Part shown: piece by piece, positions 1 to 64,000 of the stretch
Position numbering within the stretch: position 1 is the first letter of the stretch
Layout of the letters: the number at the start of each line of letters is the position of its first letter
Assembly (NCBI RefSeq): GCF_028275115.1
Contig: NZ_JAQCNH010000142.1
Span: forward strand, 1-64,000
Reading direction: 5' to 3'
DNA length: 64,000 nt
DNA from: Halorientalis sp.
GTDB taxonomy: Archaea; Halobacteriota; Halobacteria; Halobacteriales; Haloarculaceae
Program-made: the position numbers and the translations under genes
The notes under the pieces: generated by a model
Seen by the model: only the letters and a program-made list of their open reading frames with translations
Database searches by the model: none
Told to the model about the DNA's origin: nothing

Positions 1-99
1 CGACTCCCCACAGCCAAGCACCCGACCGGAACACGTCCCGGCACTCGCCCGACCTGCCGCCGGGAAAACTCCTTGTCACCCGTGGCCGACGGGGCCTGT

Positions 100-891
100 A
101 TGGACTTCGCCAGCAAGCGGCTGATCGACCTGAGCGTCGGTCTCGAACCGGGCGTCGCCAGCGAACCCTTCCCGCCCGAGATCGACTACATGGACCACGA
201 AGCGGGCGCGGCCCAACTCGCGGGCAACCTCCAGGCACTGGGTCACGACGTCGAGGGCGAGGCGTTCCCCGACGGCCAGGGACTCGCCTGGGAAGCGGTC
301 ACGGCGATTCCCCACGCGGGCACCCACCTCGACGCGCCCTGGCACTACGGCCCGGAGTGCGACGGCGAACCCGCCAGAACCGTCGACGAGATTCCCCTGG
401 AGTGGTGTTGCGGGAACGCCGTCGTGCTGGATTTCCGGGATCTGGAGGCCGGAGCCGAGATCGCCCCCGAGATGCTCGACGAGCGACTGGCGGACCTCGG
501 TCACGAACTCTCTGCCGGTGAACTGGTGTTCGTCGAGACCGGTGCGGACGACCTGTGGGGCGAGGCAGAGTATCTGACCGAGTTCCCCGGGATGGGCGCG
601 GCGGCGACGAAACACCTCGTCGAGCAGGGGGTGAAGGTGATCGGCACGGACGCCTACGGCTTCGACAAACCCTTCGACGAGATGGGGCGGCGCTACGTCG
701 AGAGCGGCGACGAGGCCGAACTCTGGCCCGCCCACGTCGCCGGCCGCGAGGTCGAGTACTGCCAGATCGAGAAGATGGCCAACCTCGACGAGTTGCCCAG
801 GCGGACGGACGTGCCCGTGGTTACCTTCCCCGTGAAGATCGAGGACGCGAGCGCGGGGTGGGTCAGGCCCGTAGCGATGGTCGAGGAGTAG
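100..891 (+). CDS. Cyclase family protein (kynurenine formamidase-like)
   Basis: A 263-residue protein of the metal-dependent cyclase/arylformamidase superfamily. The family signature HAGTHLDAPWH lies at residues 72-82; its His and Asp side chains bind the catalytic metal in characterised members, which hydrolyse amides, lactones or isatin-type rings. I chose the ATG at 100 because the protein then begins with the normal family N-terminus (MDFASKRLIDLSV); upstream in-frame TTG (73) and GTG (82) would add residues with no family likeness. The gene is followed convergently by a DJ-1/PfpI gene, 20 bp away. The substrate cannot be told from sequence; the family is clear, kynurenine breakdown is only one possibility. 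Confidence 0.85.
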   Translation: MDFASKRLIDLSVGLEPGVASEPFPPEIDYMDHEAGAAQLAGNLQALGHDVEGEAFPDGQGLAWEAVTAIPHAGTHLDAPWHYGPECDGEPARTVDEIPLEWCCGNAVVLDFRDLEAGAEIAPEMLDERLADLGHELSAGELVFVETGADDLWGEAEYLTEFPGMGAAATKHLVEQGVKVIGTDAYGFDKPFDEMGRRYVESGDEAELWPAHVAGREVEYCQIEKMANLDELPRRTDVPVVTFPVKIEDASAGWVRPVAMVEE

Positions 892-911
892 AGAGTGCCG
901 GTGGCGCGTTG

Positions 912-1508
912 TCAATCGTCGGCCGGCGCAGCCGGTTCTCCGTGTTCGATGTCGGTGCCGAGCATGTCGAGGAACTCCGAGAGCCACTCGACGTGGTCGC
1001 TCCAGTCCTGGCCCGTGACGAGGTTCCGGTCCCGCGTTACGTCGTCGACCCACGAGCAGCCCGCGGCCTCGGCTTCGGCCCGCACGGCGGGATAGGTCGT
1101 CATCTCGTAGCCGTCAAGCACGTCCGCGGCCGCGAGGATCTGTGGCCCGTGACACAGCGAGGCGACCGGCTTGCCGGCCTCGAAGAAGTGTTGGACCGTC
1201 TCGATTACGTCTTCGTGTGTGCGCAGGTACTCCGGCGCGCGGCCGCCGGGGACGACCAGCGCGTCGTAATCGGCCGGGTCGATGGCGGCCATCGTCGCCG
1301 TCACCTGGAAATTGTGTCCCCGGTCTTCCATGTACGTCTGGTCGCCACGGAAGTCGTGGACCGCGGTCTTGCAGATGTCGCCTGCCTCCTTCTCCGGACA
1401 GACGGCGTCGACCGCGTGGCCCACCGTCTGGAGGGTCTGGAAGGGCACCATCGTCTCGTAGTCTTCCCCGAAGTCGCCGACGATCATCAGGATCTGTTTG
1501 CCGGTCAT
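912..1508 (-). CDS. DJ-1/PfpI family protein
   Basis: A 198-residue single-domain protein of the DJ-1/PfpI (class I glutamine amidotransferase-like) fold. The nucleophile elbow ASLCHGPQ holds Cys119 next to His120, and an acidic EDYE stretch near residues 15-18 supplies the usual partner glutamate. Members act as glyoxalase III or protein deglycases, chaperones or proteases; this one most resembles the cytosolic stress-related group, as it has no signal peptide. I chose the internal ATG at 1508 (MTGKQILMIV) since the fold starts there; the possible ATG at 1562 adds 18 residues unlike the family. The reading frame is intact and at full family length. Confidence 0.85.
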   Translation of the reverse strand: MTGKQILMIVGDFGEDYETMVPFQTLQTVGHAVDAVCPEKEAGDICKTAVHDFRGDQTYMEDRGHNFQVTATMAAIDPADYDALVVPGGRAPEYLRTHEDVIETVQHFFEAGKPVASLCHGPQILAAADVLDGYEMTTYPAVRAEAEAAGCSWVDDVTRDRNLVTGQDWSDHVEWLSEFLDMLGTDIEHGEPAAPADD

Positions 1509-1601
1509 TGTGAGTCCGTGTTCGGGTGGAACACGGGATGTGCGAACGAACGGCACAGACATAAAACTGGTCGCCGATCGCCGCCTGATGCTGGCCGATG
1601 C

Positions 1602-2387
1602 TCACGCCAGCAGGTCCGGCACGTCGCCGATGTCGTCGAGGAGGTGATCGGGCGTCACGTCCGCGTCGGACGCGTCGTCGCGGTCGGCAGCTCCGGTCAG
1701 CACCAGCGCGGTGGTCATCCCCGCGCGTTCGCCCATGGCGATGTCGGTATCGAAGCGGTCGCCGACCAGGAGGCACTCGCCGGGTGAGACGCCCAGCGCG
1801 TCTCCGACGGCGTCGATGGCCTCCGGCGAGGGCTTGCCCATCACGCGGTCCGGGTCACGGGCGGCGGCGGCTGCCACCGCGCCGATGATCGCCCCCGACC
1901 CCGGGACCGACCGACCGCCAGAGGCCGGGATGGTCCGGTCGGGGTCCGAGCCGACGAACGCAGTCGTTGGGTCCGCGAGTGCCCGCAGGCCGTCGGTCAT
2001 GTCGTCGTAGCCGAATTCGCGGTCCCAGGATGCGACGACCACGTCGGCCGCGGTGGGGTCGTCGATCAGCGAGACACCGGCGTCGGCCAGTTGGTCGCGC
2101 AGCCCCGGCGAGCCGATCAGGAAGCAGTCGTCACCGGTGTGTTCGTCGACGAGGTAGTCGGTGGTGACGGTCCCTGCGGAGAGGACCTCGCCCTCGTCGA
2201 TCTCGATACCCATACCGGCTAGCCGGTCGACGTACTCCGTCCGCGTCTTCGTCGGGTTGTTCGAGCAGCAACACAGCGAGACATCGTAGTCCCGGATCGT
2301 CTGCACCGTCTCGGCCGCGCCGGGGAGCAGTTCGTTACCACGGTAGACCGTCCCGTCGAGATCGAGGACCACGCCACGGTACGTCAT
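1602..2387 (-). CDS. HAD-superfamily subfamily IIA hydrolase (NagD-like phosphatase)
   Basis: A 261-residue HAD phosphatase. Motif I is DLDGT at residues 9-13 (nucleophile Asp9, acid/base Asp11), SNNPTKTR follows as the subfamily IIA motif II region, and the C-terminal GDRFDTDI is motif IV with the Mg-binding aspartates. The C2-type cap between the motifs and the total length match NagD/4-nitrophenylphosphatase-like archaeal proteins. Such enzymes dephosphorylate small sugar phosphates, nucleotides or phosphoglycolate; the real substrate is not evident. The gene lies 93 bp upstream of the PfpI gene on the same strand, so co-transcription is possible but not compelling. Confidence 0.88.
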   Translation of the reverse strand: MTYRGVVLDLDGTVYRGNELLPGAAETVQTIRDYDVSLCCCSNNPTKTRTEYVDRLAGMGIEIDEGEVLSAGTVTTDYLVDEHTGDDCFLIGSPGLRDQLADAGVSLIDDPTAADVVVASWDREFGYDDMTDGLRALADPTTAFVGSDPDRTIPASGGRSVPGSGAIIGAVAAAAARDPDRVMGKPSPEAIDAVGDALGVSPGECLLVGDRFDTDIAMGERAGMTTALVLTGAADRDDASDADVTPDHLLDDIGDVPDLLA

Positions 2388-2468
2388 TGTTCCAGAACAC
2401 GGAAGGGAGAGTCATAACGGTCGTGGTCCCGGGCAGTCGGGCCACCGAGCGTCGGCGAACGCGGCCGG

Positions 2469-3869
2469 TCAGGCCGGTTCGACGCCGGACACGTCGAAGC
2501 GTGCCCCGCCGGACTCACTCTCTCCGAGTTCTATCGTCCAGCCGTGTGCGTGGGCGATCTGCTCGACGATAGCCAACCCGAAGCCGGTGCCGTCCCCGGC
2601 CGTCGAAAAACCCGTCTCGAACACTGTGTCGTACTCCTCCTCGGGAATGCCCAAACCGTCGTCGGCGACGTAGAACGCCAGGTCGGGGTCGCCCGGGTCG
2701 CCGTCGCTCGCTCCGTCCGCACGTGTTCCGACCCGTACCGTGCTAGCGTGACCGTGGATGGTCGCGTTGCGAAAGAGGTTGCTCAGGAGTTCCTGCAGGC
2801 GCGCACCGTCGGCCATGATCTGCTGGTCCGTCTCCACGACGAGGTCGGTCCCACCGGCATCGACGTGCGGCCAGACCTTCTCCGCGGCCGTTCCGATGGT
2901 CGTCGCAGCGGGGTCGTCGATCGTGTTGCCCTGTCTGGCCAGCGTCAATACGTCCTCGATGAGCCGTTCCATCCGGTCGTGGGAACGCTGGATCGCTTCC
3001 AGTTCCTCGGGACGCTCCTCGAACGCCTCGGCCAGCAGTTTCGCGTTCATGCTCGCGATGTCGAGCGGCCCCTGGAGGTCGTGTGAAACCATGCTCGCGA
3101 AGCGGTCGAGTCGCTCGTTCTTTCGCTTGAGCTCCCGTGCGCGCTCGGTTCGCTCTGTCACGTCGCGAGCGATCAACTGGAAGGTGTCCCGCTCGGTACG
3201 GATGTCGACTGGGACGACGATGTTGTGAAAGTGACGGCCGTCGAGTTCACTCTCGACGGTGCGAGACGCTCCCGTTTCGAGCACCGCCTGCCCGGCCGTG
3301 AGCCACGACTCGCCGGTCTCGGGGAACTGCTCGAGGAGCGACGCGCCACGTAACGACTCCCGGTCGACGCCAGCGAGGTCGGCCATCGCGGGATTGGCGG
3401 CGACGATCTCGCCGTCACACGCGACCTGCGCGACCACGTCTGGAGTGTTGTCGACGAGCAGTTCGTAGCGTTGCTGGGTCCGCTGTTGGTCGACTGCGCT
3501 TGTTATCCGATTGGCCAGTTGCTGGTGCTGTTGGTCCTCGACGACTTCGAGTTTGAGGATGTAGTCGTCGACGCCCGCCGAAATCGCCTCGCTGGCGACT
3601 TCCTCGGTTCCCCGACCGGTCAACAGAATAAAAGGCACGTCGCCGTGTTCCGCCCGGACCGTCTCCATCAACTCCAGACCGTTAGGACCGGGCATCTCGT
3701 AGTCGCTGACGATACAGTCGATTTCGGCGTCGGCCAGCACACCCATCGCCTCCTCGGCACCGGTCGCCCAGTCGGACTCCATCCTGTGGTCCTCTGTGAG
3801 CGTCTCGGCGGTCATCTCGGCGAAGAACTCGCTGTCGTCGACGACCAACACGCGGATGTCGTCACTCAT
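2469..3869 (-). CDS. Response regulator-PAS-histidine kinase hybrid
   Basis: A 466-residue cytosolic sensor kinase with the order typical of haloarchaea: receiver domain (residues 1 to about 115, acidic pocket DD11-12, phospho-acceptor Asp56 in SDYEMPG, conserved Lys near 107), PAS domain (about 130-240), HisKA dimerisation domain with phospho-His263 in MVSHDLQGPL, then a HATPase domain with N, G1 and G2 boxes (LFRNATIHG, DDGLGIP, GTGFGLAI). The signal is presumably sensed by the PAS domain; no output regulator is encoded next to it. Start ATG 3869 gives MSDDIRVLVVDDSE directly at the receiver fold; the earlier ATG at 3914 would add 15 basic residues. Confidence 0.88.
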   Translation of the reverse strand: MSDDIRVLVVDDSEFFAEMTAETLTEDHRMESDWATGAEEAMGVLADAEIDCIVSDYEMPGPNGLELMETVRAEHGDVPFILLTGRGTEEVASEAISAGVDDYILKLEVVEDQQHQQLANRITSAVDQQRTQQRYELLVDNTPDVVAQVACDGEIVAANPAMADLAGVDRESLRGASLLEQFPETGESWLTAGQAVLETGASRTVESELDGRHFHNIVVPVDIRTERDTFQLIARDVTERTERARELKRKNERLDRFASMVSHDLQGPLDIASMNAKLLAEAFEERPEELEAIQRSHDRMERLIEDVLTLARQGNTIDDPAATTIGTAAEKVWPHVDAGGTDLVVETDQQIMADGARLQELLSNLFRNATIHGHASTVRVGTRADGASDGDPGDPDLAFYVADDGLGIPEEEYDTVFETGFSTAGDGTGFGLAIVEQIAHAHGWTIELGESESGGARFDVSGVEPA

Positions 3870-3980
3870 CGTTCCGGCCCTCCGCAGGAACAGGACGCGT
3901 GTAGCACGCGACAACCGACCGACTGGCCATGTGTACTGTCTCTATTCAATCCGTCCACTGGCAAATATCCTCGGGCAATT

Positions 3981-5390
3981 TTACTGGCGAAGTCGTCGTT
4001 CCCACCGCGGTCCCGCTCGGCGCTGCAGGAGCAGGCCGACGACGGCGGCGACCGCCGCGAGCGCCATCGCCGCTACCGTCGTCACCGGTCCGAACGAGGG
4101 TTCGACCAGCGCGGCCACCAGTAACGGCATCGCCACGACTGACAGTGCCGCACCGAACATCAAGAATCGAGGTGTGTCGAACAGCAGTTCCGTCGGAGAC
4201 AGTCCGACGACGAACGCGGTCACACCGAAGACGTACACCGAGAGCAGGGGGAGAACGACGAGTCCGGGTGCCAGTGTCACCGGGTCGTACCAGACCGTCG
4301 CGACACCGAGGTAGACGAGTCCGGCCGGCACCGAGAGCAGGAGAGACGCCCGCCGCTTCCCGGCAAGAACGGTCGCGATCGACAGCGGATACCGCAGGTA
4401 CTCCTCGGCAGTATCGAACTGCGTCACCCAGCTATACGTCGTGAACGAACCCAGCCCGAGCAGGGTCCCGAAGGCCACGCCTGCGGACGGTTCGAGACCG
4501 GTGGCGGCGGTGACCGCTCCCAACAGCAGGGCCGTCACCCCGAACAGGACGCCCATAGAGAGGAGGACCTTCCAGACCGAACCGCTGGAGCGGCTCACCT
4601 CCAGCAGGGCCCGAGTACTCAGTCCGTCGTCGTCGCGAAGCCACGACCTGACCGTCCTGAACCGCTCGTTGGCCGTCCGGTACGCCCCGCTATCGGCCGG
4701 CCGGAAGAGGACCGGACCGAGCACACCGAAGACCGCGACCGGGGCGAACCCTCGGACCGCACTCGGGAGAGCGGGGTCACGGTAGAGCGCGTACGGCGTG
4801 TACGCCAGCGCCTCAGCCCCTGACCAGAGGATGACGGCCACCACGACTGTGACCGCACCGGTTACGAGCAATCGGCTCCGGGTCGCCGCGCCCGCGAGCG
4901 TCAAAGAGAGCGTCACACCGAGTGCGAACGCGCCGATCAGCGTCAGCCACAGCAGGGCGAGCCGTCCCGGGGCGACCCCGGTCCGGAGTGCGGTCGGCAC
5001 CGCGGCGAGTCCGATTGGCGTAATAAAAAAGCCGGTGTAGTACACGAGGTCCTTCCAGAGGAATACGGCAAGCAGACGGTTCCAGGACACCGGCAGTGTT
5101 CGCGCCGAGAAGACGAGCAGCGTCACGTCGCCCACCGCGTCACGCAGCGCGTCTCGGCCCACCAGTCCGATGGTCCCGACCTGTAGGCCAAAAAAGAACA
5201 GGAGGCCGTGCAGGCCCGCGGCGACGGTCCCGAACTCCGTGCCGGTGTACGAGAGGAGCGCGAAGCCGCCGGCGGCCAAGAGGGCGACGGCGGCGGGGAA
5301 GGCGGCGAACCGCCGGCCACCGAACAGGTGTTCGTGGAGGCGCCACTCTTCGCGAAGCATTCGCCGGAACAAATCGGTCGTGAGAGACAT
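3981..5390 (-). CDS. ABC transporter permease (multi-span membrane protein)
   Basis: A 469-residue integral membrane protein with roughly ten or more hydrophobic helices and a short charged N-terminus (MSLTTDLFRRMLREEWRLHE). It starts only 2 bp after the stop codon of the ABC ATPase gene upstream, so the two are almost surely one operon and one transporter. The arrangement resembles ABC-2 type exporters whose permease carries a long run of helices. The start is ATG 5390; the open frame continues upstream to 5792, but that part is antisense-like, arginine-rich shadow of the ATPase gene. The substrate is unknown. Confidence 0.8.
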   Translation of the reverse strand: MSLTTDLFRRMLREEWRLHEHLFGGRRFAAFPAAVALLAAGGFALLSYTGTEFGTVAAGLHGLLFFFGLQVGTIGLVGRDALRDAVGDVTLLVFSARTLPVSWNRLLAVFLWKDLVYYTGFFITPIGLAAVPTALRTGVAPGRLALLWLTLIGAFALGVTLSLTLAGAATRSRLLVTGAVTVVVAVILWSGAEALAYTPYALYRDPALPSAVRGFAPVAVFGVLGPVLFRPADSGAYRTANERFRTVRSWLRDDDGLSTRALLEVSRSSGSVWKVLLSMGVLFGVTALLLGAVTAATGLEPSAGVAFGTLLGLGSFTTYSWVTQFDTAEEYLRYPLSIATVLAGKRRASLLLSVPAGLVYLGVATVWYDPVTLAPGLVVLPLLSVYVFGVTAFVVGLSPTELLFDTPRFLMFGAALSVVAMPLLVAALVEPSFGPVTTVAAMALAAVAAVVGLLLQRRAGPRWERRLRQ

Positions 5391-5392
5391 CG

Positions 5393-6136
5393 TCAGTGCT
5401 GTGCCGAACTGGTCGGCGTGTCGGGTTCGGCGTCGTTCACTTCTGTCCGGAACACGTCGAGCAGGCGCTCGCCACCCTCGAGCGTCCGTGGGTCGCGTTC
5501 GGCGACGAGTCGGCCGTCGCTGACGATGGCCACACGCGTACAGAGTTCCTCGGCGACCTCGATGAAGTGCGTCGAGAGAAAGACCGTGTTCCCGCGGTCG
5601 ACGTACTCCCGGAGGTGGCCCTTGATCTGTTCCTGCATGAGGGGGTCGAGATTCACCAGCGGTTCGTCGATGAACACCAGGTCGGGTTCGTGGACGAACG
5701 CGGCCGCGAGCATCACACGCTGGCGCTCGCCTTCCGAGAGGTCCGTCGACAGCGTGTCGAGCAGGCCGGCGAACTCGAAGCGCTCGGCCCACTCGTCGAT
5801 GCGGGCGGTCACGTCGTCGAGGTTGCGGACGCTCCCGACGAACGCCAGGTACTCACGTGGCGTCAGAAAGCTCGGCGGGTCCTCGCGCTCGGGGAGGATG
5901 CCGACCGACTCTCGAACGGCGAGCGGGTCGCCGACGGGGTCGTTACCCAGTACCGACGCCGTCCCCGATGTGGGTTCGAGCTGCCCGGTGAGAATCTCGA
6001 TGGTCGTCGTCTTGCCCGAGCCGTTGGGGCCGAGCAGGGCGAACAGTTCGCCGTCGGGGACGGTCAGTGAGAGGGCGACCAGCGCGTCCACGTCGCCGTG
6101 GCGCTTGGTCAGGCCATCCGTCTCGATGGCGGTCAT
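5393..6136 (-). CDS. ABC transporter ATP-binding protein
   Basis: A 247-residue nucleotide-binding subunit. Walker A is GPNGSGKTTT, the signature motif LSEGERQRV, Walker B LVFIDEPLVNLD, and the switch histidine sits in STHFIEVAE, so all catalytic motifs are present. The sequence class is that of ABC-2 exporters (drug, lipid or antibiotic efflux). It is the first gene of an apparent two-gene operon with the permease that starts 2 bp downstream. A run of seven A on the plus strand (T on the coding strand) 24-30 bases upstream of the ATG is a likely promoter element. Confidence 0.88.
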   Translation of the reverse strand: MTAIETDGLTKRHGDVDALVALSLTVPDGELFALLGPNGSGKTTTIEILTGQLEPTSGTASVLGNDPVGDPLAVRESVGILPEREDPPSFLTPREYLAFVGSVRNLDDVTARIDEWAERFEFAGLLDTLSTDLSEGERQRVMLAAAFVHEPDLVFIDEPLVNLDPLMQEQIKGHLREYVDRGNTVFLSTHFIEVAEELCTRVAIVSDGRLVAERDPRTLEGGERLLDVFRTEVNDAEPDTPTSSAQH

Positions 6137-6159
6137 CCTCCGATATCCGACGGGTCAGC

Positions 6160-6166
6160 AAAAAAA
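6160..6166 (-). promoter_or_regulatory. Putative TATA-like T7 promoter element of the ABC transporter operon
   Basis: On the coding (minus) strand there is a run of seven T centred about 27 bases before the ATG at 6136. In haloarchaea many mRNAs are leaderless, with the TATA-like box about 25-28 bases before the start codon, so position and composition fit. This is inferred from spacing alone; the same T7-T8 design is seen ahead of four other genes in the window. Confidence 0.45.
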
Positions 6167-6255
6167 GGTTGTCTGGGTTTTGAACGGCGAGTCGTGACCG
6201 GTGTCCGTGTCGGCGACGGAGCGCGGGGCGGTCACGATTCCGACAGTCGCTCCCG

Positions 6256-6477
6256 CTACCGACGCTCGCTCTCGTCCGGCGACCACCGGCAGGCGTTCCC
6301 GGTCGTCAGTTCGTGTTCGTCGATGTACGCCGAGAGACACGCGTGGTGACAGAAGCACGTCGGCGACTCGCAGTCGTCGGTGCAGTCACGGACGCAGACG
6401 GGGTCGTGGTCGAAGATACGCGATTCACAGTACGCACACGTCTCGTCCGCGTCGGGGGTCGATACGGTCGTCGACAT
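6256..6477 (-). CDS. Small cysteine-rich putative zinc-binding protein
   Basis: A 73-residue acidic protein with cysteine pairs CAYC, CVRDCTDDC and CFCHHAC, which can form one or two zinc sites; the segment FCHHACLSAYIDEHEL resembles a treble-clef or MYM-like knuckle followed by a helix. Small zinc proteins of this style are very common in haloarchaea, but few have known roles; DNA, RNA or protein binding are all possible. It stands alone between the ABC operon and the divergent enoyl-CoA hydratase gene. Composition and the ordered Cys spacing make it a real gene in my view. Confidence 0.7.
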   Translation of the reverse strand: MSTTVSTPDADETCAYCESRIFDHDPVCVRDCTDDCESPTCFCHHACLSAYIDEHELTTGNACRWSPDESERR

Positions 6478-6649
6478 GGGTCAGTTACGACTCGCGCCAC
6501 ACCGCGTGTCACCGCTCGGTCGTCGGGCGGCGCTCCCGCCCTCGCGCTGCTCGAACTTCAAACACCACACATCAGATGGTAAAGGGTTACACCGGTCGTG
6601 GGCACACCTCGTCGACAGAGTGGACTACGCGGTCCACGGGGGAGCAACA

Positions 6650-7447
6650 ATGACTGACATCGATATCGATTTCGAGACGATTCGCATCGAGACGCCCGGG
6701 AATCACGTCGGCCACCTCGTGCTGGACCGGCCCGAAGACATGAACACGGTCAGCGCGACGATGCTCGACGAGTTAGACGAGGCCGTCGACGTGCTCGAGG
6801 ACCACGAGGCGGTCCGAGCCATCTACATCACCGGCGAGGGTGAGAAGGCATTCTCTGCGGGGGCGGACGTGTCCTCGAACGGTGCGATGGACAACCGCGA
6901 GGGCGTCGAACACTCCCGGTACGGCCAGCGCGTGTTCGGGAAGTTCCGCGAGAGCGACCTGCCTGTGATCGCGGGCATCGATGGCTACGCCCTCGGCGGT
7001 GGCCTCGAACTGTCGATGTGTGCCGACCTCCGGGTCGCCAGCGAGTCCTCGGAGATGGGGCTCCCAGAGCACACCCTCGGTCTCCTGCCCGGTTGGGGCG
7101 GCACCCAGCGCCTCCAACGGCTTATCGGCGAGAGCGCAGCCAAGTACGTCGTCTTCACCGCCGAGCGCATTCCCGCCGAACGCATGCACGAACTCGGCTT
7201 CGTCCACGAGGTGTACGACGACGAGGAGTTCGAGGAGCAGGCGCTCGAGTTCGCCGAGAACGTCGCCGGCGGCCCACCCATCGCGCAGAAGTACACCAAA
7301 CGTGCCATGCGCGAGGGCTGGGACAACATGGAAGCCGGCCTCGAACTGGAGGCCACCGCCTTCGGCCACCTGCTCGACACCGAAGACCTCAGCGAGGGGA
7401 TAACCGCCTTCGTCACGGATCAAGAGCCCGAGTTCGAGGGCGAGTGA
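6650..7447 (+). CDS. Enoyl-CoA hydratase/isomerase (crotonase family)
   Basis: A 265-residue crotonase-fold enzyme. The oxyanion-hole segments are visible: GEKAFSAGADVSS for the first, and GYALGGGLELSMCADLRVA for the second; the region MGLPEHTLGLLPGWGGTQRL carries the glutamate expected for a hydratase. The C-terminal helices also match. It probably hydrates trans-2-enoyl-CoA in fatty acid or related acyl-CoA breakdown, fitting the acyl-CoA dehydrogenase, hydroxyacyl-CoA dehydrogenase and thiolase genes elsewhere in the window. The ATG at 6650 (MTDIDIDFETIRIE) is chosen; upstream in-frame sequence is not family-like. Confidence 0.9.
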   Translation: MTDIDIDFETIRIETPGNHVGHLVLDRPEDMNTVSATMLDELDEAVDVLEDHEAVRAIYITGEGEKAFSAGADVSSNGAMDNREGVEHSRYGQRVFGKFRESDLPVIAGIDGYALGGGLELSMCADLRVASESSEMGLPEHTLGLLPGWGGTQRLQRLIGESAAKYVVFTAERIPAERMHELGFVHEVYDDEEFEEQALEFAENVAGGPPIAQKYTKRAMREGWDNMEAGLELEATAFGHLLDTEDLSEGITAFVTDQEPEFEGE

Positions 7448-7468
7448 CCGGCGCGCGCAGCGCCGTCA

Positions 7469-7708
7469 CTACTCCGAGTCGGTAAACACCATCTCCGCGA
7501 TCTCGTGGCGCGGGTTCTCGTCGTCGTCGCCCTCGTACTTGTACAGCCTGCCGTCCTCCTCGTCGGCCGTCGCCTGGTGCGAGCCGTCACAGAACGGGTA
7601 GTTACCCGACAGCCCACACATACAGACGGCGATATTACCGTTCTCTTCGATGTCGTCCTCGTCGACGATCTTCGGTCCGGTTGCTTCGTGGGTGATCTCT
7701 CGTGTCAC
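7469..7708 (-). CDS. CDGSH-type iron-sulfur protein
   Basis: A 79-residue protein with the full CDGSH [2Fe-2S] signature: Cys29, Cys31, Cys40 and His44 in CMCGLSGNYPFCDGSH. Family members (mitoNEET type) hold a labile, redox- and pH-sensitive cluster and act in electron transfer or cluster transfer. I prefer the GTG start at 7708 (reads MTREITHEATGPK): a run of seven T on the coding strand lies 24-30 bases ahead of it, right for a leaderless promoter. The ATG at 7726 is also possible and adds six residues, but would sit only about 6-12 bases from that element. The stop lies 21 bp from the convergent enoyl-CoA hydratase stop. Confidence 0.85.
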   Translation of the reverse strand: MTREITHEATGPKIVDEDDIEENGNIAVCMCGLSGNYPFCDGSHQATADEEDGRLYKYEGDDDENPRHEIAEMVFTDSE

Positions 7709-7731
7709 ACGTTGACATGGGTCCACGAACT

Positions 7732-7738
7732 AAAAAAA
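7732..7738 (-). promoter_or_regulatory. T7 promoter element that favours the GTG start of the CDGSH gene
   Basis: Seven T on the minus strand, centred 27 bases before GTG 7708 but only 9 bases before ATG 7726. A TATA-like element cannot work 9 bases from a start codon on a normal transcript, so this spacing supports the GTG start. Inference from position only. Confidence 0.45.
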
Positions 7739-7810
7739 GCCGCGGGGCGATTCGGGGGCGTGTGCGGGTCAGAAGGTGTAACGGCAGGCTGTTCGTTTGG
7801 CTCGCTATCG

Positions 7811-8871
7811 ATGGACAAGTGCCAGCGCCGGACTGGATACTACCTTCTCGGTTTAACCGGAGTCATGTTTATCTACATGTTGCTCTATCGCTGGGCCGCC
7901 GCAACCTTCGAGGGCGACGCCGTCGAGATCGGCGAGGACTTCGAGATCGTGGAGCTACCTGTCCTGTCCGGCAGCGAACTGGTCGGTGAGACTATCGCCG
8001 AAAGTGACATTCCCGAGCAGACGGGGGCGAACGTCATCGGCGCGTGGTTTCGTGGCGAGTTCGCCAGCCCACCGTCGCTCGACGCCCGGCTCGACGAGCA
8101 GACGATTCTGCTCGTCGCCGGGCACGACCGTCAGCTCGGCCCACTCAAGCAGATGACGCTCTCGGAGCAGCGTCGCCGTCGTCGTGGCCACGTCATCATC
8201 TGTGGCCACGGCGAAGTCGGCTCGACCGTCGGAGAGCGTGTCGTCGCCGAGGGTGTCTCCTGCGCCACGGTCGAGAAGAAAGCTCACGAGGGTGTCGATA
8301 TCGTCGGCGACGTGATCAAAAAGGACGTTCTCCGGGAGGCCGGTGCCGAGGACGCGAGTACAGTGATTCTCGCCCGCTCGTCGGACACGATGACGGTTTT
8401 CGCGACTCTAGTGGTGTGGGAACTCAACCCCGAGTCGAGATTATCGCGCGCGCCGGCCAGACGGAGAGCGTTCGCAAACTCTACCAGGCCGGTGCCGACT
8501 ACGGACTCGCGCTGGCGACCGTCAGTGGCCGGATGCTCGCCTCGACGCTATTCGAGGAGGACATCATCTCCTACGACAAGCAGGTCGAGGTCGTCAGATT
8601 CGACGCGAGTTCACTCGCCGGCGAGACGCTGGCCGGGGCGGACATCCGCGCCGAAACTGGCTGTACCGTAATCGCGGTCGAACGAGACGGCGACGTGATC
8701 ACCGACCTCTCGCCCGACTTCGAGGTTCGGCCGGACGACGACCTGATCGTCGCCGGTCCCGACGAGAACAGCACCGGATTCGCCGCTCGCTACGAGTCGG
8801 CCTCGCCGAGCCACTCGGGTTCCTCGACGGTCGTCGACCCGATATCCGAGAACGTGGCGCTGGCCTCGTAA
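7811..8871 (+). pseudogene. Potassium channel/TrkA-type RCK protein, decayed (pore deletion plus frameshift)
   Basis: Remnant of a haloarchaeal Kch-like channel with tandem RCK domains. Residues 1-35 (MDKCQRRTGYYLLGLTG onward) match the first membrane helix; then the frame jumps directly to a TrkA_C domain (FEIVELPVLSGSELVGETIA), so the pore loop, second helix and first TrkA_N domain are missing. A TrkA_N domain follows (GHVIICGHGEVGSTV) and runs to ELNPE. At about 8431-8434 one base is lost: the downstream VEIIARAGQTESVRKLYQAG and last TrkA_C continue in another frame to 8871. Restoring one G after the GAG there reconnects them. The C-terminus overlaps the convergent lipoprotein gene by 82 bp, suggesting read-through past the original stop. 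Almost certainly not a working channel. Confidence 0.85.
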
Positions 8872-9626
8872 CCGAACGAAAAACCCTGTTCGGAGCCGGA
8901 GGTGGCGCTGAACGAGGCCTCGTGGACGATCCCTGCTGAGTCGACGAACACCGTGCCCTTGGCCTCCACGTCACGACCGATATTCAGTTTCGCGTCGGGC
9001 GTCGACACCACGGTCTCGAGTTCATAGCGGACGAGTTCGGTCCCGTCACGGGTGACAACTTCGGTCGCGTTGTACGCCCCCGAACCGAGGATGGTTCGCA
9101 ACAGAGCCCGGCCGGTGAAACTGTCCGGCGCGGTGTCGGCGTACGGGGCGTCGACGGCCGCCGAGATAGCACCGTACTCGACGCCGTCGGACCCGTCGAC
9201 GCGGAAGGCTGCCGTGCCGTCCGTGAGGTACGATGTGAACGTGTCGTTGGAACCACCCCCGACGACCCGCGTCAGCGTCTCGTTACTGGCCGCCTCGTGT
9301 GCGATGGTGTAGTCGATGCCCGCGCTGGCAGAGCTCTCGCTGCCGCCCGCCGAGAATCCCTTCGTGCCCGAGAGCGTCACACTCGACCCCGAGAGTGCCG
9401 CCTCGTGTTCGTCCAGAAGCGTCGAGACGTTCTCGATGCCAGCGGGCGTGGCACCGGCCGGATAGGCGAAAGACGTCACCGTCGCGGTCGTCGAACCGAG
9501 TGCCTCGTCTTCCGAGCCGGGCTGTGTGTCGTCCGGTGTCACATCCCCGCCGGAGAGACCCCCTGTACACCCTGCCAGGGCAACGAGAACCGTCATCGCC
9601 AGCGTCGCGAGAACTCGTTTTCGCAT
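8790..9626 (-). CDS. Putative secreted lipoprotein, DUF-type, function unknown
   Basis: A 278-residue protein with an n-region MRKR, a hydrophobic stretch and a lipobox LAGC ending at Cys20, so it is a lipoprotein on the outer face of the membrane (Sec-type, no twin-arginine). After a Gly/Asp-rich linker the body is beta-rich with many Ser/Thr, and resembles the broad group of haloarchaeal surface lipoproteins that look like LolA/LppX-type folds, though I cannot assign it. The start at ATG 9626 is fixed by the signal peptide. Its 3' end overlaps the end of the broken channel gene. Function unknown. Confidence 0.75.
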   Translation of the reverse strand: MRKRVLATLAMTVLVALAGCTGGLSGGDVTPDDTQPGSEDEALGSTTATVTSFAYPAGATPAGIENVSTLLDEHEAALSGSSVTLSGTKGFSAGGSESSASAGIDYTIAHEAASNETLTRVVGGGSNDTFTSYLTDGTAAFRVDGSDGVEYGAISAAVDAPYADTAPDSFTGRALLRTILGSGAYNATEVVTRDGTELVRYELETVVSTPDAKLNIGRDVEAKGTVFVDSAGIVHEASFSATSGSEQGFSFGYEASATFSDIGSTTVEEPEWLGEADS

Positions 9627-9700
9627 GTCTCCCTCTCTGCAACCGTCTTTTGTAAACGTACCGCTCACGTTATCTTTGCCGAGGACGGTGTGAAAGGAGG

Positions 9701-10312
9701 TCACGATGCACGGTCGAGCCGTCGCCGGACCCAAAGCGCCGTCGCGACGGTCCAGCCGGCCAGCGCCGCCGCTCCGACGACCTCCGGCAGTGCCAGCCCC
9801 GGACGACCAAACTCGCCGGTGAACGTCCAGACGGCCCACGCGGCGGCGTTCAGGACGCCCAGTCCCACCGTCGCGCCGCCGCGAGTCCGGTCACCGGCTG
9901 TGAAATTGCCGGCCCCGTACACCCACAGCGAAAGCGATAGGAAAATGTAAAACGAGACGGCGACCAGGAAGTGAGCGTCCTGTGGGAGCGGAAAGACGCC
10001 AATCAGGGCCATGGAAATCGAGGTGAGCCCGAACAGCCCGATGCCGGCGAGTTCGACGAGGTTGCGCGCGACCAGATACATCGCGTACCCGAATCCGAGG
10101 GCGGCGAGCCCCCCCAGTATGAGCCCGCCGTTGAAGACGAGCCGCGTCAGGTCCGTCGCGACGGGGTCGGTCGGCGCGCCCAGATCGGAGAGCGCGTTGG
10201 CGGTCCACGCGAACGAGGGCGAGAGGACCGTCGCGAGCAGGACACCGACCAACGAGAGGACCGGGGCTGTCAGGCCGGCCCAGACGCTCACCTGTTCGGC
10301 CGTGTCGGTCAT
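9701..10312 (-). CDS. DUF998 family membrane protein
   Basis: A 203-residue integral membrane protein with about six hydrophobic helices. The pattern SFAWTANALSDLGAP near the N-terminus, followed by a helix beginning FNGGLILGG, is characteristic of DUF998 proteins, which occur widely in haloarchaea and some bacteria and have no firm function. ATG 10312 (MTDTAEQVSVWAGL) is the best start; an ATG 30 bases further upstream gives an implausible N-terminus. It is divergent from the TlpA gene across about 130 bp. Confidence 0.8.
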   Translation of the reverse strand: MTDTAEQVSVWAGLTAPVLSLVGVLLATVLSPSFAWTANALSDLGAPTDPVATDLTRLVFNGGLILGGLAALGFGYAMYLVARNLVELAGIGLFGLTSISMALIGVFPLPQDAHFLVAVSFYIFLSLSLWVYGAGNFTAGDRTRGGATVGLGVLNAAAWAVWTFTGEFGRPGLALPEVVGAAALAGWTVATALWVRRRLDRAS

Positions 10313-10411
10313 CGACCAACCATTTGACCGGCAGATACTCAACGGTTCGGTCCTCCTGCCGCCCGTGTGGCCCGCTGCCGGTCGTGCAGACGCCGCTCAC
10401 GATGACGCGCC

Positions 10412-10419
10412 TTTTTTTT
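10412..10419 (+). promoter_or_regulatory. T8 promoter element of the TlpA-CcdA pair
   Basis: A run of eight T centred 28 bases before the ATG at 10443, the expected place for the TATA-like box of a leaderless haloarchaeal transcript. It also lies downstream of no convergent gene, so a terminator role is unlikely. Spacing-based inference. Confidence 0.45.
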
Positions 10420-10442
10420 ACGCCCGGCCCCGACCCCCAGGT

Positions 10443-10982
10443 ATGCGCGGGCACGACCGTCGGGCGTTCTTGACCGTCACCGGGGCCGCAGTGACAGCCC
10501 TGAGCGGGTGTACACAGCTCCTCGGGTCGCGCGACGCGCCAGGTTCGAGCGAGGGAGCTACTGGCGGGAGTGAGAACGGCGGGCAGACGCTCGACACGCT
10601 CGACGTCGGCGGCTCTCCCGGCGAAGCGGTGCCAGTCGTGCCCGACGGGACGGTGACACTGCTCGATTTCTTCGCGACGTACTGTGCCCCCTGTAAGCCC
10701 CAGATGGCGGAGCTACGGGAGGTGCGGTCGGCGTTTCCGGACGTTCATATGCTGTCGATTACCTGGGAACGAGACGCGACCGGGGTGCGTTCGTTCTGGA
10801 CGGAGTACGATGGCACCTGGCCCGTGGCACTGGACCCCGACGTCGAGACGGGGCCGACGTACGATGTCGAGGCACTCCCAACGACGCTGATTCTCGACGC
10901 CGAGGGGACCGAGACCTGGCGACACACCGGACTGGCCGAGGCGGCGACGATGGAGACGGAACTGGAGGCGGCCCGGCAGTGA
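10443..10982 (+). CDS. TlpA-like thioredoxin-fold lipoprotein (disulfide reductase)
   Basis: A 179-residue thioredoxin-fold protein. The N-terminus has a twin-arginine type signal (DRRAFLTVTG) and lipobox LSGC ending at Cys23, so it should be exported folded and lipid-anchored. After a Gly/Ser linker the redox site CAPC is at residues 81-84 in FFATYCAPCKPQM, and the cis-proline is in EALPTTLIL. It most likely reduces or shuffles disulfides outside the cell, for example for cytochrome c or blue-copper maturation. The next gene, a CcdA-type membrane electron carrier, overlaps its stop codon by 4 bp, so the two form one unit in which CcdA passes cytosolic electrons to TlpA. Confidence 0.88.
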   Translation: MRGHDRRAFLTVTGAAVTALSGCTQLLGSRDAPGSSEGATGGSENGGQTLDTLDVGGSPGEAVPVVPDGTVTLLDFFATYCAPCKPQMAELREVRSAFPDVHMLSITWERDATGVRSFWTEYDGTWPVALDPDVETGPTYDVEALPTTLILDAEGTETWRHTGLAEAATMETELEAARQ

Positions 10983-11692
10983 CGGAGTTCGGGGTGGCCC
11001 GGCTGGGCTATGCGTTCACCCTCGGGACGGGCACCTTCTTCGCCCCCTGTGCGTTCCCTCTCCTGCCCGGCTACGTCGCCTACTATCTCGGTACGTCCGG
11101 GACGGACGCGACCGAGCGCTCGTTGACGGTCCGCCTCGGTCGCGCTGTCGGGGTTGGCCTGCTGGTGAGCGTCGGGTTCGCGCTGGTGTACGGAACGCTC
11201 GGGCTCTTGCTGGCCGCGGTCGGACCACGAGTCCTCGAAAACATCGCGGCGCTGGAACTGGTCGTCGGTCTAGCACTGATCGTCGTCGGCGGCGTGATGG
11301 CGACGGGCCGATTCCGGGCGTCCACGCTCCACGTCCCACTACCTGAGCGCCGGCGGTCGGCGACGAGATACGTCCTGTTCGGTGTGGTTTACGCCGCGGC
11401 TGCCGCGGGATGTACTGCGCCCCTGTTTCTGGGTGTAGCGTTCGCCGCGGTGACGACCGGCCCCGTCGCGACGGTGACGACCCTGGGCGCGTACGCCGCC
11501 GGCATGAGCGTCCTGATGATCGGCGTCACGACCGTGACCGCACTGGGCCGGGACACCGTCTTGAGGCGACTGTCGGCGGCGACGGGCCGAATCTCGCGGG
11601 CCGCCGGTGTCGTCGTCGTGCTGGCTGGACTGGTGCAGCTTTACTACTTCCTCGTCGTCTTCGACGGACTGAGAACGCTCGGACTGGCCTGA
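10979..11692 (+). CDS. ccdA: CcdA/DsbD-type transmembrane thiol electron carrier
   Basis: A 237-residue protein with about six membrane helices. The two redox cysteines of the CcdA/DsbD-beta fold are visible: Cys24 in FFAPCAFPLLPGY and Cys145 in AAGCTAPLF, in two pseudo-symmetric halves. It carries electrons from cytosolic thioredoxin across the membrane to an external thiol protein. The start is GTG at 10979, overlapping the TGA of the TlpA gene (GTGA), which shows translational coupling and names the TlpA product as its likely partner. Confidence 0.88.
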   Translation: MTEFGVARLGYAFTLGTGTFFAPCAFPLLPGYVAYYLGTSGTDATERSLTVRLGRAVGVGLLVSVGFALVYGTLGLLLAAVGPRVLENIAALELVVGLALIVVGGVMATGRFRASTLHVPLPERRRSATRYVLFGVVYAAAAAGCTAPLFLGVAFAAVTTGPVATVTTLGAYAAGMSVLMIGVTTVTALGRDTVLRRLSAATGRISRAAGVVVVLAGLVQLYYFLVVFDGLRTLGLA

Positions 11693-12063
11693 TCGTCACC
11701 CACTACCCGATACCGGGGAGTTCGTCGCCGAGAGATGAGGCCGAATCGGAACAACGGCTGCCTTCGGGGGTTAAGTCGGCCGGAAACGGGACGGCAGTGT
11801 GTCAGTGCTTGTTGCTCTCGGCGTCGAACAGACCCGGTATCGGCGCCTCGTTGTCGGTCGGGAACGTCAGCGGTGCGTCGGTGGGTTCGTGGTCTGTAAT
11901 CGTCGGTGTCGGTGTGCGTGTGCTCGTAATGGGCGGCAACGAGCAAACGAACAGCGTCCGCGTGCGGTCGGTATCGTGCTGACGACCGGGGCTAACCCAC
12001 AGTCTCGTGTAACTGTTCCTGCCACAGTCACAGACCGATAGTCGGGGGCCGCCTCGTGGACTC
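11693..12063. other. Intergenic stretch, no firm gene; possible 45-codon minus-strand ORF
   Basis: This 371-bp stretch lies between ccdA and the CDC48-like gene (convergent). I see no strong gene. On the minus strand an open frame ending at 11802 has a C-terminus of credible haloarchaeal composition (TDHEPTDAPLTFPTDNE, then PIPGLFDAESNKH), but it has no ATG or GTG; the nearest usable codon is TTG at 11939, giving 45 residues. Frames on the other strand are Arg-rich and look spurious. It could be the 3' end of an older gene or a tiny protein with a rare start. Confidence 0.3.
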
Positions 12064-14208
12064 TCAGTCTCGCCGCTCCAGTGCCGTGAGCGCCGCATCG
12101 AACTGGTCGGCCTCGATGGTGACCTCGTCTGCGCGCGCGGTTGCCTCCTTGGGGCCGTGTTCGCGGGCGAACGTTCGGATGGCGCGCATCGAGGCGTCCC
12201 GGACCAGCGCGTCGAGTTCGGCGCCCGACAGCCCCTCAGTCTCGGCGGCCAGGTCGACCAGCGACACGTTCGCACCTATCGGTTTCTCACGGGTGTGTAC
12301 TTCGAGTATCTCCCGGCGGGCGTCGGCATCCGGGTCGGGAACCTCGATGTGTTCCTCGAGTCGCCCCGGACGGAGAAGCGCCGGGTCGAGTACGTCCCGG
12401 CGGTTCGTCGCCGCCAGCACCACGAGGTTGGGGTTCTCGGCCAGTCCGTCGAGTTCGGTTAGCAGTTGCGAGACGACCCGCTCGGTCGCCTCGCCGGTTT
12501 CGCCGCGGCGGCCGGCGATGGCGTCGATCTCGTCGAAAAAGACGATAGAGGGAGCGGCCTGTCGGGCACGCTCGAACACCTCGCGGACTGCCTTTTCGCT
12601 CTCGCCGACGTACTTGTCGAGCAGTTCGGGGCCGGCGACGTGGATGAAGTTCACGTCGCTTTCGCCCGCCAGCGCCCGCGCGAGCAGCGTTTTGCCGGTT
12701 CCGGGTGGACCGTACAGCAAGACGCCGGAAGGGGGGTCGGTCTCTGTGGCCTCGAACAGTTCAGCGTAGGAGAGCGGCCACTCGACGGCCTCCGTGAGCC
12801 GGTCTTTCGTTTCGTCCAACCCGCCCACGTCGTCGAAGGAGACGCCAGGCGATTCGGCGACGTACTCCCGCATCGCGGAGGGGTCGACCGCCGCCAGCGC
12901 CGCCTCGAAGTCCTCGCGGGCGACGACCGGTTCCTCGCGGGTGCGCCGGAGCGCCGACATCGCAGCCTCGGTCACGAGCGACTGGAGGTCTGCGCCGACG
13001 AACCCGTGCGTTCGCGTAGACAATCGGTCGAGGTCCGCGTCGTCGTCGAGTGGCATTCCGCGCGTGTGGACTTCCAGAATCTCGCGGCGACCCGTTTCGT
13101 CGGGGACGCCGATCTCGATCTCGCGGTCGAACCGCCCGCCACGCCGGAGTGCGGGGTCGATACTGTCGACCCGGTTGGTCGCTCCGATGACGACCACACG
13201 ACCTCGATCTTCGAGGCCGTCGAGCAGCGTCAGCAACTGGGCGACCACCCGGTTTTCCATGTCGGCGTCCTCGTCGCGCTGGCCGGCGATGGAGTCGATC
13301 TCGTCGATGAACAGAATTGCGGGCGCGTTCGCCTCGGCCTCCTCGAACGCCTCCCGGAGACGCTCCTCGCTTTCACCTTTGTACTTCGAGACGACCTCCG
13401 GCCCCGAGATCGTCTGGAAGTGTGCGTCGACCTCGTTCGCCACGGCGCGGGCGATTAGCGTCTTCCCGGTTCCGGGCGGGCCGTACAGGAGAACACCTTT
13501 TGGCGGGTCGATACCGAGTCGGCGAAACAGGTCCGGTTCCGAGAGCGGGAGCTCGATCATCTCCCGCACCATGTCGAGTTCGTCGTCGAGACCGCCGATG
13601 TCCTCGTAGGTCGCGCCGAGATCCGCCGCCTGCTCACCCGCCTCCGGGCTCGAATCGGGGTCCGAGTCGGGAGCGTCGTCGGGGAGCGTGTCACCCGCCG
13701 GAGAGCCGTCCCCGAGGTCGAGGTCGATGCCTGGTAGGACCGTGACCTCGGTGTCCTCGACGACCCGGACGGGTCCGTCGGGGTCGGTCAGCGAGACGAC
13801 GACGACACCGAGGCCGTCGACGTGAACGCGCTCGCCCTCCCGGACCGGTCGGTCGAGCAGGCCGTCTGCGACGAGGGCGTCGGTGTCGGTGTCTTCGGGC
13901 AGGGACTCGGTAGGTCGGACCGAGACGATGGCGGCCTCCTCGACGGAAGTGGTCGCGACGGTGACGGTATCGCCGACGTTGACGCCGGCGTTGGCACGAG
14001 TGTCGGCGTCGATGCGGACCACGTCGTCGCCCTCGTCGGTCGGCCAGACCTTCGCGACGGTTTCGCGTTCGCCGCGCACGACGACGGGGTCACCGCTCAG
14101 AACGCCCAGTCGCCGGCGGGTGGATTCGGGGAGGCGGGCTACCCCTCGGCCCGCGTCGCGTTTGTCCGCGCCGGCGACTGTCAGCTCAACGCCCAACTCG
14201 TCGCTCAT
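12064..14208 (-). CDS. CDC48/VCP-like double AAA ATPase
   Basis: A 714-residue archaeal CDC48/VAT-type unfoldase. Residues 1 to about 160 form the N domain (double-psi barrel plus the four-strand part), followed by an acidic linker (about 165-195). D1 has Walker A GPPGTGKT at 243-250 and Walker B DEID at 302-305; D2 has Walker A at 500-507 and FFDEIDAIA as Walker B. Both Arg-finger regions ([15 protein letters not shown]) are present. It makes hexamers that unfold proteins, often feeding the proteasome. The usual length is 730-760, so it is slightly short. ATG 14208 ([11 protein letters not shown]) is preferred over 14229 and 14277. A haloarchaeal genome usually has several paralogues. Confidence 0.88.
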
Positions 14209-14253
14209 GCGCGCCCGTAGTCGCCCCATCGTCAAGAGGGTTCCCCGGAGAAA

Positions 14254-14262
14254 CACATATAC
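14254..14262 (+). promoter_or_regulatory. TATA-like box (CACATATAC) of the small zinc-finger gene
   Basis: The sequence CACATATAC is centred 28 bases before the ATG at 14286, in the divergent region between the CDC48-like gene and the zinc-finger gene. Position and A/T content fit a leaderless haloarchaeal promoter. Confidence 0.45.
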
Positions 14263-14285
14263 CGTCGGGCGTGTCACCCAGTCAT

Positions 14286-14420
14286 ATGGTCGTGCAAACG
14301 CAGCGCGACGAGGTCACCTGGTACAAGTGTGAGGCCTGTGGACTGTTGTTCGACGACAGAGACGACGCGAGCCAGCACGAAACGGAGTGCGACGGCGAAG
14401 ACCCGTCGTACATCCAGTGA
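14286..14420 (+). CDS. Small zinc-finger protein (44 residues)
   Basis: Only 44 residues, but clearly real. Its zinc ligands are Cys15 and Cys18 in [10 protein letters not shown], then His31 and Cys35 in QHETEC, a C2HC arrangement in a C2H2-type finger, followed by the conserved tail EDPSYIQ. Near-identical small proteins occur across haloarchaea; their role is unknown, with nucleic-acid or protein binding likely. A TATA-like box lies 28 bases upstream. It precedes the XPB-like helicase gene by 80 bp on the same strand. Confidence 0.82.
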
Positions 14421-14500
14421 TTCGCCGCGGGACACCGGGGACTCTCTCGGGCGGCCGCGGGACGTAAGCCGTTTGTCCGTCCGCGGCCTAGTAGTTTGCA

Positions 14501-16420
14501 GTGACAGACAACGACGAGCCCGACGGTGTCGACACGACGGACGGGGACGGCCAGCCCGGCGGTGACCCGCCCACCAGCGACGCCGTTCTCGACGCCGAGA
14601 CGTTCACGGACGTGGTGCAGGATATCGGGCGACCCGTCGTCACCGCCAGTCACGTCGCACAGACGCTGGACTGGACACAGGACGACGCCAGCGCCGCCCT
14701 CGACGACCTCGCCGAAGAGCGTGCGGTCGACCGACTGGACGTCTCCGCAGACCCGGTCGTCTGGTACCCGACCGACTGGTCCAGACTGGTCGAACGCGAG
14801 CGGGTGATTCTCTTTCCCGGCCGCCGCGAGATCGTCGTCGACCACCCCACACAGTTCACACGGGCACAGCTCTCGCAGTTCGCCCACCTCGTCGACACGA
14901 CCCACCGCGGTGGCTACCTCTACGAACTCCGCCGGGAGGACATCTGGGGCGCACCATACGACGAGTTCGAGGCGCTGCTGGGCACGGTTCGGGACGTGCT
15001 ACCGGAACGCTCACCCGAACTGGAGGAGTGGGTCGAGGACCAGTGGAAACGCGCCCACCGCTTTACCCTCCGGACCCACGAGGACGGCTACGTCGTTCTC
15101 GAAGCCGCGACGGACTCGCTGATGGGCAACGTCGCTCGCGAGAAACTCGACGAGGGACAGCTTCGGGCGGCCATCTCCGACACGGAGAGCTGGGTCGCAG
15201 AGGAGGCCGTCGCCGAGGTCAAACGAATCCTCTACGAGTCTGGTTACCCCGTCCAGGACGAGCGGGACCTGGACACCGGCGAGGCCCTCGACCTCGACCT
15301 TGACCTGGACCTCCGGGACTACCAGCACGAGTGGGTGGGACAGTTCATGGAGACCAAGTCGGGGGTTCTCGTCGGGCCGCCAGGCGCGGGCAAGACCGTG
15401 GCGGCGCTGGGCATCCTCTCGCGCGTCGGCGGAGAGACTCTCGTACTGGTTCCCAGCCGCGAACTCGCCGGACAGTGGCGCGACGAGGTCCTCGCCCGGA
15501 CGACCCTGACCGAGGAGCAGGTCGGGGAGTACCACGGCGGGACCAAGCAGATAGCGCCGCTCACCATCGCCACTTACCAGACCGCAGGGATGGACCGTCA
15601 CCGGCAACTGTTCGACAGCCGCGAGTGGGGGCTTGTCATCTACGACGAAGTTCATCACATTCCAGCCTCGGTAGCTCGACGGAGCGCCGACCTCCAGACC
15701 AAACACCGCCTCGGCCTCTCCTCTTCGCCCGTTCGAGAGGACGACAAGGAAGAGGAGATATACACGCTGATCGGGCCGCCCATCGGGACGGACTGGAACG
15801 CGCTGTTCGACGCGGGCTTCGTCGCCGAACCGGAAGTCGAAATCAGATACGTCCCCTGGACCGACGGGGACGCACGAAACCAGTACGTCAGTTCCGACGG
15901 CCACGAGCGCCGGCAGCTCGCGGCGGCGAACCCCGCCAAACGCGAGGAGGTGGCACACCTGCTCGCCCGCCACCCCGAGAGGAAGGCGCTGGTCTTCTGT
16001 GACTATCTCGACCAGGGGCGAGAGCTGTCGGCGTTTCTCGACGTGCCGTTCATCAGCGGTGAGATGCCCCACAGCCGCCGTGAGCGCCTGCTCGACGAGT
16101 TCCGGCGGGCCGACCGGGACACACTGATCGTCTCCCGGGTGGGCGACGAGGGAATCGACCTGCCCGACGCCGAACTGGCCGTCGTCGCGTCCGGCCTCGG
16201 GGGGTCGCGCAGACAGGGCGCCCAGCGAGCGGGTCGAACCATGCGCCCGGAAGGACGGTCGCTGGTCTTCGTACTCGCAACACGTGGAAGCCGGGAGGAG
16301 GACTTCGCACAGCGACGGATGCGCCACCTCTCCTCGAAGGGAGTCCGCGTCTCCGAGGCCGAAGCGGAAGCCGTTACGAACGACGGAGACGCCACTTCGG
16401 GCGACGAGGACCGGAGCTAA
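14501..16420 (+). CDS. XPB/Rad25-like DNA helicase
   Basis: A 639-residue superfamily 2 helicase. A winged-helix-like N-terminal part (about 30-100) and a damage-recognition-like region precede the helicase core. Walker A GPPGAGKT is at 292-299, the DEVH box at 382-385, SSSPVRED serves as motif III, and the C-terminal RecA domain ends with GDEGIDLPDA and QRAGRTMRPEG (motifs V and VI). The order and the ThM-like RRADRDT region suit archaeal XPB homologues, implicated in nucleotide excision repair or transcription. Start is GTG 14501 (reads MTDNDEPDGVD). The acidic run EALDLDLDLDLD at 261-272 just before the core is a haloarchaeal embellishment. Confidence 0.87.
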   Translation: MTDNDEPDGVDTTDGDGQPGGDPPTSDAVLDAETFTDVVQDIGRPVVTASHVAQTLDWTQDDASAALDDLAEERAVDRLDVSADPVVWYPTDWSRLVERERVILFPGRREIVVDHPTQFTRAQLSQFAHLVDTTHRGGYLYELRREDIWGAPYDEFEALLGTVRDVLPERSPELEEWVEDQWKRAHRFTLRTHEDGYVVLEAATDSLMGNVAREKLDEGQLRAAISDTESWVAEEAVAEVKRILYESGYPVQDERDLDTGEALDLDLDLDLRDYQHEWVGQFMETKSGVLVGPPGAGKTVAALGILSRVGGETLVLVPSRELAGQWRDEVLARTTLTEEQVGEYHGGTKQIAPLTIATYQTAGMDRHRQLFDSREWGLVIYDEVHHIPASVARRSADLQTKHRLGLSSSPVREDDKEEEIYTLIGPPIGTDWNALFDAGFVAEPEVEIRYVPWTDGDARNQYVSSDGHERRQLAAANPAKREEVAHLLARHPERKALVFCDYLDQGRELSAFLDVPFISGEMPHSRRERLLDEFRRADRDTLIVSRVGDEGIDLPDAELAVVASGLGGSRRQGAQRAGRTMRPEGRSLVFVLATRGSREEDFAQRRMRHLSSKGVRVSEAEAEAVTNDGDATSGDEDRS

Positions 16421-16450
16421 CTGACACCGGTCGACGGAAGAGCGGACCGG

Positions 16451-16702
16451 TCACTCCGTCGGTCTGATCGGTGGGTTGACGAACAGCGCGTCCACCAGCG
16501 CGAGCGCGCCGACTGCCGACGCGCCGACGAGCGTCGTCTGGAACGACACCGACAGCAGGGAACCGAGAGCGACGCTCAACAGAAACACCACCGGAATGAA
16601 CACGAGTATCAGATCGTACCGCGAGAGCGAGTCTATCGTCTGCAGTCCGGTACGGCTCGATTCTGCGTTGTCACTCCAGGGCATGGCATTCACCTCTCCC
16701 AT
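16451..16702 (-). CDS. Small two-helix membrane protein
   Basis: An 83-residue protein with a polar N-terminus and two membrane helices (YDLILVFIPVVFLLSVALG and a second ending ALVDALFV), then a short tail NPPIRPTE. The ATG at 16684 (MPWSDNAESS) is an equally good start. It is a paralogue of the 77-residue protein at 63115-63348: both have a Y-D-x-(I/V)-L-x-x-I-P-V opening and an (L/I)x-(D/H)AxFVN-P-P/G-P closing. No function is known. It is divergent from the next gene over about 280 bp of lower-GC sequence, which should hold promoters for both. Confidence 0.7.
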   Translation of the reverse strand: MGEVNAMPWSDNAESSRTGLQTIDSLSRYDLILVFIPVVFLLSVALGSLLSVSFQTTLVGASAVGALALVDALFVNPPIRPTE

Positions 16703-16981
16703 GTGTAACTACCACACAGTTTCACTAAAATCTTGCTCCGATACAGTTCACCGAACACATCTTGAATACCGTTGGCGGTTCCGGAGATAATCAGAAAATA
16801 ATATGCTGAACTTATCGCGGCGTCTGTGTCCACTCGTCGGGGGACGACGGGGGCGACCGACCGCGGATGCGGGCGGCGTGACTCCGGCGGCTACCGGGTC
16901 GTTCCGACAGTCCGCGGTGTGACCGTGGTCCAAGGCTGGTGGTTCCACAAGACACAGGTCGGCTCGGTCGTAACGGTATGT

Positions 16982-17185
16982 ATGGACGAACTCGGGAGTC
17001 GGCCGACGGAGGGCCAGCGGGTCCGCGCCATGGTCGGTGGGCGGGCCGTTCACGGACGCGTCGAGTCAGTGACGTACACGCCGAAAAAAGGGAATCTGAT
17101 CGCGAAAGTAACCCTCGACGAACCGGGGCCGGACGGCCGAACGGCACTTGCAGTCGCCGTCGAAGATCTCGACGGTATCGACTAG
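16982..17185 (+). CDS. Small conserved haloarchaeal protein, function unknown
   Basis: A 67-residue protein, MDELGSRPTEGQRVRAMVG at the start, with a likely small beta-barrel (VHGRVESVTYTPKKGNLI, AKVTLDEPGPDG). The alternation and the turn-rich basic segment suggest an OB- or SH3-like fold that could bind nucleic acid, but I cannot place it in a named family. Its stop overlaps the stop of the convergent MutS5-like gene by 4 bp. The frame is open further upstream, but that part has no coding character. Confidence 0.6.
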   Translation: MDELGSRPTEGQRVRAMVGGRAVHGRVESVTYTPKKGNLIAKVTLDEPGPDGRTALAVAVEDLDGID

Positions 17186-18935
17186 TCCTGTGACCACTTG
17201 GCGTCTGCTAGCGTGCGCTGAACGGCCTCCTGACCGACCGCGGCGGCGAGTGTCTCGAACCCCGCACGTTCCTTCCGGTCGTCGGCGTTGGCCACCAGTC
17301 GCGAGACGATGAACTCCGGTGTGGACCTGCCGACGGTGCCGAAGCGGGGCTGGTAATCGACCGAGAGGTCCAGATCCGGGTCGAGCCCTTCTGCGAAGAT
17401 GCCGTCGGTTCGAGCCTCGTCGGGTAGCGGTTCGAGGTCGTCGGCGAGGTGGGTGACGAACACGCCCAGTGCGTCCTCGTCGACGGTCAGCGTCACCAGT
17501 CCGTGCAACATATCGGCGGCGCTTCCAGGTTCGGTGATAGCCTCGAACTCGTCGACGAGCATCAGGGTCCGGCCGTCGTCGGTCAGCGGCGGCACTACGG
17601 TCTGGAGCGTCGACTCCAGGACGCCCGCGTTGAAGCTGGCGTGCCGGCGGTGAAACACGATCACGTCCACGATGCCGACTTCGGCGGCGTCGGCCGGGAC
17701 GGGAAGCCCCATCTGCGCGAGCAACTGTACCTGACAGAGCGTTTCCAGCAGGGTGGTCTTCCCTCCGCTGTTCGCGCCAGTGAGAACGGTCACGCGGTCG
17801 CTCGGCGGCGGCGACCCGCTCGAAACGTCCAAATCGTGGTCACCGACGGCGTAGTCGACGGGTTGGACGGTGACGTCGGCCGCCTGGAGTTCGAGGTTCC
17901 GGGCTTGTGCGACGGCGACGGTCTCACCGTCGTCGGCGACGCCGGTCGCGTCAGGTCGAATGCTACTGCAAAACGAGCCAGAGAGACGTACAGTGCCGCG
18001 TCGTCGACGGCCGCGACGGCGGCATCGATCTCCTCACGGGCGTCCTCGATGGCGCCTTCCAGGTCGGCGGTGAGCTCCTCTCGCCGCTCTTCGACCGCGG
18101 TCCGGCGGCCGTCGGCCAGGTTCCGGAGGCTCTCTCCGACGAAGTCGGCGGCGTCGGTGGCGTCGCCGGGCATCGCTTCCCGGATCGTAGCCGCCGGAAC
18201 GGTGGTCTCGTCGACGATGTGGCGGCGGAACGCCTCGCGGAACTCCTCGGCCCCGCGGGCGCTTTCCTGGACCGACTCGACCACCGCGCTGCGGTTGGCG
18301 GCGAGTTCGTCGACGGCGGCGTACTGGTCGCGTAGTTCGTCGAGGCGGTCGTCGACGCCGCGGTCGACCCCGTCCTCACCCAGCGCCGCGAGTGCGTCGG
18401 CGGCATCGGCCAGTGCATCGCGGTGCAGCGCAGCCACGCGGTCGAAGACGCCGCCGCTGACACCGGCGTCGAGCAAATCGACTGCCGTCTCGACCGCCGA
18501 GTGTTCGCCACCGGTCACACTGTCGTGTGCCCCGAACGCCTCGACGACGGCTTCGCGGTCGGACTCGGAGAGGGCGGTCCAGGCGTCGACGGCCGAGAGG
18601 ACCGCGTCCAGCCGGTCGGTCATCGCTGCACGGTCACGGAGCGGGGTCAGTACGCGGATGCGGTCCTCGGCGTGCCGCGTGACGGCGAACTCACTGGCCA
18701 GGTCGAGCATCGACTTGTACACCGCTCGCGTGTCCCGGGTCGAGAGGACGGCCATCCCGTCCCCACCGTTGGCACGCCGAAGAATCCGGGTGGCACGCCC
18801 CCGACCGAGCCCGGCGTCCATCAGCGCCCGGCTGTCGGCGTTCTCGATGGCCTCGATTGCCGCGGCCTCACCGATACTGTCGGCCAGTACCGCCTTCGTC
18901 TTGGGACCGACGCCCCAGTACTCCTCCAGTCGCAT
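17182..18935 (-). pseudogene. MutS5-like ATPase with HhH domain, split by a frameshift
   Basis: A haloarchaeal MutS5-type protein of about 584 codons in two frames. The first part (18935 down to about 17950) holds a helix-hairpin-helix start (YWGVGPKTKAVLADSIGEAA), then a long helical core region. The second part (to 17182) carries the ABC-type ATPase: Walker A GANSGGKTTLLE, signature region and Walker B LMLVDEFEAIT, and FVTHLAD. The junction is at about 17935-17950: LTRP is followed, one base out of phase, by VADDGETVAVAQARNLE, which is the expected continuation. Total length 1754 bases equals a multiple of three minus one, so one base is missing. Either a true inactivating deletion or a sequencing error. 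Such proteins act in recombination or repair rather than classical mismatch repair. Confidence 0.82.
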
Positions 18936-18980
18936 ATCCGCGGCCAGAAGCGGCGCGGCCTTAGTGATTCGGAAACCCGC

Positions 18981-19460
18981 CTACTCCAGTCGCTTCTTGG
19001 TCTGCCCGTGACGGTACCGAAACATCGGCTCCATCCCGACGACCGCAAGCGGTGAGAGAGCCCGCCCGAGTCCGCCCAGCGGGAGTTCGTACTCGACGCT
19101 GTCGGAAACGAGGGTCCCGTCACCGTCGGCGAAGAACTCGTGTGTGTGTTCCCACTCGGCGAACGGGCCACCCTCCATCGTGTCGCGGAACATCGCGGAC
19201 CCGTCGCCTTCCTCGCGTTCCGCGATGACGGAGGTCCACTCCTGGCGCGGCCCGAGGCCCAGCGGGCGGACCGACGATTCGATCTGTGCGCCGGTCTCCA
19301 GAATCCCGGGGTCGGGGGCGCCGTCGGGACCGATGACGGATTCGACCTCCAGATTCATCCAGCCGGGTGTGAGCGCTTCGAGACCAGTTATACGGGAGTG
19401 AAAGTCCCACACCTCCTCGAACGGCGCGTCAACCCGCACTGTTCGCTCGTACTGAGACAC
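18981..19460 (-). CDS. SRPBCC (START/polyketide cyclase-like) protein
   Basis: A 159-residue single-domain protein of the SRPBCC helix-grip fold. It opens with YERTVRVDAPFEEVWDFHSRI, the usual first strand and helix, and ends with a long helix containing FRYRHGQTKKRLE. The cavity binds a hydrophobic ligand in known relatives; haloarchaeal copies often resemble the cyclase/dehydrase or cell-division inhibitor SulA-domain subgroup. It starts 45 bp after the MutS5 start would end upstream on the same strand, with no evident functional link. Role unknown. Confidence 0.8.
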   Translation of the reverse strand: MSQYERTVRVDAPFEEVWDFHSRITGLEALTPGWMNLEVESVIGPDGAPDPGILETGAQIESSVRPLGLGPRQEWTSVIAEREEGDGSAMFRDTMEGGPFAEWEHTHEFFADGDGTLVSDSVEYELPLGGLGRALSPLAVVGMEPMFRYRHGQTKKRLE

Positions 19461-19514
19461 GCCTGGGTTACGGCCAGCGGGTGTAAAACCTTAGCGTTGC
19501 CGACGCGCGGACGG

Positions 19515-20774
19515 TCAGGGGAACGTGCCCGCCTCGTCGGCAGCGTTGGCGACGCGTTCGATGGCGGTGACGTATGCCGCGGTCCGGTAATTAGGCACGT
19601 CTTTGTCCTCGTAAGTCTCTGTGAGCGTGTCGAACGCGTTGGTAATAATCCGTTCGAGTTCGTCGACGACGCGCTCCTCTGTCCAGTAGAACCGCTGTCG
19701 GTTCTGAACCCACTCGAAGTACGAGACTGTGACGCCACCCGCGTTCGCCAGGATGTCGGGGAACACCGCTACGTCACGGTCGGTCAACACGTCGTCGGCG
19801 TCGGGTGTCAGGGGTCCGTTCGCGGCCTCGACGATGATATCGGCGCTGACTCGCCGGGCGATCTCCTCGTCGATTGCGTTTTCGAGCGCCGCGGGGATCA
19901 ACAGGTCCACGTCCATCGTCAGCAGTTCGTCGTTCGTCAGTTCCTCGCTCGCGCCGGGATAGCCAGAGAGCTGACCGGTCTCGTTTTTGTGCCCTTTCGT
20001 GGCCGCCACGTCGAGACCGTCGGGGTCGTGTACCGCACCGCTCGAATCGGAGACGGCGACCACGTTGGCCCCGAGTTGCTCGTCGATCAGGCGCGCGGCC
20101 ACCGACCCAGCGTTGCCGAAGCCCTGGACGGCGACGGTCGCCTCGGTGACCGACTTGCCGAGGTATTCGAACGCTTCGCGGGCGGTGAGCATCACCGACC
20201 GACCGGTCGCCTCGACGCGGCCCGCACTCCCGCCACTGGTCGGTGCCTTCCCGGTCACTGTCCCCGGTGCCGTGGTGTTTTCTAACGTCTCGTAGGTGTC
20301 TTTGATCCAGTTCATCTCCCGCTGTCCGGTGTTGACGTCCGGGGCCGGAATGTCCCGGTCCGGGCCGATCAGCGGCCGGAGCTCTTTCGCGTAGGCCCGC
20401 GTGACCCGTTCGAGTTCCGACAGCGAGTACTTTCGCGGGTCGATCACGATGCCGCCTTTCCCACCGCCGTAGGGGATGTCGACGGTCGCACACTTGTACA
20501 CCATCCACCCCGAGAGCGCCGTGACCTCGTCGCGGCTGACGTTCGGGTGGTACCGGATTCCCCCCTTGTAGGGTCCGCGGTCGCCGTTGAACTGCGATCG
20601 AAAGGCTGTAAATACGCCGATAGACCCGTCGTCCATCTCGACTGAGAGTGTCGTCTCGAGGACTCGCTCGGGCCGCTTCAGCCGTTCGAGGACGTCAGCA
20701 TCCACGTCGACACACGCGGCCGCATCGTCGATCTGCTCCTGCAGACTCTCGAACGGATTTACCTCGCCGGACAT
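19515..20774 (-). CDS. gdhB: Glutamate dehydrogenase (Glu/Leu/Phe/Val family)
   Basis: A 419-residue hexameric-type glutamate dehydrogenase. Substrate-binding segments [11 protein letters not shown] and [15 protein letters not shown] carry the conserved lysines, with catalytic Asp in [12 protein letters not shown]; the Rossmann half has [14 protein letters not shown]. It interconverts glutamate and 2-oxoglutarate plus ammonium with NAD(P). Haloarchaea have up to four gdh genes; this most resembles gdhB, usually a catabolic enzyme. It lies next to a CitE-type lyase and a MaoC hydratase, which is suggestive of amino-acid/acetyl-CoA assimilation through methylaspartate-cycle-like steps, but the mutase and ammonia lyase of that cycle are not in this window. 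Confidence 0.9.
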
Positions 20775-20853
20775 GCAACGTTTCTTGTCCGTTTCGGGTT
20801 TAACTTTGATGGTGTAATTATCATGGGGAGGAATTAATATTGTACAAGGACTG

Positions 20854-21705
20854 TCACCGTTGCTCGGCGGCGCGGGCGCGGTCGAGGACCTGTTCGGCCT
20901 GCGCGATCAGGGGCGCGTCGATCATTTCGTCGTCGACGCGGAACACGCCCCGGCCCTCCGCGTCGGCCTCGTCTCTGGCGTCCAGGACACGTCTCGCCCA
21001 GTCGACGCGCTCCTCGCTGGGGGTGAACGCGTTGTTGATGACCGGGACCTGCGCGGGATGAATTGCCAGTTTCCCGTCGAATCCGAGTTGGACGGTGAAC
21101 TCGGCGGCCGACTCCAGTCCGTCGGTATCGTCGACATCGACGTGAATCGTGTCCAGGGCGTCGACGCCGGCTGCTGCGGCGGCGAGGACGACCTGCTCGC
21201 GGGCGTGCAGTGCTTCGACACCGTCGTCGGTCCTGGTCGCACCGATGTCCGCCGCGAGGTCCTCTGCACCGATGGCGACAGCGTCGACTCGGGGAGTGGC
21301 GGCGATGTCCTCGGCGTGTAACACGCCCGCCGCCGATTCGATCAGTGCGACAACGGGAGCGTCGACGCCGTACTCGTCGAGCAGGCCGACGACTCGTTCG
21401 ACCCCCGCCACGTCACTGACTTTTGGGAGCATCACGGCATCGACTGGCGACGCGTCGGCCAGCGCGTTCGCCACGTCGGCGTCTGCCACTGTGCCCGGTG
21501 GGTTGACACGGACCCAGACCGAGCACTCGGGGTCGAATTCGGCGTCGGTGAGCACCTCGTGTATCGCGTCCCGGGCGACAGGCCTGCGGTCCGGAACAAC
21601 CGCGTCCTCCAAATCGAACACGACCGCGTCGGCACCGGAGCCGGGTGCCTTTCGCATGAGTGCGGGCTGGTCACCGGGTGAGAACAACACACTTCTACGG
21701 GCCAT
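20854..21705 (-). CDS. citE: CitE-like lyase (HpcH/HpaI aldolase family; malyl-/citramalyl-CoA lyase type)
   Basis: A 283-residue TIM-barrel lyase. Family hallmarks are [12 protein letters not shown] at the start, [16 protein letters not shown] with the Mg-binding region, [17 protein letters not shown] with the metal-ligand Glu, and [12 protein letters not shown]. Relatives cleave or form beta-methylmalyl-CoA, malyl-CoA or citramalyl-CoA. In haloarchaea such a lyase works with a mesaconyl-CoA hydratase in the methylaspartate cycle or in itaconate breakdown. Here it is divergent from a MaoC hydratase and upstream of gdhB, which supports an acyl-CoA role. The start codon ATG 21705 abuts one arm of a perfect 10-bp inverted repeat. 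Confidence 0.85.
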
Positions 21706-21762
21706 ACGCTGGCGTGTTCGCCCAGGCGTAAGTCCGTTCCCCCGCCGGGCGGACGCCAGCGT
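21706..21762. promoter_or_regulatory. Divergent citE/maoC promoter with perfect 10-bp inverted repeat
   Basis: ACGCTGGCGT (21706-21715) directly precedes the citE start codon, and its exact reverse complement ACGCCAGCGT (21753-21762) sits 37 bases away, just upstream of a TTTATTTT box centred about 28 bases before the maoC ATG. This looks like a pair of operator half-sites through which one regulator could control both genes. The repeat is seen directly; the regulatory role is inferred. Confidence 0.55.
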
Positions 21763-21791
21763 TTATTTTCGGGGCGGTCGAGAGGTCGGAC

Positions 21792-22247
21792 ATGCCTGGC
21801 CTGTACTACGAGGAGTTCGAGGTCGGAGAGACGATTCACCACGAGAAGCGCCGGACCATCTCCGAGAGCGACAACCAGCGGTTCTGTGATATGACGATGA
21901 ATCAGCAGCCGCTCCACCTCGATTCGGCGTTCGCAGCCGACACCGAGTTCGGCGAGCGCATCGTCAACGGGCTGTTAACAATGAGCCTCGCCGTCGGGCT
22001 CACGATTCCCGACACGACCGACGGGACCATCGTGGCGAACCTCTCCTACGACAACGTCGAACACCCGGCGCCGGTCTATCACGGCGACACGATTCGAGCG
22101 CAGTCGACGGTCACGGACAAACGCGAGACCAGCGACGGAGACCGCGGCGTCGTCACGATGCGCGTCGAGGCGCTCGTCGTCGGCGAGGACGACCGACTGG
22201 TCTGTGAGTTCGACCGGACGGCGCTCTCTCTGAAGCGACCCAGCTGA
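21792..22247 (+). CDS. MaoC family hydratase (single hot-dog domain)
   Basis: A 151-residue single hot-dog (R)-specific hydratase. The catalytic motif is intact: Asp33 and His42 in DMTMNQQPLHLDSAF, equivalent to the D-x-x-N-x-x-H dyad of MaoC enzymes. Such enzymes hydrate enoyl-CoA or mesaconyl-CoA; haloarchaeal mesaconyl-CoA hydratases of the methylaspartate cycle usually have two hot-dog domains (about 350 residues), so this shorter protein may act on another enoyl-CoA or pair as a dimer. It is divergent from citE. A TTTATTTT box 28 bases upstream indicates a leaderless promoter. Confidence 0.85.
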   Translation: MPGLYYEEFEVGETIHHEKRRTISESDNQRFCDMTMNQQPLHLDSAFAADTEFGERIVNGLLTMSLAVGLTIPDTTDGTIVANLSYDNVEHPAPVYHGDTIRAQSTVTDKRETSDGDRGVVTMRVEALVVGEDDRLVCEFDRTALSLKRPS

Positions 22248-22373
22248 CGCCCGTCGGGCGGACGACGAGTGTGGGTTCGAGAGACCGCATACAATCGCCC
22301 GTGTAATGGCCAATTACGAGTGTGGTAATAGCACCAAAAGTTGAATTACTGCGGCGGTTAGGAGAGCGATAGT

Positions 22374-23111
22374 ATGGTGAATAAGGCGGCATTATCGGTG
22401 CTCGGCGTTATCGTTCTGGCTTCTATGGGCGTTGGCGTCCTCATCGGAATGCAGATCGGCGGTGGTGGCGCCGAGACGGTGGGTGCGTCGACCCCGACGG
22501 CGGACGAGAGTTCGCGGCAGGCACCGAGCAGCGACGGGGCCGACCCGCCCGCGCGGACGACGATTCCGGGCGGTGAGATGGCCACCGTCCAGCCACCGGA
22601 CGACGAAGAGACGATTCCAGCCAGACGCTTCGAGGCTAAGGAGATAAGCCGGGAGATCGAACGGTTGCTCAACCAGCGCCGGACAAGCCGTGATCTGTCC
22701 GAGTTGTTGACCAGCGGGCGAGTCACGGGCGAACTCGACGCGCTGGCCCATAGCCACAGCGTCGCAATGGCCGACGACGCGCGCGTCAGTCACACCATCG
22801 ACGGGAACTCAAGCCGCAACCGCTACGAGTCGGCCGAACTGTACAGTGCCTGTCAGTTCAAGTCCGACGCCGGGAGTTACGTCGTCGACGCGCGGTACAA
22901 CCGCCTCGAACTGGTCAGTCACGCAGTCGCCGGACGAGTTCACGACGGGGAGTTCCTCAAGACCGAAGAGGAGGTCGCGCAGGCGATCGTCTCGGACTGG
23001 TCCTCTGGCACCAGCCGGGACCGTGTCTTCTACGAGAACGCGAATCAAGTTGGCGTCGGGGTCGAAGTCACACAGAGCGGCGACGTCTACGTGACCGGTA
23101 ACCTCTGCTGA
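22374..23111 (+). CDS. CAP (SCP/PR1-like) domain protein with N-terminal membrane anchor
   Basis: A 245-residue protein: hydrophobic helix at residues about 5-28 (signal-anchor), a Thr/Pro/Ser-rich linker (35-85), then a divergent CAP/SCP domain (about 88-245). Recognisable parts are the opening helix with LLNQRRTSRDL, HSHSVAMADDARVSHTID with the usual cavity histidine, and FYENANQVGVGVEV near the end. CAP proteins are secreted and of unclear activity in archaea. It lacks a recognisable lipobox or C-terminal sorting signal. The start ATG 22374 follows an AT-rich upstream region. Confidence 0.72.
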   Translation: MVNKAALSVLGVIVLASMGVGVLIGMQIGGGGAETVGASTPTADESSRQAPSSDGADPPARTTIPGGEMATVQPPDDEETIPARRFEAKEISREIERLLNQRRTSRDLSELLTSGRVTGELDALAHSHSVAMADDARVSHTIDGNSSRNRYESAELYSACQFKSDAGSYVVDARYNRLELVSHAVAGRVHDGEFLKTEEEVAQAIVSDWSSGTSRDRVFYENANQVGVGVEVTQSGDVYVTGNLC

Positions 23112-23214
23112 AACCAACCGCTCTGCATCGCTCGGCGCCGGTAACCGACGGACTCGCCAACTGTCGTTGCGGTACTGTTATGTGGGACCGATTACCATAT
23201 TACGAGCGAAAAGG

Positions 23215-23484
23215 ATGTCTCGACCCAGTTGGATGCGGTCAGCAGACGAGCGGATTCTCCGACAGCTTCAGGAGGCACAGCCGGGCTACCTCGCGCTAAT
23301 CGCGAACCGACTGGGGATGCATCTGGCATATGTCGAGCGTCGGTGTGCGGTCCTCGTTGAACACGGGCTAGTCGAGCCCGTCAGCGGTGAGGTGGTCTAC
23401 CAGACGACCGACCGTGGCGAGCAATTTCTCTCCGAAGAGGCCGAACGGGAAACGGACGCGACGGACGCGGCGACCAGTGATTAG
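23215..23484 (+). CDS. Winged-helix DNA-binding protein (PhiH1-repressor-like)
   Basis: An 89-residue winged-helix protein. Residues about 10-70 give helix-turn-helix (ERILRQLQEAQPGYLALIA, then LGMHLAYVERRCAVLVEHG) and wing (LVEPVSGEVVYQTTDRGEQF), followed by an acidic tail. This matches the small one-domain regulators typical of haloarchaea, often compared with the phiH1 repressor. I chose ATG 23215 (MSRPSWMRSADERIL); ATG 23233 is also possible, and the upstream ATG-less extension to 23167 is unlikely. It is convergent with coxB; targets unknown. Confidence 0.75.
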   Translation: MSRPSWMRSADERILRQLQEAQPGYLALIANRLGMHLAYVERRCAVLVEHGLVEPVSGEVVYQTTDRGEQFLSEEAERETDATDAATSD

Positions 23485-23515
23485 CCGGTGAGGAACGAAC
23501 TGTCGCGGCGAAAGG

Positions 23516-23522
23516 AAAAAAA
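23516..23522 (-). terminator. T7 tract after coxB, likely terminator
   Basis: Seven T on the coxB coding strand start 16 bases after the coxB stop codon. Archaeal termination is driven largely by T-runs, so this is the probable end of the coxB transcript. A promoter role is unlikely because no start codon follows on that strand at the right distance. Confidence 0.45.
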
Positions 23523-23538
23523 GAGCGGCGGCTTATTC

Positions 23539-24537
23539 CTATGCGCTGAACCAGGCCTGGGCCAGCCAGGACTCGTAGTTGGACTGTGACTTGACTTCGA
23601 TACTGCCGAGCATCCCGGAGTGTCCCACGCCACAGTACTCGGCGCAGTAAAGCGGATACTCGCCCGTCGACGTGGGCTTGGTGACGATGTAGTTCGACTC
23701 GCCCGGTAGCGCGTCCTGTTTCAGTCCCAGGTCCGGGGCGTGGAACGCGTGCAACCAGTCACGAGAGGTAACGTTCAGGCGGATGTTCCTCTCGTTCGGC
23801 AGTACCAGTTTGTTCGTGTTCTGGACCGTGGCACCGGAGATGCTCGCACGCTCGACGGCCGCGCCACCGACGCTCACGTCGGCGAAGCTCACTTGCTCAC
23901 CGATGCGGTCCTCGTACTGGGACGCGTTGCCGACGCCAGCAGTCACCGTGCCGTTGACGAGGGAGGCGCTGTCCAGTGCACCGTCCGTAGCACTGGAGAT
24001 GGAACCGCCGGATAGTATCACCCCGTCACTGGTGACGTTCTCGACGGTCGTCCCTTCGACCGAAACGTTCGCCAACGACACGTCCGTGGCGCTTGCGTTG
24101 TCTACACTGACGTTCCGGTAGACGAAGTCCCAGTTGTACTTCTGTCCGTACACTTCGATCTCCCTGGGTTGGTCTCCTTCGAGGGTGTTCTCCGACGACG
24201 CAGTGACGTACGGGCTCGCGAGCACCTGGTATGACGCGACGCCGACGAAAAGCAGGATCACTGCCGTCGCGACGGTCCAAGTAATCTCCAGACGACGGTT
24301 CTCCTGCGTCGGCCTGGCCTTGTCACTGTTTCGGAACTTCCAGACGGTGTAAATAAGTATCCCTTCGACGAGGACCGTAATCGGGACTGCCACGTAGATT
24401 AGATTACTGTTCAGTTCCCAGATCGCCCCTTCGGTGGTCGACGCATACCCTGACTGGGCGGCCGCGGGTTCGACCGCCGTCAGCAGCAACGCAGCACCGA
24501 AAAGCGCCAACGCCCCGACGCGCTTGCGGTTCATCAT
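23539..24537 (-). CDS. coxB: Cytochrome c oxidase subunit II (CuA) with a large insertion
   Basis: A 332-residue CuA-bearing subunit II of an aa3/ba3-like haem-copper oxidase. A signal peptide (to about 27) is followed by two membrane helices (about 44-67 and 88-108) and a cupredoxin domain outside. CuA ligands are complete: His263, Cys298, Glu300, Cys302, His306 and Met309 (CAEYCGVGHSGM). Between YGQKYNWDFVY (130-140) and LVLPNERNIRLNVTSRD (244-260) lies an extra segment of about 100 residues, rich in Val/Ser/Asn/Thr with pentapeptide-like periodicity (VSLANVSVEGTTVENVTSDG). Other CoxB proteins have a short turn here. Start is ATG 24537 or 24534. Subunit I is not in the window. It is divergent from ctaB, needed for its haem. 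Confidence 0.9.
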   Translation of the reverse strand: MMNRKRVGALALFGAALLLTAVEPAAAQSGYASTTEGAIWELNSNLIYVAVPITVLVEGILIYTVWKFRNSDKARPTQENRRLEITWTVATAVILLFVGVASYQVLASPYVTASSENTLEGDQPREIEVYGQKYNWDFVYRNVSVDNASATDVSLANVSVEGTTVENVTSDGVILSGGSISSATDGALDSASLVNGTVTAGVGNASQYEDRIGEQVSFADVSVGGAAVERASISGATVQNTNKLVLPNERNIRLNVTSRDWLHAFHAPDLGLKQDALPGESNYIVTKPTSTGEYPLYCAEYCGVGHSGMLGSIEVKSQSNYESWLAQAWFSA

Positions 24538-24570
24538 TAAGCGACGCTTAGGAACTGGGCCATAAATAGC
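24538..24570 (-). promoter_or_regulatory. coxB promoter: TATA box and start-site palindrome
   Basis: On the minus strand CTATTTATG (around 24561-24569) is centred 28 bases before the coxB ATG, as expected for a leaderless transcript. Between it and the ATG, bases 24538-24550 form a perfect palindrome, TAAGCG-A-CGCTTA, which would overlap the transcription start. This could be a repressor operator; that role is inferred. Confidence 0.5.
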
Positions 24571-24670
24571 TGCTGTCTTCGCGCGAGTGCGGTCCCCCTG
24601 CGACGGTTTCGCCCGCTGGTGGGGAGTGCGCGACCGACCGAAAGCGCGGGTCATAAGTATGGCCCCACTA

Positions 24671-24690
24671 ACCTCTAAATAGTGAGAGGT
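24671..24690 (+). promoter_or_regulatory. Inverted repeat just upstream of ctaB
   Basis: ACCTCT and AGAGGT form 6-bp arms around an 8-base A/T-rich spacer (AAATAGTG), ending 6 bases before the ctaB ATG at 24697. It spans an alternative in-frame GTG (24682). It may be an operator or the core promoter itself; the repeat is certain, its role not. Confidence 0.4.
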
Positions 24691-24696
24691 ACGGCC

Positions 24697-26118
24697 ATGA
24701 CCGGACACGTTTCTCGTCCCCGCTTCGCGACGCTTCTGGCAGGGTCGGCCGTGGGCGTGTACCTGCTCGTCGTCGCCGGCGCGACTGCGGCCGTCGCGGA
24801 CGCCGCGAGCGCCTGCTCGACGTGGCCGGTGTGTTCCCGTCCCCCGACGCTGGCCGAACCGCCGCTGCTGGTGGCCTGGGGCCACCGCGTGGCCGCGGCG
24901 CTCGTAGGTGTACTGGTCCTCGCCACCGCCTGGACCGGTCTGCGACGAGCGACGGTGTCACGGCGGGTGAAGGCCGCACTGGCCTTCGCGCTCGTCCTGT
25001 TTCCACTGCAGGTAGTACTCGGCGCACAGGTCGCGACCACCACCGCCGCGAACCCGTTCCCGGCGGCCCACCTGCTCACCGGGATGGGCATCTTCGCCGG
25101 TCTGACCCTCGCGCTCGCCTGGCAACTGGAGCCCCGCGACGTCGGACGACCGGCGACCGAACCCGAACCCGAACCGGAACTGGAACCGACACCACCCGCG
25201 GAAGAAGCGTCCGAAGACAGCGAGCAACCGTCGCTCCCGGACAGTTCACTGGCGCGAGTCACACACGTCGTTGGCGCGTACTTCCGGCTGATGAAGCCAC
25301 GACTGATGTGGCTGCTCTGTCTCGTCGCCTCAGCGGGGATGGCACTCGCTGCCGGCCCCGACCTCGCGGTCCGGACCGTCGCACTGACGCTCGGCGGCGG
25401 CGTTCTCGCCATCGGCGCGAGCGGGACGTTCAACCACGTTCTCGAACGTGACCGGGACAAGAAGATGGACCGGACGAGCGACCGACCGGTCGCGACCCAC
25501 CAGCTTCCCGTCCGCAACGCCGTAACGTTCGGGTTGGTGCTGACGGCCGCCTCCGTGGCGGTTTTCCTGCAGGTGAACCTGCTCGCTGCCGCGCTCGGAC
25601 TGTCAGCCATCCTGTTTTATAGCGTCATCTACACGCTGGTGCTCAAGCCCAACACGGTACAGAACACGGTCATCGGTGGGGCAGCTGGTGCCCTGCCGGC
25701 CCTGATCGGGTCGGCCGCGGTAACGGGGACCATCGGCCTGCCCGGACTCATGCTGGCCGGCGTCATCTTCGTCTGGACGCCGGCGCATTTCTACAACCTC
25801 GCGCTCGCGTACAAAGACGACTACGAGCGCGGCGGTTTCCCCATGATGCCGGTCGTTCGTGGTGAAGCGACCACCCGGAAACACATTCTGCTGTGGCTGG
25901 CCACGACGCTGCTGGCCGCTGCCGGGTTGGGGGCGCTGACGAATCTCGGCTGGGTGTACGCCGTCACGACGACCGGACTCGGCGCGGTGTTCCTTTGGGC
26001 GGTCGTTCGCCTCCACCGCGAACGCGACGAGTCCGCGGCGTTCCGTGCGTTCCACGCGTCGAACGCCTACCTCGGGGCCCTGCTACTGGCAATCGTCGTC
26101 GACGCACTCGCCGTATGA
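24697..26118 (+). CDS. ctaB: Haem O synthase with CtaA-like N-terminal half (CtaA-CtaB fusion)
   Basis: A 473-residue fusion. Residues 1 to about 145 form four membrane helices resembling half of haem A synthase CtaA (CSTWPVCSRPP early, WGHRVAAALVG with a haem-ligand-type His, AAHLLTGMGIF with another). An acidic-proline linker (about 150-195, EPEPEPELEPTPP) leads to a complete protohaem IX farnesyltransferase (about 200-473) with NHVLERDRDKKMDRTSDRPV, the diphosphate-binding Asp motif, and YKDDYERGGFPMMPVVRG. It attaches farnesyl to haem B for the oxidase whose CoxB is encoded divergently. The fusion is known in haloarchaea. ATG 24697 is chosen over GTG 24682. Its stop overlaps the next gene by 4 bp. 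Confidence 0.9.
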   Translation: MTGHVSRPRFATLLAGSAVGVYLLVVAGATAAVADAASACSTWPVCSRPPTLAEPPLLVAWGHRVAAALVGVLVLATAWTGLRRATVSRRVKAALAFALVLFPLQVVLGAQVATTTAANPFPAAHLLTGMGIFAGLTLALAWQLEPRDVGRPATEPEPEPELEPTPPAEEASEDSEQPSLPDSSLARVTHVVGAYFRLMKPRLMWLLCLVASAGMALAAGPDLAVRTVALTLGGGVLAIGASGTFNHVLERDRDKKMDRTSDRPVATHQLPVRNAVTFGLVLTAASVAVFLQVNLLAAALGLSAILFYSVIYTLVLKPNTVQNTVIGGAAGALPALIGSAAVTGTIGLPGLMLAGVIFVWTPAHFYNLALAYKDDYERGGFPMMPVVRGEATTRKHILLWLATTLLAAAGLGALTNLGWVYAVTTTGLGAVFLWAVVRLHRERDESAAFRAFHASNAYLGALLLAIVVDALAV

Positions 26119-26801
26119 CAACCGACGCCTCTATTTCGAATCGACTCGCGGGACTCAGACCGGACAGAGAGGAATTGCTGATCGCCGCCATGGTCGTCAA
26201 CTCGGAGGTACTCCTGCTGGGTGTCTACTGGCTCGTCAGTTCGAGTGAGTTGACGAGTCTCCTGGCCGTCCGCTACTGGGTCTACCCGTTCGTCTGGATC
26301 AACGTCGGCCTGTGGGCGATATTCAAGACGGTGCCGGCGTCTGCCGACGATCGAGACCGCTGGCTCGCCGGTGTCATTGCGGTCGGCTACTTCGCGGTGC
26401 TGGCGTACTTCGGCGGTCTGGTCGGTCCCGCCAGTAGTGCCGCCGGACGGAGTCTGCGGCTCACGGTGCTGGCGCTGCCGCCGGGGTGGGCACCGACGCT
26501 AATCTATAACGGGGGCGTCCTCTCCGCGGCGCTGTTCCCATTCAAACTCGTCGGCTACGTCGCGCTGGCGTACTTGGTGTACGCGACGGTGCTGGACGCC
26601 GCAGGCTCGGCGGTGACCGGTGTGCTCGGCCTGCTCTCCTGTGTCAGCTGTACGTGGCCCGTGCTCGCTTCGCTGGCGACCGGCGTTCTCGGCAGTGGGA
26701 GCGCCATCGCCGGCGCGGTGTACAGTCAGTCCTACGGCCTCTCGACGCTCGTGTTCGTGGTGACGGTGGGACTACTGTACTGGCGACCGTTCGGGCGGTG
26801 A
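26115..26801 (+). CDS. Haloarchaeal membrane protein downstream of ctaB
   Basis: A 228-residue protein with six or seven hydrophobic helices, overlapping the ctaB stop codon (ATGA). The segment LLSCVSCTWPVLASLATGV has a CxxC pair at the start of a helix, a plausible metal or redox site. The gene regularly follows ctaB in haloarchaea in my recollection, so a role in oxidase assembly or haem handling is a fair guess, but no activity is established. The reading frame is intact and hydrophobicity is even along its length. Confidence 0.72.
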   Translation: MTTDASISNRLAGLRPDREELLIAAMVVNSEVLLLGVYWLVSSSELTSLLAVRYWVYPFVWINVGLWAIFKTVPASADDRDRWLAGVIAVGYFAVLAYFGGLVGPASSAAGRSLRLTVLALPPGWAPTLIYNGGVLSAALFPFKLVGYVALAYLVYATVLDAAGSAVTGVLGLLSCVSCTWPVLASLATGVLGSGSAIAGAVYSQSYGLSTLVFVVTVGLLYWRPFGR

Positions 26802-26808
26802 CGAATCC

Positions 26809-26815
26809 TTTTTTT
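26809..26815 (+). promoter_or_regulatory. T7 element ahead of the SelW-like gene (promoter, possibly also terminator)
   Basis: Seven T lie 8 bases after the stop of the preceding membrane protein gene and are centred 25 bases before the ATG at 26837. Both a terminator for the upstream gene and a TATA-like box for the downstream one are credible; the spacing favours the promoter reading. Confidence 0.4.
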
Positions 26816-26836
26816 GTTCAGTCTCGAAGACTAGGT

Positions 26837-27067
26837 ATGCCGGAAGTCGAAATCGAGTACTGCGTTCCCTGTGGCTTCCTCGAGCGTGCAGAGAACGTCC
26901 AACACGTACTGCTGGCGACGTTCGGAGAGAAACTGGACGCGGTAACGTTGCGAACCGGGGCGAACGGCGTGTTCCGCGTGACCGTCAGCGGTGACCTGGT
27001 GTACGACAAACAGGAATCGGAGTACGACGTAGACGACATCGTCCGTCGGGTGCGTGACCACGTCTAA
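26837..27067 (+). CDS. Rdx family protein (SelT/SelW/SelH-like)
   Basis: A 76-residue thioredoxin-like protein with the redox motif CVPC (Cys9-Cys12) at the end of the first strand, EIEYCVPCGFLERAENV, and the following helix and strands expected of SelW-type proteins (KLDAVTLRTGANGVFRVTV, LVYDKQ). Cysteine replaces the selenocysteine of animal members. The role is probably thiol redox or sensing, cytosolic. The gene sits between the ctaB-linked membrane protein and an ABC transporter operon on the same strand. Confidence 0.85.
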   Translation: MPEVEIEYCVPCGFLERAENVQHVLLATFGEKLDAVTLRTGANGVFRVTVSGDLVYDKQESEYDVDDIVRRVRDHV

Positions 27068-27116
27068 GCGGGGCCGAACCGACGGGCTTAGGACGATACC
27101 GGTCCGCGGTCAGACA

Positions 27117-28085
27117 ATGACAGCAGCCGTCGTCGCCGAGGACGTTCGCCGGGTCTACGGTGACACGACCGCGCTGGACGGCGTCACACTCGCCGTCGAC
27201 GAAGGGGACGTGTTCGCGCTGATCGGACCGAACGGCGCGGGGAAAACCACGCTCGTCCGGGCGTTGCTCGGCACGACGGACGCCGAGGGCGACGTGCGGG
27301 TATTCGGGAAGCCGCCACGGGCAGTCGAGCGGGCACGGCTGGGGTCACTACCCCAGTCGTTCGACCCGCCTGCGCGCCTGACCGCCCGGGAGTTGCTCGA
27401 TTACTACGGTGGATTGTACGACGACGCGCGCCCGGTGGCGGCGGTGCTGGACGATGTCGGACTAACCGACGACGCGGACACGTGGTACGAGGCGCTCTCG
27501 GGCGGACAGCAGCGCCGGGTCTGTGTCGGGACGGCGCTGGTCAACGACCCGGACCTGCTCGTGCTGGACGAACCGACGACGGGGATCGACCCTGCTGGTC
27601 GGCGGGCACTCTGGCGACTCATCGAAGACCTCGCGGCCGGCGGAACGACCGTCTTCCTGACGACCCACTACATGGCCGAGGCAGAGCGACTGGCCGACGA
27701 GGTGGGGCTGGTCGCCGACGGGCAACTCGTCGCTCGCGACTCGCCCGACGCTCTGGTCGCCGACCACGGCGGGGAGAGCCGGCTGGTGGTCGATACCGAT
27801 ACCGACGCCGCTCTCGCCGGAGAGCTGGACTATCCCGCCGAGCTGGCGGACGGGCAGTTGACCGTCTACGACGTACCGCCAGAGGAGATCGGCGCGGTCG
27901 TCGCCGCGCTCGACGCGGCCGGCGCGGCCTACGAGTCTCTCAGCTGGACCGAACCCGACCTCGAAGACGTGTATCTCGACCTCACCGGGCAGGCCGTGAC
28001 CGCGAGCGGTGAGACGGTCCGGCGCGGCGAGACGCCTCTCGCCGACGGGGGCCAGAACGGTCGAGACGGAGGGACGCACCGATGA
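27117..28085 (+). CDS. ABC-2 type exporter, ATP-binding subunit
   Basis: A 322-residue ATPase with Walker [13 protein letters not shown]-loop LPQSFDPPARLT, signature LSGGQQRRV, Walker B LLVLDEPTTGIDP and switch TTHYMAEAERL. A C-terminal extension of about 100 residues (from about 220) resembles the regulatory/dimer region of the drug-exporter (CcmA/NatA-like) class. It overlaps the permease start by 4 bp, so these make one two-component exporter. Substrate unknown; neighbours ctaB and the SelW-like gene hint at respiratory maturation, as with NosFY-like systems, but there is no direct evidence. ATG 27117 is chosen over the upstream ATG at 27054. Confidence 0.87.
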   Translation: MTAAVVAEDVRRVYGDTTALDGVTLAVDEGDVFALIGPNGAGKTTLVRALLGTTDAEGDVRVFGKPPRAVERARLGSLPQSFDPPARLTARELLDYYGGLYDDARPVAAVLDDVGLTDDADTWYEALSGGQQRRVCVGTALVNDPDLLVLDEPTTGIDPAGRRALWRLIEDLAAGGTTVFLTTHYMAEAERLADEVGLVADGQLVARDSPDALVADHGGESRLVVDTDTDAALAGELDYPAELADGQLTVYDVPPEEIGAVVAALDAAGAAYESLSWTEPDLEDVYLDLTGQAVTASGETVRRGETPLADGGQNGRDGGTHR

Positions 28086-28855
28086 GTGCAGCCGGGCGGG
28101 TCGGCGCCGCCACCGTCGCCGCCGGGAAGTCGTTCCTCCGGCGACGGACGGCGGTTTTCTTCACGTTTTTCTTTCCGGTCATCATCATCCTGATCTTCGG
28201 GTCGCTGGTCCAGACCGGCGGTGGCGGGACCGGTCTGTTCACCGAGCCTGCGGCCTACTACGTGCCCGGCTACCTCGCAGTCGTGGTTCTGTTCACGCCG
28301 CTGTCCCGCGTCGGAAGCGAGGTCGCCCGCCACCGCGAGGGTAACCAGTTCGAGAAGCTCGCGACGACGCCGCTGTCGCGGTGGGAGTGGCTGCTGGCCC
28401 AGACGCTGGTCAACGTCGTCATCATCGGGCTGGCCGGACTCCTCCTGCTCGGGTTGATCACGGTCGTGACCGGCGCAGAACTCGCGTTCACGCCGTTGTT
28501 GATTCCGTTCGTCTTTCTCGGGGTCGCGCTGTTCTGTGGTGGAGGCGCGCTACTCGGGAGTTTCGCCGGGTCGCAGGACGGCGTCATCGCGGCGAGTAAC
28601 GGGGTCGCGCTCCCCCTGCTCTTTCTCTCCGAGACGTTCGTCCCGCCGTCGATGCTGCCGGAGTGGTTCCGGCCCGCCATTCTGCTATCGCCGCTGACGT
28701 ACTTCTCGCGGGGCGTACGGGCGGTGAGTTACGGCCAGGGCGTCGAACCGCTCGCGGGCCTGCCGACGGACCCGCTGTTCTCACTCGGGGTACTCGCGGG
28801 ACTGACGTTGGTGTTTTTTGCCGGCGGTGCCGCAGCGCTTCCACGGACGGACTGA
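28082..28855 (+). CDS. ABC-2 type exporter, permease subunit
   Basis: A 257-residue permease with six membrane helices typical of ABC-2 transporters: a first helix after the charged start (FLRRRTAVFFTFFFPVIIIL), an external loop with a GGGGTG turn, and the family motif FVPPSMLPEWFRPAILLSPLTYFSRGVR before the last helix. ATGA overlap with the ATPase gene shows tight coupling. It presumably exports a small molecule or lipid-linked compound. Followed by about 150 bp without features. Confidence 0.86.
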   Translation: MSAAGRVGAATVAAGKSFLRRRTAVFFTFFFPVIIILIFGSLVQTGGGGTGLFTEPAAYYVPGYLAVVVLFTPLSRVGSEVARHREGNQFEKLATTPLSRWEWLLAQTLVNVVIIGLAGLLLLGLITVVTGAELAFTPLLIPFVFLGVALFCGGGALLGSFAGSQDGVIAASNGVALPLLFLSETFVPPSMLPEWFRPAILLSPLTYFSRGVRAVSYGQGVEPLAGLPTDPLFSLGVLAGLTLVFFAGGAAALPRTD

Positions 28856-29002
28856 CACCCGTGGGACCGGTGTCACACCGTTCCCCGCCGAACCGGCCAG
28901 ATGTGCCGGCGCGGAGCACGGTCGGACCGACGGCTGCGGCGGGAGTGTCCTCATCGGATCAACTCCGGTCGTCTGAGGGGGGCCAGACCTGCCAGCAGTT
29001 CC

Positions 29003-29356
29003 TCACAGGTCCAACTTCCTGGCCGTGTCGAATACTCGCTCGACTGGAACCGTCCCGTTCCTGTCGTACGAAACCACGATAGCCTCGTACCGTGAGGACG
29101 GGAACTGGAAGATAACGATGTCTTCGAGTAGGTACATCTGGCCGAAGTATGTGCCACCGTTGACCGTCTGGCGCATGTTGTCCGAAGAGATCTGATTCCC
29201 CATGTGTTCACGGTACGTCGCATCGAAATCCGCGTCCGTGTACACATCCTCGAGGTCGTCCCTGAGGTACGCCAGATCCCAGGAGACCGCAGACAGGGTC
29301 AGTACAAGACGCATATCCGCGTCGATGTCTCGAAATTCCCGAACTACGTCGTCCAT
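29003..29356 (-). CDS. Hypothetical protein with a haloarchaeal small-domain signature
   Basis: A 117-residue soluble protein starting MDDVVREFRDIDADMR. It contains LAYLRDDLEDVYTDADFDA and a C-terminal strand-rich part with YLLEDIVIFQFPSSR and AIVVSYDRNG. The YLRDDL segment and overall size recall a family of about 110-residue haloarchaeal proteins (DUF7522-like), but I hold this loosely. Base composition is a bit lower in GC than neighbours, hinting at an accessory gene. It is isolated by about 150-210 bp on each side. ATG 29356 is favoured; ATG 29383 adds MYIRPLRCC. Confidence 0.6.
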   Translation of the reverse strand: MDDVVREFRDIDADMRLVLTLSAVSWDLAYLRDDLEDVYTDADFDATYREHMGNQISSDNMRQTVNGGTYFGQMYLLEDIVIFQFPSSRYEAIVVSYDRNGTVPVERVFDTARKLDL

Positions 29357-29568
29357 ACAGCATCTCAGTGGGCGGATATACACATGAAATTACGCCCGGT
29401 ATCGGTGTCGTAATACAGAGTATCTCCCGACGTACCGGCCAGAGAGCGGCCCGGTCGGCGGACGAATAACACGGCCGGACGTGTACACCGGACAGTCTCG
29501 GTATCTATCGGCCCGGTTACGTCCGGAGGAGGTGAACACCGTTCCAGGGATGCGCACGCTCCGAGTTC

Positions 29569-30228
29569 TCACTCACGGTCTGACGGCAGTCGAGTAGGCG
29601 GAAGCGGCCGTATCGAGACCAGCAGGAAGAGGAGACCGGCGCTGTGACCTCGCGGCGTCCAGCCGTAGACGTGATTCAGGAGCAGGTACGTGACGATGCC
29701 GAGCGCGAGCGAGAGGCCCCACGCGGTGACGGCGACTCGCCCGACTTTCGGGTGGATTGTGTCCCGCAGTTCCGCTGGCGAACGAGTCAGGCCGAGAACG
29801 ACTGCGTGAAGAACAACGGGCACGGCCAGTGCCGACAGCAGGATGTGGACGGCGAGCATGAGCAGGTACGCGGTCCGGACCGGTCCACCCACGTCGATGG
29901 CTTTCTCGAACCCGCCGCCGACTTTCAGCAGGTAGAGGACGAGAAAAATCATGATGAGGGTGAAGGCGGTCAGCATGGCCGCACGGTGTCTGCGAATCTC
30001 GTCGTTCCGGACGAAGTAGACGCCGGCGAGGATGGCGGCGAGCGCGAGCGTATTGACGACGGCGATGGCGTCACCCAGAAGGATGACGACGTCCCGGCTG
30101 AACTCCGGGAGCGGAAGCATTCCACCGAACGCGCCGATCACTAGCGCGTATCCAACAATCGAGAGAACTGTCGTGACGACGCGTGGGTGAGCCTTCGGCC
30201 AGCGCTGCAGGTCGTCGGCAACTGCCAT
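29569..30228 (-). CDS. DUF420 membrane protein (CtaM-like)
   Basis: A 219-residue protein with five or six helices. Conserved DUF420 features are FVRNDEIRRHRAAMLTAF and the helix-borne histidines in AVHILLSALAVPVVLHAV, plus TIHPKVGRVAVTAWGLSL near the end. The Bacillus member CtaM is needed to mature haem A-type oxidases, so a role in assembly of the CoxB-containing oxidase is plausible. ATG 30228 (MAVADDLQRWPK) is the better start. It is divergent from the B12-binding subunit gene. Confidence 0.82.
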   Translation of the reverse strand: MAVADDLQRWPKAHPRVVTTVLSIVGYALVIGAFGGMLPLPEFSRDVVILLGDAIAVVNTLALAAILAGVYFVRNDEIRRHRAAMLTAFTLIMIFLVLYLLKVGGGFEKAIDVGGPVRTAYLLMLAVHILLSALAVPVVLHAVVLGLTRSPAELRDTIHPKVGRVAVTAWGLSLALGIVTYLLLNHVYGWTPRGHSAGLLFLLVSIRPLPPTRLPSDRE

Positions 30229-30506
30229 ACCGATTCTGGGGACCCATCGGGCATCAGTCCGTCGCATTCGATCGGCTCAGCGGCCGTGTTTCGCGGCCCC
30301 GTACCCGGTTATCGGGCTGCTCCGCGACGTCGTGCGCGGGCCGACGAGCATCCCGAGGACCGACGATGGGTTCGATGATGCGCCGTTCCGTCGCGGTTTC
30401 TGCAAGAGATGCCGAACACGGATGCTCGGCCACGGGTCGTGAGCCGCTGGCCAGACACCCGGCGACAACAGCAAGAGTGAAAGTCCAGTCTCTGTTATAC
30501 CAGGGC

Positions 30507-30926
30507 ATGAGTGAAGCGCAGGAACAACGGACGATCCGGTGTCTCGTCGGAAAGGTGGGGCTAGACGGCCACGACCGCGGCGCACACGTCATCGCGCGGG
30601 CGTTCCGCGACGCGGGCTTCGAGGTCATCTACTCGGGACTGCACAAGGCGCCCGAGGAGGTCGTTCAGGCGGCGGTTCAGGAGGACGTGGACGTACTGGG
30701 CCTCTCGATTCTCTCGGGCGCACACAACACGCTCGTCCCGAAAATCATGGACGGCCTCGAAGAGTACGGCGCGAAAGAGGACACGCTGATTCTCGTTGGC
30801 GGGATCATCCCCGACGAGGATCGTGACGAACTGCTCGACCTCGGTGTGTCGCGCATCTTCGGCCCTGGAGCGTCCATGGACGAGATCGTCGATTTCATCC
30901 GCGAGAACGCGCCCGAGCGACAATGA
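30507..30926 (+). CDS. mcmA2: Methylmalonyl-CoA mutase, B12-binding small subunit
   Basis: A 139-residue cobalamin-binding domain. The base-off/His-on motif D-x-H-x-x-G is Asp20-His22-Gly25 in KVGLDGHDRGAHVIA, with the later SILSGAH and GGIIPDEDRDEL segments that contact the dimethylbenzimidazole tail. In archaea the mutase is split into a catalytic large subunit and this small one; the large subunit is not in the window. It helps convert methylmalonyl-CoA to succinyl-CoA, the end of propionyl-CoA assimilation. The next gene is its GTPase chaperone MeaB. ATG 30507 is chosen; the frame upstream is not coding-like. Confidence 0.9.
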   Translation: MSEAQEQRTIRCLVGKVGLDGHDRGAHVIARAFRDAGFEVIYSGLHKAPEEVVQAAVQEDVDVLGLSILSGAHNTLVPKIMDGLEEYGAKEDTLILVGGIIPDEDRDELLDLGVSRIFGPGASMDEIVDFIRENAPERQ

Positions 30927-30999
30927 CTCTCGTGGGACGTCCAGCGCCGACAGCACGGAGCGCCAGCGACGACAGGAGCGACAGACGGAGTGGTCTCCA

Positions 31000-32046
31000 G
31001 TGACGGAGTTGATCGAGAACCTGCTCGACGGCGACCACCGGGCCCTGGCCCGCACGATAACCAAGATCGAGGACCGCGCGCCGGGCTACCGCGATCTGGT
31101 CTCACAGTTACACGAACACACCGGCCAAGCCGACGTAATCGGCATCACTGGGAGTCCCGGCGCGGGCAAGTCGACACTCGTGGACAAGATGGCCGAGGAG
31201 TATCGCGACCGCGGACTCACCGTCGGTGTCATCGCGATCGACCCGTCCTCGCCGTTCACCGGCGGAGCAGTTCTCGGAGACAGGATCCGGATGGCCTCGA
31301 ACACAGGTGATATGGACGTGTTCTTCCGCTCGATGTCTGCGCGTGGCTCACTGGGCGGACTCTCGACCGCCACGACGGACGCGGTCAAGGCGCTCGACGC
31401 CTTCGGCAAGGACAAAGTCATCATCGAGACAGTGGGTGCGGGGCAAAACGAGGTCGACATCGTCCGAATGGCCGACACCGTGGCCGTGCTGGTCCCGCCG
31501 GCCAGCGGCGACGACGTACAGATGCTCAAAGCGGGTATCCTGGAGATTGCGGACCTGTTCGCCGTCAACAAGGCCGACCTCGACGGGGCGAACAGGACCG
31601 TGCAGGAACTCCGCGAGATGATCGAGATGCGACGGGACGAACTCGCCGTCGCCACCGGCCACCACGGTGCGGTCGAGAAGACATCGCCGGGCGGGGGCGG
31701 GGCCGACGAGGAAACCGACGACGAACCCTCCTGGTCGCCGTCCATCGTCGAGACGGTGGCGAAACGCGGCGAGGGACTCGGAGAACTCCTGTCGATACTG
31801 GACGACCACCGCGAGTATCTCGTCTCGTCGGGGCAACTGGAGAGCAAAGCTCGCGACCGCTACGCCGCCGAGATCAGGACGCTCCTGCGGGAAGACTCGG
31901 CCGAGCTGCTGGCAGAGGAGATCGAGGCCCGCGGCGGTATCGAAGGGTTCGTCGACCGCGTACTCGACCGCGAGACCGACCCCTACGCCGTCGCGGACGA
32001 CCTGCTCGACCCGGTCGTAGAGTGCGTCGAATCGAAGCGAGACTGA
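31000..32046 (+). CDS. meaB: Methylmalonyl-CoA mutase-associated GTPase MeaB
   Basis: A 348-residue G3E-family P-loop GTPase. Walker A GSPGAGKST is at residues 51-59, followed by the MeaB-type segment AIDPSSPFTGGAVLGDRIRM, switch region IIETVGAGQNEVDI and guanine-specificity NKAD. It loads, gates and protects the B12-dependent mutase. The start is GTG at 31000 (reads MTELIENLLDGDHRA), 73 bp after the small-subunit gene, so the two are likely co-transcribed. An acidic Gly-rich loop (GGGGADEETDDE, around residue 235) is a haloarchaeal insertion. Confidence 0.9.
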   Translation: MTELIENLLDGDHRALARTITKIEDRAPGYRDLVSQLHEHTGQADVIGITGSPGAGKSTLVDKMAEEYRDRGLTVGVIAIDPSSPFTGGAVLGDRIRMASNTGDMDVFFRSMSARGSLGGLSTATTDAVKALDAFGKDKVIIETVGAGQNEVDIVRMADTVAVLVPPASGDDVQMLKAGILEIADLFAVNKADLDGANRTVQELREMIEMRRDELAVATGHHGAVEKTSPGGGGADEETDDEPSWSPSIVETVAKRGEGLGELLSILDDHREYLVSSGQLESKARDRYAAEIRTLLREDSAELLAEEIEARGGIEGFVDRVLDRETDPYAVADDLLDPVVECVESKRD

Positions 32047-32505
32047 GCGCGTTCCCACCGTCCGAGAGCAGACGTAGACGTGTGTACGACAGTTTCCCTG
32101 ACGACAGCACGAGACTATCCCGGCCTCGACTGCCGGATACAGTCGTTGTACGCCCTTCGTCGGGAATCGTTGGCGAATCGTCGTGTGAGGATTGCGTGTA
32201 CTCGACGGAACCGGCTCGGCAACAGAGCTCCCTTCGTCGGGCCGGCCCCAGTTGGCTGGGTGCGGTCGCTATGGCGACCCTGCCGGGTCGTTCGGAGAGT
32301 CGGGAGCGGGGACCGGCGGGACGGCGGACGCGCTCGCGGCGGTGACCACGACAGAGGGAACTATCTTCTGACAGCGAGAGAATCCCGCCGTTCACGCCGG
32401 GCGTGAATCGCGTAAGCTCCGGGCATACGCTGACAGTGTTGCTGGCTGGATATTCAACGGTGAGTCGCGGCCAATAAATCACTCAAACAGCATTCGTTGT
32501 GTATT
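32047..32505. other. Gene-free stretch before the TnpB remnant, with a hairpin at 32391-32407
   Basis: About 460 bp without a convincing gene; the open frames here are Arg-rich and unlike neighbours. Its last part contains TTCACGC-CGG-GCGTGAA (32391-32407), a perfect 7-bp stem with a 3-base loop about 100 bases before the TnpB start. Elements of the IS200/IS605 type have subterminal hairpins, so this could be the left end; that is inferred. A CCAATAAATC stretch (about 32471-32480) may be the tnpB promoter. Confidence 0.4.
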
Positions 32506-33528
32506 GTGAATCTGACCGTCACCCGCAGTTACGTCGGCACCATTCAGAATCACCGGCAGGTGGGTGACGATTTGGATTCACTTGGAGATTCCGCCGCGAA
32601 AATCTGGAATGTTGCACGCTGGACCGCTGGCCGCATCTGGGACCAGACTGGCGAAATTCCAGACGACGGCCCGCTGAAGTCTTACATGAAAACACGGGAC
32701 TGCTGGAAAAACCTGAACTCGCAGTCAAGTCAGAAGGTCCTTGAACAACTTTCTGACGCTTTCCAGTCGTGGTTCGACGTGCGGCACAAGGATGAAACGG
32801 CGAATCCGCCCGGCTACCGCAAACACGGCGACGAACGGCCACGTAGTACAGTCACGTTCAAACCAGACGGCTTCAAACACGACTCAGAGAATAACCGCGT
32901 TCGACTGTCGAAAGGAAAGAATCTGAAAGACGGGTTCTCTGACTTCGTTCTCTGCGAATACGAAACCCGGCCAGACGGAGACCTCAGCGCCATGAAAACC
33001 GTTCAGAACGTCAGAATCGTTTGGAATGGCGACGAATGGGAAGTCCACTTCGTCTGCAAGGAGGAAGTGGAAGTTACTGAGTCGGCAGGCGACGGCGTGG
33101 CTGGTGTTGACCTCGGGATTAAGAACATCGCCGCAGTCGCATTCCCAGACGAATACGTGCTGTATCCTGGGAACACGGTGAAACAGGACAAACACTACTT
33201 CACGAGAGCCGAATACGATACAGAAGGTGAGAACGGCCCGTCAGAACGAGCAGAGTGGGCACGACAGAAACGCTCACGGCGTGAGACGCATTTCTACCAT
33301 GTTCTCACTGACGCCCTTATTGACGAGTGTGTTGAGCGAGGTGTTGGAACGTTGGCGGTGAGTTGGCCGGAAGATGCCCGCGAAGACGACTGGGGCAAAA
33401 CCGGGAAAATAACTCCGAGTCCGCACGGAGCGGATAGGAGTAACTGCTGTGTGGCACAGCCGGCAGTCCACTTGTTCGATACATCGACGGGGAGAGTAGC
33501 CCTACAAGAACAAGTCACAGGACTGTAG
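32506..33528 (+). pseudogene. tnpB: TnpB (RNA-guided nuclease of IS elements), internally deleted
   Basis: A 340-residue TnpB-like protein, shorter than the usual 400-430. The N-terminal helical/wedge region (VTRSYVGTIQNHRQVGDDLD) is normal; RuvC-I is intact with Asp202 in AGVDLGIKNIAAVAF; the RuvC-II region (VGTLAVSWPEDAREDDWGK, about 280-298) retains acidic residues. Then the frame jumps at about residue 301-311 to the typical extreme C-terminus (NCCVAQPAVHLFDTSTGRV). The zinc finger and RuvC-III, which holds the third catalytic Asp, are absent. It should therefore not cut DNA, though RNA or DNA binding might persist. Start GTG 32506; TTG 32497 is an alternative. Confidence 0.82.
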
Positions 33529-33540
33529 ACCAGCAAACAT

Positions 33541-33638
33541 CCCACACTGCGGTACGGGAAGCCTCGCCGTCGTCGGGCTACGCCCGACTGCTTGAGGGAG
33601 CTTCGCTCCCTCTCCGTTTACGCCGAGGAGGATGTCAC
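33541..33638 (+). ncRNA. Putative omega/reRNA scaffold at the TnpB right end
   Basis: Two perfect hairpins, GTCGGGC-TAC-GCCCGAC (33572-33588) and GAGGGAGC-TTC-GCTCCCTC (33594-33612), lie inside an outer stem formed by CCTCG (33562-33566) and CGAGG (33624-33628), ending in GAGGATGTCAC. In TnpB systems this right-end region is transcribed as the scaffold of the guide RNA, with the guide read from sequence just outside the element. Structure seen in sequence; RNA role inferred from the family. Confidence 0.5.
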
Positions 33639-33833
33639 TTGTCTCGGTTCGAACAGCGTCCCGCGGTTTCGTCGGCACGCTCGCGGTCGCGGGGGTGTAC
33701 ACCCGGCGCCCGCCGACGTCCTCGTCGGTCGCGGGCATAGACGGGCTCACCGTCTGGTTCGTCGGCGCAACAGACGTGGCCGTCGCGCGGGTCTGGCGCG
33801 AGTGAGTTCCGGCGACCCCATCTGCGCCATCAC

Positions 33834-33841
33834 GTATAAAC
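33834..33841 (+). promoter_or_regulatory. TATA box of the alpha/beta hydrolase gene
   Basis: GTATAAAC is centred 28 bases before the ATG at 33865, the standard spacing for a leaderless haloarchaeal promoter. It supports the chosen start codon against longer upstream alternatives. Confidence 0.55.
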
Positions 33842-33864
33842 GCCTGTCGCCCCTTGATTCCGAT

Positions 33865-34854
33865 ATGAAACTCCGAACCGCCGCACTGGGGGCGCTCAGT
33901 ACTGTGGGACTGACCGCAGCCGCGAACCGATTGTTGAGCCAACGCGCGGACGGCCTCGACTCGCCGCTCTCTGGCGAGACGGGAACGTACCGCTGGCGCG
34001 GGTTCGACGTGGCCTACACGGAGGCCGGCGACCCCGATGACCCCGACATCTGCCTGTTCCACGGCATCAACGCCTCGGGCTCGGGTCACGAGTTCCGCGG
34101 CATCTTCGACGCGCTCGCGGAGGAGTATCACGTAATCGCGCCCGACATGCCGGGCTTCGGGCGTTCGGACCGACCACCGCTGCTGTACTCGGGTTCGCTG
34201 TACACCACGTTCGTCGGTGACTTCCTCGACGACGTGACCGAGGACGCGACCGTCGTCGCGGCGTCTCTGCCGGGGGCTTACGCCGCGGTCGCCGCCGAGG
34301 ACGCAGACGTGGCGGAGCTGATTCTGGTCTGTCCCGACGCGACCACCTTCGAGGGACGGCGGCCCCTGGTTCGGTCGCTCGTCCGGACGCCGCTTCTGGG
34401 GACCTCCCTCTACAACCTCGCGACGTGTAAGCCCGCGATTCGCTACTTCAACAGCGACCACGGTTACTACGACGAGACAAACGTCACCGACGAACTGGTC
34501 GACTACCAGTGGGAGACGTCACACCAGTCCGGCGCGCGCTTTGCCCCCGCGTCGTTCTTCGGTGGCTTCCTCGACCTCGACGTCGACCTCGGGGGAGTGC
34601 TGGCCGACCTCGACGTACCCGTGACGCTGGTCTGGGGTCGCCAGGCTACTGTCTCTCCGCTGGAGGACGGTGAAGAACTCGCCGAGCGTGCGGACGCCCG
34701 ACTTTTAGTGTTCGACCAGTCCGACGTGCAACCCCACGTCGAACACGCCGAGAAGTTCGTCCGCCGGGTCGTCCACGGCGAGGAGGCCACCGAAGCGACC
34801 AGCATCGAAATCGAACGGCCGGGTGACGAGAAGCCCGCCGAGACAGAGGAATAG
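33865..34854 (+). CDS. Alpha/beta hydrolase
   Basis: A 329-residue alpha/beta hydrolase. After an N-terminal hydrophobic segment ([20 protein letters not shown]) comes [22 protein letters not shown] with the HG oxyanion motif, then DMPGFGRSD, a nucleophile region [10 protein letters not shown] in which the first Gly of G-x-S-x-G is Ala and the last is Pro, and a C-terminal [10 protein letters not shown] with the catalytic His. It is probably an esterase or related enzyme, but the altered elbow makes the substrate class unclear. A TATA box lies 28 bases upstream. The next gene starts 1 bp after its stop. Confidence 0.83.
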
Positions 34855-34855
34855 A

Positions 34856-35260
34856 ATGCAGACCGGTTCCCGTGCCATCCTGGGGGTCGTCGTCGGCCTC
34901 GCGGTCGGGACCGGTGGCTACTGGCTCGCTGGGGACGCGCTGCTCGCGATCAACCTCGTCGCCGTCTACGCGATACTGACGTGGCTGTTCGCTGGCCACT
35001 ACGCCGACCTCCCGGAGGGAGACGACTGGACGGTCACTCGCTGGAACGGGTTACTCGGCGGTCTGCCGATACTGGTACTGATGCCGTTCCTCAACAACCG
35101 GCTGGGTATCTCGCCGGCCGCAGGGTTCGCGATGGCTTCGCTTGCGCTCGGCCTGGCGTACACGACATACCTAATCGGCGTCATAACGGTCCGAGAAGCC
35201 GAGTCTACCGAGCCAGCGAGACCGGGAGAAACCGAGAATGGCGTCGAAAACGTCGGTTAG
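34856..35260 (+). CDS. Haloarchaeal membrane protein, function unknown
   Basis: A 134-residue protein with four hydrophobic helices (for example AILGVVVGLAVGTGGYWLA and AINLVAVYAILTWLFAG) and a polar Glu/Pro-rich tail. The gene starts 1 bp after the hydrolase stop, so it is probably expressed with it. No family name or function is recognised. Its stop overlaps the stop of the convergent DUF35 gene by 4 bp. Confidence 0.68.
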   Translation: MQTGSRAILGVVVGLAVGTGGYWLAGDALLAINLVAVYAILTWLFAGHYADLPEGDDWTVTRWNGLLGGLPILVLMPFLNNRLGISPAAGFAMASLALGLAYTTYLIGVITVREAESTEPARPGETENGVENVG

Positions 35261-35643
35261 CGCGGCTCGAAGACGATCAGCCGCTCGTCTCGCGTGACTG
35301 TCTCACCGACGTCGATACCGACGACCTGGCCGGTTTCGATGTCGTCGGGTTCGCGGCCGCGGACCTGGCCGGTGACCGAGACGGGCCCGAAGTCGACGAC
35401 TGCGGTGACGTAGGGAGCGTCCTCGTCGAACTGTGGCGTTGGAACGGTGACGACGGTGTACGTGCTGATCTCGCCGGATTCGGGGAGTCCCTGCTTGCCG
35501 AGTTCCTGGGACCCACACTGCGGACAGGACAGTCGTGGCGGGAGGGAGCCGTGACCGTTCTCACACTCGATGTAGAAGCCCTCGCCGTCGGCGATGGCGT
35601 CGAGCAGGTCGTCGAAGCCATCGTCGCGCGGTCCGTCGCTCAC
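35257..35643 (-). CDS. Zn-ribbon/OB-fold DUF35 protein, thiolase partner
   Basis: A 128-residue DUF35 protein. The N-terminal rubredoxin-like zinc ribbon uses Cys27 and the pair Cys40/Cys43 (CPQCGSQ), with one knuckle altered (CENGH in place of CxxC); a C-terminal OB-fold (about 55-128) follows. Such proteins bind archaeal thiolases and HMG-CoA synthase and help shuttle acetoacetyl-CoA between active sites. It overlaps the upstream thiolase gene by 4 bp, so this partner is evident here. Confidence 0.87.
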   Translation of the reverse strand: MSDGPRDDGFDDLLDAIADGEGFYIECENGHGSLPPRLSCPQCGSQELGKQGLPESGEISTYTVVTVPTPQFDEDAPYVTAVVDFGPVSVTGQVRGREPDDIETGQVVGIDVGETVTRDERLIVFEPR

Positions 35644-36812
35644 TGTTCCACCTCCTCGAACACGTGGACTGTCGCACTCGCGACGGTCCCACCTGCGTTG
35701 TGGGCGAGGGCGGTCGTCGAGTCGTCGACGTCGTTAGCCCGGGGATGACGGCCCTCAAACAGCTTCGTGATGGAGATCAACTGTGCCACGCCCGTCGCGC
35801 CGACGGGGTGGCCCTTGGACTTGAGCCCCCCGGAGAGGTTCACGGGAAGGTCACCCTCGCGAGTGGTCTCGCCCCGGCCCGCGGCCCCGATAGCCTCGCC
35901 GGGTTCGTACAGACCCAACCCTTCCAGTGCGAGGACCTCGGCGATGGTGAAGCAGTCATGCACTTCCAGGAAGTCCACGGCATCGGGGCCGATGCCGGCG
36001 TCGTCGTAGGCTTCGTCGGCGGCGTCTTCGGTGGCTGGCGTCCGGGCGAAGTAGTCCCGGTCGTGCAGCGCCATCTTGTCACCGCCTTGCCCGGTGCCGG
36101 TGATTGCGACGCCGGTGTCGAGGTCGTGCTCGGCGGCGTACGCTTCGCTGACGAGGACCGCCGCGGTCGCGCCGTCCGTGATGGGACAGGAGTCGTACAG
36201 TCCGAGTGGATCGGCGATAATCGGCGCGTCGATGGCGTCCTCGGTGGTGATCGCCTGCTGCATCTGGGCGTACTCGTTGGGGAGCGCGTGTTCGTGATTC
36301 TTGACGGCAATCTCTGCGAGGTCGTTTTTCGATCCGCCGTACTTCTCGAAGTAAGCGCGAGCCATCAGAGCGTACGCGCCAGGGAACGTCATACCGGCAC
36401 GAATCTCGTAGAGGTCGTCAGCGGCGATAGAGAGCGCGTCGGTCGCTGCGGCCGTTCCGATGTTCGTCATCCGTTCGGAACCGCCGACTAGCACCACGTC
36501 GGCCTCCTCGTTGCGGAGTCGGAGCACGGCGTCCCGGATCGCCGCCCCGCTCGACGCGCAGGCAGACTCGTATCGCGTCGCCGGCACGTCGAGCCCGACG
36601 GCTTCGGCCATCAGCGGTGCTTGGTGGCCTTGGTGTTCGGCCAGTTCGCCCATGAAGTTGCCGTAGAAGAGCGCCTCGACGTCGTCCGGGTCGATCCCGG
36701 CGTCGTCTAGGGCGGCCAGTCCCGCCTCGGCGAACATCGCACGCCCGGTCTGTTCGGGGTGCTTGCCGAAGTGGGTGAGGCCGACGCCGGCTACGCGTGG
36801 GTCAGACATCAC
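35640..36812 (-). CDS. Thiolase family protein (acetyl-CoA acetyltransferase-like)
   Basis: A 390-residue thiolase of the archaeal SCP2/acetoacetyl-CoA type. The acyl-accepting cysteine is Cys85 in YESACASSGAAIRDA, and later HDCFTIAEV and LKSKGHPVGATG provide the catalytic His residues. In bacteria-like thiolases the last Cys is in CxG; here the archaeal pattern is used. It condenses or cleaves acyl-CoAs; paired with DUF35 it may start the mevalonate route, though haloarchaea have several paralogues used for beta-oxidation. Start is ATG 36812 or 36809. Confidence 0.88.
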   Translation of the reverse strand: MMSDPRVAGVGLTHFGKHPEQTGRAMFAEAGLAALDDAGIDPDDVEALFYGNFMGELAEHQGHQAPLMAEAVGLDVPATRYESACASSGAAIRDAVLRLRNEEADVVLVGGSERMTNIGTAAATDALSIAADDLYEIRAGMTFPGAYALMARAYFEKYGGSKNDLAEIAVKNHEHALPNEYAQMQQAITTEDAIDAPIIADPLGLYDSCPITDGATAAVLVSEAYAAEHDLDTGVAITGTGQGGDKMALHDRDYFARTPATEDAADEAYDDAGIGPDAVDFLEVHDCFTIAEVLALEGLGLYEPGEAIGAAGRGETTREGDLPVNLSGGLKSKGHPVGATGVAQLISITKLFEGRHPRANDVDDSTTALAHNAGGTVASATVHVFEEVEQ

Positions 36813-36932
36813 AACGGCTTACGAGTCGTTCCGCATTTAATCTTGCCGGTGTGAGCACATTTCGCACACGGTCACCGACGGGAGTCCGCCTCGAACGGGC
36901 CGCGAAACGGCCACGGACGGGCGGGAGGGCTG

Positions 36933-37328
36933 TCAGCCGAACAGCCAATCGAACAGGCCGTCGTCGGGGTCTGTGACTTCCCTGCCCGTGCCGAGCGCGG
37001 CCTCGGGGGCGTCGACGACCTGCGTGACCATTGGAAAGTCACCGGTCGGAATCGTCGCGACCTTCTCGGCAGTTTCGCACTCGGTGATCGAAATCCTCTT
37101 TTCGTTTTCTATCGAGACGAAGGCGTGGTCACCGCCTGGCGCGTTCGACACCCGGTAGGGGTACGTCCCTACGTCGGTGATACCGACGGTCTCGAAACTC
37201 TCGTGGTCGGTCACGGCCGCGTAGGTGCCCGTGGTGCACGCAGCACAGATGCACTGCTCGTCGGGCGAGACCTCGGTGCCGTGGAGGGTCGACTGCAGTG
37301 GGTATTTGTCCTCCGAGTCCGGCCACAA
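36933..37328 (-). pseudogene. Truncated beta-propeller (YncE-like) protein, C-terminal fragment
   Basis: A 131-residue fragment with repeat-like strands: STLHGTEVSPDEQCICAACT, VGTYPYRVSNAPGGDHAFVS and TIPTGDFPMVTQVVDAPEAA, the pattern of YVTN/cytochrome D1-like propeller blades. A working propeller needs six or seven blades, and only about two remain; the N-terminal blades are missing upstream of about position 37310. On the opposite strand an HTH-10 fragment begins at the same place, so both genes seem to have been cut by one deletion or rearrangement. It ends in an ordinary stop. Probably not functional. Confidence 0.6.
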
Positions 37329-37521
37329 CGGTCCGCTGGCACAGCTTACAGACCACCAGCGGGAGGCGATAGAGACCGCCCTCGAACTCGGGTTCTATCA
37401 GTCGCCACGGGCGACCAGCTACGAGGAAATCGCCGTAGAGCTGGGCTGTGTCCCGGGCGCCGCGAACGACCTCCTTCGACGGGCTAAGGTGGCACTGGTA
37501 GCCGCCGTCCTCAACGCCTGA
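37225..37521 (+). pseudogene. HTH-10 (bacterio-opsin activator type) regulator, C-terminal fragment
   Basis: Only the last about 62 residues (from about 37330) are recognisable: LTDHQREAIETALELGFYQ and TSYEEIAVELGCVPGAAND then LLRRAKVALVAAVL, the HTH-10 DNA-binding domain that ends Bat-type regulators. The normal 150-500 residue sensory part is gone; in its place the frame runs antisense to the propeller fragment, giving Cys-rich nonsense. A lone HTH could in theory still bind DNA. Its stop is 1 bp from the convergent DUF7111-like gene stop. Confidence 0.65.
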
Positions 37522-37522
37522 G

Positions 37523-37804
37523 TCACATTCCCATGTCAGCAGCGTCGTCGGGCACGGGGAGGGTCGAAGGTGCGACACCGAGCAACTCCGCGGCGTGGTC
37601 GAGCGCCATGTCGAACCCGTAGTAGCGTTCCAATTCGTCCCCGTCGGGCGTCGGCCGAACCTTCAGCATCGCGTACCCCTCGACGTTCTGAGCGACGGCG
37701 GCAGTCGTACCGTCACGGTCGAACGTGAGCACGCGCTCTGTGTCGGTCTCGTAGTAGCGTCCAGTAATCCCGTCGGCCGTCACTTCCTCCTCAGTGTCTG
37801 GCAT
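37523..37804 (-). CDS. Small conserved haloarchaeal protein (DUF7111-like)
   Basis: A 93-residue acidic protein, MPDTEEEVTADGITGRYYE at the start, with central QNVEGYAMLKVRPTPDGDE and the highly conserved C-terminus YYGFDMALDHAAELLGV, then PVPDDAADMGM. It is a common core haloarchaeal protein without a known function; I relate it to DUF7111 from memory. ATG 37804 is the clear start; the frame upstream is not family-like. It is divergent from the PadR gene. Confidence 0.75.
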   Translation of the reverse strand: MPDTEEEVTADGITGRYYETDTERVLTFDRDGTTAAVAQNVEGYAMLKVRPTPDGDELERYYGFDMALDHAAELLGVAPSTLPVPDDAADMGM

Positions 37805-37910
37805 TAGGACACGTTGGGCCGTGGGATAGTCGAACCTGTCGGTCGCGAACGGTCGGCCGTCGGCTGCCCCATCCCGAAAGTCCGAAGCCGCTGACGGTTC
37901 GGATACCGGT

Positions 37911-38189
37911 ATGCGCTGGCTCCAGAGCGGTACCCGCCGCGACATCTGTGTTCTCCTCAGCGGAGCCGAGGACGCCGAGTTGCCCGCCCAGACACTCAAG
38001 ACACGGCTCGAACGTCACTACGACGGCCGTATCGAGCCCCGGCAGTTCTACGGGGCCATCGAGGAACTCGAACGGAAGGGGTTCCTCGAGTCCCGAACCG
38101 AAGAACTCAGCGACGTGTACGCGCTGACCGACGCGGGCGAGCGACGGTTACGGGACCACTACGACTGGTTGCAGGAACAACTGGAGTAG
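37911..38189 (+). CDS. PadR family transcriptional regulator
   Basis: A 92-residue winged-helix protein of the short PadR type: DICVLLSGAEDAELPAQTLKT forms the first helices, YDGRIEPRQFYGAIEELERKGF the recognition region, and ALTDAGERRLRDHYDWLQE the wing end and dimer helix. PadR proteins usually repress nearby genes on sensing small phenolic or lipophilic molecules. Its stop is 1 bp from the convergent small-protein gene at 38191. Its target could be the adjacent regulator/small-protein group. Confidence 0.83.
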   Translation: MRWLQSGTRRDICVLLSGAEDAELPAQTLKTRLERHYDGRIEPRQFYGAIEELERKGFLESRTEELSDVYALTDAGERRLRDHYDWLQEQLE

Positions 38190-38190
38190 G

Positions 38191-38541
38191 TCACTGCTGG
38201 CGGGCCAGAGCCGCCGGGTCGCGGGGCAGCCGGGTCCGCTCGACGGTCCCGGCGGTCACGACCCACCGGTACACGTCGGTGTCCGAGTAGACGACGAGTT
38301 CGGTCCGTACGGGAGTACTGTCGAAGGGGTCGTCGGGGAGTCGGTCCAGCGCGCCGAACCGCGTCCGGCTGACCGCTGGATCCGAAGGCGACCCCTCGGT
38401 CCGACGGCGAAAGGCGGCGACGAACTGGTCGCCCGAGAGAGCCGACAGCACGCGGTCGCGTACCGTCGGCTCGGGCACAGCTTTCCGACGCGCCGCCCCG
38501 CTCGTCTCCTCTTCGGTCGTCGCAGTGGCTGTGTTTTCCAT
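38191..38541 (-). CDS. Small protein, paralogue 1 flanking the HTH-10 regulator
   Basis: A 116-residue soluble protein with a charged, variable N-terminal half and a C-terminal motif TELVVYSDTDVYRWVVTAG, then RTRLPRDPAALARQ. The gene at 39384-39713 encodes a homologous protein with ELFVYTETHVYRWVAGG and ERMPRDPDSL. Both point the same way as, and lie on either side of, an HTH-10 regulator, so the pair probably belongs to its circuit, as partner or target. No family name recognised. Confidence 0.7.
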   Translation of the reverse strand: MENTATATTEEETSGAARRKAVPEPTVRDRVLSALSGDQFVAAFRRRTEGSPSDPAVSRTRFGALDRLPDDPFDSTPVRTELVVYSDTDVYRWVVTAGTVERTRLPRDPAALARQQ

Positions 38542-38639
38542 CGGTACCGGCCGTTGGTTCTGCAGGGTTCCAAACTGTCGGGTTCGATATACCGCCGTTT
38601 AAATTTGACCCGGAGAGAACGAGTGGGAGCAATCGGGTG

Positions 38640-39305
38640 TCAGGCTCGACTGTCCGGCGGTTCGTCGGTGTGGAGCGTCCCCTCGATCAGTGCGGCGACG
38701 GCCCGGCGGACTCGCTGGGAGACCGCCGAGTCGGAGACGCCCAGATTCTCGGCGAGTTCAGCCTGGCTGATCGACCGGGGGACATCAAAGTACCCTTCGC
38801 GCGCGGCCGTCAGCAGCGTCCGTCGTTGCTGGTCGGTCAGTCCGTGGTCGTCGCTCCGGGTGGGCTCGGTCCGGTAGAGACGTTCGAGCTGGTACTCGAT
38901 ACCGCTGTCGAGGCAGAACTCGCGGAACGCGGCCAGCGCGTCCCGGTCGGGGACTTGGAGCTTGACCAGCCAGAGGCCACCGGTACTGTACATCTCCAGC
39001 ACCATCCCACCGAGTTCGGTGACCGTCGGCGTGACCGCGATGACGTCCTCGGAGAGTCCAAGTCGGTACATGCGAACGCCGTCTTGCTCGGCCAACACGG
39101 TCGGCTCGGCGACGGTGTAGTCGTCGGCGAGTGCGTCGTCGAACGCGTCGAAGTCACCCCCCTCGACCAGAACGAAAAACCGCCGCCGCTCCGGGTCCAT
39201 GGCCGGCTGAAACTGGATGCAGACACGCGCAGACGGGTTCGCCTCGATGGTCGGCGTCATCACGAGAGTCGGCGAGGAAAGCGCGAGTTCGGCGATAACG
39301 AACAC
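38640..39305 (-). CDS. Bat-type HTH-10 transcriptional regulator
   Basis: A 221-residue regulator: the N-terminal part (about 1-150) is the haloarchaeal bacterioopsin-activator GAF/HTH-associated sensory fold (ARVCIQFQPAMDPERRRFFV, then LWLVKLQVPDRDALAAFREF), and the C-terminal part (about 160-215) is the HTH-10 domain, LTDQQRRTLLTAAREGYFD and ISQAELAENLGVSDSAVSQ. It probably activates or represses a few genes in response to a ligand or redox cue. It sits between two paralogous small genes on the same strand, and may control both. Start ATG 39305; ATG 39260 (MTPTIEANPS) is an alternative and quite plausible. Confidence 0.83.
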   Translation of the reverse strand: MFVIAELALSSPTLVMTPTIEANPSARVCIQFQPAMDPERRRFFVLVEGGDFDAFDDALADDYTVAEPTVLAEQDGVRMYRLGLSEDVIAVTPTVTELGGMVLEMYSTGGLWLVKLQVPDRDALAAFREFCLDSGIEYQLERLYRTEPTRSDDHGLTDQQRRTLLTAAREGYFDVPRSISQAELAENLGVSDSAVSQRVRRAVAALIEGTLHTDEPPDSRA

Positions 39306-39383
39306 TGCATCTGCTAGCAGGCTCGAGCGCTTTACCGTTGTGACTCAGGGCCGGCAGCGCTTTGCTCGCGACCCCTGGTCGAG

Positions 39384-39713
39384 CTACTCCGAAGCGTCCG
39401 GAAGCGAGTCTGGATCGCGGGGCATTCGTTCCGGGCCCTGTGCGAACCCACCGGCGACCCAGCGGTAGACGTGCGTCTCCGTGTACACGAACAGTTCGTC
39501 CCACCCGTCGAAGGCACGGTCCGGCAGTTCGGCCACCGTCTCGTAGCGGTGCCACTGTTCTTCGGGCGCGTCGAGCGTCCCCACGTTCTCACGGTACGCG
39601 ATCGATTCCGGTGAACTGTCCACTGCCTCCCCGACCAGTTCACACACTGTCGGTTCACCGTCGGACGCCACTGGCTCCCGCCCGTCGGCGACGTTGTCGG
39701 CTGCTGCCGTCAT
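39384..39713 (-). CDS. Small protein, paralogue 2 flanking the HTH-10 regulator
   Basis: A 109-residue acidic protein with a C-terminal motif ELFVYTETHVYRWVAGGFA followed by RMPRDPDSLPDA, matching the product at 38191-38541. The central part (VGTLDAPEEQWHRYETVAE) corresponds to RFGALDRLPDDPFDSTP in its paralogue. The gene is the first of a possible three-gene run (39713 to 38191) with 78-98 bp gaps. The next about 290 bp upstream hold no convincing gene. Confidence 0.7.
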   Translation of the reverse strand: MTAAADNVADGREPVASDGEPTVCELVGEAVDSSPESIAYRENVGTLDAPEEQWHRYETVAELPDRAFDGWDELFVYTETHVYRWVAGGFAQGPERMPRDPDSLPDASE

Positions 39714-40002
39714 GTGTACTCATCACAAGTGACTCGATTGAACAAAGCCTGTGCCTTCGATATCCCGTCTTTGATAACGGGGCACGTACCGGTCCCGTCA
39801 GGCAGAGAACTACCGCTCACGGGTTCGCTCCGCGGTCCGAATCGCCAGGGTCTGTCCCGTATGCGTGGGGTCCTGTCGGCCGAGAGCGTCGGGAATGACG
39901 CTGTGGTCGCGTGCGAGCAGCCGGTTCAACTCAGTGGTCGCACAACCCGTGCCGACGACTCTTCGATCGTCATCGTGCCGCGAATACGACCGCAGGGGTG
40001 AG

Positions 40003-41145
40003 TTAATCGAGGAGTTCTTGACCGATGGTGTTCCGGAGGACTTCACTGGTGCCCTCGTAGATCTCGTTGAGCTTGGCGTCCCGGTAGAACCGCTCCATCG
40101 GGAAGTCCTTGGTGTAGCCGTAGCCGCCGTGGATCTGAATACCCTCGTTGGCGACCTCACGTGAAACTTCGGAGCCGTACAGCTTGGCCTGGGCGGCCTC
40201 CTTGATGAAGCTCTCGCCGCGCATCTTCTTGTCGGCGGCGTCGTGCATCAGCAGGCGTGCCGCGCGGGTCTTGGTGTCCATGTCGGCGAGTTTGTGCTGG
40301 ATGGCCTGGAAGTCGCCGATGGGCTGGCCGAACTGTTCGCGGTCACCGGCGTACTCGGCGGCTTCGTCGAGCGCGGCCTGTGCGATGCCGACCGACCGTG
40401 CCGCGATAGTGATGCGGCCGCCGTTGAGAGTCTTCAGCGCGTGGACGAAGCCCGCGCCTTCCTCCTGCAGGAGTCGGTCCTCGGGGATACGCATCTCGTC
40501 GAAGCGCAACTCGGCGGTGGGACAGCCCTTGTCGCCGAGTTTGTCCTCCGTCCCTTCGACGATGAAGCCGTCGTCGTCCCCGGGGCGGACGATGAACGAG
40601 GAGATGCCCTTGTTGCCGGCGTCGGGGTCGGTTTTCGCGAACACGGTCACGGTGTCGGCGACCGAGCCGTTAGAGATCCAGAGCTTGTTCCCATTGATGA
40701 CGTACTCGTCCCCGTCTTTCTCGGCGGTCGTGCCCATGGCGGGCACGTCCGAGCCTGCACCGGGCTCCGAGAGGGCGAACGCGCCGATGTCGTGACCTTC
40801 GGACAGTGGCGTCAGGTACTCCTCTTTCTGTGCCTCGTTCCCGAACTCGTAGATCATGTTCCCCGCCAGCGAGATGTGGGCGGCGACGATGGTGCCCAGT
40901 CCACCCGAGCCCCGCGAGAGTTCCTCGAGAGCCATCGGGTAGGCGTGATAGTCGAGGCCAGCTCCGCCGTACTCTTCGGGGAACGGCATCCCCATCAACC
41001 CCAGTTCGGCGAGTTCGTCGATCAGGTCCCAGGGGAACTCGTCTTCCTTGTCTATCTCGGCAGCCCGCGGCACGACTTCCTCGTCCACGAACTCCGAGAC
41101 CATCTCTTTAATCTGACGCTGTTCCTGCGTGAGACTCAGATCCAT
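40003..41145 (-). CDS. Acyl-CoA dehydrogenase
   Basis: A 380-residue flavoenzyme of the medium/short-chain acyl-CoA dehydrogenase family. FAD-contact segments GAFALSEPGAGSDVP and KLWISNGSVADTVTVFA are present, the middle beta domain and helical C-terminal domain are complete, and the catalytic base is the Glu of LNEIYEGTSEV; the motif QIHGGYGYTKDFPMERFYRD is standard. It oxidises acyl-CoA to enoyl-CoA and passes electrons to ETF. ATG 41145 (MDLSLTQEQRQ) is preferred over 41154. It is a monocistronic gene by its context. Confidence 0.92.
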   Translation of the reverse strand: MDLSLTQEQRQIKEMVSEFVDEEVVPRAAEIDKEDEFPWDLIDELAELGLMGMPFPEEYGGAGLDYHAYPMALEELSRGSGGLGTIVAAHISLAGNMIYEFGNEAQKEEYLTPLSEGHDIGAFALSEPGAGSDVPAMGTTAEKDGDEYVINGNKLWISNGSVADTVTVFAKTDPDAGNKGISSFIVRPGDDDGFIVEGTEDKLGDKGCPTAELRFDEMRIPEDRLLQEEGAGFVHALKTLNGGRITIAARSVGIAQAALDEAAEYAGDREQFGQPIGDFQAIQHKLADMDTKTRAARLLMHDAADKKMRGESFIKEAAQAKLYGSEVSREVANEGIQIHGGYGYTKDFPMERFYRDAKLNEIYEGTSEVLRNTIGQELLD

Positions 41146-41191
41146 ACGGAACATCTAGACCACTCAGTTCTTTAGTTTTGGCATCCGCCGG

Positions 41192-42094
41192 TCAGTCCCG
41201 AACCGTTCTGTCGAAGAAGGCCCGCTCGCGGGCGACGACCCGCTCGAACGCCTCCCCGGTGTAGGCCTCGAAGTGCCCGATGTCGTAACGCACCCGCTCC
41301 ACGTCGTCCAGTCCGTCGACGAGCGCGTCCACGGAACCGGACGGGATTATCGAGTCCTCGGTGGCTTCCACGACGAAGGTCGGACAGTCCACGTCGGGGG
41401 CCGCCGTCACGGGCCGGTAGAAGCCAACGGTCGCGAGAATCCGGGCGGCACACTCGTTGTCCCAGCTCTCGCCGTCGGGAATCAACGATTCGTACCCCGT
41501 TTTCGCGTCTGGGGTGTTCAACACCCCGAACCCGCCGGCGTCGGCGACGACGGGCACGTAGTAGGGGTCCCGGAGCGTGGCCATGCGACCGAGGTCGCGC
41601 GCGACCGCTTTGATACTCGCTGTCAGGTAGTCCAACCCGCCCTGCCGGACGAGATGGAGCGCGTTGCGGAGACCGTCGGTGAACGGGACCTGCGAGACGA
41701 CCGCGGCCACCTCGCCGTCCCGGGCGGCGGTCTCGACGGCGTGGCCACCGCTGAAGGAGGTGCCCCACAGGGCGACCCGGTCGCCAGCCACCGCGTCGCA
41801 GGCGCGAGCGTGTTCGAGCGCCGCCAGATAGTCCTCGACGTGGGCCGAGCCGCCGATGACGTGTCCCGGTTCGCCGTCGCTGTCGCCGAACCCGCGGTAG
41901 TCGAACAGCAGAACGGCGTAGCCAGCCTCGGCGAACCGTTCCGCGAAAGCCGGCAGGCGAGCGGTCCGCTCACCGCCGAAGCCGTGGGCCATGACTATCG
42001 CGGGCGACTCGCTATCGGTGTCCGCGGGTTCGTACAGCCACCCCGCACAGCGGGTTCCCTGACTCTCGAAGTCCGAATCGGTCCGTCTGACCAT
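41192..42094 (-). CDS. Alpha/beta hydrolase (acyl-peptidase/esterase-like)
   Basis: A 300-residue hydrolase with complete core: HGFGGERTARLP oxyanion segment, LFDYRGFGDSDGEPG, nucleophile elbow LWGTSFSGGHA (G-T-S-F-S), and the acid and His in VEATEDSIIP and YDIGHFEAYTGEAF. The sequence type is that of the YcjY/DltE-like serine hydrolases, often annotated as dienelactone hydrolase- or peptidase-S15-like. Cytosolic, no signal peptide. Substrate unknown. It lies between the acyl-CoA dehydrogenase gene and the wtp operon on the same strand but with separate promoters by spacing. Confidence 0.87.
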   Translation of the reverse strand: MVRRTDSDFESQGTRCAGWLYEPADTDSESPAIVMAHGFGGERTARLPAFAERFAEAGYAVLLFDYRGFGDSDGEPGHVIGGSAHVEDYLAALEHARACDAVAGDRVALWGTSFSGGHAVETAARDGEVAAVVSQVPFTDGLRNALHLVRQGGLDYLTASIKAVARDLGRMATLRDPYYVPVVADAGGFGVLNTPDAKTGYESLIPDGESWDNECAARILATVGFYRPVTAAPDVDCPTFVVEATEDSIIPSGSVDALVDGLDDVERVRYDIGHFEAYTGEAFERVVARERAFFDRTVRD

Positions 42095-42162
42095 ACACCG
42101 AACTGTCGTCTCGGGTATATAATTCCAGTCGCGCCACTGTTCGGCTGTTTATTGGCGGGCGG

Positions 42163-43275
42163 TCACGCCCGGCAGGTCGCCACTCGCTCGCGCGGGAATC
42201 GGAGAGAGACGGTGGTCCCCGGGGTCGGCGGGTCCGTGCTGTAGACGGCGACCGGTTCGGGAACGGCGTCGACGGCCACGGTCACGCGGCTGGTGGCGTC
42301 CTCCCGGGTCACTCGCTCGACGGTCCCGGTGAGGTCCGGGTCGTTTGCGTCCAGTTTCACGTCCTCCGGCCGGACGGTGAGGTGGGTCGCGTCGCGGTCG
42401 CCGTCGAGCAGACGGTCGGCGCGGTCACTCAGCGCAGCGAGCGGGACGCAGTTACTCCCCGTGAACCGAGCCACGAGTGGCGACACCGGCCGCTCGAACA
42501 CGTCCTCGGGCGTCCCGGTCTGGACGACGTCGCCGTCGTTCATCACGACAATCCGGTCGGCCAGTGCCCGCGCCGTCGTCCGGTCGTGGGTGACGTAGAC
42601 CGACGTGACGCCGGCCAACACGTCCTGCAGGTCGTCCCGGAGCGACTGCCGGGTAGGCACGTCCAGCGACGAGAGCGGTTCGTCCAGCAGGAGGACCGCG
42701 GGGTCGACCGCCAGTGCCCGCGCGAGCGACACACGCTGGGCCTCGCCCCCCGAGAGCGTCGGCGGGTAGCGCTCGGACAGGTCGGCGACGCCGAGGTCGG
42801 CGAGCAGGCGGAGTCCGGGCGGTTCCGGGGCTGGACCGGTGCCGCCGCGGAGGCGTCGCCACAGTTTCGAGACCGTCGAGCGTGGTCGACTGATAACCGA
42901 CCCGAATCGCCCGAGAGCCGACCGAAATCGGTCGGTGAGCGATGTGACCCAGCCGTCGTCGGTCCACTCGTATCGCGTCCCGAACCCGACGTTCTCGCTG
43001 ACGGTCATGTGCGGAAAGAGCGCGTAGTCCTGGAAGACGAACGCGAAGTCCCGGCCCTCCGGCGGGCGGTCCGACAGGACGAGTCCGTCGTTATCGACGG
43101 TGCCCTCGTGGTCGTGAAAGCCCGCGACGGTCTCCAGCAGGAGGGTCTTGCCGCTCCCGCTCGGGCCGAGGATGACGACCGTCTCGCCGTCCCGCACCGA
43201 GAAGTCCGCAGCGACGTGGAAGGCATCGGCCCCGTCAGCCGAGAACGTCGCCTCGATGTCGACTTCGAGGGTCAT
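42163..43275 (-). CDS. wtpC: Tungstate/molybdate ABC transporter ATP-binding protein
   Basis: A 370-residue CysA-type ATPase. Walker A GPSGSGKT is at 37-44, the Q-loop follows in VFQDYALFPHMTV, the signature is LSGGEAQRVSLARA and Walker B LLLDEPLSSLD. A charged insertion (about 105-150, with RFRSALGRFGSVISRP) precedes the signature; a C-terminal TOBE-like domain (about 295-370, HLTVRPEDVKLD) probably senses the anion. It overlaps the permease gene by 4 bp. Together with WtpB and WtpA it imports tungstate or molybdate for molybdopterin enzymes. The frame is open upstream to 44379 as shadow; ATG 43275 is clear. Confidence 0.9.
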   Translation of the reverse strand: MTLEVDIEATFSADGADAFHVAADFSVRDGETVVILGPSGSGKTLLLETVAGFHDHEGTVDNDGLVLSDRPPEGRDFAFVFQDYALFPHMTVSENVGFGTRYEWTDDGWVTSLTDRFRSALGRFGSVISRPRSTVSKLWRRLRGGTGPAPEPPGLRLLADLGVADLSERYPPTLSGGEAQRVSLARALAVDPAVLLLDEPLSSLDVPTRQSLRDDLQDVLAGVTSVYVTHDRTTARALADRIVVMNDGDVVQTGTPEDVFERPVSPLVARFTGSNCVPLAALSDRADRLLDGDRDATHLTVRPEDVKLDANDPDLTGTVERVTREDATSRVTVAVDAVPEPVAVYSTDPPTPGTTVSLRFPRERVATCRA

Positions 43276-44249
43276 GCCACACCCTGCGTCGTCGTCGCGT
43301 CGGTCGTGAGCCAGCGCACCAGCAGGAAGATCGCGGCGGAGACACCCAGGAGGAGAGCCGCCACCGCGCCGCTCTCGTCGAGGCCGCCCTGCAGGTAGGT
43401 GTTGTAGACGAATACGGGCGCGTGCTGGGCGATGACCCGACTGCCCGCTGGCGGGTAGAAGAACTCGACGCTGTAGGCGACGACGGCGACCGCCCCGAAC
43501 TCCGACACTGCGCGCGCCCACGCGAGGACGCCACCGGTGACCATTCCACGCACGGCGAGCGGGCCAGTCACCCGGCGGAAGGCCTGCCACGGACTCGCGC
43601 CGTGGACGCGTGCGGCGTACTCCAGCCGGTCGTCCACCGACTCGAACGCTTCGCGGGCCGCGTTGACCGCGTAGGGTGCGCTGACGAACGTGAGCGCCAG
43701 CACCATCCCGGGAAGGGTCCCCAGCACCGAGAGCCCGGGGAAGGCCCCGCCCTGGCCGAACCCGAAGAGGATGATGATGCCCGCGACGCTGTGGGGCACC
43801 ACGAGCGGCAGGTCCACCAGACTCTCGACCAGCGGCTGGCCCGCGAAGCCTCGCGAGAGATGGTAGGCCAGCGGGACGCCGAACGCCAGGCTCGCGACGG
43901 CGGCGAGCAGCGGCGCGTAAACGCCCAGGTACAGTACGCGGTGGACACCAGGGTCCATGGCTTTCTCGACGATCAACGAGGGGGACTGTCGGGCGGCAAA
44001 AAGCAAGAGCGGAAGCCCGAGCGCGACCAGCAGGACGCTCCCGAGGGTCGCCATCGCGACGCCGAACAGGCCGCGACGGGACGCGAGCCCGAAGGCTGCG
44101 GCGCTCAGGACGACGAAGCCGGCGTAGAGGGTGGGTCGATCCAGCGAGTAGGCGGCGGCGAAGGCCACGAGTTGGACGGCGACGACCGCCAAGGCGACCG
44201 AGCCGCGGCCGAGGGCGTACAGCGGGAGCGGCGTCGAACGTGTAGCCAT
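43272..44249 (-). CDS. wtpB: Tungstate/molybdate ABC transporter permease
   Basis: A 325-residue permease with about eight to ten helices; beyond the usual six, three or four extra N-terminal helices are present (VALAVVAVQLVAFAAAY and so on), making it longer than typical ModB. The ATPase-coupling EAA loop is readable as YAARVHGASPWQAFRRVTGP. It overlaps wtpC by 4 bp and lies 47 bp after wtpA. It forms the channel for oxyanion import. Confidence 0.88.
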   Translation of the reverse strand: MATRSTPLPLYALGRGSVALAVVAVQLVAFAAAYSLDRPTLYAGFVVLSAAAFGLASRRGLFGVAMATLGSVLLVALGLPLLLFAARQSPSLIVEKAMDPGVHRVLYLGVYAPLLAAVASLAFGVPLAYHLSRGFAGQPLVESLVDLPLVVPHSVAGIIILFGFGQGGAFPGLSVLGTLPGMVLALTFVSAPYAVNAAREAFESVDDRLEYAARVHGASPWQAFRRVTGPLAVRGMVTGGVLAWARAVSEFGAVAVVAYSVEFFYPPAGSRVIAQHAPVFVYNTYLQGGLDESGAVAALLLGVSAAIFLLVRWLTTDATTTQGVA

Positions 44250-44296
44250 CTGACTGTGGGTCCCGGTGGGAGCTTACTGAGCCTTCCGCTCGGTCG

Positions 44297-45346
44297 TCAC
44301 GAGTCCAGTTGGAGCGGGCCGAGCGTCTCTTTGGCCTCGGCGTGTTGCATGACACGGCCGGGGACGCTCCCCTCGCCACTGGCGTTGACTGCGGGCGTCT
44401 CGACCGGCTGGAGACCCTTGTCCCGCAGGACCTGCCTGCCGGGTTCGGTGAGCATATACTCCACCCAGCGCGCCCCGTTTTCGGGATTCCGCGCGACGCC
44501 CGGCACCGTCATCCCGTAGGCGATAGGTGCGCCGACGTAGGTCGTGTCCTCGGTCTCGACCTCGGCTTTCGCGTAATGTTCGGCGTACTTCGCGTTGGCC
44601 TTCGAGAGGTCGACCCGTGGCTGGAGGCCGACGGACGGCAGGTCCGACGACGAACTGATCGACTGGTAGTAGAATACGTAGTCGAGTTCGCCACTCTTGA
44701 GCTGGCCCGTCAGGTTCGTCTCGGTCCCCGTCGGCACCGTCGAGTTGTCCCGCATCGCCTGATAGGTCGACTCGTCGTAGAGTCGACTCCCCTCGAACGC
44801 CTCTTTCCCGAGTTGTTGGGTCATCACCGCGCGATAGCCACCGGGGTCGACGGCGGGGTCGCTGTGACCGATGGTCACGTCGTCGCGCGAGAGGACCTCC
44901 CACCAGTTGTCCGTCCCGATCTCGTCGGCTCCTGGCGAGTCTTCCCGGTACTGGATCGACATGGCGTTGGTCGTGAACACGATGAGCCACTCGCCGTACT
45001 CCCCGAGAACCATGTCCCGGATGAGTCGAAAATCAGAGACCCCGAGCACGTCGGCTCGGCGGCGCTGTTCGGTGATCTTCTTCGTCGAGGCGACCGACCC
45101 CTTCGCCTCCCGGGTCACGTCGATCCCGGTCTCCTCCTCGAACTGCGGTTCGGCCGCGCTGAACGGCGGCGCGAGACTGCCGGCGTGGAAGAGCATCGCC
45201 GATCCCGGCGAGTCGCCGCTCCCGCCTCCACCACCGATACAGCCAGCGAGCGCCGCCGCACCCGTCGCGCCCGCCGCCGCGAGGAATCCCCGTCGTGTCC
45301 GGTCCGTCGCTCCCGTCTCACCCTGCGATCCGCTGCGTTGTGCCAT
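44297..45346 (-). CDS. wtpA: Tungstate/molybdate-binding lipoprotein
   Basis: A 349-residue solute-binding protein. A Tat lipoprotein signal (RTRRGFLAAAGATG, lipobox LAGC at about Cys36) precedes a Gly/Ser linker. The mature domain starts LFHAGSLAPPFSAAEPQFEE, the characteristic WtpA/ModA anion-loop segment, and carries VLGVSDFRLIRDMV and FYYQSISSSSDLPSVGLQP. Thus it captures tungstate or molybdate outside the membrane and hands it to WtpBC. It is divergent from the ModE-like gene, with two inverted repeats between them. Start ATG 45346. Confidence 0.9.
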   Translation of the reverse strand: MAQRSGSQGETGATDRTRRGFLAAAGATGAAALAGCIGGGGGSGDSPGSAMLFHAGSLAPPFSAAEPQFEEETGIDVTREAKGSVASTKKITEQRRRADVLGVSDFRLIRDMVLGEYGEWLIVFTTNAMSIQYREDSPGADEIGTDNWWEVLSRDDVTIGHSDPAVDPGGYRAVMTQQLGKEAFEGSRLYDESTYQAMRDNSTVPTGTETNLTGQLKSGELDYVFYYQSISSSSDLPSVGLQPRVDLSKANAKYAEHYAKAEVETEDTTYVGAPIAYGMTVPGVARNPENGARWVEYMLTEPGRQVLRDKGLQPVETPAVNASGEGSVPGRVMQHAEAKETLGPLQLDS

Positions 45347-45353
45347 AGACGAT

Positions 45354-45394
45354 ACAACGCCGTTGTGCGGCCCCTGACATAACAGTTTTGTCAG
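45354..45394. promoter_or_regulatory. Two inverted repeats between wtpA and the ModE-like gene (candidate operators)
   Basis: ACAACG-C-CGTTGT (45354-45366) is a perfect 13-base palindrome 8 bases from the wtpA start; CTGACA and TGTCAG (45374-45394) form a second repeat with a 9-base spacer, nearer the regulator gene. In a 67-base divergent region these are fitting sites for a ModE-like regulator that senses molybdate or tungstate. The repeats are seen directly; binding is inferred. Confidence 0.55.
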
Positions 45395-45413
45395 TGCTTG
45401 GCAACCATTGGCT

Positions 45414-46109
45414 ATGGACGTCTCCCCGGATTTCGACGTGCAACTCGGTCGCGACGGCGTCGCACTGACGGTCAGGGACCGGGAGTTACTGTCGGCTATC
45501 GACGAGGCGGGCTCGCTGAACGCCGCGGCGGACTCGCTGGGGCGCTCGTACGCACACGCACAGCGCCGCGTGGTGGAGCTGGAGGACGCGTTCGGCTCGC
45601 TCGTCGACCGGAGTCGGGGTGGTGGAGGTGGCGGTGGGAGCGAACTCACGGACCGCGCCCAGGAGTTGCTGGCGACGTTCGACCGCGTTCGCGCGGAGTT
45701 TGCGGGCGTCGCCGAGGCCGACGAGACCGTCCTGACCGGCCGCGTAATCGACCGCGACGGCGAACTCGCCACGGTCGAGACCGCCGCGGGGCGGGTACGG
45801 GCCGTGACGCCGCCCGACTGTACTGCAGTCGCGGTCACGATTCGGGCGGACGCGGTGACGCTGAACCGGCCGGCCGATGCGCCCGAACCCGGCGGGACCA
45901 GCGCGCGCAACCGCTTCGAGGGCCAGGTGCTGGAAGTCGACCACGGTGAGACCCTGGCCCGCGTGACGGTCGGCATCGACCCGGAACTGCACCTGACTGC
46001 GCTCGTGACCGTCGAGAGCGTCGAGCGACTGGGCCTCGACTCTCGTGCCGCGGTCGTGGCGACGTTCAAAGCGACGGCGACCCGTGCCGTCGCGCGAACG
46101 GAGTCTTAA
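45414..46109 (+). CDS. ModE-like molybdate/tungstate-responsive regulator
   Basis: A 231-residue protein: ModE-type winged helix at residues about 1-90 (LSAIDEAGSLNAAADSLG, then RSYAHAQRRVVELEDAFG), a Gly-rich wing SRGGGGGGGSELT that is typical of ModE, and a C-terminal TOBE-like domain (about 160-231, NRFEGQVLEVDHGETLARV). It would bind the oxyanion and repress wtpABC, which is divergently transcribed. The first TOBE-like part is less clear. ATG 45414 is chosen over TTG 45408. Confidence 0.88.
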   Translation: MDVSPDFDVQLGRDGVALTVRDRELLSAIDEAGSLNAAADSLGRSYAHAQRRVVELEDAFGSLVDRSRGGGGGGGSELTDRAQELLATFDRVRAEFAGVAEADETVLTGRVIDRDGELATVETAAGRVRAVTPPDCTAVAVTIRADAVTLNRPADAPEPGGTSARNRFEGQVLEVDHGETLARVTVGIDPELHLTALVTVESVERLGLDSRAAVVATFKATATRAVARTES

Positions 46110-46141
46110 CGCTTACACGGTCGGCCCGCATCGGTCCGGGC

Positions 46142-46627
46142 ATGCCGACGATTTCTGAACTCTCCGACGTACTCGACTGGGAGGCAGTAACGGTGCTGCG
46201 GGCCATCGACGACGACGGGGGAGCCGGCATCGACCGACTGGTCGAGACGACCGGCCTCGACCGGTCGCAGGTCGAGAACCGCTGTCAGCAACTCTCGACG
46301 CTCGGCCTAGCCACCGAAACCGACACCGACGACGGGCCGGTCCACGAACTGACCGGTGCCGGCCACGGAGCCGTCGGGAACGGCCTCTACGACGACTACG
46401 ACCTGGTCGGCGATGCCGACATCGACGAACTCGCCGAACGGGTCGCCGAGCTACTCGACCGGCGGGACGAACTCCGGAGCCAGGTGGACCTGCTGGCCGA
46501 GGACGCCACGGAACTCAGAACACGGGCCGAGCGCCAGTTCGGCGACCGCGAGGACGTGCGCGCGGAGTTCGAGTCGTTGATGGACGACGTAGAAGCGCTC
46601 GAACGGGCGCTGAGCGAGGAGTCTTAG
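46142..46627 (+). CDS. Haloarchaeal HTH/coiled-coil protein
   Basis: A 161-residue very acidic protein. The N-terminal half (about 10-75) is a winged-helix-like DNA-binding fold (VTVLRAIDDDGGAGIDRLVE, then QVENRCQQLSTLGLATET), and the C-terminal half (about 95-158) is a long charged helix likely to form a coiled coil (ELAERVAELLDRRDELRSQ). It may be a small regulator. It starts 32 bp after the ModE-like gene and could be co-transcribed; no link to metal transport is otherwise seen. Confidence 0.7.
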   Translation: MPTISELSDVLDWEAVTVLRAIDDDGGAGIDRLVETTGLDRSQVENRCQQLSTLGLATETDTDDGPVHELTGAGHGAVGNGLYDDYDLVGDADIDELAERVAELLDRRDELRSQVDLLAEDATELRTRAERQFGDREDVRAEFESLMDDVEALERALSEES

Positions 46628-46812
46628 AGCCCGACCCGCGTGTTCTCTCCCGCCCGCTCGTTGCGGATCATGACGGCGGCGTGCAGGACTGCAGACGCAC
46701 CGAACAGGCCGACGACGGCATCGACGGCTGGGCGCTCGACGTACAGAACAGCACTCAGACAGACGGCCCCGGCTAGCGCGACGTGGCCCGCACCCCAGTG
46801 CGTGAGGGTCAT
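46624..46812 (-). CDS. Small two-helix membrane protein
   Basis: A 62-residue protein with two helices (HVALAGAVCLSAVLYVE and VVGLFGASAVLHAAVMI) and a polar tail with NERAGENTRVGL. Small conserved proteins of this build are common in haloarchaea. Its stop overlaps the stop of the convergent HTH/coiled-coil gene by 4 bp. Function unknown. Confidence 0.6.
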   Translation of the reverse strand: MTLTHWGAGHVALAGAVCLSAVLYVERPAVDAVVGLFGASAVLHAAVMIRNERAGENTRVGL

Positions 46813-46871
46813 TCTGGTGCGTCCGGGTCACCCGGCTACCTATAGTAAAGTACCCGTTGCGGGGTCCGAGT

Positions 46872-47735
46872 CTACTCCCCGTACCGGTAAAATCCCGTTC
46901 CGGATTTCTTCCCGAGGTCACCGGATTCGACCTTTCGCTTGAGCAGGTACGGCGGCTGGTAGCGGTCGCCGAGTTCTTCGTGGAGGGTCTCCATCGCGTC
47001 CAGACAGATGTCCAGCCCGATGTGGTCGGCGAGTTCCAGCGGCCCCATCGGGACGTTCGTGCCGAGTTTCATCCCTTTGTCCATGTCGGCTTTCGTGGCG
47101 ACACCCTCGTCGAAAGCCCGGATGCCCTCGGCGATCCAGGGCATCAGCACGCGGTTGGTGACGAACCCGGGTTTGTCGTCGGACTCCCAGGTGGTCTTGC
47201 CGACGTCCTCGGCGAGGTCGTGGGCTAACTGGACGGTCTCGGCACTGGTCCGCTCCCCGACGACGACCTCGACGCCCTCCATCAGCGGGACGGGGTTCAT
47301 GAAGTGCAGGCCGACCACCTGCTCGGCGCGCTCGGTCGCGCTCGCGATAGAGGTGATCGAGAGCGTGCTGGTGTTGGTCGCCAGCATCACGTCCTCCTCG
47401 ACCGTCTCGTCCAGATCGGCGAACACGTCCTGCTTGATATCCACGTTCTCGACGATTGCCTCGACGACGAGATCGCAGTCGGCGAGGTCGGCGAGGTCGG
47501 TCGTCCCGGTGACCCGGTCGCGGGCCGCGGTGGCTTCCTCACTGCTGAGGTCGTCGTTCTCCTCGAACCGTGAGAGGCTGGCTTCGATACCCTGTAGCCC
47601 CTGCTCGACCAGTTCCGCCTCGACGTCGCGCAGCACGACATCGTAGCCACTCGTCGCCGCAGCCTGTGCAATACCGTGGCCCATCGTCCCCGCGCCGACG
47701 ACGCCCCAGGTCTGAATCTCGTCCAGTGAGCGCAT
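46872..47735 (-). CDS. hbd: 3-Hydroxyacyl-CoA dehydrogenase
   Basis: A 287-residue NAD-dependent enzyme. The Rossmann motif GAGTMG is at residues 14-19, followed by LVVEAIVENVDIKQDVFADL and NTSTLSI; the catalytic His-Glu pair is in VGLHFMNPVPLMEGVEVV, and the C-terminal helical domain (PMGPLELADHIGLDICLDA) is complete. It oxidises L-3-hydroxyacyl-CoA to 3-ketoacyl-CoA (beta-oxidation). The enoyl-CoA hydratase at 6650 and thiolase at 35640 would flank it in the pathway. ATG 47735 (MRSLDEIQTW) is preferred over 47750. Confidence 0.92.
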   Translation of the reverse strand: MRSLDEIQTWGVVGAGTMGHGIAQAAATSGYDVVLRDVEAELVEQGLQGIEASLSRFEENDDLSSEEATAARDRVTGTTDLADLADCDLVVEAIVENVDIKQDVFADLDETVEEDVMLATNTSTLSITSIASATERAEQVVGLHFMNPVPLMEGVEVVVGERTSAETVQLAHDLAEDVGKTTWESDDKPGFVTNRVLMPWIAEGIRAFDEGVATKADMDKGMKLGTNVPMGPLELADHIGLDICLDAMETLHEELGDRYQPPYLLKRKVESGDLGKKSGTGFYRYGE

Positions 47736-47836
47736 GCAAAAGTGGACCATGCCGACTCGCCTAAGTGTGTCGCCGGTCCCGTCTGTCGAAAATTAACTCG
47801 AATTCGAAGGAGAGTTTCACTGACGGTCTCCAACAA

Positions 47837-47844
47837 CTTAATTA
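47837..47844 (+). promoter_or_regulatory. AT-rich promoter element of fba-fbp
   Basis: CTTAATTA is centred about 31 bases before the fba ATG at 47871, near the place of a haloarchaeal TATA box for a transcript with a very short leader. It is the only AT-rich run in that stretch of suitable spacing. Confidence 0.4.
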
Positions 47845-47870
47845 GCGAACGTGAGGCAGAGAAAAGTGAG

Positions 47871-48686
47871 ATGATCCCTATCGACGACAGCCCCCTGACC
47901 CGGGACGGGAAGGTGCTGATTCTGGCGTACGACCACGGCCTGGAACACGGGCCAGTCGACTTCGAGGACGTACCGGAGAGTGCAGACCCCACACACGTCT
48001 TCGACGTGGCGACCCACGACGCCGTGACCTCCCTCGCGGTCCAGAAAGGCGTCGCGGAAGCGTACTACCCGTCTTACGAGGACGACGTGGACCTGCTGGC
48101 CAAGCTCAACGGCACGTCGAACCTCTGGCGGGGCGAACCGAACTCGGCCGTCAACTGGACCGTCGACTACGCCAACGAGGTCGGCGCCGACTCCATCGGG
48201 TTCACCGTCTACGGCGGTTCGAACCACGAGATCGAGATGGTCGAGGAGTTCCGCGACGCCCAGGAGAAGGCCCGCGAGTACGACATGCCCGTGGTCATGT
48301 GGTCCTACCCGCGCGGTCAGGGCCTACGCAACGCCACGACCCCCGAGAGCATCGCTTACTCGGCCCGGCTGGGCCTGGAACTGGGCGCGGACGTGGCGAA
48401 GGTCAAGTACCCCGGCAGCCAGGACGCGATGGAAGAGACCGTCCGGATGGCCGGAAAGACGAAAGTCGTCATGTCCGGCGGCTCGAAGCGCTCCGACGAG
48501 GCGTTCCTCTCGAACGTCAAGAGTGTGATCGACGCCGGCGGTGCGGGCCTCGCGGTCGGCCGCAACGTCTTCCAGCGGGAGCACCCCGAACGCATCCTCG
48601 ACGCCCTGGAGAAGGTCATCTTCGAGGAGTCCTCCGTCGAGGAGGCCCTGGCCGCTGCCGGGGGCGCGGCGCCGGAAGCCGAGTAG
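47871..48686 (+). CDS. fba: Class I fructose-1,6-bisphosphate aldolase (DhnA/archaeal type)
   Basis: A 271-residue archaeal class I aldolase. It begins LILAYDHGLEHGPVDFE with the family DHGLEHGP signature, and the Schiff-base lysine is in GADVAKVKYPGSQ; phosphate-binding VMSGGSKRSDE and GLAVGRNVFQRE follow near the C-terminus. It joins or cleaves fructose 1,6-bisphosphate. The very next gene, fbp, starts directly after its stop codon, so this is a gluconeogenic pair. ATG 47871 is strongly supported by the family N-terminus. Confidence 0.92.
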   Translation: MIPIDDSPLTRDGKVLILAYDHGLEHGPVDFEDVPESADPTHVFDVATHDAVTSLAVQKGVAEAYYPSYEDDVDLLAKLNGTSNLWRGEPNSAVNWTVDYANEVGADSIGFTVYGGSNHEIEMVEEFRDAQEKAREYDMPVVMWSYPRGQGLRNATTPESIAYSARLGLELGADVAKVKYPGSQDAMEETVRMAGKTKVVMSGGSKRSDEAFLSNVKSVIDAGGAGLAVGRNVFQREHPERILDALEKVIFEESSVEEALAAAGGAAPEAE

Positions 48687-49550
48687 ATGACTGACACCGT
48701 CTCCCGAATCGTCGACGTCGTCACGGAGACCGCGCCGGACGTCCGGGCTGGCCTGACCGGCCGGCGCGAGTACGAGACCAGCGAGAACCCCTCGGGCGAG
48801 CAGATGCTCGCGGCCGACCGCCACGCCGACGAGTTGCTCGAAGCACGCCTGCTCGCCATCGACGGCGTCGCCAGTTACGCCAGCGAAGAACGCGAGGAGG
48901 TCGTCGAGAGCGAGGGAGCCAAGGGCGACTACCACGTCGCCTGTGATCCGCTCGACGGCTCGTCGAACCTGAAGTCCAACAACGTCATGGGGACGATTCT
49001 GGCGGTGTACGACCAGCCACTGCCCGCGCCGGGCCGTGCGCTCGTCGCCGCGGGCTACGTTCTCTACGGGCCGATCACGACGCTCGTGCTGGCCCGTAAC
49101 GGGACGGTGACCGAGTACGTGATCGACGACACCGACGAGGGCGTCGAGCGCCGCGTGGTCGAACAGGAGGTGACGATTCCCACCGATCCGGTGGTCTACG
49201 GGTTCGGCGGTCGTGTCCCGGACTGGCACGACGACTTCGAGGGGTTCGTCCGGGAGATCGAAGACGAACTGAAGCTCCGCTACGGCGGCGCGATGATCGG
49301 CGACGTGAGCCAGGTCATGGAGTACGGTGGCGTCTTCGCGTACCCGTCGCTCCAGTCGGCCGAAAACGGCAAGCTCCGCCTCCAGTTCGAGGGCAACCCT
49401 ATCGGCTACATCGTCGAGTGTGCCGGGGGCCGTTCCTCCGACGGGGGACAGTCACTGCTCGCTGTCGAGCCCGACCGGCTTCACCAGCGCGTCCCGGTCC
49501 ACGTCGGCAACACCGAGTTGATCGAGCGGTTGGAGGGCGCGCTGGCGTAG
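48687..49550 (+). CDS. fbp: Class I fructose-1,6-bisphosphatase
   Basis: A 287-residue phosphatase of the FBPase class I/inositol-phosphatase fold, with the metal-site motif CDPLDGSSNLKSNN and EERE upstream (YASEEREEVVE), and GGRSSDG near the C-terminus. It removes the 1-phosphate from fructose 1,6-bisphosphate in gluconeogenesis. The ATG follows the fba stop with no gap. In most archaea this step uses the bifunctional class V enzyme; haloarchaea have this bacterial-type one, so the pairing is characteristic. Confidence 0.92.
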   Translation: MTDTVSRIVDVVTETAPDVRAGLTGRREYETSENPSGEQMLAADRHADELLEARLLAIDGVASYASEEREEVVESEGAKGDYHVACDPLDGSSNLKSNNVMGTILAVYDQPLPAPGRALVAAGYVLYGPITTLVLARNGTVTEYVIDDTDEGVERRVVEQEVTIPTDPVVYGFGGRVPDWHDDFEGFVREIEDELKLRYGGAMIGDVSQVMEYGGVFAYPSLQSAENGKLRLQFEGNPIGYIVECAGGRSSDGGQSLLAVEPDRLHQRVPVHVGNTELIERLEGALA

Positions 49551-49562
49551 CGCACCCGTTTT

Positions 49563-51011
49563 TCAGCGCCAGTCGAAGGCCGCGTCCAGGTCGTGTGGTT
49601 CGTGCCCGCCACCTTCGAGCGCGCCGTCGAGGTAGGTCTGCAACCGCTCGCGGTAGTCGGGGTGGGCACAGCGCTCGACGAGCAGGCTGGCGCGCTCCCG
49701 CGGTACTGTGCCCCGCAGGTCCGCGACACCGTGTTCGGTGACGACGGCGTCCACGTCGTGTTCGGTGTGGTCGGCGTGTGGCACCATCGGGACGACCCGG
49801 GAGCGGTCACCGTCGGCGGCCGTCGCGGGAAGTGCGAGAATCGACAGCGCCGCGTTACGGGTGAAGTCGGCGCTCCCGCCGATTCCGTTCAGCACTCTGG
49901 ACCCGTCGACGTGAGTCGAGTTCGCGTGACCGTACAGGTCGACTTCGAGAGCGCTGTTGACCGCGACCACGCCGAACCGGTCGATCAGTGCAGGCCGGTT
50001 GGACACGTCGGCGGGTCGGAGTACCACGTCCTCGGCGTAGCGCTCGGCGTCCGCGAACAGGCGGTCCTGTCCCTCGGCCGAGAGCGCGAGCGAGGTGGCG
50101 CTCGCCGACGCCAGGTCCCCAGAGTCGAGTAAGTCGAGCAGGCCGTCCTGGATTACCTCGCCGAAGTAGACCAGGTCCCGGTCGCCGAAGTCGGCGTCGG
50201 CGAGCGCGCCCATCAGCGCGTTCCCGAGACTCCCGACGCCGAACTGGAGGCGCACGGCGTCGGCGAAGAGCGGCGAGCGCTCGACCTCGTCGGTGACGAA
50301 CGAGCGGAGGTTCGCCGCGATGTCTCGATCCGTGTCGGTCGGGTCGCGGAACTCGTAGGACTCGTCGCGGCGGTCGGTCTCGACGACTGCGAGCAGGTCG
50401 TCGGGGTCGAACCGGATCTTCGGGCCGCCGATGCGCTCGTCCGGCGCGGACAGCGGCACGGGATCGCGGTCGGGCGGCAGGTCCGGGCGGTATATGTCGT
50501 GGAGGCCGGCCAGCGACCGCGGCTGTGCGTGGTTGACTTCGACGAGCAGGCTGTCGACGGTGTCGACGTAGGCCGGCGTGTGCCCGACCGAGGCCGACGG
50601 GATCAGCCAGTCCTCGCCGACGGCGACGGCCTCGACGACCGCCACGTCCGCGTCGACCAGTCCGCCGAACTGCACGTCGTCGCCCAGCGTCGAGATGTGG
50701 CGGTCTGAGAAGGCCATCCGCCCGTCGTTGGCGGCGGCGCGGGCCGGCGAGCGTGCCTGGTAGGGGTATCGGCGGGCGATGGCGCCGGCCTCGACCAGCG
50801 CGACGTCGATCTCCTCGCCGACGCTCCCGCCGCTGACGACGGTCAGCGAGAGGTCGCGGTCCGAGTCGGCGAGCGCCATCGGCACGGCCTTTGGATAGCC
50901 GACGCTCCCGAAGCCGCTGACCAGCACTGTGGCGTCGGCGGGAATCTCGGCGGCGGCGACCCCGGCCTCCCGGACGGGACGGGTACCCTCGATCCGAGGG
51001 AGCTCGGTCAC
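49563..51011 (-). CDS. Acetyl-CoA hydrolase/CoA-transferase family protein
   Basis: A 482-residue class I CoA-transferase of the Cat1/succinyl-CoA:acetate type. The two halves are complete: VLVSGFGSVGYPKAVP and the CoA-binding region SVGHTPAYVDTVD in the first, and in the second QFGVGSLGNALMGAL, the glutamyl-anhydride Glu in YFGEVIQDGLLDL, and GIGGSADFTRNAALS. It moves CoA between acetate, succinate or propionate. It overlaps the damaged MaoC gene by 4 bp. It fits propionate or acetate use together with the acyl-CoA carboxylase beyond. Confidence 0.87.
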   Translation of the reverse strand: MTELPRIEGTRPVREAGVAAAEIPADATVLVSGFGSVGYPKAVPMALADSDRDLSLTVVSGGSVGEEIDVALVEAGAIARRYPYQARSPARAAANDGRMAFSDRHISTLGDDVQFGGLVDADVAVVEAVAVGEDWLIPSASVGHTPAYVDTVDSLLVEVNHAQPRSLAGLHDIYRPDLPPDRDPVPLSAPDERIGGPKIRFDPDDLLAVVETDRRDESYEFRDPTDTDRDIAANLRSFVTDEVERSPLFADAVRLQFGVGSLGNALMGALADADFGDRDLVYFGEVIQDGLLDLLDSGDLASASATSLALSAEGQDRLFADAERYAEDVVLRPADVSNRPALIDRFGVVAVNSALEVDLYGHANSTHVDGSRVLNGIGGSADFTRNAALSILALPATAADGDRSRVVPMVPHADHTEHDVDAVVTEHGVADLRGTVPRERASLLVERCAHPDYRERLQTYLDGALEGGGHEPHDLDAAFDWR

Positions 51012-51412
51012 GACGGGCCCTCCGGCTGGGTTCCGACGCCCTCTGGCCAGCCGGTCGGGGCGGCGGCCTCGCGTTTCAGCACCATCGGCGTCCGCTCAAG
51101 CGTGAGGACCAGGTCGTCGTCCTGGTTGCACGTCCGGAGTTCGGTGGTGACGATGCCGACGTGGTCGCGGGAGTCGAAGTCAGGTGTTTCCAGCAGTACG
51201 CCATCGGCGGTGCCGGTGTCGGTCTCGTTGAATTGCATCGGGTCGGCGTTCGTCGTCGGGTTCCTGAACCAGACGTTACCGGTTTCGCTCACCGTCCAGC
51301 CGTATGGGTGGTCGTTCACCTCACCGACGGTGAAGTCCTGGAAGAGGCGGCCCTGCCAGCCCTCGACGAGACCGCGGTCCGAATCCGCTGGCTCCTGTGC
51401 TGTCATAGCCAC
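51008..51412 (-). pseudogene. MaoC-like protein with lost active site
   Basis: A 134-residue hot-dog remnant. The opening GRLFQDFTVGEVNDHPYGWT and NVWFRNPTTNADPM match haloarchaeal MaoC hydratases, but at the catalytic site His is replaced by Gln60 (DPMQFNE instead of NPMHFNE), and about 45 residues that form the central strand and second half of the pocket are missing: the frame passes directly to DHVGIVTTELRTCNQDD. The reading frame itself is open and overlaps the CoA-transferase start by 4 bp, so it is probably still translated. An enzymatic role looks impossible; a structural or binding role cannot be excluded. Confidence 0.65.
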
Positions 51413-51499
51413 TGGCTCGCAGGCCGGGATTGTGTCAGTGTCGGTCGCGAACCGAGAGAGGGGAAAACGGTTTCACACTCCTGGGCACAGTCCTGTGGC

Positions 51500-53296
51500 A
51501 TGAAACTCCGCGTTCCGGAGGGGGCCGATCAGGAGGAACTGGCCGCCATCGCCGAAGCGATGGCCCAGCACGTCGCAGACACGGTCGAACTGTACGTCGG
51601 TGACGCGACCGAACCCACCGTCACCCACGCGGCGGAGGGGCGGGACGGGGCCGAACCGGACGACGGCCTCGGCCCGACCGAGCGCGAGCGGCGGTTGCGC
51701 GAGGAGATCGCGGACATCGAGGCCGGCGGTCCCGAGAAGTACCGCGAGCGTCTCGAAGAGCAGGGCAAACTGTTCGTCCGCGACCGTCTGGACCTCTGGT
51801 TCGGCGAGGACGGCGTGGCCTTTGAGGACGGACGGTTCGCGAACTTCGACGAGTGGCGTAGCGAGGCCTCGGAACAGTCGAGCGAGGAGCGAAGTGACCC
51901 GCGAGACGACGACGCCAGAGGTGAGGACGACGGGGACGGCGACCGCCTCCCCGCCGACGGCCTGCTCACCGGCGCGGCCGAGTTCGAGGGCCGGGACGTC
52001 CACTTCATGGCCAACGATTTCACCGTGAAGGCCGGCAGCATGGCCGAGAAGGGCGTCGAGAAGTTCCTCCGGATGCAACAGCGAGCCCTGAAGACAGGCA
52101 AGCCCGTTCTCTATCTGATGGACTCCTCGGGCGGCCGGATCGACCAGCAGACCGGTTTCTTCGCGAACCGGGAGGGAATCGGGAAGTACTACTTCAACCA
52201 CTCTCGGCTCTCCGGTCGAGTGCCACAGATTTGCGTGCTCTACGGCCCCTGTATCGCCGGTGCTGCTTACACGCCGATCTTCGCGGACTTCACTGTGATG
52301 GTGCGGGACGTGAGCGCGATGGCTATCGCCAGTCCACGAATGGTCGAGATGGTCACGGGCGAGCAGATCGACCTGCAGGAGCTTGGGGGCGCGGAGGTCC
52401 ACGCCCGACACACCGGCAGCGCGGACCTGGTCGCAGAGGACGAGGAACACGCCCGGTCGCTGGTGGCCCAACTGCTCTCCTATCTCCCGGACAACAGTGA
52501 CGAGAACCCGCCGAACGTCGCCGGAACCGCGCCCGCGAAACCACCCGAGGGAATCGATTCAATCGTCCCCGCGGAACCGAACAAGGGCTACGACATGACC
52601 AGCGTGATCGAGCGAGTTGTGGACGCGAACACCTTCCTCGAGTTACGCCCCCAGTTCGGCGCGGAAATCCTGACCGGGTTCGCGCGGATCGACGGGCGTC
52701 CCGTCGGCGTGGTCGCCAGCCAACCGGCCCAACGCGCCGGCGCGATCTTCCCCGACGCCGCGGAGAAGGCTGCCCAGTTCGTCTGGACGTGTGACGCCTA
52801 CGACGTGCCGCTGCTCTATCTCTGTGATACGCCGGGGTTCATGGCAGGTTCAGGCGTCGAGAGAGCGGGCATCCTCGAACAGGGAAAGAAGATGATCTAC
52901 GCCGCGTCGGCGGCCACGGTGCCCAAGCAGTGTGTGGTCGTCCGGAAGGCATACGGCGCGGGCATCTACGCGATGTCGGGGCCGGCCTACGACCCCGAGT
53001 CGACCATCGCGTTGCCGAGCGGGGAAATTGCGATTATGGGGCCGGAAGCGGCGATCAACGCCGTCTACGCCAACCGACTGGCGGCGATCGACGACGAGGA
53101 CGAGCGGGCCGAACGCGAGCGGGAACTCCGCGAACAGTTCCGCGAGGATATCGACGTACACCGGATGGCCAGCGAGGTCGTCATCGACGACATCGTCCCG
53201 CCCGGCGACCTGCGGGCGGAACTGGCCGCTCGGTTCGACTTCTACGAGGACGTCGAGAAAGACCGGCCGAGCAAGAAACACGGTACCGTCATCTGA
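51500..53296 (+). CDS. pccB: Acyl-CoA (propionyl-CoA) carboxylase, carboxyltransferase subunit
   Basis: A 598-residue carboxyltransferase. The two crotonase-like halves are present, with YLMDSSGGRIDQQTGFF and GPCIAGAAYTPIF in the first and LCDTPGFMAGSGVERAGI and GIYAMSGPAYDP in the second, where the oxyanion Gly residues lie. Compared with usual PccB (about 515) it has an N-terminal extension (KLRVPEGADQEELAAIAEA) and an acidic insertion near residues 125-155 (DPRDDDARGEDDGDGD). It carboxylates propionyl-, or other acyl-, CoA using biotin carrier and carboxylase subunits encoded elsewhere. Product methylmalonyl-CoA would feed the B12-dependent mutase. ATG 51500 is chosen. Confidence 0.87.
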   Translation: MKLRVPEGADQEELAAIAEAMAQHVADTVELYVGDATEPTVTHAAEGRDGAEPDDGLGPTERERRLREEIADIEAGGPEKYRERLEEQGKLFVRDRLDLWFGEDGVAFEDGRFANFDEWRSEASEQSSEERSDPRDDDARGEDDGDGDRLPADGLLTGAAEFEGRDVHFMANDFTVKAGSMAEKGVEKFLRMQQRALKTGKPVLYLMDSSGGRIDQQTGFFANREGIGKYYFNHSRLSGRVPQICVLYGPCIAGAAYTPIFADFTVMVRDVSAMAIASPRMVEMVTGEQIDLQELGGAEVHARHTGSADLVAEDEEHARSLVAQLLSYLPDNSDENPPNVAGTAPAKPPEGIDSIVPAEPNKGYDMTSVIERVVDANTFLELRPQFGAEILTGFARIDGRPVGVVASQPAQRAGAIFPDAAEKAAQFVWTCDAYDVPLLYLCDTPGFMAGSGVERAGILEQGKKMIYAASAATVPKQCVVVRKAYGAGIYAMSGPAYDPESTIALPSGEIAIMGPEAAINAVYANRLAAIDDEDERAERERELREQFREDIDVHRMASEVVIDDIVPPGDLRAELAARFDFYEDVEKDRPSKKHGTVI

Positions 53297-53366
53297 CTCG
53301 GGGTCGAAACAAGGCGACCGGGTTGCAACCGAAAGGGGTGTGTACACCGCGGGGTGACGTTCCCGT

Positions 53367-53789
53367 ATGTACGACGACATTCTGATCCCGACCGACGGCG
53401 GCGAGGGGTTCGACGCCGTCCTCGACCGCGCCGTCGACATCGTCCCCGACGACGGCACCGTTCACGTCCTCTACGTCGTCGACGACCGGGCGTTCCTGAC
53501 ACTTGACGACGAGATGAAGGCAGACGTCCTCGACGACCTGCAGGCAGAGGGGACCGATGCTGTGGGTAGCGTCGCGGAGAAGCTCGAAGCCGCCGGGCTG
53601 GAGGCGGTCACCGCGATTCGACGGGGGACACCGGCCGACGAAATCGTCGCATACGCCGAACAGGAGGGCGTCGACGTGGTGACGATGGGCACCCAGGGCG
53701 ACGACTACACGCAGAATATCCTCGGGAGTACGGCGGAACAGGTCGTCGCCGACGCGTCGGTGCCGGTGTTGACTGTCGATCTGTCCTGA
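53367..53789 (+). CDS. Universal stress protein (UspA family)
   Basis: A 140-residue USP domain starting MYDDILIPTDGGEGFD; the nucleotide-contact segment near the end (GTQGDDYTQNILGSTAEQV) follows the G-x-x-G-(9x)-G-S/T pattern, so it may bind ATP. Haloarchaea carry dozens of USPs, whose roles are stress-linked and mostly unknown. Its stop is 4 bp from the stop of the convergent DUF5518 pseudogene. Confidence 0.9.
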   Translation: MYDDILIPTDGGEGFDAVLDRAVDIVPDDGTVHVLYVVDDRAFLTLDDEMKADVLDDLQAEGTDAVGSVAEKLEAAGLEAVTAIRRGTPADEIVAYAEQEGVDVVTMGTQGDDYTQNILGSTAEQVVADASVPVLTVDLS

Positions 53790-53793
53790 CGGT

Positions 53794-54473
53794 TCAGGCC
53801 GCCCCGTCTCGGTCGGCCAGTTCGACCCCGAGGTACCCGCCGAGCGACGAGAGCCCGACGACAGCGACGACCGTCACCACGAGCGCGAACAGGAGGACCA
53901 GGGCGACGGCGACAGCACCGCGGCCGACGCCGATCAGGAACCCGAAGAGAACGACCACCGGTCCCGCGGCGACGAGACCGGAGAAGGCACGGTACGGATG
54001 CCGCTACTCCCGTCACTGCGGCCGATGTAGCCCGCGACCGCACCGCCCAGCACGGGCGAGAACGGGACGAACGAGGCGACTACGGTGGCGACTGCGCCGA
54101 TTACGGCGTTGGTGGTCGTGTCCGGGCCGGTCACACCGGCCTCGGCGCGTCGGCGGCGCCGGCGGGCACGGTAAAGCTTGAACGCCACGCCAGCGACCAC
54201 GAACAGGACGCCCGTGACCGCCAGTCCGATGCCACCCCACCACGCGAGCCCGTGGAGTGTGTCGACGAGTTGCGCCTCGGTCAGGCCGTCCGACCGCGCT
54301 GTGCCCTCTGCGACGACTGCAGCGATCCGGCTCCGGTCGGCGGCCGCGTAGAGCGTGGCCCCGCCCGCCGCGGACAGCAGTCCTGCGAGGACCGCCACGA
54401 GTGTGACCACCCAGTCGGCGGTGCGGCTGACGGCCCCGGAGCCGATTCCCCGTGGCTCGGATACTGAAGACAT
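53794..54473 (-). pseudogene. DUF5518-type membrane protein with a frameshift
   Basis: A haloarchaeal membrane protein interrupted by one missing base. From ATG 54473 (MSSVSEPRGIGSGAVSR) it has two helices, a basic segment (RARRRRRRAEAG) and the start of the DUF5518-like domain (VASFVPFSPVLGGAVAGYI). At about 53985-53993 the frame breaks; in the next frame the expected rest continues, AFSGLVAAGPVVVLFGFLIG and two more helices ending GGYLGVELADRDGAA at 53794. The 680-base length is a multiple of three less one. As written, translation stops soon after (53934). Upstream, an IS right-end remnant begins only 25 bp from the start codon. Confidence 0.7.
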
Positions 54474-54497
54474 GAAAACGTACGTCGGGTACGGATC

Positions 54498-54640
54498 TGA
54501 CATCCTCCCACGACTGAATTCGTGGGGTTCCACGGTCACAGACCGTGCCCACGACGGAGAGGTTCCCCACTCACTGACGGTGGGATTGTGGGCCGTGCCA
54601 GTACGGCCCCCGGCCGAGATACTGGGCTTCATCTACCGCC
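54498..54640 (-). mobile_element. IS remnant: right end of the GAGGATGTCA family, with TnpB tail
   Basis: On the minus strand the sequence ends CGTGGGAGGATGTCA at 54498, like the end of the TnpB element at 33638. It has the hairpin CCCACGA-ATTCAG-TCGTGGG (54508-54527), and just before it a reading NPTVSEWGTSPSWARSV and EPHEFSRGRM that looks like a TnpB C-terminal tail, in the frame that runs into the DUF5518 gene. The rest of the transposase is absent. So a solo right end facing the DUF5518 start. Assignment is by likeness of the end, not by alignment. Confidence 0.5.
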
Positions 54641-54717
54641 ACGGTGGCGTGCGTATCCTTACTTCGGACTCAGTATCACAATCAATGCCACGAACCGTCC
54701 TAGTTGTTTCGACTGTT

Positions 54718-54760
54718 GTCGGATTCATTCCACGGCTGAAGCCGTGGGCTTTCTCCTCGA
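54718..54760 (-). mobile_element. IS right-end hairpin of the GGA(A)TGAATCCGAC family
   Basis: Hairpin CCACGGC-TGAA-GCCGTGG (54730-54747) followed on the minus strand by AATGAATCCGAC (ending 54718). The same terminal TGAATCCGAC follows a similar hairpin at 63618-63649 on the plus strand. No transposase is left. Such structures are typical of TnpB-type element right ends. Confidence 0.5.
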
Positions 54761-54822
54761 AACAGTGTAACCCCGCAGTGACTGTTGCTGACACGGAAAC
54801 AGCGACGAGCGGCACGTTCGAC

Positions 54823-56046
54823 TCAGTCGTCTGCGGGTAGTTCCCGCCCGGCTGTGACGGTGGCGACGGCGTCCAGCACGTCGGTGGGTGTCGTCGCCCG
54901 CGTCGTCTCGGACGACGACGAGGTGGACAGGCCCCGCGTGTCGGCGTCGCCGCGGTCGCTCTCGACCCTGACCACCGGGAGTGAGGTGTCGAGCAGGGCC
55001 GCGACGCCGTCGGCGGCCGGCGGGTCGGCCGCGACGAGGACGTCCGCCCGGTCACGGAGTGTGGCCACGCTGTCCCGGACCGCGGCGTCGAGTGGCCCGA
55101 ACGGCGGGGCTGCCACGGCGTTCAGACCACGAGCGCGTGCAGTCTCGGCTGCGATGTCGCCGTCCGGGAGCGGGCCAGCGGTGACGGTCGCACCTGCGTC
55201 GTGGAGCCGGGCGATGACTCGGGTGGCGGTCCGGCCGGTGCCGACGACGTGGGCGGTTAGGTCCCGGTCTCGACGCTCGCCGAGCGCGGTCACTAACGGC
55301 GTCCCCGTGGTCGGATGGGTCGTCACGGCGGCGTCGGCGTCGAAGGCCGCGTCGAGCGAGGCGGTGTCCAACACGTCGGCGGGCGGCCCACTCGTCAGCA
55401 CGCGGCCGTCGGCCAGTAGGACGATTCGGTCACAGAATCGTGCGGCCAGATCGAGGTCGTGAATCGCCGCGAGCGCGGCCTTCCCGGAGGCTGTGAGGTC
55501 GGAAACCAGCGACAGCGTCTCGACCTGGTGGTTCACGTCGAGGCTCGCCGTGGGTTCGTCGAGTAAGAGGGCAGGCGTGTCCTGTGCGAGCGCGCGAGCG
55601 AGCAGGACACGCTGGCGCTCGCCGCCGCTGACCTCGTCGACGGGGCGGTCGGCGAACCGGTCGGTCGCGGTCCGGTCCAGCGCGCGCCGAACCGCCCGGT
55701 GGTCGGCCTCGTGGTCGGTCCGGCCGACGCGGGTGTGGTGTGGCGTCCGTCCCATCGCCACGATGTCCGCGACGGAGAATTCGAAACCGACGTGGGTATC
55801 CTGTGGGACGGTCGCGACCAGTCGACCGCGTTCCCGGGCCGAGCAGTCGGCGACCGGACGCCCGTCGACCTGTACGCTTCCTGAATCGGGCGTGAGGACG
55901 CCGTTTATGGCCTGCAGCGCCGTCGTCTTGCCAGCGCCGTTGGGGCCGACGAGCGCGACGAACTCCTCCTCCGCGACGGTGAGTGACACGTCCTCGAAGA
56001 CGGTGACGCCGCCACGGCTGACGGTGAGGTCGTCGATGTCGATCAC
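54823..56046 (-). CDS. btuD: Cobalamin ABC transporter ATP-binding protein with extra C-terminal domain
   Basis: A 407-residue ATPase: Walker A GPNGAGKT at 34-41, signature [15 protein letters not shown], Walker [12 protein letters not shown], switch in [11 protein letters not shown]. These occupy about 1-250, as in normal BtuD. The rest (about 255-400) is an extra domain with [17 protein letters not shown] and [19 protein letters not shown], Rossmann-like in style, then a Ser-rich tail. It overlaps btuC by 4 bp. The complex imports vitamin B12, needed for the mutase whose small subunit is at 30507. The extra domain could sense cobamide or energy state; unproven. Confidence 0.88.
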
Positions 56047-57143
56047 AGCGCGTGCACCTCCCGGTCGCGCAGCAGATAGAGGAAGAAGGGGGCACCCAGT
56101 GCGGCGGTGACGATGCCGACAGGGACCTCCGCCGGGCCGGCACGGGCGAACGTGTCGGCGGCGACGAGGAAGGCCGCGCCCGCCAGCGCGCTCGTCGGAA
56201 GCAGGATGCGGTGGTCCGGACCGACGAGCAACCGCATGGCGTGAGGAACAATCAGGCCGACGAAGCCGATGACGCCGGCGACCGACACGGCGGCGGCGGT
56301 TATCACGCTGGCGACGGCGAGCAGGATTCGTTTCGTGCGCTCCACTTCGATTCCGAGCGTGTGGGCGTCGGTCTCACCGAGCAGCAGCACGTTCAGGTCC
56401 CGGGCGTACACGTAGACGACCGCGAACGCGAGCAGGGACAGCGGCAGCGTCACCTCCACCTCGGCCCACGACGAACCCGAGAGCTGACCCATCAGCCAGT
56501 AGACCGCCTCCCGGAGGCTCTGGCCGGTCTGCAACAGCATGTACGACACGGCCGCGCCCAGCAGCGCCTGGACGGCGACACCCGCCAAGAGTAGGGTGGC
56601 GACCGGTGTGCGGCCACCCTCGCTGGCGATGGCGTAGACGCCGAAAGCGGCCAGCAGGGCACCGACAAAAGCGGCGGTCTGGAGTCCAAACGGGACCGCG
56701 AGCGGGAAGGCGATGGTCGCGACGGCGCCGACGGCCGCGCCGGAGGAGACGCCGATAATCGACGGGTCGGCCATCGGGTTGCGGAAGAAGCCCTGCATGA
56801 CCGCGCCGGCAGCAGCCAGCGAGAAGCCGACCACGGCCGCCAGTACGATCCGGGGAAGTCGCACCTGTCGGACGATAGTCTCGGCGGTCGTCGGAACCGC
56901 GAGGGAGACCGGATATGTGTATGCGACGTCCAGCACGGGCACCGGAGCCGACGCGCCAAACAGAGAGGCAGGCTCGGCGGTCACCGAAACGCCGGCGGGG
57001 ACGGCTATGGCGTTGAGCGTGGCCTTCGCGACCGTGTCGGACGCGATAGCCACCGGGCCGATGGTCGCGCTCACGAGAATCGCCGCAGCCAGGACGACGG
57101 ACAGACCGACCGACCACCAGACGGTCCGGACGCCCGTATGCAT
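56043..57143 (-). CDS. btuC: Cobalamin ABC transporter permease
   Basis: A 366-residue FecCD/BtuC permease with about ten helices. Family signatures: [40 protein letters not shown], and the ATPase-coupling segment with [19 protein letters not shown], all intact. An external loop near residues 50-85 is unusually long. Start ATG 57143 ([10 protein letters not shown]). It overlaps btuD by 4 bp and is divergent from btuF by 61 bp. Confidence 0.9.
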
Positions 57144-57204
57144 GATATTCAAACTGGGTTGGAGTAGGCAAATACTTATTGGATACCGACAGAGCCCAAC
57201 GCAG
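57144..57204. promoter_or_regulatory. Divergent btuC/btuF promoter region
   Basis: This 61-base gap has a central AATACTTATTGG (57171-57182), which can serve as TATA-like box for btuF (about 28 bases from its ATG at 57205) and, on the other strand, AATAAGTATT for btuC at a similar distance. One shared AT core for both genes is likely. No B12-riboswitch fold is visible. Confidence 0.45.
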
Positions 57205-58308
57205 ATGCACACGCGAACACTCGTTCTCACGGCGGTGCTGCTGGCTGCTGGCGGACTCACGGCGACCGGGGCAGTCGCCGGCGGCCCACCGGTAGACAGT
57301 GTGGGACCCGCAATCGGGGCGCCAGTCGGGCAGCAGGCGGCAGTGACACAGGGTGACTGTACGTTCCCGGTCACGCGGACGGATGTGACGGGAACGGACG
57401 TCACGGTGGACCAGCAGCCCGAGCGAGTCGTCGCGCTCCAGCCCAGCGACGCACAGATACTCTGGGAGGTCGGGGCACGGGATAGAGCCGTCGGCGTCCC
57501 GAAGAACCAGTACACGTCCTATCTGAACCGGAGTGGTACGGCCGACGTGAGCGGTGAGGGGACCGTCGAGAAGGTCGTCGGAACCGACCCCGACCTCGTG
57601 CTGGCGGCGAACATCACCGACCCCGAGACGGTCGAGGCGCTCCGCGGTGCCGGACTGACGGTGTATCACTTCGCCGGCGTGGAGTCTCTCGACGGCATCG
57701 CCCGGAACGTCGAGACGGTCGGACGGCTGGTCGGCTCGTGTGAGTCGGCGCGCAGCGAGGCCGACGAGTTTCGGCTCGCGGTCGAACGCGCCCGGCAGGC
57801 CCACGCGAACGCGAGCGACCGGCCGTCGGTCCTGTACACGTTCTTCGGTTACACGACCGGAACGGGAACGCACATCCACGAGGCGGTCGAGGCGGCTGGG
57901 GGGGAGAACGTCGCTGTCGAGGCAGGACTGGAGGGGTACAGAGAACTCAGCGACGAGGTCGTGCTCGACCGGGACCCTGCGTGGATCGTCTACCCCGACG
58001 ACTACACCCTCCCCGGCGGGACGCCGTACAATGAGACGACCGCTGTCCAGCAGAACCAGACCATCGCGCTCGATTACAGCTACATCAACCAGCCAGGCCC
58101 CCGCGTAGCGATCCCACTGACCCAGCTCGCGAAGGCCTGGCATCCCGAGGGGTTGGCCGAGGCGAATCGGACAGTGAACGGGTCGGACGTGCCGTCCTCC
58201 AGCCGAACGACAGCCAGCACCACGTCGGGGAACGGTCCCGGGTTCGGCGTGGCGGTCGCGCTACTGGCGCTGTTACTGACGGCCCTGGTCACAGCCCGGC
58301 GGGACTGA
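57205..58308 (+). CDS. btuF: Cobalamin-binding protein with PGF-CTERM-like anchor
   Basis: A 367-residue BtuF-type solute-binding protein. A signal peptide (about 1-25) precedes a linker; the Fe3+/B12-binding fold runs about 55-335 with [34 protein letters not shown] and [19 protein letters not shown]. It ends in a Ser/Thr-rich stalk and [20 protein letters not shown] plus RRD, a PGF-CTERM-like tripartite signal for archaeosortase processing, so it is anchored at the C-terminus rather than by a lipid cysteine. Divergent from btuC-btuD, forming one uptake system. Confidence 0.9.
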
Positions 58309-58353
58309 GCCGCGACGGAAAGGTCCTTACCGGCGGCCCAGCCAGAGGCGTGT

Positions 58354-58632
58354 ATGGTCGAAAACGTCATTTGGCCTGCGTTCCTCGACGCGGAACTGAC
58401 CCGCGCCGAGGGTCGGCGGGTCAATCTGGAGCAGGCGGTCCCCGAACCGACCGTCGACGAGATCGCACAGGCGGTTCAGCAGGTGGGCTACGACGCCGTC
58501 ATCGAACGGGACAAACAGTACTCCCGGGAGTTCGAACCCCGGGGTCGCGTCGTCGTGAAAGACGCCGACGACGCGACGAAAAGCGACCTGCTGGGCGCGG
58601 TCGCGGCCTACCTCGACGTGATCCGCTCGTGA
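58354..58632 (+). CDS. srp19: Signal recognition particle 19 kDa protein
   Basis: A 92-residue SRP19. It begins [19 protein letters not shown] with the WP-x-(Y/F)-(L/I)-D and R-x-x-G-R-R motifs that contact 7S RNA helices 6 and 8; the body and short C-terminal helix are complete. It assembles the archaeal signal recognition particle. It precedes gar1 with a 2-base gap, a pairing common in haloarchaea. No 7S RNA gene is seen nearby. Confidence 0.93.
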
Positions 58633-58634
58633 GC

Positions 58635-58862
58635 ATGCAACGCGTCGGCGAGGTCGTCCGCACTGCCCAGGGCCTCGCGGTCGTCCGCTCGCCCGACGAC
58701 GGCTACCCCGACTTCGGGACGACTGTCGTCGACGAGAATCTCGACGAAATCGGCCGGGTCGTGGACGTGTTCGGCCCGGTCGATCGTCCCTACGTCGCGG
58801 TCTCGACCGACGAGGCCGTTCGGCTACCGACGCTTTTGGGATCGGCGCTCTACGCGCGGTAA
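58635..58862 (+). CDS. gar1: H/ACA ribonucleoprotein subunit Gar1
   Basis: A 75-residue minimal Gar1: small beta-barrel with VGEVVRTAQGLAVVRSPDD, VVDENLDEIGRVVDVFGPV and PYVAVSTDE, the GxVxDIFGPV-like hallmark. It acts with Cbf5, Nop10 and L7Ae in pseudouridylation of RNA. The ATG at 58635 is favoured; an in-frame GTG at 58629 overlaps the SRP19 stop and would couple translation, adding two residues. The Gly-Arg-rich tails of eukaryotic Gar1 are absent, as in all archaea. Confidence 0.92.
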   Translation: MQRVGEVVRTAQGLAVVRSPDDGYPDFGTTVVDENLDEIGRVVDVFGPVDRPYVAVSTDEAVRLPTLLGSALYAR

Positions 58863-58869
58863 GTCCTGT

Positions 58870-59043
58870 CTGCTCGGGAGGGAACAGCAACTCACGTCCC
58901 ACTCTTGGGGCGACACCAGCGGTGAAACCGGCTCGGACTACAATCCAAAACTTGGGCATGGAGCGCAATATCAGTGCAGTGGTCCTCGGATTCTACAGGC
59001 TGAACAGGGCGAGTGCCTCGGGGCTTGCCCCGAGGTACTTCAC
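58870..59043 (+). mobile_element. IS remnant: TnpB-like tail and right end of the CTTCAC family
   Basis: After gar1 comes decayed sequence with CTTGGGGCGACACCAGC, similar in layout to the tail before the right end at 63896, then a perfect 9-bp hairpin CCTCGGGGC-TT-GCCCCGAGG (59016-59035) and TACTTCAC (59036-59043). The same hairpin stem and ending recur at 63868-63896. The coding frame is broken here. Thus an old right end of a TnpB-type element whose guide-RNA hairpin is still perfect. By eye only. Confidence 0.5.
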
Positions 59044-59098
59044 GAGTAAATATTGTTACTATGCCAATCGATATATCTGCAATCTTTAATATTACGAC

Positions 59099-60097
59099 GT
59101 GGACCGACGACGTCGGCAGGCGATCAAACTCGTAGGGAGTACTGGACTCGTCGCTATCGCCGGGTGTAGCAGTTCCAACACTGATGACCCTGGCACCACT
59201 CCGGAGACGACCGAGACCGGTCGTGATCCGACACCGGATTCTGAAAGTGACACGTCCACGCAAAACACGTCGCCGTCGACCGAATACCAGGAGTGGTTGG
59301 TGGCGCCGGACGCGTTTGGGGGGCGAGAACACTACTTTTTCAATACAGTCGACTACGAGCAACTCACCTCGGTGCAAAACGAACTCAGCCAGAACGTGTT
59401 TAGCCAGCTACAGTCGAACGTCAGGGTGGAAGACTTCGGGGAATTCGGTATCGGTCTGGACGATATTTCGACGCTCATCAATCTCCTCCCGATGGCCGGA
59501 ACAGGTGGACGGTGGAACGTTATCCTCGGGAGCTTTTCGAAGGCGGCCGTCGAGGCGACGTTCACCGACTCGATTACCGATTCGGGCTCCAGTGTGTCCA
59601 CCGAAACTAGCGGAGCGTACACGCTCTACAACGGTGGTGAACTGGACGGAACTGTCGCACTGGCTGACGGGGTCGTACTCTCGGGATCCAACCCGGAGAT
59701 GGACCCGACTGCCAATGTCCAGTCAGTTATCGATGCGAAGGCGGGTGAAGCGGATCGCTACGCGACGCAAAACGGAGATATGGCGACCATTACGAACGAA
59801 CTCGGCAGTGGGACGTTTCTCGGTGGCACTACATCCCAGAGGGTCACCGAAACTAACCTCGAATCCGGCCTCTTCGAAGGGCAGGTCGGGTACGGGTACG
59901 CCGACACCGTCCGCGGGGAGGTGATGGAAACCATGGAGGTTTTTCTGTTCGACGACCCAGCGAGCGTGGATATGGAGACGGTGGAGTCGTACAGAGACAT
60001 CGATCTCTTCGAAGATTTTACTCGTTTCTCGGCATCGCAGACCGACCGTGTCGTCCTCGTCACGGGAGCGGTAGCCACTGCCGACATCTACGGATAG
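59099..60097 (+). CDS. Putative lipoprotein, function unknown
   Basis: A 332-residue secreted protein. The N-terminus has a Tat-like RRRRQAIKLVG and a lipobox-type IAGC at Cys23, then a Thr/Ser/Asp-rich linker (24-65) and a globular domain (about 70-332) with no family I know: parts are FFNTVDYEQLTSVQNELS, GSFSKAAVEATFTDSI and TLYNGGELDGTVALADGVV. The GTG start at 59099 is the only start that keeps the signal. GC is lower than its neighbours and it follows an IS remnant directly, so it may be acquired. Confidence 0.65.
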   Translation: MDRRRRQAIKLVGSTGLVAIAGCSSSNTDDPGTTPETTETGRDPTPDSESDTSTQNTSPSTEYQEWLVAPDAFGGREHYFFNTVDYEQLTSVQNELSQNVFSQLQSNVRVEDFGEFGIGLDDISTLINLLPMAGTGGRWNVILGSFSKAAVEATFTDSITDSGSSVSTETSGAYTLYNGGELDGTVALADGVVLSGSNPEMDPTANVQSVIDAKAGEADRYATQNGDMATITNELGSGTFLGGTTSQRVTETNLESGLFEGQVGYGYADTVRGEVMETMEVFLFDDPASVDMETVESYRDIDLFEDFTRFSASQTDRVVLVTGAVATADIYG

Positions 60098-60365
60098 TTA
60101 TGGATTGCAAGCGGATTGAACACGAGCATTCGCGAGCGGGGCGAGCAATTCACCGGACCCGAGTGGACGGGGTGAGTGAGTCGTCCGGCAGTTCGTCCCC
60201 ACGTTTTTGCGACAGAGTAGTGGCCGCAGGCAACCACTGGGAAAGAAGACGGGTGGGTGCGACCGGGCAGTCAGTTCACTGGAGCGCATACTGAAACAAC
60301 TCATCGTGTAGACGGTACGACACAGTCTTCGCAATCCTGAAACCGGAGACGGACGAGAGAGAGGT

Positions 60366-61409
60366 ATGCAGCAGCGAACGCGCGCGCTCGTGGCGAGCGT
60401 CTTCATCGGACTGATATTTTTGCTCGTGCAATTAGGGGCACTGGCGCTGGTCCAACCGTTCGAGGCGGCCGGTTATCAGGCTGTCGAGGACCCGAGTGAC
60501 CCGACCAACACCCTCATTTACGTGGTGGCGATTCTGATCGCGACGGGCCTGATGTTGCTGGCGATCAAACTGGACGTCGATCGGCTCATCCGCGGGTTCG
60601 TCGTCTTCGCCGGGGTCTATCTCTCGTGGTACGTGTTCAGCGTCGTCGTCCCGAGTGTGGTCACGTACGGCGGTTTCAACGTGCTGGCGGTGGTGGCCGC
60701 GCTCGTGCTCGGGGCCGCTCTGCTGCGCTATCCGGAGTGGTACGTCATCGACGCCTCGGGGGTCGTCATGGGGGCTGGGGCGGCCGGGGTGTTCGGCATC
60801 AGTTTCGGCCTTTTACCTGCGATTCTTCTGCTCTCCGTGCTGGCCATCTACGACGCCATCAGCGTCTACGGTACCGAGCACATGCTGACGCTGGCCTCCG
60901 GGGTGATGGACCTCAAAGTACCGGTCGTGCTGGTCGTGCCGCTGACGCTATCGTACTCGTTTCTCTCCGCCGAGACGCCCGACCCGACCGGCGAAGTGGA
61001 AGGCGACGCGGCCGCCAACGGCGGTGAACCGGAGCGCGAGGGCGAGTCTGTGGCCGACGGGTCGGCCGGCGAGGACGCCGTCGAAGCCGAGCGGATGGAC
61101 CGGGACGCGCTGTTCATCGGCCTCGGCGACGCCGTGATTCCGACCGTTCTGGTGGCCAGTGCGGCCTTTTTCGCGCCATCGTCGGTCCCGGCGGTCGGCG
61201 CGCTCGGACTGGTGATTCCGGTCACGGCACTGGGCGCGATGGTCGGTACCCTCCTCGGACTGGTAGTGCTGTTGCGGATGGTGCTAGAGGGACGTGCCCA
61301 CGCGGGTCTACCGTTGCTCAACGGTGGTGTCATTGGCGGCTACCTCTTCGGCGCCCTCCTCAGCGGGATTCCGATTCTGGAGGCACTCGGCGTCGCCGGC
61401 TTTGTTTAG
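60366..61409 (+). CDS. Presenilin/signal-peptide-peptidase family intramembrane aspartyl protease
   Basis: A 347-residue nine-helix protein of the archaeal presenilin homologue (PSH) family. The catalytic aspartates are Asp163 in LAIYDAISVYGTEH (YD motif) and Asp255 in LFIGLGDAVIPT (GxGD motif). The third motif, PAL in animal presenilins, reads PLL in AGLPLLNGG (about 313-321). The large acidic loop between the two catalytic helices (about 203-245) has no fixed structure. It cleaves helices inside the membrane; substrates in archaea are unknown. About 270 bp without a gene lie upstream. Confidence 0.9.
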   Translation: MQQRTRALVASVFIGLIFLLVQLGALALVQPFEAAGYQAVEDPSDPTNTLIYVVAILIATGLMLLAIKLDVDRLIRGFVVFAGVYLSWYVFSVVVPSVVTYGGFNVLAVVAALVLGAALLRYPEWYVIDASGVVMGAGAAGVFGISFGLLPAILLLSVLAIYDAISVYGTEHMLTLASGVMDLKVPVVLVVPLTLSYSFLSAETPDPTGEVEGDAAANGGEPEREGESVADGSAGEDAVEAERMDRDALFIGLGDAVIPTVLVASAAFFAPSSVPAVGALGLVIPVTALGAMVGTLLGLVVLLRMVLEGRAHAGLPLLNGGVIGGYLFGALLSGIPILEALGVAGFV

Positions 61410-61603
61410 TAGCCGCCGGCATCGTCGAAGCATCGACCGCACTTGCTAGTACAGTTCCCGCCGAATTCGGACTGGAACGTTTCGAGACGTCTGAGGTCGT
61501 CCTCGGAGAGATTGTACGTGACGCCACACTCCGTCTGGAACCTCGACTTCCCGGTTTCGTGTCTGTGCACCGTGTTCGTGACCTCGTTTAGGATCCGTCC
61601 CAT
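61406..61603 (-). CDS. Small putative zinc-binding protein
   Basis: A 65-residue protein with a His/Cys set: HRHE near residue 13, CGVTYNLSEDDL at about 26, and C-terminal NCTSKCGRCFDDAGGY. Four cysteines can form a zinc site. Haloarchaea often encode such proteins; the role is unknown. Its stop overlaps the stop of the presenilin gene. ATG 61603 is preferred; a longer in-frame option to 61789 is unlikely. Confidence 0.62.
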   Translation of the reverse strand: MGRILNEVTNTVHRHETGKSRFQTECGVTYNLSEDDLRRLETFQSEFGGNCTSKCGRCFDDAGGY

Positions 61604-61760
61604 AGTACTAGTTACCAACGGCCACCGTATCCAATTATGACTTGGTATACCATGCCAGCTTTGACCAGTCACCGGTCGGTGACCCGGCCGGTCCGCTCGC
61701 GGACCGGTCTCGTCGGGACTCACGACATCTGACCACGGCCGACGCGTGCATCGATAGCTC

Positions 61761-61767
61761 TTTTTTT
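61761..61767 (+). promoter_or_regulatory. T7 promoter element ahead of the two-helix protein gene
   Basis: Seven T are centred 24 bases before the ATG at 61788, similar to the elements before the genes at 6136, 7708, 10443 and 26837. Spacing supports a TATA-like role; inferred. Confidence 0.4.
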
Positions 61768-61787
61768 CGTCGCCCGGACCACCCGCC

Positions 61788-61988
61788 ATGTCCGCTCAGG
61801 AGTTCCCGAGTTCCTGGACCGAACCGGCGTACGTCGCGACGGTCGTCGGCGTCCTCGCGACAGGTGCACTCGTCTTCTACGCGGCGACGACGCCTGGCGA
61901 GCCCACGCCCGGAACCGTCGGCTTCGTCTTACTGTCGGTCACGGGTCCCGCAACGCTGGCCCACGAACTGGCTCGCCGGTTCGGATGA
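61788..61988 (+). CDS. Small two-helix membrane protein
   Basis: A 66-residue protein with helices PAYVATVVGVLATGALVFY and TVGFVLLSVTGPATLAHEL, a Pro/Gly-rich turn between them and an ARRFG end. It resembles other tiny haloarchaeal membrane proteins but I recognise no family. Convergent with the ornithine cyclodeaminase-like gene, 13 bp apart. Confidence 0.6.
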   Translation: MSAQEFPSSWTEPAYVATVVGVLATGALVFYAATTPGEPTPGTVGFVLLSVTGPATLAHELARRFG

Positions 61989-62001
61989 CGGGGTCGGTCT
62001 G

Positions 62002-63009
62002 TCACTTCCCGGTGAGGGCCTGGCTGGCCGGCGCGAACTCCAGTGGTTCCCCGAGGTCGCGTTCGACCGCGCGTTCGTAGAGCATGTGCGCCGCCGCGAC
62101 GGTCTCGACAGCGGTGCCGCCGCTGTCGAACAGGGTGATTTCCTCGTCGCTCGTGCGACCGGGTTCGACGCCGGCGACGACCGCTCCGAGTTCGGCGTGG
62201 ATGTGGTCGGCCGAGACCGCGCCGTCCTCGGCGGCCTGAATGAACGCGCCGGCGTCGGTCTCGGTCCGGGCGCGGAGGTCCGGGACGTAGGTGGCGCGCT
62301 GGACGGTCTCGGCGTCGACCTCCCGCGCGTCGGCGTCGTACTGTCCCATCGCGGTGACGTGGGTTCCGTCTTCCAGCAGGTCGCCGTCGAACACTGGCTG
62401 TGAAGCGTTGGTCGCTGTGATGACCACGTCGGCACCTTCGACTGCGGCCGCACTGGAGGCTACGGCGGCGACCGTCGGGCCGAGCGTCTCGTTCATTTCG
62501 GCCGCGAAGTTCTCACGGTGTTGCTTGGTCGGGGAGTACACGTCGATCCGGTCGAAATCGCGGACAGTCGTCGCAGCGCGGACCTGCCCGCGGGCCTGTG
62601 CGCCGCTGCCGATGACCGACAGCGTCGAGACGTCCGTCCGCGCCAGCGCGTCGATGCCGACCGCGCCAGTCGCGCCGGTCTTGAACGGGTTCATGCTCGC
62701 GCCGTCCATGAGCGCCAGCGGTTCGCCACTCTCGGCATCGAACAGCGAGAGCATGAAGTGTGCGTCCTGTGCGCCAAAGCCCGCGCCGTAGGTGTAGGTA
62801 CCCATCGCGCCGGTGTCGGGCAGGATTGCGAGGTAGCCAGTAAAAAACCCGGGCGGGTCGGCGTTCGGAAGCTTGGTTCGGGGCTCGGCCGGTGCACCTT
62901 CACCGCGCTGTCGGTATCCGTCTCGAACCGATTCGACGTACTCGGCCGGTTCGGCGAGACCAGCGAGTTCGTCGCTCCGGAGGAACAGGGCCTCTTGCTG
63001 TGTCGTCAT
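62002..63009 (-). CDS. Ornithine cyclodeaminase/mu-crystallin family protein
   Basis: A 335-residue NAD(P)-binding protein. It has the family fold: FFTGYLAILPDTGAMGTYTY near the start, MDGASMNPFKTGATGAVG, Rossmann motif VIGSGAQARGQ, then YSPTKQHRENFAAEM and GAVVAGVEPGRTSDEEITLFD. Members include ornithine cyclodeaminase, archaeal alanine dehydrogenase and ketimine reductases; which of these it is cannot be decided. ATG 63009 (MTTQQEALFLRSDEL) is preferred over 63036. Confidence 0.88.
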   Translation of the reverse strand: MTTQQEALFLRSDELAGLAEPAEYVESVRDGYRQRGEGAPAEPRTKLPNADPPGFFTGYLAILPDTGAMGTYTYGAGFGAQDAHFMLSLFDAESGEPLALMDGASMNPFKTGATGAVGIDALARTDVSTLSVIGSGAQARGQVRAATTVRDFDRIDVYSPTKQHRENFAAEMNETLGPTVAAVASSAAAVEGADVVITATNASQPVFDGDLLEDGTHVTAMGQYDADAREVDAETVQRATYVPDLRARTETDAGAFIQAAEDGAVSADHIHAELGAVVAGVEPGRTSDEEITLFDSGGTAVETVAAAHMLYERAVERDLGEPLEFAPASQALTGK

Positions 63010-63114
63010 GGCCACTCGTTCGGACGACCGACTCATAGGTGTGCTGGACGGACCGGCGGAGCGGTCGGCACCGAATCGGAGCTGTGAGCGCCGAGGTCGA
63101 CTGTAGCGACGGAT

Positions 63115-63348
63115 TCAGTCGGCGGAGAACCCCGACGCGTCCCGAGAGTTCGCGGTCGTCTGTGCGGTCGGCGGTATCTCCTCGACCGGGCCGTTGACGA
63201 ACATCGCGTGGCCGATCAGGCCGATTGCGGCCAGAAGCGACAGTGGAACGGCGACCGTCATCGACAGTCCCAGACCGAGAAGCGCAGCACTGATTCCTGC
63301 AACGGACACCGGGATGAGACCGAGGACGTAATCGTAGTATTCCGGCAT
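63115..63348 (-). CDS. Small two-helix membrane protein, paralogue of 16451-16702
   Basis: A 77-residue protein with YYDYVLGLIPVSVAGISAAL as first helix and AVPLSLLAAIGLIGHAMFV as second, then NGPVEEIPP and a polar tail. The same layout is seen in the 83-residue product at 16451, including IPV and the FVN-x-P closing. Both stand alone in the genome. Function unknown. Confidence 0.68.
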   Translation of the reverse strand: MPEYYDYVLGLIPVSVAGISAALLGLGLSMTVAVPLSLLAAIGLIGHAMFVNGPVEEIPPTAQTTANSRDASGFSAD

Positions 63349-63617
63349 AACTTACGACAATATAGGATGAGTCGGGTTATAATTATTTCCCCATTGGTAC
63401 TGCGTATTCCCACTGTAACCACAAGGTATTTTTCTCGGAAATTTCTGGTGATGTACTCGTACCTAACTCATAACTTATGTGCCCGAAACCGCAGGACGCG
63501 GGTGGGACATGAACGAACCGCGCTCCGGACCCCGGCGCCGACGGCGGGTACAGCAACGGCGTCGGCACCGCGGCCAGTCGAGCGGTCGTGGTGTTTTACA
63601 CGCTATCGAGGCGAATG

Positions 63618-63649
63618 CCACGGGGCTTGCCCCTGTGGATGAATCCGAC
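63618..63649 (+). mobile_element. IS right-end hairpin of the GGATGAATCCGAC family
   Basis: Hairpin CCAC-GGGGC-TT-GCCCC-(T)-GTGG (63618-63638, one bulged T) followed by ATGAATCCGAC ending at 63649. The minus-strand copy at 54718 shares the TGAATCCGAC terminus. No transposase remains at either place. Confidence 0.5.
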
Positions 63650-63719
63650 TGCTGCCAATCAAACCAGTATATTTCTCCCCGGTAACTCAACAGCCGTGAC
63701 GGAGAAACAGGTGGCTTAG

Positions 63720-63896
63720 AGTCCAAAAACACGGACGGCCAGACTATGTTCCGTCGCTATCAAGTAGATTGGGGAGACGCCGAATTGACGCCTGCGGAGA
63801 CTGGAACCGCTGTGGAAACGTCTCACCGAGAGACGATTTCTGCAAGTTCTGTCAGAGAAACAGGAAGCCTCGGGGCTTGACCCCGAGGCACTTCAC
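63720..63896 (+). mobile_element. IS remnant: TnpB C-terminal tail and right end of the CTTCAC family
   Basis: A frame across this stretch reads VDWGDAELTPAETGTAVET and RETISASSVRETGSLGA, the style of a haloarchaeal TnpB C-terminal tail, ending with a stop inside the hairpin CCTCGGGG-CTTGA-CCCCGAGG (63868-63888), followed by CACTTCAC at 63896. The rest of the transposase is missing. It pairs with the 59016-59043 copy. Tail recognition is from memory of the family. Confidence 0.55.
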
Positions 63897-63903
63897 CCCG
63901 ACA

Positions 63904-64000
63904 TCACACCGTCATGTGGGGAGCGTGCAGGTCGAACAGGTCCTGCATCACCGACGAGGCGCGCGTGTTTTCGCCCGTGAAAATATCGGCGTTCGTCGGC
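63904..64000 (-). CDS. C-terminal end of a gene running off the window
   Basis: The minus strand has an open frame from the window edge to a stop at 63904-63906: PTNADIFTGENTRASSVMQ then DLFDLHAPHMTV, 32 complete codons. Acidic, helix-forming and unlike shadow frames, so very probably the true end of a longer protein. I cannot name the family. The IS right end at 63896 stops only 7 bases beyond its stop codon. Confidence 0.5.
   Translation of the reverse strand, partial: PTNADIFTGENTRASSVMQDLFDLHAPHMTV

Follow-up and report, generated by a model that had tools for sequence, protein, structure and literature searches.

The closest described relatives of the gene studied here are potassium channels that are gated by cytoplasmic RCK units. 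When the intact orthologue of Halorientalis regularis was compared with solved structures, the best matches were PDB 4gx0/4gx5 (residues 17-535 of 543; E = 4.5e-66 and 1.1e-65), followed by MthK. The molecule in 4gx0/4gx5 is labelled "TrkA domain protein" in the structure search, and we take it to be GsuK, a potassium channel of Geobacter sulfurreducens, in which a single chain presumably carries two helices with the pore and then two RCK units. MthK carries a single RCK in each chain. The intact H. regularis protein itself contains two stretches each of TrkA_N and TrkA_C.

The stretch of DNA that we analyzed (64,000 nucleotides of a Halorientalis genome; hereafter, the window) holds at 7811-8871 a remnant of a gene of this GsuK/MthK kind, originally encoding ~542 residues with two helices and a double RCK. 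We consider it very probable that this locus is an ordinary, recently inactivated pseudogene of a vertically inherited RCK-gated potassium-channel subunit. Its parts and neighbors are as follows:

6650..7447, + strand: presumably an enoyl-CoA hydratase-like gene (our naming, from its sequence); synteny marker
7469..7726, − strand: divergent gene of a small protein, presumably CDGSH-type; synteny marker
7811..8671, + strand: open frame of 286 aa, whose ATG corresponds to the start codon of the gene in the relatives
7811..7912, + strand: remnant of the N-terminus and transmembrane helix 1, from alignment to intact congeners
7913..7918, + strand: deletion junction, Gly-Asp codons; 639-642 nt absent relative to congeners
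7946..8137, + strand: TrkA_C of the first RCK (Pfam PF02080)
8192..8431, + strand: TrkA_N of the second RCK (Pfam PF02254, profile positions 1-88 of 116), interrupted by the frameshift
8432..8436, + strand: site of the single missing base, from comparison with congeners
8437..8796, + strand: remainder of the second RCK in the next frame, with TrkA_C at 8593-8769
8797..8871, + strand: run-on past the lost stop codon; the frame ends at 8869-8871
8790..9626, − strand: convergent lipoprotein gene, open and under constraint, overlapping the remnant's tail

Lesions of the channel gene

Alignment to intact haloarchaeal Kch-like proteins yielded full-length orthologues of ~542 aa at the same syntenic place in five congeners (H. 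pallida, H. persicus, H. regularis, and the genomes G007 and G001) and a damaged copy in the window. Synteny with the relatives is unbroken on both sides of the damage. In the gene tree, the remnant is nested in a six-row Halorientalis clade (support 100/99), where its end branch is the longest (0.18 vs 0.048-0.12 for the other rows), and it is 82% identical to the G007 copy over 328 columns. These comparisons indicate that the remnant shares its descent with intact RCK-gated two-helix potassium channels.

Against the syntenic Halorientalis DNA, the blastn alignment of the window breaks at 7912-7917, with 642 nt missing relative to H. regularis and G007 and 639 nt relative to H. persicus. The preliminary description had proposed an in-frame loss of the pore, the second helix, and the first TrkA_N domain, joined near 7916-7930, and this is what the alignment displays: the deletion runs from residue 35/36 to 248/249 of 543 in H. 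regularis numbering and takes out all three. The pore loop with its selectivity filter, present in 5/5 intact congeners aligned, is absent from the window copy, and so is a second transmembrane helix joined to RCK, which falls inside the deleted stretch. The window copy does not hold two complete TrkA_N plus TrkA_C units either, as the first TrkA_N is gone and the second is cut by the frameshift. Domain matches and the congener alignment together bear out the proposed anatomy of helix 1, TrkA_C of the first RCK, and the second RCK. The predicted 286-aa product of the open frame would contain helix 1, TrkA_C of the first RCK, most of TrkA_N of the second, and a tail of out-of-frame residues.

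A draft indel error is a poor explanation for a deletion of 640 nt. In H. persicus, the lost stretch is bounded on each side by a Gly-Asp codon pair, of which the window retains one. Because the left end reads Gly-Ile in H. regularis and G007 and has diverged in H. pallida, the stretch shared by the two ends in the ancestor could have measured two to about six bases. This short repeat sits in the same codon phase at both ends, which accounts for the clean in-frame join; one third of random deletions are in frame anyway. Slippage between such direct repeats or microhomology-mediated end joining presumably produced the deletion; end joining of the latter type has been reported for Haloferax (PMC7521656). 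The in-frame join had earlier raised the thought that a soluble regulator lived for a time before the frameshift, an idea for which we found no positive support: the repeat explains the join, and helix 1 is kept, so that the product would not be soluble.

Downstream, the relatives match the upstream frame up to 8434 and the next frame from 8428 to 8796. The base described as missing near 8432 is located by this comparison at ~8433/8434, where the window lacks one base relative to the five intact congeners aligned. In all five, the codon that corresponds to 8794-8796 is directly followed by a stop; in the window, a sense codon stands in place of this stop, and the frame stays open to a stop at 8869-8871. 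As the frameshift leads a product begun at 7811 to a stop at 8669-8671, such a product would not reach the run-on tail. That the gene's end runs on into the lipoprotein gene, as previously noted, is correct inasmuch as the stop is lost and the overlap measures 82 bp, but the overlap is partly ancestral, with 10 bp already present in H. pallida and 4 bp in H. regularis. As read from the DNA, the lesions would abolish the ancestral channel function while intact orthologues exist in the congeners.

Is a short protein still made?

The main alternative to a pseudogene combines a real deletion with a sequencing error at the missing base and supposes that a short protein anchored in the membrane is made and used. 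This protein would consist of helix 1, TrkA_C, and the second RCK (~353 aa with the run-on) and might, for instance, supply the RCK partner to some other channel or transporter. We regard this as unlikely, and quite improbable in its more specific form, where the channel subunit became, through the deletion, an RCK regulator that has a membrane anchor but no pore and is still produced, the frameshift being a draft error; if true, a channel gene would have been reborn as a modulator. The in-frame join favors a used short protein, and so does the state of other genes in the window.

We scanned window genes against syntenic relatives for genes that are open there but frame-broken in the window. 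At least two genes besides the channel gene carry single-base losses, a MutS-domain gene (~17935-17943) and a DUF5518-like gene (~53988-53994), which suggests that draft indel errors are possible in this assembly. The MutS-domain-V gene (− strand, ~17185-18977) is one frame in G004 and G007 and lacks a single base in the window; the G005 copy has a frame break too, at a different place. The DUF5518-like membrane-protein gene (− strand, ~53800-54473) is open over 244 aa in G005, and the window shows a missing base and a 30-nt gap. The scan against G005 comprised 97 open frames that passed a codon-position filter, with shadow frames not all removed, and four of these fell into two-frame pieces: the channel gene, the DUF5518-like gene, 20813-22241, and 36779-37152. 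We rejected 20813-22241, which reads as a shadow frame plus a neighboring gene. At 36779-37152 (+ strand), a G005 frame of 135 aa matches in two frames, as either a frame break or a shadow frame would. The MutS-like case came from the scans against G004 (2/49) and G007 (2/46), where the other case was in each instance the channel gene. A further candidate, 38646-39709, proved to be two neighboring genes, and several other flags resembled shadow frames or read-through upstream of a start. Since two other window genes show single-base losses, the base missing at 8433 could well reflect a draft indel error, and the frameshift taken alone is weak evidence for a pseudogene.

The preliminary description had named a widespread short form, together with a frame restored on resequencing, as the sign of a real short protein. 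We found no other short form, whether in seven congeners, in 36 homologous loci, in four further loci, or among the listed rows of 146 genomes. All 36 homologous loci examined hold long open frames (539-656 aa from stop to stop), in a set where some species appear twice (L006/L042 and L005/L043) and the genome's own paralogue (L024) starts at a contig edge. Seven loci that looked short from their match span (L001-L003, L019-L021, and L023) proved to have long open frames. A search of the genus (8 genomes, including its own) returned no strong match through the join other than that of the window, and helix 1 appeared as a separate upstream match in several congeners. Five weak rows did cross the join (G001, G002, G004, G005, and G007; E = 1.7e-5 to 4.8e-4), spanning query residues 12 or 13 to 109 or 127; we took them as cross-matches between RCK units, because each is located immediately downstream of its genome's main match, at the expected position of the second RCK. 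In the search of the family, which gave a match in 139 of 146 genomes, the window alone matched strongly through the join among the matches listed, and the listed rows of other genomes begin no earlier than query residue 27. Besides the window itself, five listed rows had open frames of less than 500 aa. Of the four that we read, three are full-length Kch-like genes with a frame break, at L078 2360-2363 (G009), L079 ~1208-1254 (G031), and L080 1289-1297 (G020), and one is cut by a contig end (G111); the fifth (G139) lies at a contig edge. The three frame breaks are either real decay or draft errors, and such broken copies in three other family genomes count against the pseudogene reading insofar as broken frames are not unique to the window.

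Selection on the window branch bears on both readings. Using a codon model with six taxa (H. salina and H. marina were left out), we obtained a dN/dS of 0.086 on the window branch versus 0.048 elsewhere (p = 0.04, uncorrected). The rise also appeared, again with p = 0.04, under two other topologies. None of the other five tips showed a significant rise (0/5), and neither did the window branch in 4/4 flanking genes tested, presumably enoyl-CoA hydratase-like, lipoprotein, DUF998-like, and CcdA-like (the CDGSH gene, of 85 codons, was left out). That the ratio is raised and not lowered argues against a short protein in use, as do the lost stop codon and the changes at 19/195 sites that are otherwise invariant in the clade. 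The corresponding counts for the intact copies are 9/204 in H. pallida, 6/201 in H. persicus, 0/195 in H. regularis, 3/198 in G007, and 5/200 in G001, with 45/240 in the more distant H. salina.

The same data hold evidence against a pseudogene. The window branch is strongly constrained overall, as a used short protein would be, with a dN/dS far below 1 (likelihood range ~0.05 to 0.14; a value of 1 is excluded, 2ΔlnL = 64.9). The rise is marginal and is not significant in sub-regions (p = 0.073 when helix 1 is excluded, 0.068 for the RCK portion preceding the frameshift, and 0.48 for what follows it). Conservation downstream of the frameshift is not lower than upstream of it (dN/dS of 0.063 vs 0.078), and only 1/36 sites invariant over 27 intact homologues is changed, compared to 0-4 in intact copies (nine of the 36 loci, duplicates and distant paralogues, were left out of this count). 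The frameshift, as discussed, may be a draft error. Because the ratio lies far below 1, the locus cannot have had a long neutral life: if it was constrained as before and then became neutral, the neutral share of the branch is roughly 4% (range 0-10%), and the damage, if neutral since, is young. This dating is rough, as the six-taxon codon program was home-made and not checked against a standard package and the branches have high synonymous divergence. The low ratio by itself cannot tell recent death from continued use, and the selection data together fit either young decay or weakly relaxed use.

Assembly, paralogues, and a proposed course of inactivation

A second alternative, in which the organism's gene is intact and the deletion was introduced by the assembly, appears very improbable. 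The genome is indeed a draft of 150 contigs that is 91.9% complete, but synteny continues across both sides of the deletion, a repeat of ~2-6 bases is too short for a usual assembler to collapse 640 bp, neither the raised dN/dS nor the loss of the stop depends on the join, and no intact copy of this orthologue turned up elsewhere in the assembly. Programmed ribosomal frameshifting that joins the two frames has in its favor only that both frames are well conserved, and it is extremely improbable, as intact relatives encode the stretch in one frame.

A look for a paralogue elsewhere in the genome, which had been proposed as a check, yielded one that is intact, though distant. An intact homologue of 542 codons lies at the very start of contig C128 (1-1626, L082) and is 55% identical to the H. 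pallida protein. In the gene tree, it clusters with a copy from contig C4 of G003 and apart from the window gene. Contig C43 carries at its edge a partial copy (3-542, L083), which is 95% identical to the C128 copy over the 476 bp shared. Contig C128 has a GC fraction of 0.60, versus 0.66 for the window, and contains transposase-like genes; the copies on C128 and C43 each share their contig with genes that we presume to be amino-acid-permease-like, UspA-like, and transposase-like. The two copies are possibly a duplicated cassette on an accessory element. TrkH matches occur on contigs C25 and C139. Two damaged-looking TrkA_N stretches were also seen, at C128 6650-6928 and C100 74679-75003, one with two internal stops and one split over two frames. 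The distant intact paralogue and the TrkH/TrkA-type genes are candidate replacements for the lost channel.

For the pseudogene that we favor, the following course of events may be proposed. The ancestor would have been a full-length RCK-gated potassium-channel subunit, inherited vertically in Halorientalis. One deletion, by either of the two routes named above, would then have removed the pore, the second helix, and the first nucleotide-binding domain, and since all three are gone, no channel could form. After or around the deletion, the gene would have gathered unusual amino-acid changes and lost its stop codon, as well as one base, provided that the draft is correct at 8433. The order of these events and the absence of a used product are what we infer. 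With regard to annotation, the locus should be called neither a channel nor a regulator. It illustrates clearly how a deletion that is joined at a tiny repeat and stays in frame can mimic deliberate domain loss, and it suggests that at least one Halorientalis lineage, equipped with a distant intact paralogue and Trk-type genes, can do without this channel.

Comparison with known channels and regulators

A stand-alone RCK regulator form kept in other lineages was not found in the 36 loci, the four loci, or the matches listed for the 146 genomes, and the described systems place the remnant as follows. GsuK resembles the intact H. regularis orthologue along nearly its full length, whereas the window copy is without the pore, the second helix, and the first TrkA_N. 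MthK, a calcium-gated potassium channel (PDB 1lnq and others), matches approximately residues 30-328 of the intact orthologue, and most of this region is missing from the window copy. The KtrA/TrkA regulatory subunits have RCK-type TrkA_N and TrkA_C domains, as does the remnant; unlike them, the remnant has a helix in the membrane, is short of a full set of domains, and derives from a channel gene, not from trkA.

Follow-up and report, generated by a model that had tools for sequence, protein, structure and literature searches.

A genus-restricted, pentapeptide-like insert in the CuA domain of cytochrome c oxidase subunit II of Halorientalis

In the haloarchaeon Halorientalis sp., subunit II of cytochrome c oxidase (CoxB) carries about 100 extra residues, arranged in five-residue repeats, within the domain that holds its CuA center; calculation establishes the insertion, its periodicity, its restricted distribution and the selective constraint on it. 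Few parts of aerobic respiration are conserved as strongly as subunit II. The reading that we favor, with a probability of about 40%, is that a β-helix gained once provides, at the donor edge of CuA, a platform for contact with a partner. The CoxB ectodomain would then be a CuA cupredoxin of the usual kind, except that one short β-hairpin turn has given way to a pentapeptide-type β-helix, folded into about four coils from 16 five-residue units with one bulge and one loop, and acquired by a single gain in the ancestor of most Halorientalis. Such a platform could shape or tether the approach of a membrane-anchored halocyanin, or of a complex that delivers halocyanin, while leaving the copper site untouched.

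The gene lies in a stretch of 64,000 nucleotides, here called the window (Table 1). The protein is recognized by the Pfam models PF00116 (COX2; 59.4 bits, cut-off 22) and PF02790 (COX2_TM; 43.8 bits, cut-off 22.8) and by the NCBIfam model TIGR02866 (CoxB; 179.3 bits, cut-off 147.7), and like the rest of this family it has two transmembrane helices and six CuA ligands. The first-pass annotation had taken the CuA ligands to be intact and, indeed, all six (H263, C298, E300, C302, H306, and M309) are found, at positions that are invariant in 42 haloarchaeal CoxB proteins. This coxB is the sole COX2-family match in the source genome assembly, which is about 92% complete, and the one match to its subunit I partner, COX1 (508.7 bits), is on a different contig. 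The neighborhood is conserved as it is for other coxB genes: most relatives have the same flanking genes, namely the ctaA-like/ctaB fusion, the gene for the DUF7546 protein, and ABC transporter genes, which marks the insert-bearing coxB as an orthologue of theirs rather than a paralogue. Elsewhere in the window (32497–33528, plus strand), there is an open reading frame that, judged by eye, looks like one of the TnpB/IS200-IS605 type and is apparently shortened.

Table 1. Features of the coxB region (window positions; residues are those of CoxB).
Feature	Position	Strand	Basis
coxB, cytochrome c oxidase subunit II, 332 aa plus stop	23539..24537	-	open reading frame and COX2-family match
Transmembrane helix 1 (predicted), residues 34-67	24337..24438	-	AlphaFold2/DSSP; Pfam COX2_TM 33-105
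Transmembrane helix 2 (predicted), residues 78-106	24220..24306	-	AlphaFold2/DSSP; Pfam COX2_TM
Y134-N135-W136, counterpart of bovine W104-Y105-W106, just before the insert	24130..24138	-	alignment with 7jro_b
Insert, residues 141-241, Halorientalis-specific pentapeptide-like domain	23815..24117	-	alignment, distribution, periodicity, profile
Pentad block 1, residues 143-182, eight contiguous units: VSVDN ASATD VSLAN VSVEG TTVEN VTSDG VILSG GSISS	23992..24111	-	sequence; register from periodicity
Three-residue bulge ATD, residues 183-185	23983..23991	-	coincides with pLDDT dip
Pentad block 2, residues 186-200: GALDS ASLVN GTVTA	23938..23982	-	sequence
Loop of 15 residues, 201-215	23893..23937	-	length varies among homologues; short helix predicted
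Pentad block 3, residues 216-240: VSFAD VSVGG AAVER ASISG ATVQN	23818..23892	-	sequence
CuA ligand His263	23749..23751	-	aligns with bovine 161; equal-length match of 238-326 to 136-224
CuA ligand loop C298-A-E300-Y-C302-G-V-G-H306-S-G-M309	23611..23646	-	sequence; ligand positions invariant
ctaA-like/ctaB (UbiA) fusion, divergent to coxB	24682..26118	+	neighbor conserved with and without the insert
DUF7546 membrane protein	26115..26801	+	conserved coxB neighbor

In haloarchaeal and Thermus caa3 subunits, the place of the insert is taken by a turn of only 6–7 residues. At this place, a congener that lacks the insert (genome G003) reads FHYPEQDINSTNTLVMP, while the CoxB of the window reads FVY, then the insert, then NKLVLP. 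The initial description of ordinary subunit II as having a tight turn here holds for the haloarchaea and for Thermus caa3 but not for mitochondrial and proteobacterial subunits, in which the loop is longer. Within the insert, 16 five-residue units follow one another as eight contiguous units, then three, then five, with positions 1 and 3 of each read as the inward ones; if four units make one coil, this arrangement reads as about four coils of a pentapeptide-type β-helix. The bulge between the first two blocks is missing in two homologues (L049 and L050), in which the pentad register is continuous.

The five-residue spacing was assessed from the pairing of V, I, L, M, and F at lag 5, in comparison with composition-preserving shuffles. 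The window insert gave z = 3.6 (p = 0.001), and the seven homologous inserts gave z = 3.6–5.2, with the highest value (5.2) in L050, these values not being independent since the homologues share ancestry. Lag 10 was raised too, and the remaining lags were not. In the controls (the CuA tail and 114 windows from insert-free CoxB), the mean z was 0.4, and the maximum in the windows was 2.9. Moreover, two homologous inserts that are only 30–37% identical to that of the window keep the five-residue pattern nonetheless. The extra segment with pentapeptide-like spacing noticed at first pass is thus a real insertion, with a pattern beyond chance.

What might such a segment fold into? AlphaFold2 was given full-length CoxB with 42 sequences in the input, only four of which had the insert. 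In the resulting model of the full chain, the repeat blocks reach a pLDDT of about 91–93, above that of the membrane helices, with dips at the bulge (80) and at the loop (84), and the β assignment is almost continuous at residues 135–169, 172–176, 188–200, and 215–241; the prediction is therefore one of confident β structure rather than disorder. The insert modelled alone from four sequences has a pLDDT of 35 and yields an uninformative model; set against about 92 in the chain, this value ties the confidence in the fold to its surroundings in the cupredoxin domain. When a profile of eight inserts was compared with the PDB sequences, the matches were exclusively to pentapeptide-repeat proteins (best E 5.4e-6; 4yfo, 2j8k, and 3n90), including Np275/Np276 and, weakly, a thylakoid-lumen protein; because repeats align easily, these matches support a class of fold and not common descent. 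A whole-chain Foldseek search returned oxidase subunits in all of its best 50 PDB rows and so nothing specific on the insert. Viral sequences matched only weakly, at E 0.005 or worse, some of them being phage tail-fibre proteins aligned over about 100 columns; these matches were not relied on.

The insert resembles the pentapeptide repeat proteins (PF00805 and relatives, including Np275/Np276, the designed protein beta1, and TL15) in its five-residue period and its two inward positions, and at least eight contiguous five-residue repeats are present (residues 143–182). It differs from them in being placed within a cupredoxin domain and in its central residue, for which the published consensus is L or F (PMC8145042); among the 16 units, V or I predominates there and L or F is in the minority. 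The window insert gave no match to the Pfam pentapeptide models, and its sub-threshold matches, which were to unrelated families alone, were discarded; the best values among the homologous inserts were E 0.0075 with Pentapeptide_3 and 0.01 with Pentapeptide, short of the gathering scores. Owing to these scores and to the central V or I, the insert is called pentapeptide-like. A β-helical fold is predicted, and we consider it very probable. The β-helix side domain proposed at first pass is supported in part, by the predicted β structure and by the PDB matches; that proposal would also predict a right-handed helix docked near CuA. Four coils would part the ends of the helix widely and would fit a hairpin insertion awkwardly unless strands or the 15-residue loop compensate.

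The distribution of the insert was followed in a sample of 42 CoxB loci from public genomes. Full-length matches came from three Halorientalis (H. pallida, H. regularis, and H. persicus); the other loci were shorter, and the query aligned to them around the insert. Seven of eight Halorientalis genomes have the insert, G003 being the one without. No CoxB outside those seven genomes matched across the insert among the matches listed for 146 Haloarculaceae genomes, and no further insert-bearing CoxB turned up in 392 genomes sampled from the order, whether the query was the insert by itself or the eight-insert profile. The best-scoring protein matches elsewhere in the order were largely pentapeptide or NVT-repeat proteins; the CuA motif was absent from the proteins recovered around the best matches outside the genus, and four such loci gave no local match. 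The idea that the insert is common in haloarchaea was therefore rejected. In a tree of the CoxB core with the insert columns removed, a single branch (support 97/77, unstarred) separates the eight insert-bearing rows from the others, and the insert requires a single change, a gain.

As regards its source, no pentapeptide (PF00805) protein that might have donated the repeat was found in the window's genome. Four secreted haloarchaeal proteins (L098, L107, L126, and L132) consist of pentads with N-V-T/S corners similar to those of the insert, although these proteins stand alone and are secreted, unlike the insert inside CoxB. L098 and L107 were scanned and had no Pfam match above cut-off. Searches with the L107 repeat and with the CoxB insert each retrieve the other (E 4e-4 when L107 is the query); here again, since repeats align easily, the likeness is no proof of common ancestry. 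These four may belong together as pentapeptide-like proteins that are glycosylated, and the insert might derive from such proteins.

The insert is under selective constraint. Against the four closest relatives, its dN/dS is about 0.19–0.23, with 0.17–0.33 for the CuA domain, and at larger distances it is 0.5–0.8, above the CuA domain (both by NG86, with uncertain dS).

The position of the insert is suggestive of a function. In the bovine enzyme, W104-Y105-W106 forms the strand for electron entry and contact, and the residues of subunit II that contact cytochrome c are Tyr105, Ser117, Asp119, Tyr121, and Asp139 (PMC5286356). N135 of CoxB aligns to Tyr105, T241 aligns to Asp139, and the insert falls between them, in place of the loop that holds Ser117, Asp119, and Tyr121, which are three of the five contacts. 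By sequence position only, the place is also that of the donor-contact loop of the Corynebacterium glutamicum CtaC type. At the site of bovine Trp104 and Paracoccus Trp121, Y134 (24136–24138) is a nearly invariant Tyr in the 42 CoxB proteins, with or without an insert. Judged by this position alone, the insert would most likely serve to contact the donor, or else a partner delivering it; both this docking role and the choice of partner are inferred.

Halocyanin is the presumed one-electron carrier of haloarchaea (PMC8305020). A halocyanin gene (L115:7996-8694, on contig C29 of the source genome, G000) lies about 1.2 kb from the only coxA, on a contig other than that of coxB, and its product is predicted to be anchored in the membrane at its C-terminus. 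In G002 and G003, it is matched best within frames that are longer (390 and 457 aa) and contain two tandem matches. A link between the insert and halocyanin architecture was dropped, as the longer form with tandem matches occurs both in G002, which has the insert, and in G003, which does not; no pattern in the coxA-linked halocyanin tracks the insert. With respect to complex III, cytochrome b (PF00033) gave no match in the window's assembly and is present in all seven other Halorientalis genomes, so that a loss of complex III was rejected as the reason for the insert; its absence from this assembly is probably a gap.

The platform reading thus has points on both sides. In its favor, besides the distribution, single gain, periodicity, full-chain prediction, PDB matches and position given above, are the dN/dS of about 0.2 among close relatives, which is like that of the CuA domain, the halocyanin gene near the only coxA, and a precedent: at its cytochrome c site, the CtaC of C. 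glutamicum bears an additional charged loop, for which binding of the partner cytochrome has been suggested (PMC5040959). Against it count the pLDDT of 35 for the insert alone, the Pfam cut-offs that were not reached, the central residues that are mostly V or I, the awkward fit of four coils to a hairpin, the faster divergence at a distance, and a halocyanin that does not track the insert.

Another possibility is that what the insert binds is complex III, an accessory protein, or a different subunit of the oxidase, in which case it would help to assemble a supercomplex instead of docking the donor. There are precedents for this: in Tetrahymena, an insertion in COX2 recruits another complex, a Tim hexamer (PMC10060162), and the pentapeptide β-helix of SV2C uses an open edge strand for contact with a protein (PMC8145042). 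The presence of cytochrome b genes in all seven congeners also speaks for it, but cytochrome b is equally present in genera without the insert, and no co-occurring partner was found. We regard this explanation as unlikely, albeit with a real share of the probability.

The insert could also be a tolerated ornament, that is, an expanded repeat or a captured fragment that folds and has no specific task. The site is a known hot spot for insertions (PMC5374615), G003 does without the insert, and the insert outpaces the rest of CoxB in divergence at larger distances. Such an ornament would hardly be expected to show a dN/dS of about 0.2 among close relatives, to be kept in seven of eight congeners, and to preserve its register at 30–37% identity, and we hold this explanation to be slightly less likely again.

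An explanation of a different sort is that the insert is mainly an acidic surface domain, bearing glycans, that would keep the ectodomain stable at high salt or hold it in place beneath the S-layer. The window insert has 12 D/E as opposed to 3 K/R, as well as six N-x-S/T sequons (at N142, N147, N157, N167, N195, and N204), when 1.9 are expected by shuffling (p = 0.003); sequons are enriched in seven of eight homologous inserts, and homologues of the oligosaccharyltransferase STT3 are present in the source genome. However, the excess is partly a by-product of the repeat, because pentads that end in N and are followed by V-S/T generate sequons by themselves; the L050 insert has only two, and glycosylation is itself predicted from the sequons. 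This explanation is improbable. A combination of glycans with the platform reading, in which a pentapeptide β-helix recruited once would form a glycan-bearing docking tower for halocyanin and replace the charged contact loop of cytochrome c-type oxidases, is a doubtful proposal. Finally, that the insert is a disordered, low-complexity extension whose periodicity reflects composition only, as its richness in Ser, Thr, Gly, and Val and the poor isolated model might suggest, is very improbable given a periodicity above that of composition-preserving shuffles, the full-chain pLDDT of about 92, a conserved pattern of buried positions, and PDB matches exclusively to pentapeptide proteins.

The platform reading may be placed among systems already described. 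This CoxB differs from its other family members by about 100 residues in the hairpin after W136, seen in Halorientalis only. The extra segment of C. glutamicum CtaC is at the same cytochrome c site of subunit II, but it is described as a charged loop, and no β-helix has been reported for it. In-frame insertions in COX2 at the site of the insert are known in other lineages, including ciliates (PMC5374615); the ciliate insertion, at the corresponding site, is mitochondrial, has another content and partner, and, as far as it is described, has no pentapeptide repeat. The luminal domain of SV2C is likewise a non-cytoplasmic β-helix in a membrane protein, and is glycosylated. In the open-license literature on pentapeptide repeats with cytochrome oxidase, on the Halorientalis oxidase, and on haloarchaeal pentapeptide repeats, no description of the insert domain was found. 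Hence the first impression that no such case had been described has to be narrowed: insertions at the site have been, with a different content. The site and the principle are known, and it is the content of the insert in the Halorientalis lineage that appears to be new.

To our knowledge, most pentapeptide-type repeat proteins have no known function, and the insert would place such repeats in an unusual setting, within a redox enzyme. It is a predicted folded repeat, gained once and restricted to one genus, at the spot where other oxidases bind cytochrome c. The existence of a closely related congener without it provides a clean natural comparison, in which one oxidase can be viewed with its donor edge either rebuilt or in the ordinary form.
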